Below, piece by piece: positions 1 to 35,795 of a stretch of 35,795 nucleotides of DNA. The position numbers and the translations under genes were made by a program. The notes below the pieces were generated by a model. That model was not told the DNA's origin. It worked only from the letters and a program-made list of their open reading frames with translations, and did no database searches. This stretch comes from a bacterium (GTDB taxonomy: Bacteria > JAMCPX01), in contig JAJYUJ010000027.1 in assembly GCA_021792615.1 (NCBI GenBank), positions 1-35,795 on the forward strand, given 5' to 3'. The number at the start of each line of letters is the position of its first letter. Position 1 is the first letter of the stretch.

Positions 1-106
1 CCGATCTGCATGCTATTAGCAAAAATTATTTTATAAACAGGGTAGTTAAAAAAGAATTGTTGAAAAAGAGTTTAAATATAAACAGAGGAGAGGATTCGAT
101 AAAATT

Positions 107-1669
107 ATGAATGTGACAAAAAAATTGACTCTGCTGTCATTTTCAGGGTTGTCTGTACTTCTCTTATTATTATCAGGAGGCTGCGGAAATTATCAACAGC
201 ATCAGGTTCAAGCGAATAAGCCCGTTGCAGTATATCAACTAAGTTATAATGCCGATACCAACAACTTAACCATAAAATCCATTGACGTATCACCACCGTA
301 TGCCGGTCAGAATATATCCGGGTTTGCCGGTGTGTTTCAATCAGGCAGTACGGTATTCAGCGGTAGCATGGTAACCGCACCTGTTTTCATCGTCAATAAT
401 AGTACAAGCCCGTGGACGGGCGTAGAGATGCAGAATTACGAAATCTTGACGGGAAACTCCGTGTATGCACAGTTCCCGGACTTTGGTACCGGCTGGTACG
501 TAAATAATCCTTCGTACGGGGCATGGGGATGGCTGTTCACATCAGGTACTTCCGGCTCTCCATTTACCATTCCTGCCGGAGGTAAATCCGTGAACAAGGT
601 CATTGGTTACGATGCAACATCGAGCTTTGTAGCATGGGCATTGATTTATGCAAATATACCCATAATTACCGGTATCAATCCATTAGGTGCATTGGCGGGC
701 CAGCCTGTTACCATATCCGGCTTTAATTTCTCCACAACAAACGGCTCTGTTACATTCAATGGAATAAACGCAACCGTTACAAGCTGGGGCCCGACATCCA
801 TTGTTGCGATAGTGCCCACAAATGTCACGCTGGGAAACATTCTTGTGAATACTTTTGATACAAATACGTCCTATTCAAATGCAGTTATATTTACCCCGTA
901 TAAGATCTTTGCTGCTCCCGTGAAGTCACCGTATGGTATGACCGTTGACACAATTGGTAATATATACGTTGCGTCGTACAACACAAGTAATGGGAATTCG
1001 AGCATAATCAAAATTACTCCGGCCGGGGTTATCTCAACATATGCAAGGAACGCGGTTCCCAATATGGCTGATATTGCTATTGATCCGTCTGGGAATAGCG
1101 TCCTCTATTTGACCAATGGCAACAACAATAACATTGTTAAAGTTTCTACCTCTGGTACGGTAACGAATTTTGCCAATGTAGGAAATTATCCTGATGCTTT
1201 GTATTTCTCAGATGCCGGGCAGTCGTGGCCCCTCTATGTTGCAGATGGTGGAGATGGAACCATATATTCAGTAGCAAGTAATGGTTCGTCAAAACTTTTC
1301 GCAACCGGTTTTACAAATCCAACGGCAATAACGGTGGATGCTTCAGGCAACGTGTATGTTGGTGAATGCAGCAACGGCAGTGTATATAAAATAAATGCAG
1401 CAGGCACGGTAACGACAACCGTTGTCACAGGGCTTATCTGTCCAACATGCATCAAGCAGGATGCGAGCGGGAACCTTTATATATTAGACAATACAACAAC
1501 GTCAACCATGTATAAGTACGATCCGCCGACAGGCAGTCTGTCTTATTATGTAGCTGGCAACGGCCTGCTGGATGCGAACGGCGGTTTTGCATTCAGCCCA
1601 GATTTCTCATCGCTTTACGTAGGGCAAACTGCACCGATTAACGATGTAACCGTCATATCTCTAAAATAG
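107..1669 (+). CDS. Lipoprotein with IPT/TIG domain and NHL-like beta-propeller
   Basis: This 520-residue protein is probably a secreted, lipid-anchored surface or periplasmic protein. A basic N-terminus and hydrophobic stretch end in SGGC with Cys26, which reads as a slightly imperfect lipobox. Residues 30-180 are Gly/Ser/Thr/Asn-rich and look like a beta-sandwich. Residues about 184-263 match an IPT/TIG immunoglobulin-like fold (PIITGINPLGALAGQPVTI, then SGFNF). Residues 268-520 contain repeated blades of the type D-x-x-GN-(I/V)YV, as in NHL or SMP-30-like propellers. The ATG at 107 follows a purine-rich GAGGAGAGG about 12 bases upstream. Such proteins often bind ligands or partners; no catalytic motif is visible and the substrate is unknown. 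It appears monocistronic, with a perfect hairpin at 1696-1714 downstream. Confidence 0.8.
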   Translation: MNVTKKLTLLSFSGLSVLLLLLSGGCGNYQQHQVQANKPVAVYQLSYNADTNNLTIKSIDVSPPYAGQNISGFAGVFQSGSTVFSGSMVTAPVFIVNNSTSPWTGVEMQNYEILTGNSVYAQFPDFGTGWYVNNPSYGAWGWLFTSGTSGSPFTIPAGGKSVNKVIGYDATSSFVAWALIYANIPIITGINPLGALAGQPVTISGFNFSTTNGSVTFNGINATVTSWGPTSIVAIVPTNVTLGNILVNTFDTNTSYSNAVIFTPYKIFAAPVKSPYGMTVDTIGNIYVASYNTSNGNSSIIKITPAGVISTYARNAVPNMADIAIDPSGNSVLYLTNGNNNNIVKVSTSGTVTNFANVGNYPDALYFSDAGQSWPLYVADGGDGTIYSVASNGSSKLFATGFTNPTAITVDASGNVYVGECSNGSVYKINAAGTVTTTVVTGLICPTCIKQDASGNLYILDNTTTSTMYKYDPPTGSLSYYVAGNGLLDANGGFAFSPDFSSLYVGQTAPINDVTVISLK

Positions 1670-1695
1670 CCATGGTTTTAGCATAAGGTGAAAGC

Positions 1696-1714
1696 CCACC
1701 GTCTTTGACGGTGG
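1696..1714 (+). terminator. Perfect stem-loop after the lipoprotein gene
   Basis: CCACCGTC and GACGGTGG form an 8-bp perfect stem with a TTT loop, 27 bases after the lipoprotein stop. The sequence after it (TTCTGTATTT) is only partly T-rich, so termination would be modest. The 5' flank AAAGCCCACC resembles the hairpin at 2661-2683, so this may equally be a member of an intergenic palindrome family. Confidence 0.4.
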
Positions 1715-1743
1715 TTCTGTATTTCGGGTTAAGCCTTTGATAC

Positions 1744-1860
1744 GTCATTCCCACGGAAGTGGGAATCCAGTGCTTTACAATTTTATTCTGGATTCCGTGT
1801 CAAGCACGGAATGACATTGATTGATCATTCCACGGAAGCCGCCACCTCGGGCGGCGGTAG
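1744..1860. repeat. Nested inverted-repeat element (CATTCC...GGAATG type) plus partial copy
   Basis: The element at 1744-1815 begins GTCATTCC and ends GGAATGAC. Inside, GGAATCCAG (1762-1770) is inverted as CTGGATTCC (1788-1796). Each half is itself a hairpin: ATTCCCAC/GTGGGAAT (1747-1766) and ATTCCGTG/CACGGAAT (1792-1812). A partial third unit (TCATTCCACGG, from 1825) runs into a GC-rich hairpin GCCGCC/GGCGGC (1838-1855). Palindromes of this form are scattered through intergenic DNA of many bacteria; whether they are MITE- or REP-like here cannot be told from one window. The 315-base gap between genes holds only this cluster and the start of the next gene's leader. Confidence 0.7.
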
Positions 1861-1984
1861 TTCACCGTTTCCAAACCTTCTCTGACGGATGAGGCAATCT
1901 CTTTATTGCTTTTTTACAGCTCCTACGTTACAAGGAAACAAGAGTATACAATCTCTTTATGCTTGAAAAAAAAGGAGGTAGAGA

Positions 1985-2620
1985 ATGCCGACAAGATCCG
2001 CACTACAGGCTCTCGCAATCCTGAGAGACCCGTCACAGTTCCAATGGTATGTTATTCCGTTTCTTTTAATCGTACTTTATATTTACTTTGTTGAGATAGG
2101 AAAAAAGAACTGGAGCAGGGTCCTTGCAGGCCTTGCCTTATGGGGTATGGACTGGTTCAACGAGATATGGAACGGTCTGGTATTTCACTTTACCAACTAT
2201 GCGCCAGTCTGGGGCGAGCCTTCGAAAACAGCTTATCTCATATTGATAGGTTTGAACATCGAGACTTGTTTTATGTTTGCTATTATGGGTATTGCTGCGA
2301 CCTACCTTTTGCCCGAAGATAAGCATACGAAAATACTGGGCATGCCAAATCGCATGTTTTTTGCAGTGGGCTTCAGTATCACGAGTGTCATAGTAGAATA
2401 TGTGCTCCATGCTGCCGGGGCTTTAACATGGGATTACTCATGGTGGAACGTCAGAGCTCCATGGCTTATCTTCCTCATCGGCTATTTGCCGTTCTTTGTC
2501 GTATCATTCTGGGTATACGACATGAAGAGCGTCAAGAACAAGGTCATAACCGTCAGTGCCCTGCTTGGTTTTGACCTTGTGTGTCTTGTTGTGCTCGGCG
2601 CTGTTCTGAAATGGATTTAG
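1985..2620 (+). CDS. Uncharacterised six-helix membrane protein
   Basis: I do not recognise a named family for this 211-residue protein. About six hydrophobic segments are visible, near residues 20-37, 46-67, 83-108, 124-147, 157-177 and 186-209, so it is an inner-membrane protein. Conserved-looking polar residues sit inside helices: D56-W-F-N59-E60-I-W-N63 in helix 2, N91 and E93 in helix 3, and E138-Y-V-L-H142 in helix 4. Trp is abundant (W149, W153, W154, W160). These could bind a metal, an isoprenoid or a lipid, but that is inference. The start is well supported by AAAGGAGG ending 7 bases before the ATG. It stands alone between two repeat-filled gaps, so context gives no clue to function. 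Confidence 0.75.
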   Translation: MPTRSALQALAILRDPSQFQWYVIPFLLIVLYIYFVEIGKKNWSRVLAGLALWGMDWFNEIWNGLVFHFTNYAPVWGEPSKTAYLILIGLNIETCFMFAIMGIAATYLLPEDKHTKILGMPNRMFFAVGFSITSVIVEYVLHAAGALTWDYSWWNVRAPWLIFLIGYLPFFVVSFWVYDMKSVKNKVITVSALLGFDLVCLVVLGAVLKWI

Positions 2621-2649
2621 ATCTTACGGGGGAAAACCTCTATCTTTTT

Positions 2650-2753
2650 ACCCCGTTAGAAAGCCCCACCATTTATGGTGGGGTCCAAAACGATAATTGT
2701 TAAATTCCTTATAGAAAGGGCGTGGTTTAAAGCCACGTCCTTTCTAACGGGGT
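2650..2753. repeat. MITE-like palindromic element with 14-bp terminal inverted repeats
   Basis: ACCCCGTTAGAAAG (2650-2663) and CTTTCTAACGGGGT (2740-2753) are perfect inverted repeats bounding about 104 bases. Inside are CCCCACCAT/ATGGTGGGG (2664-2683, perfect 9-bp stem, 2-base loop) and a roughly 16-bp hairpin at 2713-2745 containing CGTGG and CCACG arms. No coding sequence is inside. The structure resembles a small non-autonomous element or a bidirectional transcription-stop palindrome. It lies directly upstream of thiC. Confidence 0.6.
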
Positions 2754-2791
2754 TTACTGCGGTTATGTACATCCGTCTTCGCCGTTTCTGC

Positions 2792-2845
2792 GTCGTTCCA
2801 GCCCGTGAATCTCTTCCGAGGTATTCCTGCCTGCGCGGGAACGAC
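2792..2845. repeat. Degenerate inverted repeat (GTCGTTCC...GGAACGAC)
   Basis: GTCGTTCC (2792-2799) and GGAACGAC (2838-2845) bound a 54-base segment that contains GCCCGTGAAT and CCTGCGCGGG. It looks like a diverged copy of the CATTCC-type element seen at 1744-1815. The rest of the 326-base thiC upstream region (2846-2946) shows only the ribosome binding site. I see no TPP riboswitch consensus there. Confidence 0.4.
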
Positions 2846-2946
2846 AAAAAAGGCCTTTGCCTCTTGTGCCGGTTGTTCATAGCGGCAAACTCTCTATTGA
2901 TTATTATGCAATCTTTTGTTATCTTAACCCTTAGAGAGGATGATTC

Positions 2947-4242
2947 ATGAGTCACATTTTGTCAGCCAGAGACGGCAGGGCGACAAACGAGGTAAAATTT
3001 GTTGCTCAAAAAGAAGGCATTACCATTGAGAGTATGCTTGATCGGGTACGCAATGGGCGGATAGCCATATTAAAAAATAAACACCACACTATAGATCCTG
3101 TTGGAGTTGGAGAGGGACTTTCTGTTAAGATTAATTCCAATATAGGTTCTTCGGAGGACAAACTCAACGTAGAAGATGAACTCGAAAAACTCAGGGTATC
3201 GATAGAGTATAAGGCGGATGTCGTTATGGACCTTTCCACAGGGGGTAATATCGGCAAGATACGGAAAGAGATCCTTGCCAATTCGACCGTTCCCCTGGGT
3301 ACTGTGCCAATATATCAGAGCGTTGTGAATGCCGTGAGAAAGCATAAATCCATGTTTAAACTTACCGTGGACGAGATGTTCGACAATATCGAAGAACAAT
3401 CAGAGCAGGGTGTTGACTTCATGACCATACACAGCGGTGTTACACGGGAATCCGTTAAAAGGTTTAAAAGTCAGGGCAGGCTCCTCGATGTTGTAAGCAG
3501 GGGTGGGGCACTGATGATGGAGTGGATGGAGTACAACGATAAAGAAAACCCTTTTTATGAATACTATGACCGGCTCATGGATATTTTATCAAAGCATGAT
3601 GTTGTCATAAGTCTCGGTGACGGTCTGCGTCCTGGTGCGATTGCGGATGCAACGGACAGGGGGCAGGTGCAGGAATTGATAATATTGGGAGAGCTGGCGC
3701 AATACGCTGTTGAACACGGCGTCGGTGTCATGATAGAGGGACCTGGTCACGTGCCCATCAACCAAATAGAAACAAACATTAAGCTTGAAAAGCGTCTTTG
3801 CAACGGTGCACCGTTTTATGTGCTGGGTCCCCTGGTAACGGACATTGCTCCAGGGTATGACCACATAACCTCTGCAATCGGCGGGGCAATAGCAGGTATG
3901 GCGGGTGCGGACTTCTTGTGCTATGTTACGCCTGCAGAGCATCTGAGACTCCCCGATCTTGAAGATGTCAAAGATGGTATTATTGCATCGAGGATTGCGG
4001 CACATGCTGCGGACATTGCACGGGGCGTTCAAGGTGCTATGGATTGGGATATACAAATGGCAAAGGCACGCAAGGCCATGGATTGGGAAACCCAGTGCAG
4101 ACTGGCAATAGATCCAAAAAAAGCAAGGGCATATAGGGCATCCGTCACGCTACAGGACAGTGATGTGTGCAGTATGTGCGGTGAGTTTTGTCCCATAAAA
4201 CTTCAGCATTCGGAATTAAAACGGGTAAGGAATATGGTGTGA
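2947..4242 (+). CDS. thiC: Phosphomethylpyrimidine synthase ThiC
   Basis: ThiC is a radical-SAM enzyme that rearranges 5-aminoimidazole ribotide into HMP-phosphate, the pyrimidine half of thiamine. The whole family sequence is readable: the DLSTGGNIGKIR segment, GTVPIYQ, MTIHSGV, SRGGALMMEWM, SLGDGLRPG, EGPGHVPINQIETN, YDHITSAIGGA and the C-terminal cluster site CSMCGEFC. The three cysteines are C408, C411 and C415. At 431 residues it is the short form, lacking the N-terminal extension of the E. coli type. The Cys spacing is Cx2Cx3C, one residue shorter than the Cx2Cx4C of the E. coli-type enzyme. AGAGAGGA lies upstream of the ATG. No other thiamine gene is in the window and no TPP riboswitch is visible. 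Confidence 0.96.
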   Translation: MSHILSARDGRATNEVKFVAQKEGITIESMLDRVRNGRIAILKNKHHTIDPVGVGEGLSVKINSNIGSSEDKLNVEDELEKLRVSIEYKADVVMDLSTGGNIGKIRKEILANSTVPLGTVPIYQSVVNAVRKHKSMFKLTVDEMFDNIEEQSEQGVDFMTIHSGVTRESVKRFKSQGRLLDVVSRGGALMMEWMEYNDKENPFYEYYDRLMDILSKHDVVISLGDGLRPGAIADATDRGQVQELIILGELAQYAVEHGVGVMIEGPGHVPINQIETNIKLEKRLCNGAPFYVLGPLVTDIAPGYDHITSAIGGAIAGMAGADFLCYVTPAEHLRLPDLEDVKDGIIASRIAAHAADIARGVQGAMDWDIQMAKARKAMDWETQCRLAIDPKKARAYRASVTLQDSDVCSMCGEFCPIKLQHSELKRVRNMV

Positions 4243-4246
4243 TATC

Positions 4247-4271
4247 AAGCAGCAAGGGGTAAGCAGCAAGG
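4247..4271. repeat. Short tandem repeat AAGCAGCAAGG x2
   Basis: AAGCAGCAAGG occurs at 4247-4257 and 4261-4271, separated by GGT, giving nearly two 14-base units between thiC and the next gene. It could be a simple slippage repeat. Confidence 0.5.
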
Positions 4272-4315
4272 ATACGGGAGATTAGATAGAGAAGCGAGAC
4301 TACAAAGGAGATTGA

Positions 4316-5347
4316 ATGGAGAATCAAAGTCAGGCAGATATCAGATATGATGTTTATGTAGACAGTATAAAGGACGAGGCTTCAAAGAAACTCATTATAA
4401 TGTTTCTTGCAGGTATTATTAAGCATATACAGCTTGAAGAGATTATATCCGGTGTTTCAAGCCTTCCGTTTAAGGTGGTAAACGCTGTAACAGAACAAAC
4501 AGCGATGAAATTGCAGGAAAGGCTTGGAGTACGGGGTGCTACCGTCAGGCTTGTTCAGCTTGTACCAGGCTCAATTACACCGCCTTCCGGGCAAACCATC
4601 ACGGCAACACCAATTCAGCAAGAGGCTATACAGACCCCGTCTGCTCAGGCAGAGGCATTTAATTTTAATGAGGCACCGGCATCGCCGGGTGTACAGCCTG
4701 CCAGCGGGGAAACACCCGTAACTGTTTCTTATATAAAGAGATTGTGGACCAATTGGGTCGATGTAATGTTCAACGCATCCGCGTTTTTCAAGAGTATAGA
4801 CGCCGAGAAGCAAGTCCCGTTCCCTGTTATATTCGGCATTGTGTGGGGGACCATAGCATTATTGTTGAATCTGCCGACGGTTCTTGCGACACAGCAATCG
4901 TACATCAGGTTCTTTTCGGGTAATATGTCTGCACCCATGGTGATGCCGTTTTCTACGTATTTTTCTGTCCTTGTCATGTCGCCATTTTTTTTATTTATAT
5001 TCTTGTTTGTGCTTGCCGGTATATATCACGTGTTCGTGCTGCTCGTCGGCGGCAAGGGCGGTTTTATATCAACCTTAAAAGTTATATCGTATTCCACGGG
5101 AGCAATGGTACTTGAGGTAGTACCGTATATAGGGGTACCATTATTCTGGTTTTATTCACTTTACCTGTACACCATAGGATTCAGGGAATTGCATAAGATT
5201 TCAACGTCACGATCATTCATTGCAGCAATTCTTCCTCTGGTATTTATGTTCTTTTTTATCATGCTTTTGGTGATAGTGGTTATCGTAGGATTCGGTTTCA
5301 ATTTCCTCAGACAGTTCAAGCCGCAGATACCCGGCATACCCATATAG
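4316..5347 (+). CDS. Yip1-family membrane protein with cytoplasmic N-terminal domain
   Basis: This 343-residue protein has a soluble N-terminus (about 1-85) predicted as small alpha/beta, with a PFKVVNAVTEQTAMKLQERL segment. A linker rich in Pro, Thr, Gln and Ala (about 86-135) follows, then a C-terminal membrane domain with helices near 170-190, 216-247, 256-290 and 302-330. The order and spacing of the membrane part, including YHVFVLLVGGKGGF-type and YSTGAMVLEVVPYIG segments, fit the Yip1 superfamily (PF04893). Bacterial members are common but of unknown role. CAAAGGAG precedes the ATG. The N-terminal half resembles small domains built on helix-turn-strand repeats, but I cannot name it. Confidence 0.7.
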   Translation: MENQSQADIRYDVYVDSIKDEASKKLIIMFLAGIIKHIQLEEIISGVSSLPFKVVNAVTEQTAMKLQERLGVRGATVRLVQLVPGSITPPSGQTITATPIQQEAIQTPSAQAEAFNFNEAPASPGVQPASGETPVTVSYIKRLWTNWVDVMFNASAFFKSIDAEKQVPFPVIFGIVWGTIALLLNLPTVLATQQSYIRFFSGNMSAPMVMPFSTYFSVLVMSPFFLFIFLFVLAGIYHVFVLLVGGKGGFISTLKVISYSTGAMVLEVVPYIGVPLFWFYSLYLYTIGFRELHKISTSRSFIAAILPLVFMFFFIMLLVIVVIVGFGFNFLRQFKPQIPGIPI

Positions 5348-5396
5348 GAATTCAGTTGCTTTTTTTATCTATTTTATTATATGTAAAGATTAAACC

Positions 5397-5609
5397 ATGA
5401 GTTATATTTGTAAAAAATGTAATAAACCCATTAGATACAGAAGCAAACTTGTAGACGGTTACCGGATACGGTACAAAGAGTGCGGCTGCGGATGGCTTGC
5501 TGTTGATGTTGTGTCTCCCGATGGCGAATCTGTGAAGGACGTAATAGGATTAAAGGCCGTTGAAAGGATGCTTCATTCGGGAAAAAGTCAGGTAAAGATT
5601 AATGGTTAA
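5397..5609 (+). CDS. Small zinc-ribbon-like protein
   Basis: A 70-residue protein opening with C-K-K-C at residues 5-8, followed by C29-G-C31 near KECGCGWLAVD. This is the cysteine layout of a small zinc ribbon or rubredoxin-like knuckle. The last 35 residues are polar and helical. No enzyme motif is visible. Its stop overlaps the next start by 8 bases (ATG at 5602), so it is translationally coupled to the diguanylate cyclase and is probably the first gene of that operon. Function unknown; a regulatory or nucleic-acid-binding role is only a guess. Confidence 0.65.
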   Translation: MSYICKKCNKPIRYRSKLVDGYRIRYKECGCGWLAVDVVSPDGESVKDVIGLKAVERMLHSGKSQVKING

Positions 5610-6669
5610 TGAACAAAAAGGTTTGACAACAAAAGAGGGTATCGTCGGTAATACAAAGAGGGATGAACGGGGCATAGAGATATTACACCAGATAGGTAAG
5701 ACGCTTACCTCTACTCTTGATATTAAAGAGGTTCTGTCAATCATCATGCAGAAGATCTCTGAATTATTAAAACCTTCCAACTGGTCATTATTGCTCCTTG
5801 ATGAAGAAAAACACGAATTGTTTTTCGAGATTGCTGTTGGTGAGAATTCGGATAAACTAAAGAATATGCGTCTTGCCATAGGAGAGGGCATTGCCGGATG
5901 GGTTGCTATGACCGGCGAGTCTGTGCTACTTACCGATGTAGCGAAAGATCCGCGTTTTGCCCCCCGGTTTGATAACGTAACGAACTTCGAGACCCATTCG
6001 ATTATCTGCGTACCGCTAAGGAGCAAGGGTAGGGTGCTCGGTGTTGTCGAACTTATCAATAATTTGCATGACGAAGATTTCGATCAGAACGATTTAACCA
6101 TACTGACGACCTTGACTGATTATGCTGCAATAGCCATAGAGAATGCAAAATATCTTCAAAAGGTACAGGAATTGACCATTAAGGATGATCTGACGACCCT
6201 TTATAACTCACGTTACCTGCACTTAATGCTCGAGAGTGAGATGGAACGATCGAAAAGATATGGGTTGCATTTCGCGATGATATTTCTCGATCTGGATCAT
6301 TTCAAGCTTGTGAACGATAAATACGGTCATATTATCGGCAGCAAGGTGTTGAAGGAAACTGCAGAGGTAATAAGATTGGAATTGAGAAAACCCGATATAC
6401 CCATACGGTATGGCGGTGATGAGTTTGTGGTCCTTCTTCCTGAAACGGACAAAAAAGGTGCATACAAGGTAACAGCAAGGATGAGAGAGTCATTGAACGA
6501 TCATGTATTTTTAAAAGAAGAGGGGTTTTCCATAAAGCTTACGGCAAGCTTTGGCATCGCTTCATTCCCTGAGGATACGGATAATACGCTTGACCTCGTA
6601 CGGTTATCCGACAGGGCCATGTATAAGATTAAAGAAACTACGCGGGACGCCATTGCATTGGCAGGATAG
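5602..6669 (+). CDS. GAF-GGDEF diguanylate cyclase
   Basis: This cytoplasmic enzyme is expected to join two GTP into c-di-GMP. Residues about 25-185 form a GAF sensor domain (GEGIAGWVAMTGE, VPLRSKGRVLGVVELIN). A short helix leads into a GGDEF domain (KDDLTTLYNSRYL, FLDLDHFKLVNDKYGH). The catalytic motif GGDEF is intact at residues 271-275. Five residues before it is RKPD at 262-265, the RxxD inhibitory site, so product feedback is likely. It overlaps the upstream zinc-ribbon gene by 8 bases and is followed after 49 bases by a MshEN-domain protein and pilT, placing its product next to a c-di-GMP receptor and a pilus motor. No transmembrane segment is present. Confidence 0.95.
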   Translation: MVNEQKGLTTKEGIVGNTKRDERGIEILHQIGKTLTSTLDIKEVLSIIMQKISELLKPSNWSLLLLDEEKHELFFEIAVGENSDKLKNMRLAIGEGIAGWVAMTGESVLLTDVAKDPRFAPRFDNVTNFETHSIICVPLRSKGRVLGVVELINNLHDEDFDQNDLTILTTLTDYAAIAIENAKYLQKVQELTIKDDLTTLYNSRYLHLMLESEMERSKRYGLHFAMIFLDLDHFKLVNDKYGHIIGSKVLKETAEVIRLELRKPDIPIRYGGDEFVVLLPETDKKGAYKVTARMRESLNDHVFLKEEGFSIKLTASFGIASFPEDTDNTLDLVRLSDRAMYKIKETTRDAIALAG

Positions 6670-6718
6670 TCTTCTTTCCCGGGTTATACCCGTATATGAA
6701 CGGTTGGAAAGGTAGTCT

Positions 6719-7522
6719 ATGCTCATTCATAAAGAAAAACAAAAGCTCGGTGAATTGCTCAAAGACATCAATCTGTTGAATGAAGAACAGGTCAGACAGG
6801 CACTTACCTTACAAAAAGAACAGGGAATAAAATTCGGAGATGCCGTCGTAAAGCTCGGGTTTTTGACAAAAGATGACATAAACTGGGCGCTATCAAATCA
6901 GTTGAATATACCCTATATACCGGACCTCAGAGAAAAAGGCATCTTCGATCCTGACAGTGTAGCCTTATTGCCGTATGATTTTGCAAAGAAGCATTGTGTA
7001 ATCATTCTTGGCCAGATGCCCGATGCAACAAATATTGTCATAGCCGACCCATTAAACCAAACCGTTATAGGATACCTTGAACAGATAACGGGCAAACATA
7101 TAAATGTGTCAATTGGTGATGAGCAGGCAATACTGCGCATGATTGAAGATTTATACAAGAACAACAGCTGTATTGCGGCCGCAGAACAACACGGTGAAGG
7201 CAGTGTCTCACAGATAAAAACAGAGATCAATAAGGTGTTCAACGAGATAGGTTCGGGGTTTGATGCAGAGGTATATAAGAATGCACTCTGTGTTTCTTTC
7301 AATGAAAGAGCAAAGAAAAATGTCAGTGTTCGGCTCGTTTACCGGGATGCCGAGGTAGGAAAATATTTTATAGATATCATGATAGATAATGTTATAGGAG
7401 TGTTGTTCTCCAACAGGGATATAAATGAACAGCATATAAATTCATTATTGAAACTCAGTAACTTGCAGGGATTGATCGTCATCAAGATCACAGAAAAACT
7501 GACCATAGAGGCTTTGGAATAA
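6719..7522 (+). CDS. MshEN-domain (c-di-GMP receptor) protein with GxxExxY-like C-terminal domain
   Basis: Residues 1-150 form a stand-alone MshEN domain, the N-terminal part of GspE/PilB/MshE ATPases. Two tandem 24-residue c-di-GMP-binding motifs are visible at 9-32 (KLGELL...Q32) and 38-61 (KFGDAV...Q61), each with the LG/FG, small-residue and terminal Gln pattern. No ATPase domain follows. Residues about 165-267 instead align by eye with the GxxExxY/PDDEXK_3 family: helix EINKVFNEIGSGF, Y186-K-N-A-L, LVYRDAEVGKYFIDIMI with D219, then a helix and GLIVIK strand. The catalytic E-x-K is replaced (about V228 and F230), so it is probably an inactive nuclease fold. It sits between a diguanylate cyclase and pilT, 4 bases from the latter, suggesting an adaptor reading c-di-GMP for the pilus. 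Confidence 0.75.
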   Translation: MLIHKEKQKLGELLKDINLLNEEQVRQALTLQKEQGIKFGDAVVKLGFLTKDDINWALSNQLNIPYIPDLREKGIFDPDSVALLPYDFAKKHCVIILGQMPDATNIVIADPLNQTVIGYLEQITGKHINVSIGDEQAILRMIEDLYKNNSCIAAAEQHGEGSVSQIKTEINKVFNEIGSGFDAEVYKNALCVSFNERAKKNVSVRLVYRDAEVGKYFIDIMIDNVIGVLFSNRDINEQHINSLLKLSNLQGLIVIKITEKLTIEALE

Positions 7523-7526
7523 TATC

Positions 7527-8729
7527 ATGCCTAAAATTGACGGCTTGTTGAAATTATTAAAAGATAAAAAGGGTTCAGACCTTCATCTTGCTGTCGGTTC
7601 TCCTCCAACACTGCGTATCCATGGCGACCTTGAGAAAATGGAAGTAAGAGAACTTACACAACTAGACATGGAGAGCCTTTTATTCGAAATCATGGACAAT
7701 GACAAGAGGGATAAATTCCTCAGGGACAAGGAATATGATTTTGCGTATGAAGTAAAGGACATAGCACGGTTCAGGGTCAATGCATTTTATCAGCGAAAAG
7801 GCCTTGCCGCAGTCATGAGGCTTATCCCTGCAATAATACCGAGGCTCGAAGACCTCAATATGCCGGATGTGATGAAAAGTTTTTGTTTTTATGAAAGAGG
7901 GCTCGTCCTCGTTACCGGGCCTACCGGAAGCGGCAAATCAACGACACTGGCTGCACTCATCGATTTTATAAACAGGAATTCATCGGGGCACATTTTGACC
8001 CTTGAAGACCCCATTGAATTTGTTCATCAGAATGATTCCTGTCTTATCAATCAGCGGCAGATAGGCGAGCATAGTCATACATTTGCATCCGCACTTCGCT
8101 CAGCTTTGAGAGAAGATCCGGACGTTATTCTTGTCGGAGAAATGAGGGACCTCGAAACAATATCCCTTGCAATAACCGCCGCAGAAACCGGTCATCTCGT
8201 ATTCGGTACCCTCCATACATCGAGTGCGGCAAAGACTGTAGACAGGATTATAGACGCCTTTCCAAGGGACCAGCAGGAGCAAATACGGACAATGCTCTCA
8301 GAATCGCTGAAGGCAGTTGTGTCACAACAGCTCATCAAAACAATAGACGGCAAAGGCAGGGTCGCGGCATTGGAAATTATGCTGGTAACGCCTGCAATTT
8401 CAAATCTTATCAGAGAGGCAAAGACCTTCCAAATAGCATCTATGATACAGATAGGTAAAAAAGACGGTATGCAGGTGATGGATCAAGCGATACTGGACCT
8501 TTTAAAAATGAAAAAGATATCTGCAGCCGAAGCATACACACATGCGAACAATAAGGCAATGTTTGAACAATACATGTCGAAAGATATGAATATTTATATG
8601 GCATACGGTATGGAAACAGGTGCACAGGAATTATCGCCGAAAAAAGATATGACCGAAAAAATAACAAAAGAGACAACACCTGCAAACAAGATGCAAGAAG
8701 CGAACCAGCATAAGGGCATTTCCAAATAG
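7527..8729 (+). CDS. pilT: Type IV pilus retraction ATPase PilT
   Basis: This hexameric ATPase at the pilus base powers depolymerisation of the pilin fibre, giving twitching and DNA uptake. The N-terminal PAS-like part (KKGSDLHLAVGSPPTLRIHG) is followed by Walker A GPTGSGKS at residues 131-138. Next come the Asp box (LTLEDPIEFVH), Walker B (DPDVILVGEMRD), the His box (AETGHLVFGTLHT) and the PilT-type AISNLIREAK segment, a variant of AIRNLIRE. Residues beyond about 350 form a polar Lys/Glu/Thr/Asn-rich tail, making it roughly 50 residues longer than usual. It begins 4 bases after the MshEN-domain gene, so translation is coupled. The pilB, pilC and pilin genes are not in the window. Confidence 0.95.
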   Translation: MPKIDGLLKLLKDKKGSDLHLAVGSPPTLRIHGDLEKMEVRELTQLDMESLLFEIMDNDKRDKFLRDKEYDFAYEVKDIARFRVNAFYQRKGLAAVMRLIPAIIPRLEDLNMPDVMKSFCFYERGLVLVTGPTGSGKSTTLAALIDFINRNSSGHILTLEDPIEFVHQNDSCLINQRQIGEHSHTFASALRSALREDPDVILVGEMRDLETISLAITAAETGHLVFGTLHTSSAAKTVDRIIDAFPRDQQEQIRTMLSESLKAVVSQQLIKTIDGKGRVAALEIMLVTPAISNLIREAKTFQIASMIQIGKKDGMQVMDQAILDLLKMKKISAAEAYTHANNKAMFEQYMSKDMNIYMAYGMETGAQELSPKKDMTEKITKETTPANKMQEANQHKGISK

Positions 8730-8746
8730 AAAGAGGGCAGGGCTTG

Positions 8747-8780
8747 CAGCAAACTATAGCGCCGGTTTTACGCTATGCTG
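8747..8780. terminator. Possible bidirectional hairpin between pilT and the HD-GYP gene
   Basis: ATAGCG (8756-8761) pairs with CGCTAT (8771-8776). CAGC further out (from 8747) pairs with the following GCTG across a bulge. It spans the 38-base convergent gap and the end of the minus-strand gene. There is no strong T-run on either strand, so termination strength is uncertain. Confidence 0.3.
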
Positions 8781-9883
8781 GCATCTACTTCTCTGAAAGA
8801 ATCATAGATTTCTTCGAATTTGCCGGATAATTTCTTGAATACCTCCAGCAACCCGGGATCGAAATGCTCCGGCATGGTCCTGCCATCACCCTTTGTTATG
8901 ATGTCGCAGGTCTGTTTGTGTGAGAATTGGGATTTATACGGCCTCTTACTGCGGAGTGCATCATATTGATCGATAAGCATGACAATCCTGCCGATCAATG
9001 GAATCTGTGTACCTTTCAGCCCCTTGGGGTAACCGCTGCCGTCCCACCTTTCGTGATGCGTGAGTGCTATTGTATACGCCATTTTCAGTACGTCGGAATC
9101 GGCATCTTTCAGAAGCGCTCCCCCTATTGTCGTATGTTGTTTTATGATTTCGAATTCTTCTTGTGTGAGTCTGCTGTTTTTTTGCAATATATGATCGGGA
9201 ATGCCTATTTTACCGATATCGTGCATTGGACTGGCATAGATGATATTTTCTCTGTCTGATTTCGACAGTCCCATGTAATTGCCGAGCATCAAGGAGTATG
9301 CACTGATACGTTTCAGGTGCTGGCCGGTAAATTCATCCTTGTATTCTGCAGCCCTCGTAAGCCTGAATACCGTATCTATATAAGCGTTTCTCAGCGTTTG
9401 GTTCAATTGGTTGAGGTGTTCGAGCGCTTCTTTGAGTTCTTTGGTTTTTTCCTGGACTGTTTTTTCAAGTGTATTATTGTAATTGTTCAGAAGATCGTTG
9501 TAAGACTTTACCTTGACGGAATTTTTTATCCTTATCTGCAGCTCATTTATGTCGAAGGGTTTGTTTAAGAAGTCATCCGCTCCCTTGCTTAATGCCTCAT
9601 ATTTCGCATTTTTATCGGACAGTGCCGTGATCATAATGACAGGTATATTCCATGTTGCAGGGGATGCTTTCAGCTTTCCGAGAATTTCGTATCCCGTAAT
9701 ATCGGGCAGCATTACATCGAGCAAGATTATATCCGGTTGGAATTCTTTGATCTTCTTAAGGGCAGTAGCACCGTTTGAAGCGCTATCGATAATATATCCT
9801 ATGGATTTTATTGTATCTGTGATAAGTTTTACTACCAATTGTTCATCATCAACAATAAGTATCTTATATGTTTTTTCAGGCAT
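8768..9883 (-). CDS. REC-HD-GYP response regulator (c-di-GMP phosphodiesterase, RpfG-like)
   Basis: A receiver domain (residues 7-122) has the acidic pair D12-D13, the phosphoacceptor D56 in LLDVMLPD, and MITAL and NKPF for the Thr/Ser and Lys sites. A coiled-coil helix (about 130-175) leads to an HD-GYP domain. This carries [24 protein letters not shown] and a downstream DQYDALRS, the metal and GYP motifs needed to hydrolyse c-di-GMP. All signature residues I can see are intact. It converges on the diguanylate cyclase/MshEN/PilT operon, so it likely closes the c-di-GMP cycle there. No cognate kinase is adjacent; the GAF-PAS kinase starting at 10093 is divergent and could be the partner. Confidence 0.94.
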
Positions 9884-9959
9884 TGATGATATATATCATG
9901 AGCGAGATATAAGTCAATACATCGACCTGTATCAGAGTGTGCTAATAATTGCACAGAAT

Positions 9960-9988
9960 TTGACAGAACTAATATTTTGTAATATTTA
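9960..9988 (+). promoter_or_regulatory. Candidate sigma70 promoter for the GAF-PAS kinase
   Basis: TTGACA (9960-9965), 17 bases, then TATTTA (9983-9988) lie in the divergent region between the HD-GYP gene and the kinase gene. The -35 is perfect and the -10 matches 4 of 6. It would give an untranslated leader of roughly 100 bases. Confidence 0.4.
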
Positions 9989-10092
9989 AACGACATAATA
10001 TTTATTTATTCTTTAAAATATAGCGGGTGTAATCCTTGTTATTCCGGTGCCTGTTTACCACCTCTATATATCCAAATAAGAGAGGATATACC

Positions 10093-12270
10093 ATGGCAGG
10101 TAATGAACGTAAGATTGAAAAAGAGCTTCAACTGCTCAAAGTCCTTACCCTATCCATTGCTAAGGCAGAAAATTATCATACAGCGCTTGATATGTGTTTG
10201 CGCGAGATATGTAAAACAACAGGCTGGAGTTATGGTGAGGCATGGACATCTGCAAATGACAACAAAACCCTTAACATTTCGAATGTTTATTATGGCGAAC
10301 ATGAGGAATTAAAAGAATTTTATGCTCACAGCAAAGAAATGGTGATTTCGCCGAACACCGGATTACCGGGTCTTATATGGCAATCCAAACAGCCATATTG
10401 GATGAAAGACATAATCTCCGACAACCGATTTGTTCGAATGAAGTTGGCTTTGCAATTTAATCTTAAAACAGCGCTCGGTATTCCTGTTCTGGCAGATGGC
10501 AAGGTTATTGTCGCCATTGTATTTTTCATGCTGGAGTTTGAAGAAGATAAAGAGCTTGTAGACATGCTGCTTACTATTGTCGGTCAATTAGGTTTATTGT
10601 TCAAACGTTTGTCTTTGGAAGACAATGTGCGTAAGGTTAATAGGGCATTACGCGTTCTCAGCGATTGTAATGAAACCATTATAAGGTCAACAGATGAATC
10701 AAATTTGATGCATGAGATCTGCAAAATCGCTGTCGGTTCTGGTGGCTATCGTATGGCCCTCATAGCATTTGCACAGCATGATGCTCAAAAAAGCATCAAG
10801 ATTGTCTCGTCCGCAGGGTTTTCCGGAGATTATTTTGAGTATCTCAAAGACCTTACATGGGCTGATTCGCAACCAAAAGCAGCACTATCAAGCAATGTCA
10901 TTAGAACGGGTAAATCCGTTATTATAAGGGATATAGACTCTGATCCTGTTTTTTCTCCATGGAGGGATGCCGCGATCAAACAAGGCTATCACTCCGTCAT
11001 TTCTCTTCCTTTGATTATAAACAATGAGGTTGTTGGTGTATTGAATATGTATGCGGCAGAGATTGATGCATTCGATTCTGAAGAGCAAAAGCTGCTTGAG
11101 CAGCTTGCAAATGATGTGGCATACGGTATTATGTCACTGCGCACAACGATAGAAAAGGAAAAGATAGAAAAAAAACAGGCACAGCTCACTGATATTATAG
11201 AATCAACGACAGATCTCGTCGTTATTGCTGATGCACAGTTACGCGGTATCTATATAAACCAAGGCGGACTCAAACTGCTCGGAATTGAGCATGAACCAGA
11301 TTCCAGTCTTGATATCAAGTTATTTTTATCCGATGATGCAGTCAGGATACTTGATTTGGCCATTCCGTATGCCGTTCAAAACGGAACGTGGAGCGGAGAA
11401 TCCACTCTCAAAAGAGAGGATGGGCAGTTAATCCCTGTTTCCCAGGTCATAATCGCCCATAAATCATCCCATGGCAAACTCGAGTTTGTATCGACAATTG
11501 CCCGGGATCTTACCGAATATAAAAAGCTGCAGGCACAACTATTCCAAGCACAGAAAATGGAAGCAATGGGACAGCTTGCAGCGGGTGTTGCTCATGATTT
11601 CAACAACATGCTTACCGCTGTCGTAGGTTATGGGAATATCCTATACAACAAATTAAAGGATAATGAGCAGCTTAGGTATAATGTAGCACAGATACTTAAT
11701 GCATCTGAAAAGGCAGCGAGTTTGGCGCAGGATTTGCTTTCTTTCGGCAGAAAACACGATAATACTCTTATGCCTTTGGATATTAACAAAACAATAACCA
11801 ATGTCTCAGACTTGCTTACAAAACTGGTTAGAGAATCAGTGGCTTTAAAAATAGAACTATCGTCCGAGCAGCTCATGGTAATGGGTAATAGAACGCACAT
11901 TGAGCAGGTTCTGATGAACCTTGTTGGAAACGCAAATGATGCAATGCCTGATGGAGGTTCCTTGACCATAAACACCATGGTCGCTGAGATTGACGAAACA
12001 TTCATAAAGGAACACGGGTATGGCAGGCAGGGAAGGTTTGCCTATATATCGGTTCACGATTGCGGATCGGGCATTGATAAAGATATGTTACAAAAGATAT
12101 TTGATCCGTTTTTTACTACAAAGCCTATTGGTAAAGGGACAGGTCTGGGGCTTTCAGTTGTATATAGCATCGTCAAACAGCACAACGGCTATATTGACGT
12201 TCACAGTTCCTTAGGAAATGGAACTACATTTTATGTATACCTGCCCCTCAGAGAGGGACTTGCCGGATAA
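10093..12270 (+). CDS. Sensor histidine kinase, GAF-GAF-PAS-HisKA-HATPase
   Basis: This soluble 725-residue kinase has no membrane segments. Two GAF-like sensor domains lie at about 10-180 and 195-360. A PAS domain follows (about 370-480, starting IIESTTDLVVIADAQLRG). The dimerisation box is AAGVAHDFNNMLTAVVGY with phosphoacceptor His501. The ATPase domain has N-box NLVGNANDAMPDGG, G1 DCGSGID, F-box FDPFFTTK and G2 GKGTGLGLS, all intact. The longer frame opens at 10036, but the ATG at 10093 has AGAGAGGA about 7 bases upstream and removes a non-conserved leader, so I chose it. No receiver domain is fused. Candidate partners in the window are the convergent-side REC-HD-GYP protein and the lone receiver at 13933-14343. 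Confidence 0.92.
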   Translation: MAGNERKIEKELQLLKVLTLSIAKAENYHTALDMCLREICKTTGWSYGEAWTSANDNKTLNISNVYYGEHEELKEFYAHSKEMVISPNTGLPGLIWQSKQPYWMKDIISDNRFVRMKLALQFNLKTALGIPVLADGKVIVAIVFFMLEFEEDKELVDMLLTIVGQLGLLFKRLSLEDNVRKVNRALRVLSDCNETIIRSTDESNLMHEICKIAVGSGGYRMALIAFAQHDAQKSIKIVSSAGFSGDYFEYLKDLTWADSQPKAALSSNVIRTGKSVIIRDIDSDPVFSPWRDAAIKQGYHSVISLPLIINNEVVGVLNMYAAEIDAFDSEEQKLLEQLANDVAYGIMSLRTTIEKEKIEKKQAQLTDIIESTTDLVVIADAQLRGIYINQGGLKLLGIEHEPDSSLDIKLFLSDDAVRILDLAIPYAVQNGTWSGESTLKREDGQLIPVSQVIIAHKSSHGKLEFVSTIARDLTEYKKLQAQLFQAQKMEAMGQLAAGVAHDFNNMLTAVVGYGNILYNKLKDNEQLRYNVAQILNASEKAASLAQDLLSFGRKHDNTLMPLDINKTITNVSDLLTKLVRESVALKIELSSEQLMVMGNRTHIEQVLMNLVGNANDAMPDGGSLTINTMVAEIDETFIKEHGYGRQGRFAYISVHDCGSGIDKDMLQKIFDPFFTTKPIGKGTGLGLSVVYSIVKQHNGYIDVHSSLGNGTTFYVYLPLREGLAG

Positions 12271-12281
12271 CCCCCGGATCC

Positions 12282-12300
12282 AATAGAAATATTTTCTATT
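12282..12300. terminator. AT-rich perfect hairpin between convergent genes
   Basis: AATAGAAA and TTTCTATT form an 8-bp perfect stem with a TAT loop, between the kinase stop and the permease stop. It ends in the permease stop region. The stem is AT-rich, so it would be a weak bidirectional stop. Confidence 0.3.
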
Positions 12301-13057
12301 TAATCAGTCTTTTCTTGATAAGTTTGTATGAAATAATACCCATGGGTATGCTGAGAAGACCCATGATGATCGATAATACCAGTGCATTATAATCCAAAAT
12401 ACCGTTATTTGACATTCGGGCAAGATCAACCATGGGCGTAAGCGGCATGTACAGCGCAATGTGTCTTATCCATTCAGGTAGTGTATCTATGGGGAAAAAA
12501 ATACCTGAAAACAGGAAAAACGGGGTCAGGATAAGAGTAAAAAAGTAGTTAAAAAATTCATAGGAATGCGAAAATCCGACAAAAACCATGGATAATGCCG
12601 AAAAGAACAGGCCATCCATAATAACTGCCACTATGGATACTATGAAAATCCACGAGTGTACGAGTCCGAACGTGGCCATTATTGCAACAAAAAAAACACT
12701 GCTGATCAAGCCTTTTGTCGTACTCCAGAGAATCTCTCCACTTACAATCTCCGAAAGGTTGACAGGTGTTACCATGATTGCATCGTATGTTTTCTGGGTT
12801 ATCATCCTCGTGTAACTTGAGATAGTGGCTTCAAAGCTTGCAGCATACATTGCTGAAGAGAGAATAAGTCCCGGTGCAAGGAAATCTATATACTTTATGC
12901 CATTTATTTCAGGCACGAGCTTACCCATGCCATATCCCATAAGCAAGAGGTATAAGAGCGGCTCGCCGAGGTTTGCCACAAGGCTCGGTTTGATATATTT
13001 CGTCCAGACAATGAGATTCCGGTACCAGACTTTATAAATCATCTTTACATCCAACAT
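12296..13057 (-). CDS. ABC-2 type transporter permease (NodJ-like)
   Basis: A 253-residue inner-membrane permease of the ABC-2 family. About six hydrophobic segments are visible. It carries the family-typical YIDFLAPGLILSSAMYAASFE segment, the RMITQKTYDAIMVTPVNLSEIVSGEI cytoplasmic loop (the IMVTP-L motif), and FLFSGIFFPIDTLPEWIRHIALYMPLTPMVDLAR. NodJ relatives export polysaccharides, lipids or drugs with a NodI-type ATPase. No ATPase gene is adjacent on either side, so this is an orphan permease here. Start choice is uncertain: the ATG at 13055-13057 has no clear ribosome binding site, and another ATG lies five codons in (13042). Confidence 0.88.
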   Translation of the reverse strand: MLDVKMIYKVWYRNLIVWTKYIKPSLVANLGEPLLYLLLMGYGMGKLVPEINGIKYIDFLAPGLILSSAMYAASFEATISSYTRMITQKTYDAIMVTPVNLSEIVSGEILWSTTKGLISSVFFVAIMATFGLVHSWIFIVSIVAVIMDGLFFSALSMVFVGFSHSYEFFNYFFTLILTPFFLFSGIFFPIDTLPEWIRHIALYMPLTPMVDLARMSNNGILDYNALVLSIIMGLLSIPMGIISYKLIKKRLIK

Positions 13058-13107
13058 AACTATATGTTGTTATGATTTGCAGAATTGATCAAGTAATATG
13101 TTTATGC

Positions 13108-13136
13108 TTGACACATTATAATGAGTTGTTTACTTG
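13108..13136 (+). promoter_or_regulatory. Candidate promoter for the MIP18/Rrf2 operon
   Basis: TTGACA at 13108-13113 is a perfect -35; 17 bases later is TACTTG (13131-13136), a poor -10. A perfect TATAAT also occurs at 13117-13122, but without a good -35. The region likely holds the promoter, though which pair is used cannot be decided by eye. Confidence 0.35.
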
Positions 13137-13154
13137 TATATTAAAGGAGGTTGT

Positions 13155-13448
13155 ATGGCTATAACGAATGACATGGTTCTTGATACATTGAGGACCGTTA
13201 TGGATCCCGAGGTTGGCATGGATGTTGTTACCCTGGGACTTGTTAAAAAGATAGACATAGACGATAAAAATAACGTTAAGGTTGATATGATCATGACTGT
13301 CCCAGGCTGTCCTCTTGTTGATTACATACTCATGAGTGCCGAATCAAGGATAAAGGGTATTGAAGGTGTTGGCAACGTCGATGTTAACTTACTCGATGAA
13401 CCATGGAGCCCCCCCTGGGCTAATGCGGATCAGGAGCCTGCAAAGTAG
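13155..13448 (+). CDS. MIP18/DUF59-family iron-sulfur assembly protein
   Basis: This 97-residue protein has the MIP18 (DUF59) pattern: helix DTLRTVMDPEVGMDVVTLGLV, strands around VKVDMIMTVPGCPLVDYI with the conserved T-x-x-G-C-P, and a W-S-P-P-W tail. The family (SufT, PaaD, Nbp35-associated CIA2) serves iron-sulfur cluster assembly or delivery. AAAGGAGG sits 4 bases before the ATG at 13155, so the upstream in-frame ATG at 13134 is not the start. It lies 12 bases ahead of an Rrf2 regulator with three cysteines, consistent with a regulated Fe-S unit. Confidence 0.88.
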   Translation: MAITNDMVLDTLRTVMDPEVGMDVVTLGLVKKIDIDDKNNVKVDMIMTVPGCPLVDYILMSAESRIKGIEGVGNVDVNLLDEPWSPPWANADQEPAK

Positions 13449-13460
13449 GGAGGTATAGAG

Positions 13461-13907
13461 GTGAGATTATCTTCAAAAGCACGATATGGAGTAAGGGCAA
13501 TGGCAAGGCTTTATAAGGACTATAAAGGCGACCCAATATCCCTGAAAGAGATAGCAAAAATGGAAATGATTGATGAGGCCTATCTTGCGCAATTGCTCCT
13601 GAAACTTAAAAACTATGGTTTAATAGCCACAGAACGTGGAAAGAGCGGCGGGTATATGCCTGCTAAAGACGCAAAAGAGATCACCCTGATGGACATATTG
13701 AATGCCGTGGAAGAAGAGATCATGCCTCTTGAATGTTTTGTTAATATAGCTATTTGTCCTCTTACATCAAGCTGTTTTACCAAGGATTTCTGGTATAATC
13801 TCAAACAGGAGATAGAAAAGGCATTGTCTATTATTACACTCAACTCTATTATTGAAAAACATGATGCAATGCCCATTTCAGCAAAGGAATTGCTGAGACA
13901 GGGTTAA
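13461..13907 (+). CDS. Rrf2-family transcriptional regulator with IscR-like cysteines
   Basis: A 148-residue winged-helix regulator. The N-terminal MRLSSKARYGVRAMARL is diagnostic of Rrf2/IscR proteins, and ISLKEIAK...EAYLAQLLLKLKNYGLIATERGKSGGYMPA is the HTH and wing. Three cysteines follow as ECFVNIAIC-PLTSSC (spacing C-x6-C-x5-C), close to the three cluster-ligating cysteines of IscR, so it probably senses an iron-sulfur cluster. Translation starts at GTG 13461, with GGGAGG 7 bases upstream. It is cotranscribed with the MIP18-family gene and may regulate it; no operator could be picked out with confidence. Confidence 0.9.
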   Translation: MRLSSKARYGVRAMARLYKDYKGDPISLKEIAKMEMIDEAYLAQLLLKLKNYGLIATERGKSGGYMPAKDAKEITLMDILNAVEEEIMPLECFVNIAICPLTSSCFTKDFWYNLKQEIEKALSIITLNSIIEKHDAMPISAKELLRQG

Positions 13908-13932
13908 AAAGAGAGATTGCTGGAGAAAAGGG

Positions 13933-14343
13933 TCACGTATGGACGTGAGCTGTAGTTTTCTTCGTTGATTTTTTTCTGTGTACCTTGCTTGCAACAGATA
14001 TAAGAGCTTCGAGCTTCTCGATCCTGAAAGGCTTTTCGATATATAAGAGCGTACCTGTTTTAAATGCATTTTCCATAACATCTTGTGCACCATAGGCTGT
14101 CATAACTATGATAGATGTTTCCGGCCGTTTTTTCTTTATTGCTTCGATGAATTCAATTCCGCTCATTTTAGGCATACGCACGTCAGTAACGATTATGTCA
14201 TAGAATGCATTATCAAGCTCTTTAAGAGCTTCTCCAGCACTATAGACTGCGAGAACCTCCATTCCTTCGTCATTCGCCCTTAGTAGTTTTGCGATATTCG
14301 TCGCGAAATATATCTCGTCATCAACTACCATCACTTTTGTCAT
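13933..14343 (-). CDS. Single-domain response regulator (REC only)
   Basis: A CheY-like 136-residue receiver with no output domain. Phosphorylation residues are visible: D8-D9-E10, phosphoacceptor D54 in IVTDVRMPKMSG, T-A in VMTAYG, and K in IEKPFR. The C-terminus is Lys/His/Thr-rich. The frame is open from 14361, but GGAGG sits 6 bases before the ATG at 14343, so I place the start there. The MPKMSGIEFI segment and long alpha5 resemble the receivers of NtrC-type regulators. It lies downstream of hemW across a 191-base gap. The partner kinase is unknown. Confidence 0.88.
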   Translation of the reverse strand: MTKVMVVDDEIYFATNIAKLLRANDEGMEVLAVYSAGEALKELDNAFYDIIVTDVRMPKMSGIEFIEAIKKKRPETSIIVMTAYGAQDVMENAFKTGTLLYIEKPFRIEKLEALISVASKVHRKKSTKKTTAHVHT

Positions 14344-14534
14344 CTCCATCCTCCGGCTCATGTAATTTTTGTTTCAAATTAAAGTTTTACTTCTGATGAG
14401 ACTAATAGCATCGAATGTGCCAGAAATGAGATATAAGTAACTAGTTGAAATAATAGAAGTTGTGAGCTTCCTGTGGAATTATAATAGATTAATAATAAAC
14501 AGCGGTGTTTAAAAGAGATTGAAAATAAGAACGA

Positions 14535-15662
14535 TTAGAACAGTTCGGTTACAATCCCGTCCATGACACACATGCCCTTTACCGTAAGGTTTAATTTGTC
14601 GTCATTGACCTGTATTAAACCATCATCCGTAAGATGTTTCATGAGTGTCTTGTTCTTTACAAGGTTTGTACCGATGCCTTTCCACGTTCTTAACGAAAGG
14701 AATATATTTTCAAGTGTTTCTGCATCCATATCCAGAACTTCGACCCTGCTTATGGGGAAAACGTTGTTGCCGTCACTACTGAGCGCTTTTTCTATATATG
14801 CAGAAGGAGGATATGCATTTTCATAGCGTGCCTGTGCCGTCATGCCAATCCAGGGCAGTCCTGTCTTGAAAAACCCATGCGCTCCGGAGCCTATGCCCAG
14901 ATAGTCTCCGCGTTGCCAGTAATTCATGTTGTGAACTGACTGAAAGCCTTTTTTCGCGAAGTTCGAAACCTCGTAATGATCATAGCCGGTAGCGATCATT
15001 TCCTCGTGAATTTTTAAATAGAGCTCTTGAAATGAGTCATCATTCAATGGTTTGAATATTTTATCCATGGATAATGGTGTGCCTTGCTCAATCGTGAGGT
15101 AATAAAATGAAACGTGTTCAGGCGTAATGGCTTTTATACCTTTGAGTTCCTTTGTAATATCCTGAGACGGTATGCCGTAGATGACGTCGACATTTATATT
15201 CCTGAATCCGGCGCTGCGTGCCTTTTCTATTGCTGCAAATGACGATTCGGCATTGTGGATTCTGCCAAGGGACTTTAGTACAGTATCATCAAAAGATTGA
15301 AGCCCGATGCTGAGACGGTTAATCCCGAGATTATGCATTGCTTTAAGTTTTTCCGCTGAAATGCTTTCAGGATTTGCCTCCATGGTTATCTCTACCGTGT
15401 TCTTTATGGTAAGAGACAAGCTTATTGAGGCTATAAGCTGTTTGAGCTGATCCGGTTCTAACAATGAAGGGGTACCGCCGCCTATAAAAATGCTTTTAAT
15501 CTCTCTGTTGGACAGGAACGGCTTGTAAAGTCTGAGTTCCGATTTCATAGCCTCTATATACGTATCTATATCTTTGACCTCGGGCGCTGTTGACAAAAAA
15601 TTGCAATACCTGCACTTTTTCTTGCAGTATGGTATATGTATATAAACTGAATAAGGTTCCAT
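14535..15662 (-). CDS. hemW: Radical-SAM heme chaperone HemW (HemN-like)
   Basis: A 375-residue radical-SAM protein. The cluster motif is C-K-K-K-C-R-Y-C just after YIHIPY, as in HemW and coproporphyrinogen dehydrogenase. The sequence continues with IFIGGGTPSLL, EANPESI, GINRLSIGLQSFDD and INVDVIYGIPSQ. HemW binds heme and transfers it to cytochromes or quinol oxidases; true HemN is longer, with an extra N-terminal region. The frame continues upstream to 15716, but the family begins within a few residues of YIHIPYC, so the ATG at 15662 is chosen. No clear ribosome binding site is visible. Divergent from the next gene with 37 bases between starts. Confidence 0.92.
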   Translation of the reverse strand: MEPYSVYIHIPYCKKKCRYCNFLSTAPEVKDIDTYIEAMKSELRLYKPFLSNREIKSIFIGGGTPSLLEPDQLKQLIASISLSLTIKNTVEITMEANPESISAEKLKAMHNLGINRLSIGLQSFDDTVLKSLGRIHNAESSFAAIEKARSAGFRNINVDVIYGIPSQDITKELKGIKAITPEHVSFYYLTIEQGTPLSMDKIFKPLNDDSFQELYLKIHEEMIATGYDHYEVSNFAKKGFQSVHNMNYWQRGDYLGIGSGAHGFFKTGLPWIGMTAQARYENAYPPSAYIEKALSSDGNNVFPISRVEVLDMDAETLENIFLSLRTWKGIGTNLVKNKTLMKHLTDDGLIQVNDDKLNLTVKGMCVMDGIVTELF

Positions 15663-15699
15663 AAATTTATGAAATGAATATAATAACTCTCTGATAATA

Positions 15700-16569
15700 A
15701 TGCAAGCTAAACACAATTCCGATATTTTAAAAATAACATTGGATGCTTTTTATAAGCACCACGATTCGAAGCAGAGCATTGTTTTTGATCCTGTCGAGCT
15801 GCCGCACAGGTATAAAAAACAGGCCGACAGGGAAACCGCGGGTTTTATAGCATCATGCCTTTCCTACGGCAGGGTCGATCTATTCAAACCTGTTGTTGAG
15901 AGAATATTACAGGCTGCCGGCACCAATCCTTACAAATTCTTTTTCAATTTCCATATACAAAGGGACGCGCATTTAGTTGAAGGCATAAAATACAGAATGA
16001 ATACTGCGCACGATATTACGGCATTTTTGCATCTGCTGTCTGAGTTTCTCAGAAAAAACGGTACCCTGGGAGATTTTTTCCGGCAGAGCTTCAAAAAAGA
16101 TGATCCCAATGTTATCAAAGCACTGTCAGAATTCGTGAAGGTCTTTTATTCGGGAGATACATCCCCTGAATACGGAAGGAATATCCGGCCGGCCGGGCTA
16201 TTGCAGTTGCTGCCGTCTCCGGACAAGGGGAGTACATGCAAACGTTCTCACATGTTTTTACGATGGATGGTGAGGGCAGGGGACGGCATTGATTTCGGGC
16301 TATGGACTTTTATACCCACGGACAAACTTATCATACCGCTTGATACCCATATAGCAAGGATAGCAAGGCACCTTGGGCTTACCAGGAGGAAAACCTTGGA
16401 TATAAAAACCGCCATTGATATTACGAACAACCTTAAGCGGTTTGATCCCGGTGACCCGGTAAAATATGACTTTGCCCTATGTCACCTCGGCATTTCCGGG
16501 AAGTGCCCTTCAAAACGCTCTGCACAGTCATGCCTTTCCTGCGCGTTCAAGGACGTGTGTGTACGTTAA
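15700..16569 (+). CDS. TIGR02757-family (DUF2400) protein
   Basis: A 289-residue protein matching the TIGR02757 family: FDPVELPHRYKKQADRETAGFIASCLSYGRVD near the N-terminus, and FLRWMVR...DFGLWTFIPTDKLIIPLDTHIARIARHLGL in the middle. The C-terminus carries C-x8-C-x2-C-x5-C (from CPSKRSAQSC to KDVC). That four-cysteine loop resembles the [4Fe-4S] loop of endonuclease III-type DNA glycosylases, and the DTH-RIAR region resembles a helix-hairpin-helix-GPD fold. The biochemical role of the family is not established, as far as I know. No strong ribosome binding site precedes the ATG. Confidence 0.88.
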   Translation: MQAKHNSDILKITLDAFYKHHDSKQSIVFDPVELPHRYKKQADRETAGFIASCLSYGRVDLFKPVVERILQAAGTNPYKFFFNFHIQRDAHLVEGIKYRMNTAHDITAFLHLLSEFLRKNGTLGDFFRQSFKKDDPNVIKALSEFVKVFYSGDTSPEYGRNIRPAGLLQLLPSPDKGSTCKRSHMFLRWMVRAGDGIDFGLWTFIPTDKLIIPLDTHIARIARHLGLTRRKTLDIKTAIDITNNLKRFDPGDPVKYDFALCHLGISGKCPSKRSAQSCLSCAFKDVCVR

Positions 16570-16631
16570 CCCAAAACATGAATTGCAATAGAGCGAAGTA
16601 TTCGTTTTGAACGATTGTAGAATAGAAAAAA

Positions 16632-16705
<74 letters not shown>

Positions 16706-16727
16706 ATAAAAAGGCGGTTTGAAATGT

Positions 16728-17036
16728 TTATTGTTTTGTGCTGTCGACGGACGTTTGTTCCGGCTGGGATGGATGCAACTCTTCTTTCAGATTTAAAAGC
16801 TTACTTTCAAGTTCTTTCAATCTTTCGATGGAAGAGGAAAAAACTTTAACATCATCAAGCCCTGATTTCGAGGTTGCGTAAAACTGGTGCCCAAGCTCAT
16901 AAACAGACGAGTTATACTGACGAGTTATTTCATAGAGCTTGATCCTTGTTTTTACGAAATGTGCATACGTTACCGCATTCTGCTTAACAATATCCATTAT
17001 CTTTTCTAATTTCTCAGGTATCTTTATATCACTCAT
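16728..17036 (-). CDS. Coiled-coil hypothetical protein
   Basis: A 102-residue, highly charged, helical protein with no recognised family. Residues about 5-45 and 60-95 show heptad-like Leu/Ile/Val spacing (KLEKIMDIVKQN, SIERLKELESKLLNLKEEL), followed by a disordered Pro/Gln/Ser/Thr tail. An alternative TTG start lies three codons upstream (17045); I prefer the ATG at 17036. It follows trpF by 32 bases with no terminator between, so it is probably the last protein gene of the trp transcript, but nothing ties it to tryptophan synthesis. Such small coiled-coil proteins can be structural or regulatory. Confidence 0.7.
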   Translation of the reverse strand: MSDIKIPEKLEKIMDIVKQNAVTYAHFVKTRIKLYEITRQYNSSVYELGHQFYATSKSGLDDVKVFSSSIERLKELESKLLNLKEELHPSQPEQTSVDSTKQ

Positions 17037-17068
17037 ACAACTCAATGTAACAAAACTTCATAAGAAAG

Positions 17069-17671
17069 TCAAATTGAAAGCATTTCGAACAGCAGCTTCA
17101 GCTTTTCTTTGGATTTCCTGCCGGGAGATATTTCCACTCCGCTCGATACATCGATTGCATACGGTTTATAGGTGGTTACTATTTTGTGCACATTATCCGG
17201 TGTTATACCGCCGGACAGGATGAATTTTATGCTGCCGGATAAACCGTTTAAAAGTGCATGGTCGAAAAGTTTGCCCGAGCCGCCGAATTCACTGGTATAA
17301 CTATCAAGCAAAACAATATTCAGTCCGGATTTGTTAATCTCGTTTATCGAAGCGGCGTCTTGAACCCTGAATGCCTTTATCGCTTTATTACCGATCTCTG
17401 TAATCATTCGCAGCGGCTCATTGCCGTGCAGTTGTACATAATGAAGTCCTAACGTGCCGGTGATTGTTTGGATGACGTCAATATTTTCATCGACAAATAC
17501 ACCCACGGTCGATACGAAAGCGGGCAGGTGTTTGATAATCTCAATTGCCTGTTCGGGTTTTATATACCGAGGACTTTTCTTATAAAAGACAAATCCAATC
17601 GCGGCGGCACCATAATCGCAAGCAGTCAGGGCATCCTCTCTTGAAGTTATGCCGCAAATCTTGACCTTCAT
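17069..17671 (-). CDS. trpF: Phosphoribosylanthranilate isomerase
   Basis: TrpF isomerises N-(5-phosphoribosyl)anthranilate to CdRP in a (beta/alpha)8 barrel. The 200-residue sequence has KICGIT with the catalytic Cys at the N-terminus, FVFYKKSPRYI, QLHGNE, the catalytic Asp in LLDSY, FGGSGK, LSGGITPDNV and the phosphate-binding IDVSSGVEISPGRKS. The frame is open to 17761, but MKVKICGIT is the natural start. It is last of the trp genes, separated from trpB2 by 107 bases that hold an inverted repeat, unlike the tight spacing elsewhere in the operon. Confidence 0.95.
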   Translation of the reverse strand: MKVKICGITSREDALTACDYGAAAIGFVFYKKSPRYIKPEQAIEIIKHLPAFVSTVGVFVDENIDVIQTITGTLGLHYVQLHGNEPLRMITEIGNKAIKAFRVQDAASINEINKSGLNIVLLDSYTSEFGGSGKLFDHALLNGLSGSIKFILSGGITPDNVHKIVTTYKPYAIDVSSGVEISPGRKSKEKLKLLFEMLSI

Positions 17672-17691
17672 AATGGGTCTTTCAACGTCCA

Positions 17692-17744
17692 CCCTCCCTT
17701 TTCTTCGGCCCATCCTTCGGATGGGTACCCGCGTCAAGGGAGGG
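17692..17744. repeat. Nested inverted repeat between trpB2 and trpF
   Basis: CCCTCCCTT (17692-17700) is inverted as AAGGGAGGG (17736-17744). Inside is a perfect hairpin CCCATCC-TTC-GGATGGG (17709-17725). It falls within the trp transcript and could slow transcription or set mRNA ends between trpB2 and trpF, or be a small intergenic repeat. Confidence 0.5.
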
Positions 17745-17778
17745 ATTGAGAAATGATCCACCAGACGGCAACAATATT

Positions 17779-19128
17779 TTATACCTGAGGGAGATCTTTG
17801 AGAGACTTCTTGATTTCCGCTTCCGGGTATTCATAGTCCTGGAGCTTACCACGTAAATAACTGTCATAGGCAACAAGATCGAAGTGTCCGTGTCCGCTGA
17901 GGTTAAAAAGTATGACCTTTTCTTTGCCTTCTTCCTTCGCTTTCTTAGCCTCCTGTATCGCACTCAGGATTGCGTGCGCCGATTCCGGAGCCGGAATAAT
18001 GCCCTCTGTTCTTGCAAATGTTATGGCAGCTTCAAACACCGGGAGCTGATTGTAAGCAATGGCCTCTATGAGCCCCTCGTGATAGAACTGGCTTACCAGG
18101 GGAGAATCGCCGTGATACCTCAAACCGCCTGCATGAATGCCGGGAGGCATGAAATTATGTCCGAGCGTATACATCTTGATGAGCGGTGTCAGTCCTGCCT
18201 CATCGCCGAAGTCGTAAGTGTAAGGTCCTTTTGTAAGGGTGGGACACGATGCAGGTTCCACAGCTATCGCCCGCAGGTTTTTTCCTGCAAATTTATCCAT
18301 GAGAAATGGAAACGCAATACCGCCAAAATTGCTGCCTCCGCCGCATGAGGCAATGACAATATCGGGATACTCGTTGATCTTTTTGAACTGTTCTTTGGCC
18401 TCAAGGCCGATGACGCTTTGATGGATCAGGACGTGGTTTAAGACACTCCCGAGGGAATAATTGGTGTCGTTGTGCGACGCTGCATCCTCGACAGCTTCGC
18501 TTATGGCAACGCCGAGGCTGCCCGGCGATGCAGGGTCTGCCTCAAGTACCTTCCTGCCGGCATTTGTCAGTTCTGTCGGGCTTGCATGCACATGTCCGCC
18601 CCATGTTTCCATCATAATTCTTCGGTACGGTTTTTGATCGTAGCTGACTCTTACCATATACACGGTTACGTCGATTCCCAGGAGTTTGCCCGCCATGGAA
18701 AGGGCGCTGCCCCATTGTCCTGCGCCGGTTTCCGTTGCGAGCCTCTTAATACCTTCTTTCTTGTTGTAATAAGCCTGTGCAACGGCAGTATTGGGTTTAT
18801 GACTGCCCGGAGGACTTACACTTTCATTCTTATAGTATATATGGGCAGGCGTTTTGAGATAAGCTTCAAGGTTGTGTGCTCTCACTAAAGGCGTGGGCCT
18901 CCACATCGTGTATATCTTGAGCACCTCTTCCGGTATATCAATCCACCTTTTCGTTGATACCTCCTGTTCGATCAATGCCATAGGAAAGATCGGCTTGAGA
19001 TCATCGGGGCTTATCGGCTTTTTTGTCCCGGGGTGAAGAACCGCTGCCGGTGGTTTAGGCATATCCGCCATAACATTATACCACCGCCTTGGTATTTCTG
19101 TTTCATCCAAAAGTATCTTTGTCTGCAT
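17779..19128 (-). CDS. trpB2: TrpB2-type tryptophan synthase beta chain
   Basis: A 449-residue PLP enzyme of the TrpB2 (TIGR01415) group, longer than classical TrpB (about 400). Visible are the [11 protein letters not shown] start of the fold, the PLP lysine in [22 protein letters not shown], and the phosphate-binding [10 protein letters not shown]. TrpB2 enzymes condense indole and serine and lack the normal TrpA contact surface, so they act alone or for indole salvage. The start is good: AAGGAG lies 6 bases ahead of the ATG. It begins 2 bases after the trpC stop. No trpA accompanies it in this operon. Confidence 0.95.
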
Positions 19129-19130
19129 TT

Positions 19131-19952
19131 TTATCTCCTTTCGATAAATGAACTTAGTCTAAATTTATTTATAAACTCTTGCAATTTATTTACCGGTGAC
19201 TCTGCTCGCATAAAAGCCTCTCCAATCAAAAAACCGTTTACCCCGAGCTTCAAGAGCTCGGATATTGTGTCCGTCGATGCTATACCGCTTTCTGCTATCG
19301 TTATTATGTGTTTTGGCATGTTCTGCATTATGTATTCCACAATATCCATGTTTGTGGCAAACGTTTCGAGGTTCCGGGAATTTATGCCTATTATTTTAGC
19401 ACCTGCATCAACAGCTGTTTTGAGTTCGTCCTCATTATGTATTTCGACCAGCGGCTCCATGCCGAGCTTCCGGGAAAGCCCGATAAAGCCGGTAAGTTGT
19501 TTAGCCAATATTTTAACGATGAGCAGAATGGTATCTGCCCCCAGTGCTCTTGATTCGTAGATCTGAAATTCATCGACAATAAAATCTTTCCTTAAGACAG
19601 GGATGTTCACGACTTCCTTTACTGCTTTGAGATCTGCAAGACTGCCGCCAAAATATTGTTCGTCGGTAAGAACGGATATCGCAGACGCTCCGCCCGAGGC
19701 AAAACCCTGCGCGATAGCCTTTACATCGGGTTCTTTAATGAGTTCTCCCTTTGACGGTGACCTCCTCTTTATCTCGGCAATGATGCACGGTGGTTCACTT
19801 TCCGAAACAGCTTCAAGAAATGACATCGCAGGTTTTGCGGAGTCTGCTGATTTAATAACGGTACCGGGATCCGCGTTTTGTTTTTTTAACTGGACTTCTT
19901 TTTGTTTGTTTGCAACTATACCGGAAAGAAAATTCGGTTTGTCGATGTTCAT
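19131..19952 (-). CDS. trpC: Indole-3-glycerol phosphate synthase
   Basis: TrpC closes the ring of CdRP to indole-3-glycerol phosphate. The 273-residue barrel shows [14 protein letters not shown] with the catalytic Lys, [44 protein letters not shown] and IAESGI. All core motifs are intact. Its ATG overlaps the trpD stop by 4 bases (ATGA at 19949-19952). It is not fused to TrpF, unlike the E. coli enzyme. The product needs TrpA to release indole, yet trpA is absent here. Confidence 0.96.
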
Positions 19953-20971
19953 TGTTTGATACCCTGAACGCTTGCTTTTTTGAATTCGTTCAATTTTGCC
20001 ATTGCCCTGCCGGAATCAATGACGTCCTTAACGATGGGCAGAGCTTCTTGTACATTGGCTGTTACACCAGCAATGTACAATGCAAACGCACTGTTAATCT
20101 CGGTCATATCCCGCATCGGACCTTTTGTGCCGCTGAGAACATCTATGAGAAGCGAAGCATTGTATTGTGCGTCTCCGCCTTTTAAGGCTTCCAAAGGTGA
20201 GAGTTTATACCCATATTCTTCCGGATTGAAAATATATGACTGCACCCTCCCGTCCCTGAGCTCCGAGATGTCCGTCGTACCACTTATGGTTATTTCATCC
20301 GTAGCATCGCTTCCGTGGACCACGCACGCAGATACACTCCCGAGATTTTTTAAAACATAGGCAATTGTTTCCGTTAGTTTTGCATCATAAACACCGACCA
20401 GTTGATGGCGTGCCCCCGCTGGGTTTGTAAGCGGACCGAGCATATTGAAGATCGTTCTGATGCCGATCTCTTTTCTCACACCGATGGCAAACCTCGTTGC
20501 CCTATGGTACAAGGGGGCAAAAAGGAAACACATCCCTGTAGTATGTAAAAGGTCTTCAGCCCTGGCACTGTCGGCATTTATATCTATGCCCAGCGCCTCC
20601 AGTACATCGGCACTGCCGCTCTTGGATGAAACAGAACGGTTCCCGTGTTTTGCAACCTTTACTCCTGCTCCCGCAGCAACGAATGCCGTAGCAGTGGACA
20701 CATTGAACGTCCCTTTTTTATCGCCGCCGGTACCACACGTATCGATGATGACATCGTCGCCGGTGTTTACTTTCAAGGCCTTTTCCCGCATCACCTTTGC
20801 TGCTCCGGTTATCTCATTAATGGTCTCTCCCTTCATCCGGAGTGCCGTAATAAAAGATGCAATCTGAGCATCCGTCGTGCTGCCTGACATGATCTCGTTC
20901 ATAACGAGTTCCATTTCGTTTTCGGACAAAGAGATATTCTGTATAACCTTATCGATAGCTTCTTTTATCAT
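19949..20971 (-). CDS. trpD: Anthranilate phosphoribosyltransferase
   Basis: TrpD transfers phosphoribose from PRPP to anthranilate. The 340-residue sequence has CGTGGDKKGTFNVSTATAF for PRPP binding, KHGNRSVSSKSGSADVLEALG, and PLYHRATRFAIGVRKEIGIRTIFNMLGPLTNPA. It is not fused to the amidotransferase TrpG, which is the separate gene just upstream. Seven bases separate it from trpG, and its stop overlaps trpC, so translation is coupled through the operon. Confidence 0.96.
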   Translation of the reverse strand: MIKEAIDKVIQNISLSENEMELVMNEIMSGSTTDAQIASFITALRMKGETINEITGAAKVMREKALKVNTGDDVIIDTCGTGGDKKGTFNVSTATAFVAAGAGVKVAKHGNRSVSSKSGSADVLEALGIDINADSARAEDLLHTTGMCFLFAPLYHRATRFAIGVRKEIGIRTIFNMLGPLTNPAGARHQLVGVYDAKLTETIAYVLKNLGSVSACVVHGSDATDEITISGTTDISELRDGRVQSYIFNPEEYGYKLSPLEALKGGDAQYNASLLIDVLSGTKGPMRDMTEINSAFALYIAGVTANVQEALPIVKDVIDSGRAMAKLNEFKKASVQGIKQ

Positions 20972-20978
20972 CCTGATA

Positions 20979-21554
20979 TTATTGAATCATATTTATAAAA
21001 TTCGCAAGTATCTTCTTACCGTCTGCAGTAAGAATTGATTCCGGATGGAACTGGACACTTTCTATAAGAAGTTTCTTGTGCCGTATTGCCATGATTTCGT
21101 GGTCCTCTTCGGATTCAGCGCTAATGATAAATTCACCGGACAAGGTTTTTCTGTCTATCACCAAAGAGTGATACCGCGTCGCTGTGAACGGGTTGTCAAG
21201 CCCGGAGAATATTGTGTTGCCGTCATGATGTATCAGGGATGTTTTGCCGTGGTAGATCTTCTGCGCTTTGACTATTCGGGCGCCAAAGGCATAACCGATC
21301 GCCTGGTGGCCGAGACATACGCCAAACAGGGGATAAACACCTGCATATTGTTTTATAACATCCACGGAGATGCCTGCTTCAGCCGGGGTTGACGGACCAG
21401 GTGATATAACGATGGCGTTGATCCCCAGTGTTTTTATGTCGCCTGTTTTGAGGGCATCGTTCCGGTAGACGAGCACATCAACTCCGAGCTCGCCGAAGTA
21501 CTGGACAAGGTTGTAGGTAAAAGAATCGTAGTTATCTATGACAAGTATCTTCAT
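20979..21554 (-). CDS. trpG: Anthranilate synthase glutamine amidotransferase subunit
   Basis: TrpG supplies ammonia from glutamine to TrpE. The 191-residue class-I amidotransferase has the nucleophile Cys in GVCLGHQAIGYAFG, the oxyanion segment VISPGPSTPAEAGIS, and the His-Glu pair in QFHPESILT. It starts 4 bases after trpE and 7 bases before trpD. It could also serve PabB, as dual-use subunits do in some bacteria, but the position between trpE and trpD argues for tryptophan. Confidence 0.95.
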   Translation of the reverse strand: MKILVIDNYDSFTYNLVQYFGELGVDVLVYRNDALKTGDIKTLGINAIVISPGPSTPAEAGISVDVIKQYAGVYPLFGVCLGHQAIGYAFGARIVKAQKIYHGKTSLIHHDGNTIFSGLDNPFTATRYHSLVIDRKTLSGEFIISAESEEDHEIMAIRHKKLLIESVQFHPESILTADGKKILANFINMIQ

Positions 21555-21558
21555 AAGA

Positions 21559-23043
21559 TTACGTTATCTCTGCCGCTTTTTTTACGGCATCCATCAACGC
21601 CTGTGCCTTTGATCTTGTTTCGAAGTACTCGTTTTCAGGCAGGGAATCATAAACTATTCCAGCACCGGACTGAATATAAATCCCCTTTTTATCGACAAAT
21701 GCAGTACGTATTGCAATACAGGTATCCATACTTCCCGTATAGCTTATATAGCCGACTGCTCCGCCGTAAGGGCCCCGGTTTTCTTTCTCAAGATGTTCAA
21801 TTATTTCCATTGCCTTGACCTTTGGAGCACCCGAGAGTGTTCCTGCCGGGAATGTAGACTTCACGATATCTACGGCATCCTTGTCATCAAGGACACTGCC
21901 GCTTACCTCTGATACGATATGCATAACATGGGAATACCGTTCCACGGTCATAAGTTCATCCACCCGGACGCTGCCTGTCTTAGCAATTCTCCCGATATCA
22001 TTCCTTGCAAGATCGACAAGCATGACGTGTTCCGCTTTTTCTTTTTTATCTTCAAGCAATTCTTTTTCGAGCGCCTGGTCCTCCTCGCTGGTTTTACCGC
22101 GCTTTCTCGTGCCCGCAATGGGACGTATGGTTACCTTGCCGCCCTCAAACCTTACGAGCACCTCGGGAGAGGAACCGATGAGATATTTATCACCGAGATC
22201 AAAATAAAACATGTAGGGGGATGGATTGATAAGCCTCAGTGCCCGGTAAAACGATATGAGGTCAATCTTTGACGGCGAAAAGAACCGCTGTGACAATACG
22301 ACCTGAATGATGTCGCCTTCTTGTATGTGAGATTTCCCTTTGAGAACCACCTGTTCGTATTCCTGCTGTGTCATGTTCGATCTGAAGGGTTTGGCCGCAG
22401 GTGTTCTTTGCTGTTTTTTTACCGGCAACGGCTTCCCGAGTATGGAGAGGACTTTTTTTACGGAGTCCATCGCAGTCTTATATGCCTTCTGTGTGTTACC
22501 GTTCTTGATAAGGGCATTTGACAAGACGATAAGGGTATGCCGCAGGTTGTCGAAGATCACAAGCTTATCCGTAAAAAGCAGAAACACATCATCGAAACCT
22601 GGAGACTGTTTATGGAGATCCGGTACCTTCTCAAACGTCTTCACAATATCATATCCAAAATAACCGACAGCACCGCCGACAAACCCCGGCAGGCCTTTTA
22701 TAATTGCAGGCCTGTACCGCTTGAATTCTGTTTTTAAGAGTTCAAGAGGGTCCGGAACACCGTGATATTTTTTTGTTGTCCCATTTTCTGTTATGAAGAC
22801 ATCCCGGTTTTTTACCCTGAACACGACCGATGGATCGAAACCGATAAAACTGTACCGTGCCCATTTCTCACCGCCTTCGACGCTCTCAAGGAGAAAGGGG
22901 TACTTCAGATGTTTGAGTTTCAAGAGTACCGAAACCGGCGTTTCGATATCCGACAGTATTTCCGTGTAAACGGGTATTATGTTTGCTTGCTTTGCAAGGT
23001 CGGCGAATTCCGGGTAGGATGGATAAAAAGTCTTTGTTTGCAT
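21559..23043 (-). CDS. trpE: Anthranilate synthase component I
   Basis: TrpE makes anthranilate from chorismate. The 494-residue enzyme carries FLLESVEGGEKWARYSFIG with the LLES element that binds tryptophan, so feedback inhibition is expected. It also carries IQEGDIIQVVLSQRF, the conserved SSPEVLVR and RPIAGTRKRG of the chorismate site, LVDLARNDIGRIA, FPAGTLSGAPKVKAMEII and GAVGYISYTG. It lies 25 bases behind a periplasmic TPR gene, so there is no room for its own leader or attenuator. The ribosome binding site is weak. Confidence 0.96.
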   Translation of the reverse strand: MQTKTFYPSYPEFADLAKQANIIPVYTEILSDIETPVSVLLKLKHLKYPFLLESVEGGEKWARYSFIGFDPSVVFRVKNRDVFITENGTTKKYHGVPDPLELLKTEFKRYRPAIIKGLPGFVGGAVGYFGYDIVKTFEKVPDLHKQSPGFDDVFLLFTDKLVIFDNLRHTLIVLSNALIKNGNTQKAYKTAMDSVKKVLSILGKPLPVKKQQRTPAAKPFRSNMTQQEYEQVVLKGKSHIQEGDIIQVVLSQRFFSPSKIDLISFYRALRLINPSPYMFYFDLGDKYLIGSSPEVLVRFEGGKVTIRPIAGTRKRGKTSEEDQALEKELLEDKKEKAEHVMLVDLARNDIGRIAKTGSVRVDELMTVERYSHVMHIVSEVSGSVLDDKDAVDIVKSTFPAGTLSGAPKVKAMEIIEHLEKENRGPYGGAVGYISYTGSMDTCIAIRTAFVDKKGIYIQSGAGIVYDSLPENEYFETRSKAQALMDAVKKAAEIT

Positions 23044-23068
23044 CTGCAGGGTTGTTCACATAAACACA

Positions 23069-23905
23069 TTATTGCAAAGGTACTACCTGCATTTGCGGTG
23101 TACCACCCGGGTTGTTGTTCTGAGCAGGCGAAGGCGCCGGTGCAGGCGCAGGTGATGGTGATGGTGCAGTACTAATCCCGGAGGGTTGCTGCTGAGATGG
23201 TGTTTTTACCGCGGTCTTCAGCCATTCAATAAGATTCAGCACCTCTTTGCGTTTAGCAGGAGGATCATTGGTGTATTCTATGTATTTCGTGAGTTCCGAA
23301 AGGGCGTCTTTATAATTCTTCCTGTGATAATAAAGCAATCCAAGATTCATATGCGCTGCTGCAAACCCGGGATCAAGAACTATTGCCTGTAAATAATACT
23401 GCATTTCTTTATCCGAATCATCGTTGAGAGCGATACCTGCATTGTAAAGCTTGACTGCCTGCTGCTTCAAATCCGCGGACACTGCCTGATCCGATGTGCT
23501 GTTCTCGCTCGCCGGTTCTCCGCCCAGTTCTGCGATCGCTTTCCGCACCTCTTGTTTTTTCGTTTCATCGCTGGATAATTTAAGGAATTGGTTGAAGTTG
23601 TCGATTGCTTCGGTATTCATGCCCCTTTTCATGTAGATGATGCCCATATTATAATAAGCGGGGGCAAACGTCGCATCAATCTCGACGGCTTTTTGATAAC
23701 AAGCCAGTTCCTGGTCGGAATTATTGTTCATTGCGACGCCTCTGTTATACCAGTCAAGCGCTGTCAACTGTTTACCTGTCTGGCTCTGGATAAGCTGCTG
23801 TGTTGCGGCATTCTCTTTTGTCCTCGAGATAGGTTGTGCCGCGGCATGTCCATAAAGAGACAGTAAACACAATATGAGAGCTAAGGTTATGAGCTTATTT
23901 TTCAT
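23069..23905 (-). CDS. Exported tetratricopeptide protein heading the trp operon
   Basis: A 278-residue protein. A signal peptide (residues 1-23, ending GHAAAQ) predicts export to the periplasm. At least two pairs of TPR-like helices are visible: LDWYNRGVAMNNN...ACYQKAVEIDATFAPAYYNMGIIYMKRG and the repeat-like VKLYNAGIALNDD...YYLQAIVLDPGFAAAHMNLGLLYYHRK. A Pro/Ser/Ala-rich tail ends it (about 240-278). GGGAGG is 6-10 bases before the ATG, and a perfect promoter lies just upstream. It is 25 bases ahead of trpE on the same strand, so it is cotranscribed with the trp genes, but I see no reason from its sequence to link it to tryptophan. Confidence 0.82.
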   Translation of the reverse strand: MKNKLITLALILCLLSLYGHAAAQPISRTKENAATQQLIQSQTGKQLTALDWYNRGVAMNNNSDQELACYQKAVEIDATFAPAYYNMGIIYMKRGMNTEAIDNFNQFLKLSSDETKKQEVRKAIAELGGEPASENSTSDQAVSADLKQQAVKLYNAGIALNDDSDKEMQYYLQAIVLDPGFAAAHMNLGLLYYHRKNYKDALSELTKYIEYTNDPPAKRKEVLNLIEWLKTAVKTPSQQQPSGISTAPSPSPAPAPAPSPAQNNNPGGTPQMQVVPLQ

Positions 23906-23934
23906 ACAGCCTCCCTGCTGATCGAATGTATTAA

Positions 23935-23963
23935 ATTATAACAAAGTTATTATCCTTTGTCAA
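23935..23963 (-). promoter_or_regulatory. Perfect-consensus sigma70 promoter with embedded palindrome, TPR-trp operon
   Basis: On the minus strand, TTGACA (23958-23963) and TATAAT (23935-23940) are separated by exactly 17 bases. Both hexamers match the consensus fully. The spacer region carries an inverted repeat ACAAAG-N8-CTTTGT (23941-23960) that overlaps the -35 end and would suit a repressor. The start should be about 20-25 bases before the ATG at 23905, so no attenuator leader fits. Confidence 0.85.
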
Positions 23964-23986
23964 AAAAAACAGCATGGGGAAAAACA

Positions 23987-24781
23987 TTATTTCTTTTTGA
24001 ATTCCGGGATTCTGTTTTCCTGAAGGGCTTTCTTGCCTTCGGTATAATCATGAGATCGGATTATGGTTGTGTAATCTTCGATGTCCTCCTGAATAACCGT
24101 CATAAAATCCTTCAGGGTGGAATCTATGATAGACCTTTTTATCGCAGTCATGGCCAGCGATGCATGCCTTGAGATGCCTTTGAGCAGTTTCAAAGCATCG
24201 GTCAAGCTGTTATCTTTATTCGAGACGGCATCTATCAATCCCCATTCAACAGCTGTTTGCGGTTTTAAAAGCCTGCCTTTCATGAGTAATTCTTTTGACC
24301 TTGTTTCACCGAGAAGGCTCACGATTCTGTATATACCGCCGAAGGGCGGGAACGTACCGAGTTTTACATCCGGAAAACCGATGTTGATATCTTCATCCAA
24401 GGCAATGCGAAAGTCGGTGCACAGGGCAAGTTCAAGCCCAAACCCGACGCAATGCCCGTTGATAATCGTCAGGGTAGGTATGTTGAGTCTTTGGATGGAC
24501 AAGAGTATCTCGGCGATCGTTCGAAGATACTTCTTGAACTTGCGATCGTTATCTTCTTCACAGAGATCGACAATCTCGTGTCCGGAAATAAAGATTCCAT
24601 CAAGGGCACTCATCAGAATAAGGCCTTCATGTCTGTTCTGCGCGGCCATGGCATCAATTGCGCTGCCGAGTTGTTCTAAAACAGGCAGTTTCATGAAATT
24701 ATGCGGAGCCCTGTTTACCTTCAAGATTTGTATGTTTTGTTCATTTTCTTGCAGTATAAATTCATTCATGGAAGACAGCAT
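23987..24781 (-). CDS. Crotonase-family (enoyl-CoA hydratase/isomerase-like) protein
   Basis: A 264-residue member of the crotonase fold, which stabilises acyl-CoA enolates. The oxyanion-hole regions read FISGHEIVDL and NGHCVGFGLELA. The first catalytic Glu position of hydratases is present (E117 in GFGLELA). The second, Glu in the canonical PE-x-x-LG, reads FPDVKLG, so it is Asp138. That pattern is not the classical two-Glu hydratase, and the reaction could be isomerisation, hydrolysis or something else. Two starts (24781 and 24769) are possible; no good ribosome binding site marks either. It stands upstream of the TPR-trp promoter and has its own transcript. Confidence 0.85.
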   Translation of the reverse strand: MLSSMNEFILQENEQNIQILKVNRAPHNFMKLPVLEQLGSAIDAMAAQNRHEGLILMSALDGIFISGHEIVDLCEEDNDRKFKKYLRTIAEILLSIQRLNIPTLTIINGHCVGFGLELALCTDFRIALDEDINIGFPDVKLGTFPPFGGIYRIVSLLGETRSKELLMKGRLLKPQTAVEWGLIDAVSNKDNSLTDALKLLKGISRHASLAMTAIKRSIIDSTLKDFMTVIQEDIEDYTTIIRSHDYTEGKKALQENRIPEFKKK

Positions 24782-25010
24782 AGTTGGTAAAATATTTTAT
24801 TTCAATAAAAATAAAAAGACAATCAGCAGATTTCATATCATTCAACTTCGTATAAATGGGTTCATGAGTATGATGAGCAGCCTGCTTGATGTTGAATTAA
24901 CAACATGGCACATAGATTTACGCGGCAATGAACGAAACATGTTGAAATTTTACCGCTTATGTTCTAAAGAAATATATACTATAAGAAACCGTTATATCGG
25001 CATTGAGTAA
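24768..25010 (+). CDS. Possible small basic protein (weak)
   Basis: An 80-codon frame starts at ATG 24768 and ends at 25010, mostly inside a 300-base gap and overlapping the start of the minus-strand crotonase gene. The predicted product is basic (VGKIFYFNKNKKTISRF, then ELTTWHIDLRGNERN). No ribosome binding site is visible and no family is recognised. The rest of the gap (25011-25081) holds only the leader of the next gene. It may be a random frame. Confidence 0.25.
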   Translation: MEDSIVGKIFYFNKNKKTISRFHIIQLRINGFMSMMSSLLDVELTTWHIDLRGNERNMLKFYRLCSKEIYTIRNRYIGIE

Positions 25011-25081
25011 ATTTCATAAATGACATCCGGAGACAAAATCCAGTCCACCGTAACGGTATATTTGAAAAAGGGATCCCGATT

Positions 25082-25657
25082 ATGAATAATTATAAGAAAT
25101 TATTTAAGAAATTCTTTTTATTATTGAGCAGTTTCAGCTATCCTGCTTTCCTTTTCGATGCAAACGACAGAATAATAGAAATGAATGTTCCGTTAAAGAG
25201 GATTGTAAAAAAAGCCAATACCAGTACCGGCGACGTGAATATCCGTAAGGTGCTGAAAATGAACGGCTGCGATATTAAGTTCAAAAGAGAGCAGTTGTGC
25301 AAGGATGGAATCTCGGTATTAAAATATAAAAATGACAGAGTTATGCATATTTCCCTGCTTGCAGAAAACGATTTGTATGTCGGGGGGATAATGATCATTA
25401 TAAAAGAGGTACGTCATGATCTGCCACTTGACGCTTGGAACCCTTCTTTCGGAATGAAGCATAGACGAAATGGTAAGGGCGGATTTTCGCATACCTCTTC
25501 AACATCAAAAAAACTAAAAGATGTTTTGAATAATATTGAAAAAGACTTCATTGAGCGGACACTCAGTGAGACGAACAATAGATCCGAGGCTATCAAACGA
25601 CTGGGGGTTTCGCGAAGGACATTCTATTACAAGATGAGGAAATATGACCTTTTATAA
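25082..25657 (+). CDS. PAS-like/Fis-type HTH regulator without AAA+ domain
   Basis: A 191-residue protein. Residues about 18-110 look like a PAS sensor (SYPAFLFDANDRIIEMN, ..., GGIMIIIKEV). A polar linker follows. Residues about 143-191 carry the Fis-type helix-turn-helix: LNNIEKDFIERTLSETNNRSEAIKRLGVSRRTFYYKMRKY. This N-terminus plus C-terminus is the frame of an NtrC-class enhancer-binding protein, but the central sigma54-activating ATPase is absent. It would bind DNA and could not itself activate sigma54 RNA polymerase. AAAGGGAT precedes the ATG. The last 6 bases overlap the convergent hldA gene. Confidence 0.8.
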   Translation: MNNYKKLFKKFFLLLSSFSYPAFLFDANDRIIEMNVPLKRIVKKANTSTGDVNIRKVLKMNGCDIKFKREQLCKDGISVLKYKNDRVMHISLLAENDLYVGGIMIIIKEVRHDLPLDAWNPSFGMKHRRNGKGGFSHTSSTSKKLKDVLNNIEKDFIERTLSETNNRSEAIKRLGVSRRTFYYKMRKYDLL

Positions 25658-26650
25658 GAGTGGTTCCCTTGAGTTCTGAACGGATGTTTTAAGCTCTTGT
25701 GCAGAAGCTGTCGCTGTGCCGAGCTTGCCGACCACTATTCCCGCTGCGTGATTCGACAATATACAGGCGTCGATCCACTTTGCTTTGACTGCGAGAGCAA
25801 GAGAAAGGGCGGAGATAACTGTATCGCCTGCACCGGTAACATCGTAAACCTCTTTTGCTATGGTCGGTATATGTTTCACCGTACCATCTTTTTGGAACAG
25901 GCTCATGCCATACTCGCCTCTCGTTATTAATATCGCATCTGTTCCGTATTTTTTTAACAGGTGAGTTCCGGCTTTCATGAGTGTTTTTGAAGAATTTATT
26001 TCAAAGCCGCATGCCTCTTCCGCCTCTTTCTGGTTGGGGGTAATTACCGTAACGCCTTTATAGAACCTGAAGTTCCTTATTTTGGGGTCGACAGATACGA
26101 TAAGTCCGTTGTTTTTTTTGAATCTCAGAATAGTGGAAATGATCCCCCTGTTGATCAGCCCTTTACCGTAATCCGATACTATGACGGCGTTATATTGCGA
26201 CAACAGTGAGCGCAGCAGACCGATTATCTCTCTATAGGTTTTGACGGAAAGATCGTCTTTAGATTCCCTGTCGAAACGCACAACCTGCTGGTGCTGTGCT
26301 ATTACCCTGGTTTTTATGGAAGTATGCCTTGATTCGTCAACGATAATACCATCGGTACTATAGCCTCCTTCTTTTAATATTTCCATGAACCTCTCGCCGT
26401 TGTAATCGCTGCCGATGACACCAAGCAAGAGTGCCTGTCCGCCCAGTGCGCGTATGTTTTTGAGTACATTCGCTGCACCGCCAAGCATGATATCTTCTTT
26501 CGTTACTTCTACCACCGGTACCGGGGCCTCGGGAGATATGCGGGATACCTTTCCCCACACAAACTCATCAAGCATGATATCTCCTATAACAAGGATTTTA
26601 CCCCCGTTAAATTTGTTGATAAGCCTTAAGAGCGTTTCGCGGTCATTCAT
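25652..26650 (-). CDS. hldA: D-glycero-beta-D-manno-heptose-7-phosphate kinase (HldE kinase domain)
   Basis: A PfkB-family kinase that phosphorylates heptose-7-phosphate on the path to ADP-heptose for LPS inner core. The sequence has VIGDIMLDEFVWGKVSRISPEAPVPVVEV, LGGAANVLKNIRALGG, DRES-KDD, SDYGKGL, VDPKIRNFRFYKG, ITPNQKEA and DVTGAGDTVI with the catalytic Asp. At 332 residues it is only the kinase half; the cytidylyltransferase-like half of HldE is missing and must be separate or elsewhere. Its start overlaps the heptosyltransferase stop by 4 bases (26647-26650). Confidence 0.93.
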   Translation of the reverse strand: MNDRETLLRLINKFNGGKILVIGDIMLDEFVWGKVSRISPEAPVPVVEVTKEDIMLGGAANVLKNIRALGGQALLLGVIGSDYNGERFMEILKEGGYSTDGIIVDESRHTSIKTRVIAQHQQVVRFDRESKDDLSVKTYREIIGLLRSLLSQYNAVIVSDYGKGLINRGIISTILRFKKNNGLIVSVDPKIRNFRFYKGVTVITPNQKEAEEACGFEINSSKTLMKAGTHLLKKYGTDAILITRGEYGMSLFQKDGTVKHIPTIAKEVYDVTGAGDTVISALSLALAVKAKWIDACILSNHAAGIVVGKLGTATASAQELKTSVQNSREPLL

Positions 26651-27687
26651 ATATTCCTCTTGGTTAAGATGAGTTCTGTATAATGTAAAATGGGTTCAAT
26701 ATCAATATCTTCGATACATCGGAGCAGGACACTGTCCTCGCAGGGATAGCTCGTACAGTCTTCACATGCTTTCGGAGGGGTAATGGCAAGAAAGTTATCA
26801 CCTGCGGGTTTCCATTTTTTTATATGCTCTCTGAGATTATACATGGGAGGGTATATTATGACGCCCGGTGTATGGACCGCGTCAGCTATATGGCAAGGTC
26901 CGCTGTCATTACCGATGAAGAGAGCGGCATGTTTTATCAAACAGCTGAGCTCTTTCAAAGGAAGTCCCACGGCCGGTAATACCGAATCATCGTTTGATAG
27001 CTTCCGTATTGCGCTTATTGTGCCGGAATCCGTACTGTCTCCGATGATGACGCAGGGAAGATTGTAGCGTTGTCCGAGCAGGGATATGATTTTTGCATAT
27101 CCGGCAACGCCCAGGCCCGTACCTTTTACTGTTTTTCCCCCGGGGTGTATGACGGCATACCGGGGGTATTCTTTTGATTTCAATGCATCGACAATATGCA
27201 TGCCGTTATAGTTTTTACAATTACCGGGATCGAGTTCGAGTGATAGATCCGAATCGTGGATACCGAGCGGCTGCAGCAGCATCATGTTCAATTCCACGAT
27301 ATTTGTGCCCTCGGTGTACGGGACGCGATCTGTCAGGAAATTCGATTTCCCGCCGGTTTCAAAGCCGACTCTTCTGCCGGCGCCCGAAAGCAATCCGATG
27401 AGTTCGCTGCGTAAAAACCGTTTGAAGATAACCGCCGTGTCGAAGTGTTTTCTCCTCAGACTCCGTATAAAATGGAAATAAGCTAAGAGGTTTTTGTGGG
27501 TGCCATGCATGTCGTATACTATCAGTTCATCGATCCAGGGTATATCGCTTAAGAGTTCATCGATACCCGGTGAAACGACCATGCCTATGAAAGAAGAGGG
27601 ATAAGCCTTTCTTATCGCTCGTACTGCCGGAATGCTGACGAGGGTGTTGCCGATTGAACCGAACCGTATGATAAGAAAACGATCCAT
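26647..27687 (-). CDS. LPS heptosyltransferase, glycosyltransferase family 9
   Basis: A 346-residue GT-B glycosyltransferase that transfers heptose from ADP-heptose to LPS inner core. It begins FLIIRFGSIGNTLVSIPAVRAIRKAYPSS, the typical family 9 opening. It also has HPGGKTVKGTG, and near the C-terminus FIGNDSGPCHIADAVHTPGVIIYPP, the nucleotide-sugar site. Whether it is heptosyltransferase I, II or III cannot be settled by eye. A CEDC...CEDS-type cysteine-rich stretch lies near the end. It starts 1 base after the giant TPR gene and overlaps hldA by 4 bases, so the three are translated together. Confidence 0.9.
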   Translation of the reverse strand: MDRFLIIRFGSIGNTLVSIPAVRAIRKAYPSSFIGMVVSPGIDELLSDIPWIDELIVYDMHGTHKNLLAYFHFIRSLRRKHFDTAVIFKRFLRSELIGLLSGAGRRVGFETGGKSNFLTDRVPYTEGTNIVELNMMLLQPLGIHDSDLSLELDPGNCKNYNGMHIVDALKSKEYPRYAVIHPGGKTVKGTGLGVAGYAKIISLLGQRYNLPCVIIGDSTDSGTISAIRKLSNDDSVLPAVGLPLKELSCLIKHAALFIGNDSGPCHIADAVHTPGVIIYPPMYNLREHIKKWKPAGDNFLAITPPKACEDCTSYPCEDSVLLRCIEDIDIEPILHYTELILTKRNI

Positions 27688-27688
27688 A

Positions 27689-30600
27689 TTATACCGATAA
27701 TATGGACATACCCAATTTATTTCTTAGGAGAAAATGGCCGTCAGAAAGGTAGAATTGCAGGATGTCCTGCATGAGCTCGGATGAGGTGAAGATATCTTTT
27801 CTTTTCTCTTTGTTCGAGAGGAGAGACGCATCGCCTATGTGCCACTTTACGAGAGATGAAAACAACGGTTCGGTATCGCCCACGAAAAATGCACCAGTTC
27901 TCGCGCCCGTCATTTCAATGCCTTTAAACCATTCATCCATATACGTATCCGGCATCTTGAGGTATTTCTTAATGGGTTCATCGAGTGCCGCGCGTTGTTT
28001 TTTCGTAAGTATACCGTTTAAGGTATTTGTCACAGCAGAAAGACCGGGATTTTTATCGTTAGGGGTCGATGCCGAGGGGTTTAAGGCTTTAACCAATGCA
28101 TGTATAAACAGCGCAAACTTTTCTTTTCCAAGTTTTACCGGCAACACCAAACCGGATTTTATGTACGTTAAATATTCCGTTAGTATAAAAGCTCTTTCCT
28201 GAGCGGATAAATCCGATAAAGAAGGGATATGGACAATCAAAGAGGGAGGATCCGTATTTTCGATTACGATCTTAAAGTTACCCTTTGTTGTCTGGTAAAT
28301 GTCTATATCTTTTATGCCGAGCAGTTGTAACAGCGTTCCGTATTCCTGCCATGAGGTCGATTTCGTCGTTATCCGTTCCTGTTTCCCGGCGCCGTAGAGC
28401 TTCAGATCGGGTTTAAACAGACTTGCGCCGTAATCGGGGAAGAAGGTGAGAATATCTTTCAACGGCCCCCTTGTTTTCATGTGCATGATGTGGGAAAGGA
28501 ACAGATCGTCCGATACCGGAAGTTTCGGATGCCTGGGCTGTTTGTTCTTGTTCGCCTCTACGAATATGCGTTCAAGGTCTTTTTCTTCACCAAGCAGTTT
28601 CAAGGTGCTGAAGTATAAGAACACCCTGTCATAGTCCTTTTTTTGTTCATAAAATTTAGAAAGGAACCTTATTGCAGGAATATTTTCCGGCATATACTTC
28701 AACACGATTCCATACTCCCGAACGGCATCGGATATCATTGTTTTATTTTTGGAAAACAGTTCTGCAAGAGAAAAATGTGCATGGACATCCGCCGGTTCTA
28801 TATTGAGGATCGTCTGATACTGCTGGATGGCGAGTTCGTTATTATTTATTTTCGTTGCATAGAGTTCACCGAGTTCTTTTATTAACGGGAGTACGTTCTT
28901 TGGTTCTTTCGGCAGGAGGATCTTGATAAACTTCTGGTATAGGTCTGCCTTCCCCGTCAGATTCCCCTCCAGTTCAAATGTTTTTCCCAGGCACCTGAGT
29001 ACCGGTATGGAAGATGGTTCTTTCTTTAAAGCCTCAAGATAGTATTTCTTTGCCGTTCCGGTGTCGTTTTTAAATTCAATATATATATCTCCCAGCCTCA
29101 TAGCAGAAGCAACAAAATTATCACTGTTCTTCTCGATCTTGAGGAGTTTCAGGAGAATCTCAATTTCATTGTCGATATTGGATTGTTCCCGGTAAATCTG
29201 GATAAGCTCATTGCATATCTGCGTGTTGTCCGGTATGATTGCCATTGCTTCCCGTAAAAGAGGAATTGCACCGTTCAGATCGTAGGTCTTATCATGCTTG
29301 AGCTTTGCAATCTTGATCAATACCTGAGCCCTGTCCAGCGGCTTGTCGAGTACTTTCGATAATTTTGCCAGCACCTCTATCTCGAGTTCGTAGTTGCCCA
29401 GCGTAGCGGTCAGCTCGTCGAGTGTTATGAGGCTGTCCATGTCCTTGCCGTTTATGTCAACCGCTCTGAGCAAATACTCTACTGCCTGTTGTATGTTGCC
29501 GAGCCTCTTTGCTATGTCAGACAATATTTTATAGAGGGGAAACAATTGTTCCGGAAGCAACTCGTGTTCGTGGGCGTAGGTTATGTTTTTTAATACATCG
29601 TACGCTTCTTTATACAGACCGACGGCGTATGCGGATTCTCCGTAAGCGAGCCGGTAATCGATATTGGATGGACTTAAATTGTATGCAGCCTTGTAAGCCT
29701 GATAAGCGTCATTCGATGCGGCAAGGCCTTTCAATACGGTACCATATTCAAAGTTTATCTCTGCCTTCATGTCATCAAGCATGTTGCTCAGTGAGGTAGC
29801 CTCTTTATAAAACGCTGCGGCTTTATCGGACATTTGCTGGGATGCTGCAAGCCGGGCCGCCTTGATGAGAATGTCTCCGTTTGTTTTATCTATGCGGAGA
29901 GCGGCCTCATACGACTCGATTGCACCTTTTTCATCGTGTAATCGGTGAACAAGAAGCTCCGACGATTTCATGAGATATTCGAGTTTTATAGATTTCTCAT
30001 CGATACTTTGTGCAGCACCTTTATACAGTTCATTCAGACTCTGGAATTCACCTTGCTTCAACAGTAGCGGTTCAAGCAGCCGGTAAGTTTCAAGATCCGA
30101 CGGTTTGAATCTTACGATGTCCTGATACAAGGCAATAGCACCGTTCGTATCGTTTAAATTTTCTGCTTTTATGACTGCAAGTTTTTTTTGCAATAAGATT
30201 TTGTCTTCGGATGCCTGGAGGTGCGACAACCACAGATCGTACATTGCCGATAATGCAGGATAATCGTGCATGGTTTCATACATCCCGGAAAGGGCTGTAA
30301 ATGCTGCATTGTTATTCGGCTGCAGAATGAGTATGTCCTTATAAAGACCGATCGCCGCTTGTTTGTCATCTCCGGAAAGCTCCGCCAGTTCGAGCAATAA
30401 ATCCACCTTCTGCTCTCCGGTTATATTGAATTTGAGCGTCTCCTGTATCGTGAGCATCAAATCTTTTGTATTGTTCAGCTTTTTATACAGGGAGGCCAAT
30501 TGCATATAAATACCGGCATTTCTCTTTCCCGATTTGATGAGATCTTCGAGTGTTCTGACCGCAGATTTCGGATCACCGAGGTCCTTTTCCTGTATCGAGG

Positions 30601-33130
30601 CACGCCGCATGCTCATGGTTATTATGTCCTCATCGGATTTGCTGAGTTCGGCTTCTTTTTTGAGGACGCTTACGAGAAGGGCGTAATCTTTGCCCTCGGT
30701 ACATAGCCTTTCCAGCCAACGGAAGTATTCAAGGTTTTCCGGCTCTTTCTCCGTCAGTTTCATGAGATATATGGATGCAGGCCTGTAATCCTTTGTTTCT
30801 TCATATGCGGAGGCCAGCTTCTTATAGATTTCGTTTATATTTTCGATGTCTGTCGATATCTTTATCAGCGCTTCGAATGCGACGATAACCGCTTCATAAT
30901 CATGGTTTATATAGGCAGAATACCCGTACGCCTCCGCATACCTCTTTTCGTTCCTGTTCAGTTCAAAGGCCTTTTTATAGAATTGTGATGAGTCCTGCTG
31001 TCTTCCTAATTTATCGAGGATCCGTGCATACTTAAACAAGAATTCCGGAAGTTGTTCAGGTTCGACAATATTGTTTTTGATAGAAAAATTGAAGTATGGC
31101 TCCGCCTTGTCCCATAGACCAGCATTGAAGGAGAGTGCCGAAAGGGATAAATTTGCATCATGGTTGCCGGGTTCCAATGCCAGTACCTGTTCAAACGTTG
31201 TGATTGCCTTATCGGGCAAGGCGAGTTTTTCGTACCGGATATGAGCGATTTTCAGCAGCAGTTCCACTTTTGTTTTCTCTGAAGGACCGGTCTTATCGAT
31301 CATAAATGAATAAAGCTTTTCAAAGCCTGCATAGTCGCCGGTTGTTTCGAATAACCTTTTTAAGATGTCTATGACATAACCTGCCGATGGGCTGGATTCG
31401 AGTGCCTCCCAGAGGTACTGCTGGGCTTTTTTGACATCGATGCCTCTGTCAAAAAGCAGGGAACCGAGTTCTGCGAGAACATCGTATTTGTTGTCCGCTA
31501 TAGTCAGTTTTTTCTCGAGTATTGCGGCAAGGTCAGTGTAGTTGCCGGTTTCCCGGTAGATCCGTTCCAGAGAGGATAGGGCGGCTTCGTTGCGCGGATC
31601 CGAAGAAAGTATCTCATGGTACAACTCCGCCGCTGATTCGTAATTTATTGAGTGGGTAAGATAGATATCTCCCAGTGTAAGCTGGAGCGAAAGCTTTTTA
31701 TCGCTGTCCGTTACAGCGGGCAGCATATTGATTATAGCCTGCTTTGCTTCCTGCCATTTCTCCGACAATACGTAAAGGGATATGAGTTTATCAGAATATT
31801 CCTTATTTCCGGGATCAAGGGCTGATGCTCTCAGGTAACTATCGATTGCATACTCATAATGAGAGAAACCCTGAAGATACGTATCTCCGAGCGATGCCCA
31901 TAAGGGAGCAGAATCTTTCTGATCTTCGTTGCCGTTGAGCCTTTCAAGATAAAATGTCACAAGACCGTTGTAATCTTCTGTTTCTTTATAAATGTGTTCG
32001 AGTGCTGCGTCGTTGGATTGATCTCCCGTGATGCCGGAAAGCGTGTGTATCCACTGCTTTGCAGTGTCGTAATCTTTGTTTTCTATCAGCAGGGGGATAG
32101 CCCTTTTATACAGGGCCGTCTTTTGGTCGTTGCCGTCTTCAACTTCGACAAGCTTTTTTATGGTGTCGGTCATATCAACGGATGCTCCGATCTGAGTAAA
32201 TACATCGAGTGCCGCATAGAGCAGGGGCTTATCGTCCGGTTGTGCGGATAGAGCGTTTTTGAGAAAGGGCAGTGCAGCTGCAGTATCTCCAAGTTTCGTA
32301 TAGCATAATCCAATATTCCCATCGAGGCCGGCGATTTCTCCCGGTGCAGCATCGCTTTTCCTTTTCATCAGGATGGACAACAGGAGTACCGGTTCATCGA
32401 AAGACGAATATATGCCGCTTAATTTCCGGACTATTTGTTGCTGGTCACCCGCGTCTGATGCAAGGGCCATCTCGTAATTATATGCAGTCTCATAAGAGTC
32501 ATCCATTGCCTTTTCGTATATGCCTGCAAGTGAAGTATAAAAGCCGGCGAGGTCTTCAGGGGTGTTAAAGGTGTTTATAAAGAGATCCTTGTGTTCGATA
32601 ATACTCGAAAACATACCCTGATCGAGTAATGTATCGAACAATTGCTTGGTGGCTTGGGGCAAAGGTGCGTTTGAGCTTGCAAGGAACGATGTTGCCGCAT
32701 CATACATACCGAGTGAGATGTAGCTTTTTATGAGCATGGTGCTCAGTTCTGCAGTCCGTTCCGGGTCCTTTGATAATCGGCATTCACCCTCCAGCAGAAT
32801 CGCGAGCCCGGCAGAGGCATGAGACTGTTCCAGTATCTTTTTTAGTTTGTCTACAACACCCAGTTCGTAGGGATTGAGTTCGAGTGCATCGAGATAAAAT
32901 TCTATAGACTTGTTCGTATCGGACAACCGGTCGGCGTACGTGTCGGCGACATCTATGATGTAGTTGACGCGATCATCGTCCTCCTCAGAAAGGCTGAATA
33001 ACTTTTCATAGATTTCTATCAGCTTATCCCATTGTTCATTTGCTTTGTATATCTCCGAGAGTCCTTTTAATGCAGAGATATTTTCCGGTTCAAGCTTTAG
33101 AATCTCGAGATAGTAGGTAAGATTGTCCAC
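27689..33130 (-). CDS. Giant tetratricopeptide-repeat protein, 1813 residues
   Basis: No signal peptide or membrane helix is visible, so it is probably cytoplasmic. It is built from dozens of TPR-like helix pairs from residue 1 to about 1500 (for example LKLEPENISALKGLSEIYKA and repeated A..LY.-type 34-residue units), implying a long superhelical scaffold. Residues about 1535-1813 are not TPR and hold a mixed alpha/beta domain (VSDDLFLSHIMHMK..., TKGNFKIVIENTDPPSL, GDTEPLFSSLVKWHIGD). I cannot name this domain; it looks like the C-terminal domain of other very long TPR proteins, but that is inference. The start is GTG at 33130 with GGGAA and AGG just upstream. It ends 1 base before the heptosyltransferase gene, so it is coupled to LPS assembly. 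Confidence 0.85.
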   Translation of the reverse strand: MDNLTYYLEILKLEPENISALKGLSEIYKANEQWDKLIEIYEKLFSLSEEDDDRVNYIIDVADTYADRLSDTNKSIEFYLDALELNPYELGVVDKLKKILEQSHASAGLAILLEGECRLSKDPERTAELSTMLIKSYISLGMYDAATSFLASSNAPLPQATKQLFDTLLDQGMFSSIIEHKDLFINTFNTPEDLAGFYTSLAGIYEKAMDDSYETAYNYEMALASDAGDQQQIVRKLSGIYSSFDEPVLLLSILMKRKSDAAPGEIAGLDGNIGLCYTKLGDTAAALPFLKNALSAQPDDKPLLYAALDVFTQIGASVDMTDTIKKLVEVEDGNDQKTALYKRAIPLLIENKDYDTAKQWIHTLSGITGDQSNDAALEHIYKETEDYNGLVTFYLERLNGNEDQKDSAPLWASLGDTYLQGFSHYEYAIDSYLRASALDPGNKEYSDKLISLYVLSEKWQEAKQAIINMLPAVTDSDKKLSLQLTLGDIYLTHSINYESAAELYHEILSSDPRNEAALSSLERIYRETGNYTDLAAILEKKLTIADNKYDVLAELGSLLFDRGIDVKKAQQYLWEALESSPSAGYVIDILKRLFETTGDYAGFEKLYSFMIDKTGPSEKTKVELLLKIAHIRYEKLALPDKAITTFEQVLALEPGNHDANLSLSALSFNAGLWDKAEPYFNFSIKNNIVEPEQLPEFLFKYARILDKLGRQQDSSQFYKKAFELNRNEKRYAEAYGYSAYINHDYEAVIVAFEALIKISTDIENINEIYKKLASAYEETKDYRPASIYLMKLTEKEPENLEYFRWLERLCTEGKDYALLVSVLKKEAELSKSDEDIITMSMRRASIQEKDLGDPKSAVRTLEDLIKSGKRNAGIYMQLASLYKKLNNTKDLMLTIQETLKFNITGEQKVDLLLELAELSGDDKQAAIGLYKDILILQPNNNAAFTALSGMYETMHDYPALSAMYDLWLSHLQASEDKILLQKKLAVIKAENLNDTNGAIALYQDIVRFKPSDLETYRLLEPLLLKQGEFQSLNELYKGAAQSIDEKSIKLEYLMKSSELLVHRLHDEKGAIESYEAALRIDKTNGDILIKAARLAASQQMSDKAAAFYKEATSLSNMLDDMKAEINFEYGTVLKGLAASNDAYQAYKAAYNLSPSNIDYRLAYGESAYAVGLYKEAYDVLKNITYAHEHELLPEQLFPLYKILSDIAKRLGNIQQAVEYLLRAVDINGKDMDSLITLDELTATLGNYELEIEVLAKLSKVLDKPLDRAQVLIKIAKLKHDKTYDLNGAIPLLREAMAIIPDNTQICNELIQIYREQSNIDNEIEILLKLLKIEKNSDNFVASAMRLGDIYIEFKNDTGTAKKYYLEALKKEPSSIPVLRCLGKTFELEGNLTGKADLYQKFIKILLPKEPKNVLPLIKELGELYATKINNNELAIQQYQTILNIEPADVHAHFSLAELFSKNKTMISDAVREYGIVLKYMPENIPAIRFLSKFYEQKKDYDRVFLYFSTLKLLGEEKDLERIFVEANKNKQPRHPKLPVSDDLFLSHIMHMKTRGPLKDILTFFPDYGASLFKPDLKLYGAGKQERITTKSTSWQEYGTLLQLLGIKDIDIYQTTKGNFKIVIENTDPPSLIVHIPSLSDLSAQERAFILTEYLTYIKSGLVLPVKLGKEKFALFIHALVKALNPSASTPNDKNPGLSAVTNTLNGILTKKQRAALDEPIKKYLKMPDTYMDEWFKGIEMTGARTGAFFVGDTEPLFSSLVKWHIGDASLLSNKEKRKDIFTSSELMQDILQFYLSDGHFLLRNKLGMSILSV

Positions 33131-33172
33131 CCTGTATATTCCCGATCAAATTAGGTAATGTGATGGGTCTTA

Positions 33173-33412
33173 CTAAGCGAAGATATTGTATAATAATGCA
33201 ATAAACCATCCTACGAGATAAGCGGTAACAAACCCGTAAATAAGAGCGAGTAGCGATCCCCCGAACGTTATCGAGTATCCCCAGTATATCTGATTGAGTT
33301 TGATGAGCGTTTCCCCGCCGTGATGAATCAGTACTAAGTAATTCGTCAAGATAAACAACCCGAGTCCGCTGACCAGTCCGCAAGCCAGACCGAAAGCATT
33401 TTTTTTCAGCAT
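33173..33412 (-). CDS. Small two-helix membrane protein
   Basis: A 79-residue protein with two hydrophobic helices (about 5-28 and 44-77) and a short loop between. Repeated Gly-x3-Gly positions (GLACGLVSGLG, and GSLLALIYGF near the C-terminus, ending AYLVGWFIALLYN) look like packing motifs. Such proteins are sometimes labelled holin-like in databases, but nothing else phage-like is here. GGGGG about 8-10 bases ahead gives a plausible ribosome binding site. It lies between the lipoprotein and the giant TPR gene. Confidence 0.75.
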   Translation of the reverse strand: MLKKNAFGLACGLVSGLGLFILTNYLVLIHHGGETLIKLNQIYWGYSITFGGSLLALIYGFVTAYLVGWFIALLYNIFA

Positions 33413-33425
33413 AGTATTTTACCCC

Positions 33426-34148
33426 CTATTTTATTTCTTTTATTTTACCTATGACAACAAATTGCGGATATACCCAGCCGTCGAGATGGAGTTGCGTGCT
33501 TTTTATATGGAAATACGAGAAATCCTCACTCACAAAGAACTGGTTGACGAAATCAACTTCCACCGGGCCTTTTACCCGCTCGATTACCTTATGTAGTCTC
33601 AAATCCTGCCCAAGGAATGCGAAGACCGGTACCGTTTTGCCAAACCGGGCCGTCAGGTCCTCGGGTACAAACAAGGTTACTTTATTCAAAAATGCCGTCT
33701 GCTTATCTATATCAAGCCTGTGTGATACATCGGACAGCATGGATATACAATCCCTGTACCGGGCATTCGTATAGGCGGTTATCGCCGCAAAGAATTCGTG
33801 GACACTTTCATGTCCCGGCACAAGCAGGTTGTTCATTTTTATCCTTGTGCGTTCTATGTCGTTCCGTGCTTCTGCTTTTAATTGTATTCTTGTTGAATAG
33901 GCATTATCGGCTTGTTCGATTGCCTGTTTTGCATATTTGTCGGCATCATCAAAATCGTTGCTATCGTAAGCCGCCTTTGCCTTTGCCATGTATACCCTGT
34001 ATCCCTGCGTATCAATAGATTCGGGATGTGTCGTGAGAAGTTTATTGTATGCTGTCTGAGCCTGTTCAAGCGACGTTTTAACATTTAATGCGGATGGTCC
34101 GCAACCAACGAACCCTGCAAGAAATAATGTTATAAGTATCTTTTTCAT
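33426..34148 (-). CDS. Lipoprotein with TPR-like helical region and SH3-like C-terminus
   Basis: A 240-residue protein. The first 16 residues are hydrophobic and end in FVGC, a weak lipobox, so it is probably lipid-anchored in the periplasm or outer membrane. Residues about 25-150 are helical, with alternating Ala/Tyr/Gln positions (SLEQAQTAYNKLL, AKAKAAYDSNDFDDADKYAKQAIEQADNAY), like DUF4398 or TPR proteins. The C-terminal part ends HLDGWVYPQFVVIGKI, similar to an SH3-type strand pattern. It heads the minus-strand envelope operon with two-helix, giant TPR, heptosyltransferase and hldA genes. Whether the operon has a promoter in the divergent region (34149-34235) could not be settled. Confidence 0.78.
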   Translation of the reverse strand: MKKILITLFLAGFVGCGPSALNVKTSLEQAQTAYNKLLTTHPESIDTQGYRVYMAKAKAAYDSNDFDDADKYAKQAIEQADNAYSTRIQLKAEARNDIERTRIKMNNLLVPGHESVHEFFAAITAYTNARYRDCISMLSDVSHRLDIDKQTAFLNKVTLFVPEDLTARFGKTVPVFAFLGQDLRLHKVIERVKGPVEVDFVNQFFVSEDFSYFHIKSTQLHLDGWVYPQFVVIGKIKEIK

Positions 34149-34235
34149 AGATAGCGTGTAGTGTACCGTAAGTTTTATATTTTTTCAACCTTTATTAATA
34201 AGCCCTTGTAAATTCGTATTCATGTGAATAAAACA

Positions 34236-34264
34236 TTGACATCTGATACCAGGTTGTATAATAT
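34236..34264 (+). promoter_or_regulatory. Promoter of the panB leader
   Basis: TTGACA at 34236-34241 is a perfect -35. Two overlapping -10 choices follow: TATAAT at 34257-34262 (spacing 15) or TAATAT at 34259-34264 (spacing 17). The start would fall near 34270, so the leader before the panB ATG is roughly 85-90 bases. Confidence 0.65.
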
Positions 34265-34265
34265 A

Positions 34266-34326
34266 CTATCGATCCGCTTGGATCCCTAAAAAGACCGAGA
34301 CGGTAGAGTATTGAGAGATCTGTCAA
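34266..34326 (+). promoter_or_regulatory. Structured panB leader, candidate Pan RNA motif
   Basis: CTATCG (34266-34271) pairs with CGGTAG (34301-34306), and CTTGG (34277-34281) pairs with CCGAG (34295-34299), leaving A34300 bulged and A34307 after the outer stem. A rival hairpin GATCC-GCTT-GGATC (34271-34284) uses overlapping bases. The published Pan motif is a stem-loop with bulged adenines upstream of panB in deltaproteobacteria, Bacillota and Chloroflexota. This fold resembles it, but I cannot match the covariance model by eye. The predicted transcription start near 34270 would trim the outer stem, which weighs against that stem. Confidence 0.4.
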
Positions 34327-34355
34327 AACTCCAGCCGTTCCGGCTGGAGTTTTTT
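34327..34355 (+). terminator. Intrinsic terminator that also contains the panB ribosome binding site
   Basis: AACTCCAGCCG (34327-34337) and CGGCTGGAGTT (34341-34351) form an 11-bp perfect stem with a TTC loop, followed by a T-run through 34355. The GGAG at 34346-34349, 7 bases from the panB ATG, lies in the 3' arm and is the only ribosome binding site. When formed, the hairpin would both stop transcription and hide translation initiation. Confidence 0.85.
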
Positions 34356-34356
34356 A

Positions 34357-35163
34357 ATGGAAAGAAAAAAGATAACTTTACCGAACATATTGAAACTGTA
34401 CGATGCAGGTGAGCGTATCAGCATGCTCACTGCGTACGACTTTCCGTCTGCGGCAATAGCGGATGCGGCAGGGATAGAAATAATCCTCATTGGCGATTCA
34501 CTTGGTATGGTTGTCAATGGATATAAAAATACCATGCCGGTGACCATAGATGAGATCCTTTATCATACCCGGGCAGTCATGCGGGCGGTTGAATATGGTT
34601 TTGTCATAGCGGATATGCCGTTCCTTTCGTATCAAACAGGTGCTCATGACGCCGTTTATAATGCAGGAAGGCTTCTGAAAGAAGGTGGAGCAGAGGCAGT
34701 CAAACTGGAAGGCGGCAGGAATATGGCAGAGGTAATTAAGGCTATTACTCGTGCGGATATACCCGTTATGGGACACATCGGACTCACACCCCAGTCCATT
34801 CATAGGATGGGCGGATATAAGATCCAAGGCAGGGATGTAAAGAGTTCAGCTGCTTTGATCACCGATGCACTTGCAGTCGAGGATGCAGGGGCATTTGCAC
34901 TCGTTCTCGAAGGAATACCGGGTGGCCTCGCAAAAGAGATCACCGCAAAGCTCCATATACCGACCATCGGTATAGGCGCGGGCAAGGAAGTGAACGGTCA
35001 GGTGCTTGTATTCCATGACCTGCTTGGTTTGAGCGGACATAAGCAGCCGACATTCGTAAAACAATATGCACACTTAAGAGAAACGGCAGTGAGTGCGATC
35101 CAGCAGTATATAAAAGAAGTTAAAGATGGTGTGTTTCCGGGAGAAGAGCACACCTACAAGTAA
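34357..35163 (+). CDS. panB: 3-methyl-2-oxobutanoate hydroxymethyltransferase
   Basis: PanB adds a hydroxymethyl group from 5,10-methylene-THF to alpha-ketoisovalerate, the first committed step to pantothenate and CoA. The 268-residue barrel has [22 protein letters not shown] with metal-binding Asp, [40 protein letters not shown] with the catalytic Glu, and [20 protein letters not shown]. It begins at the ATG 7 bases after the GGAG inside the terminator hairpin, and its TAA overlaps the panC ATG by one base (TAATG). Confidence 0.96.
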
Positions 35164-35795
35164 TGATGAAGGTCATCAAAACAGTACATGAAATGCAGGC
35201 ATTTTCCCATGCACAGAGGACGGGAGGGAAGAGAATAGCGCTGGTACCTACGATGGGGTATCTGCACGATGGCCACATCAGCCTGTTGAACGAAGCGAAG
35301 AAACAGGGCGACCTCCTGGTAATGAGTTTATTTGTTAATCCAATGCAATTCGGTCCAAAGGAGGACCTTGCAAAATATCCAAGAGACTTTGCAAGGGATA
35401 CCATGATTGCAGAACGTGCTGGTACCGATATCATCTTCTATCCCGATGCGCAGGAAATGTATCCCGGACCGTTCAAAACGACCGTGTATGTTTCGGACCT
35501 TTCCGATATACTGTGCGGCAAAACAAGGCCCGGTCACTTCCAAGGTGTTACGACCGTCGTTGCTAAATTATTCAATGTGATACTGCCTCATACTGCAATC
35601 TTTGGAGAAAAAGATTTCCAGCAGCTTGTCATATTGCGCCGGATGGTCAAAGATTTGAACGTGCCGGTCGAAATTATTGGAATGCCCATCATCAGGGAGC
35701 CGGACGGGCTTGCCATGAGTTCGAGAAACACCTATCTTTCCGTTGACGACAGACACAGGGCGATCTCCATATCAAAAGGGCTGTCGAATGCACTG
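35163..35795 (+). CDS. panC: Pantothenate synthetase, 3'-truncated by window end
   Basis: PanC joins pantoate and beta-alanine using ATP. 211 codons are readable without a stop before the window ends; a full protein is about 280. The frame from ATG 35163 gives [11 protein letters not shown], then [15 protein letters not shown] with the HIGH-like motif (Asp-Gly-His), [31 protein letters not shown] and [12 protein letters not shown] with the KMSKS-like segment. No defect is seen. ATG overlaps the panB stop as TAATG, so the two are translationally coupled. Confidence 0.95.

What the first reader, a model, noticed from the sequence alone, without database searches (positions are those of the whole stretch)
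6719..7522. MshEN c-di-GMP domain fused to an apparently dead GxxExxY/PDDEXK-like domain
The N-terminal half carries both 24-residue MshEN motifs but the ATPase that normally follows is missing. By eye, the C-terminal half aligns with the GxxExxY (PDDEXK_3) family from EINKVF through GLIVIK. D219 is kept, but the family Glu is A183, and the E-x-K is replaced by about V228 and F230. This would make a c-di-GMP-reading adaptor with a pseudo-nuclease fold beside pilT, an architecture I do not recognise.
Basis: partly seen in the sequence, partly recalled or inferred. Interest (0 to 1): 0.65.

Follow-up and report, generated by a model that had tools for sequence, protein, structure and literature searches.

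The report
PilT-linked c-di-GMP adaptor, dead-nuclease tail
In one small uncultivated bacterial phylum, a c-di-GMP-sensing domain has been fused to a nuclease-fold domain that has lost its cutting residues, and this hybrid gene travels with its own copy of the pilus-retraction motor PilT, suggesting a private switch by which c-di-GMP could control pilus retraction.

Summary
The 267-aa ORF at 6719-7522 is a complete MshEN (c-di-GMP receptor) domain joined to a diverged GxxExxY/PDDEXK_3 domain. Both halves score above Pfam cut-offs. A profile made only from the fusion C-terminal domains finds stand-alone GxxExxY proteins in 37 unrelated genomes. A predicted structure of that domain (pLDDT 86) matches PD-(D/E)XK nucleases.

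The catalytic loss is real and fixed. All 6 orthologues (down to 50% identity) lack the motif Glu, the E-x-K pair and the Gln that 21-22 of 22 stand-alone homologues keep; only the Asp remains. Purifying selection argues against decay.

The fusion occurs in 6 of 9 genomes of its phylum and in no other genome searched. It always lies 4-12 nt upstream of one particular PilT paralogue, which occurs in the same 6 genomes and is missing from the same 3. A REC-HD-GYP phosphodiesterase gene is nearby in all 6.

Best reading: a separately encoded c-di-GMP input subunit for that PilT, with the dead nuclease fold reused as a docking or dimerisation module. The architecture and gene linkage are shown; c-di-GMP binding and PilT contact are inferred. 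I rate it a new variant of a known kind.

The parts
6719..7522 (+). MshEN-pseudoPDDEXK fusion protein, 267 aa
   Evidence: Intact ORF; orthologues in 5 other genomes of the phylum at 50-96% identity
6743..7159 (+). MshEN domain, residues 9-147 (MshEN_N motifs K9-Q32 and K38-Q61, then MshEN_C with invariant D110)
   Evidence: PF05157, NF053729, phmmer to 5htl/6f8l; motif columns
7205..7519 (+). Catalytically deficient GxxExxY/PDDEXK_3 domain, residues 163-267
   Evidence: PF13366 and TIGR04256; reciprocal profile search; AF2 pLDDT 86, pTM 0.77; Foldseek to viral PD-(D/E)XK
7265..7267 (+). Codon A183, position of the GxxExxY Glu
   Evidence: A/A/A/P/T/K in the six fusions, E in 22/22 stand-alone homologues
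7373..7375 (+). Codon D219, the only active-site residue kept
   Evidence: D in 28/28
7400..7408 (+). Codons V228-F230, position of E-x-K
   Evidence: V/I, L/I/V, F/L in fusions; E and K in 22/22 stand-alone
7527..8729 (+). PilT paralogue ('PilT-C'), starts 4 nt after the fusion stop; Walker A GPTGSGKST, DPDVILVGEMRD and NLIRE motifs intact
   Evidence: TIGR01420 486 bits; sequence; same 6 of 9 genomes as the fusion
5602..6669 (+). GAF-GGDEF diguanylate cyclase (RYGGDEF intact), 49 nt upstream
   Evidence: PF00990 1.6e-40; sequence; also upstream in G001 and G003
8768..9883 (-). REC-HD-GYP c-di-GMP phosphodiesterase ([16 protein letters not shown]), converging on pilT
   Evidence: PF13487 7.9e-33; 72% identical copy immediately upstream of the module in G008; orthologue in 5 of 6 module-positive and 0 of 3 module-negative genomes

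Best explanation
The gene encodes a non-enzymatic c-di-GMP input subunit dedicated to one PilT paralogue. The MshEN half binds c-di-GMP as it does in PilB/MshE extension motors. The nuclease-fold half cannot cut nucleic acid and has become a protein-protein (docking or dimerisation) module that couples the bound state to the co-encoded PilT, or to the pilus platform that PilT engages. In effect an MshEN 'N1 domain' is supplied in trans to a retraction motor that lacks one. The neighbouring diguanylate cyclase and/or REC-HD-GYP phosphodiesterase would set the local c-di-GMP level. Shown: domain architecture, conserved loss of the active site, purifying selection, fixed pairing with this PilT, nearby c-di-GMP enzymes. 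Inferred: c-di-GMP binding, contact with PilT, and the direction of the effect.
For: Domains. Catalytic loss fixed in 6/6 orthologues against 0/22 stand-alone relatives. Purifying selection on the C-terminal domain (omega 0.05-0.29 where dS is computable). Single origin of the fusion domain (100/100). Fusion directly upstream of the same PilT paralogue in 6/6 genomes with gaps of 4-12 nt, although flanking genes differ between genera. That paralogue is absent from the same 3 genomes that lack the fusion, while two other PilT paralogues are kept. REC-HD-GYP nearby in 6/6; orthologous copies sit downstream in one genus and upstream in another. MshEN residues that contact c-di-GMP (PMC5013675) are kept or conservatively replaced.
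Against: No binding or interaction data exist. R>K at both stacking arginines, L39>F and the variable G18 could weaken binding. The two genes are adjacent, so a missing contig would remove both from an incomplete MAG; the three negative genomes are 82%, 92% and 92% complete. Linkage supports a shared pathway, not physical contact. About ten stand-alone MshEN proteins checked in other phyla are not beside pilT, so no wider precedent supports the model.
Confidence: 0.55

Rival explanations
1. c-di-GMP-gated nucleic-acid-binding protein: the dead PDDEXK domain still binds DNA or RNA without cutting, and c-di-GMP controls expression of the pilT operon or handling of DNA during pilus-mediated uptake.
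For: The domain descends from a nuclease family and keeps the fold and D219. MshEN is fused to varied outputs elsewhere (PMC5013675).
Against: Conserved features of the stand-alone family outside the active site are also lost: three residues after motif I, the Q-x-x-x-Y motif and the NF(G)...KR C-terminus. No added DNA-binding domain was detected by Pfam.
Confidence: 0.15
2. c-di-GMP-regulated nuclease with a rebuilt active site, using D219 plus fusion-specific acidic or basic residues such as D223, E237, H239 and K256.
For: These residues are invariant in 6/6 fusions. Some PD-(D/E)XK families are known to relocate catalytic residues (established knowledge, not tested here).
Against: The positions of the Glu, E-x-K and Gln hold A/P/T/K, V/I, F/L and S/A residues. 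H239 and acidic 223 are already common in stand-alone relatives, so they are not new.
Confidence: 0.08
3. c-di-GMP-binding protein that merely shares an operon with this PilT and acts elsewhere, for example on an extension motor, a chemosensory system or exopolysaccharide.
For: Gene linkage does not prove contact. MshEN proteins act in several pathways (PMC5013675).
Against: Only the pilT partner is constant while the other neighbours change. Fusion and PilT paralogue share one presence/absence pattern.
Confidence: 0.17
4. Decaying or chance fusion without function.
For: The active site is lost.
Against: Open frame in all six genomes, 50-96% identity, omega well below 1, invariant fusion-specific residues.
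Confidence: 0.02

Closest known systems
MshE / PilB-type extension ATPases with an N-terminal MshEN domain (V. cholerae MshE; PMC5013675)
   Same: Same two-motif MshEN_N plus MshEN_C; part of the type IV pilus context
   Different: No ATPase; a nuclease-fold domain follows; partner gene is a retraction (PilT) rather than an extension motor
GxxExxY / PDDEXK_3 proteins (PF13366, TIGR04256)
   Same: Homologous C-terminal domain by sequence in both directions; same predicted fold; D219, G178, G180, Y186, G214 kept
   Different: Motif Glu, E-x-K and Gln lost; fused to MshEN; three residues shorter after the motif-I helix; single diverged clade
FimX / PilZ c-di-GMP adaptors of PilB (PMC8389850)
   Same: Separate c-di-GMP-binding protein proposed to act on a pilus motor, with an enzyme fold that lost catalysis (FimX EAL/GGDEF, established knowledge)
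   Different: Unrelated domains; the linked motor is PilT rather than PilB
PilT/PilU retraction ATPases (TIGR01420)
   Same: The partner gene is a full member with intact motifs
   Different: PilT proteins are not known to carry a c-di-GMP-binding domain (established knowledge); here one is encoded next door

Membership tests
MshEN domain (PF05157 / NF053729) | Profile score above curated cut-off | tested here: met
   40.7 bits vs 23.1; 48.6 vs 38; orthologues also pass
MshEN domain (PF05157 / NF053729) | Two 24-residue motifs with a 5-residue spacer and conserved contact residues | tested here: met
   K9-Q32 and K38-Q61; L10, G11, L29, Q32, G40, D41, G47, Q61 kept; R9/R38 to K, L39 to F, G18 variable
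MshEN domain (PF05157 / NF053729) | Binding of c-di-GMP | not testable with these tools
   Needs ITC or DSF
GxxExxY / PDDEXK_3 (PF13366, TIGR04256) | Profile score above curated cut-off | tested here: met
   39.1 vs 22 bits; TIGR04256 35.0 vs 35, marginal; reverse search to 3.6e-10
GxxExxY / PDDEXK_3 (PF13366, TIGR04256) | The Glu of the G-x-x-E-x-x-Y motif | tested here: not met
   A/A/A/P/T/K in fusions, E in 22/22 stand-alone homologues
PD-(D/E)XK nucleases | Catalytic D...E-x-K | tested here: not met
   D219 kept; E lost, K replaced by F/L in 6/6
PD-(D/E)XK nucleases | Common core fold | tested here: met
   AF2 pLDDT 86, pTM 0.77 with alpha-alpha-beta-beta-beta-alpha-beta-beta order; Foldseek 1.4e-6 to a viral PD-(D/E)XK nuclease; PDB matches weak, best E 0.08, mostly PD-(D/E)XK
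PD-(D/E)XK nucleases | Nuclease activity | not testable with these tools
   Needs an enzyme assay
PilB/MshE extension ATPases | C-terminal T2SSE ATPase with Walker motifs | tested here: not met
   No T2SSE match in the 267-aa protein
PilT retraction ATPase (neighbour gene) | TIGR01420 score and Walker A/B and NLIRE-type motif | tested here: met
   486 bits vs 319; motifs in sequence

The most novel reading that the evidence does not exclude
Pilus retraction itself is directly c-di-GMP-controlled in these bacteria: a separately encoded MshEN subunit, built on a retired nuclease fold, plugs into a specialised PilT and acts as its second-messenger switch, mirroring the built-in MshEN of extension motors.
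Probability: 0.4. Interest if true: 0.72.

Novelty: new variant of a known kind. Interest (0 to 1): 0.5.

Why it matters
c-di-GMP control of type IV pili is known through extension motors (MshE, PilB) and PilB adaptors. Whether c-di-GMP affects PilT-driven retraction independently of the extension motor was stated as open by Floyd et al. 2020 (PMC7096442). A c-di-GMP-receptor domain fixed beside one PilT paralogue and absent from the two other PilT loci gives a direct test case. It is also a clear, conserved case of a PD-(D/E)XK domain that lost catalysis and was kept, apparently as a signalling part; the GxxExxY family has almost no literature (2 papers in the library).

Tried and rejected
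Full-length AF2 from 6 sequences was too weak to use (pLDDT 60, pTM 0.31). A joint alignment with MshEN and GxxExxY fragments misaligned the two halves and was not used for folding. The sequence profile found no solved structure of the GxxExxY family, and Foldseek against PDB gave no confident match. Searching other phyla for the same fusion found none: the C-terminal profile over 386 genomes gave only GxxExxY proteins without MshEN outside this phylum, judged by their frame lengths and the ORFs read; the full-length profile over 195 genomes of a phylum rich in MshEN proteins plus two small phyla gave no fusion, though 56 and 57 had no positive control of their own. About ten stand-alone MshEN proteins elsewhere are not next to pilT on the stretches held, some of which are short contigs. 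Promoter and terminator scans found no more than shuffles. Two attempts at a literature search on inactive PD-(D/E)XK domains failed on syntax, so published examples were not surveyed. An attempt to check the empty site in module-negative genomes through rpsB was not informative.

Full report
OBSERVATION. The window holds an intact 267-aa ORF at 6719-7522 on the + strand. Pfam finds MshEN (E=2.5e-10) and PDDEXK_3 (E=1.1e-9), both above the curated cut-offs. NCBIfam finds the MshE-type c-di-GMP motif at residues 9-61 above cut-off, and GxxExxY exactly at its cut-off. phmmer aligns residues 2-113 with the V. cholerae MshE structure 5htl, E=8e-15, without gaps over the two motifs. No ATPase domain is present.

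MSHEN HALF. In MshE, contacts to c-di-GMP come from R9, L10, G11, the residue after it, L25, L29, Q32 and the matching R38-Q61 set, with one Asp from MshEN_C (PMC5013675). The numbering happens to coincide. Across six orthologues L10, G11, L29, Q32, G40, D41, G47 and Q61 are invariant; R9 and R38 are Lys (one Arg at 9), L39 is Phe, L54 is Ile, L25 is Val/Ile, and G18 is variable. The paper reports that changes at Arg9, Asp12 and Gln32 alter affinity by no more than about five-fold, so binding is plausible but unproven.

C-TERMINAL HALF. Homology to the GxxExxY family was tested in the reverse direction. A profile built from the six fusion C-terminal domains alone was run over 386 genomes; it recovered GxxExxY proteins (mostly 120-150 aa, stand-alone) in 37 genomes outside this phylum, best E=3.6e-10. 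An AF2 model from an alignment of 6 fusion and 22 stand-alone sequences has mean pLDDT 86 and pTM 0.77. Foldseek's two best viral matches have probability 1.00, one of them an annotated PD-(D/E)XK nuclease (R4TGU4, E=1.4e-6), and other named matches are largely nucleases of this superfamily. Against PDB nothing is confident; the weak top hits are mostly PD-(D/E)XK enzymes. The model is not independent of the sequence homology, because stand-alone sequences were in its alignment.

CATALYTIC LOSS. In 22 of 22 stand-alone homologues the motif Glu, Asp, E and K are present, and the downstream Gln in 21. In the six fusions the Glu position is A, A, A, P, T, K; the Asp is kept; the E-x-K Glu falls in a one-residue gap beside V/I228; the Lys is F or L; the Gln is S or A. 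The loss is shared by orthologues at 50% identity, so it is old. The fusion domains form one clade with full support on a long stem. dN/dS of the domain is 0.05-0.29 wherever dS is computable (several pairs are saturated), so it is under purifying selection. Residues invariant in the fusions but not in stand-alone proteins (K187, R197, G227, E237, I240, K256) are candidates for a new interface (inference).

DISTRIBUTION AND NEIGHBOURHOOD. The phylum has 9 held genomes. The fusion is in 6 (G000, G001, G003, G004, G007, G008) and not in G002, G005, G006. The phylum carries three PilT paralogues. Two are in most or all genomes, one of them beside PilB. The third is the window's PilT (TIGR01420, 486 bits), found in exactly the six fusion-positive genomes and missing from the other three. 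In all six it starts 4-12 nt after the fusion stop. Because the genes are adjacent, assembly gaps could remove both together; with completeness of 82%, 92% and 92% in the negatives, all three being artefacts is unlikely but one could be. Upstream neighbours differ: a GAF-GGDEF cyclase in G000, G001 and G003, a REC protein in G007 and G008 (55% identical to each other), unknown in G004 where the contig starts. A REC-HD-GYP gene lies within about 6 kb in all six: orthologous copies (72-96%) in five genomes, downstream in the window's genus (convergent where the strand can be read in G000, G001 and G003) but directly upstream in G008, and a different one (31%) in G007. The three module-negative genomes have no copy closer than about 44%. 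The constant elements are therefore fusion, PilT and a c-di-GMP phosphodiesterase.

MECHANISM. The simplest reading is that a retraction motor, which by itself has no c-di-GMP-binding domain, is given one in trans. MshEN reads c-di-GMP, the dead nuclease fold acts as docking or dimerisation part, and the neighbouring cyclase or phosphodiesterase sets the signal. I cannot say whether c-di-GMP would stimulate or block retraction. In V. cholerae, c-di-GMP acts on the balance of extension and retraction through MshE, and a direct effect on PilT was left open (PMC7096442). Confidence: architecture and active-site loss about 0.95; functional link with this PilT about 0.75; the full adaptor model 0.55.

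COMPARISON AND NOVELTY. The protein is a member of the MshEN family. It is a homologue of GxxExxY/PDDEXK_3 but fails that family's defining catalytic residues, so I do not file it as a GxxExxY nuclease. It works most like the PilB adaptors FimX/PilZ, without being related to them. No other genome searched has the fusion, and about ten stand-alone MshEN proteins elsewhere are not beside pilT. MshEN fused to diverse outputs is already known (PMC5013675), so this is a new variant of a known kind.

Noticed in passing
L060:4598-6108 (G000:C28), also L062:3670-5147 (G007:C17): Tandem pair of short MshEN proteins (271 and 232 aa) with no known output domain, each ending in a similar helical-looking tail (LLxxLLIxKGI...); MshEN pairs of this kind were hit in most genomes of the phylum.
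   Followed up: partly
L061:3708-4913 (G000:C54): 401-aa MshEN protein with a long unassigned C-terminal region; no Pfam domain beyond MshEN.
   Followed up: partly
L083:1432-2280: GxxExxY domain with intact catalytic residues followed in frame by what reads as an RNase H-like domain (283 aa) in an unrelated genome; RNase H by eye only.
   Followed up: no
27689-33130 (-): 1813-residue protein made mostly of TPR repeats, next to a heptosyltransferase-like gene.
   Followed up: no
17069-23043 (-): Tryptophan biosynthesis genes in a row (PRA isomerase, PLP enzyme, IGPS, phosphoribosyltransferase, anthranilate synthase I).
   Followed up: no
L001-L003 record titles: Orthologue contigs come from MAGs labelled 'bacterium' or 'Deltaproteobacteria' (WY, FK sediment); the phylum may be the acid-mine group Ca. 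Acidulodesulfobacterales (PMC6776010), a guess that was not tested.
   Followed up: no
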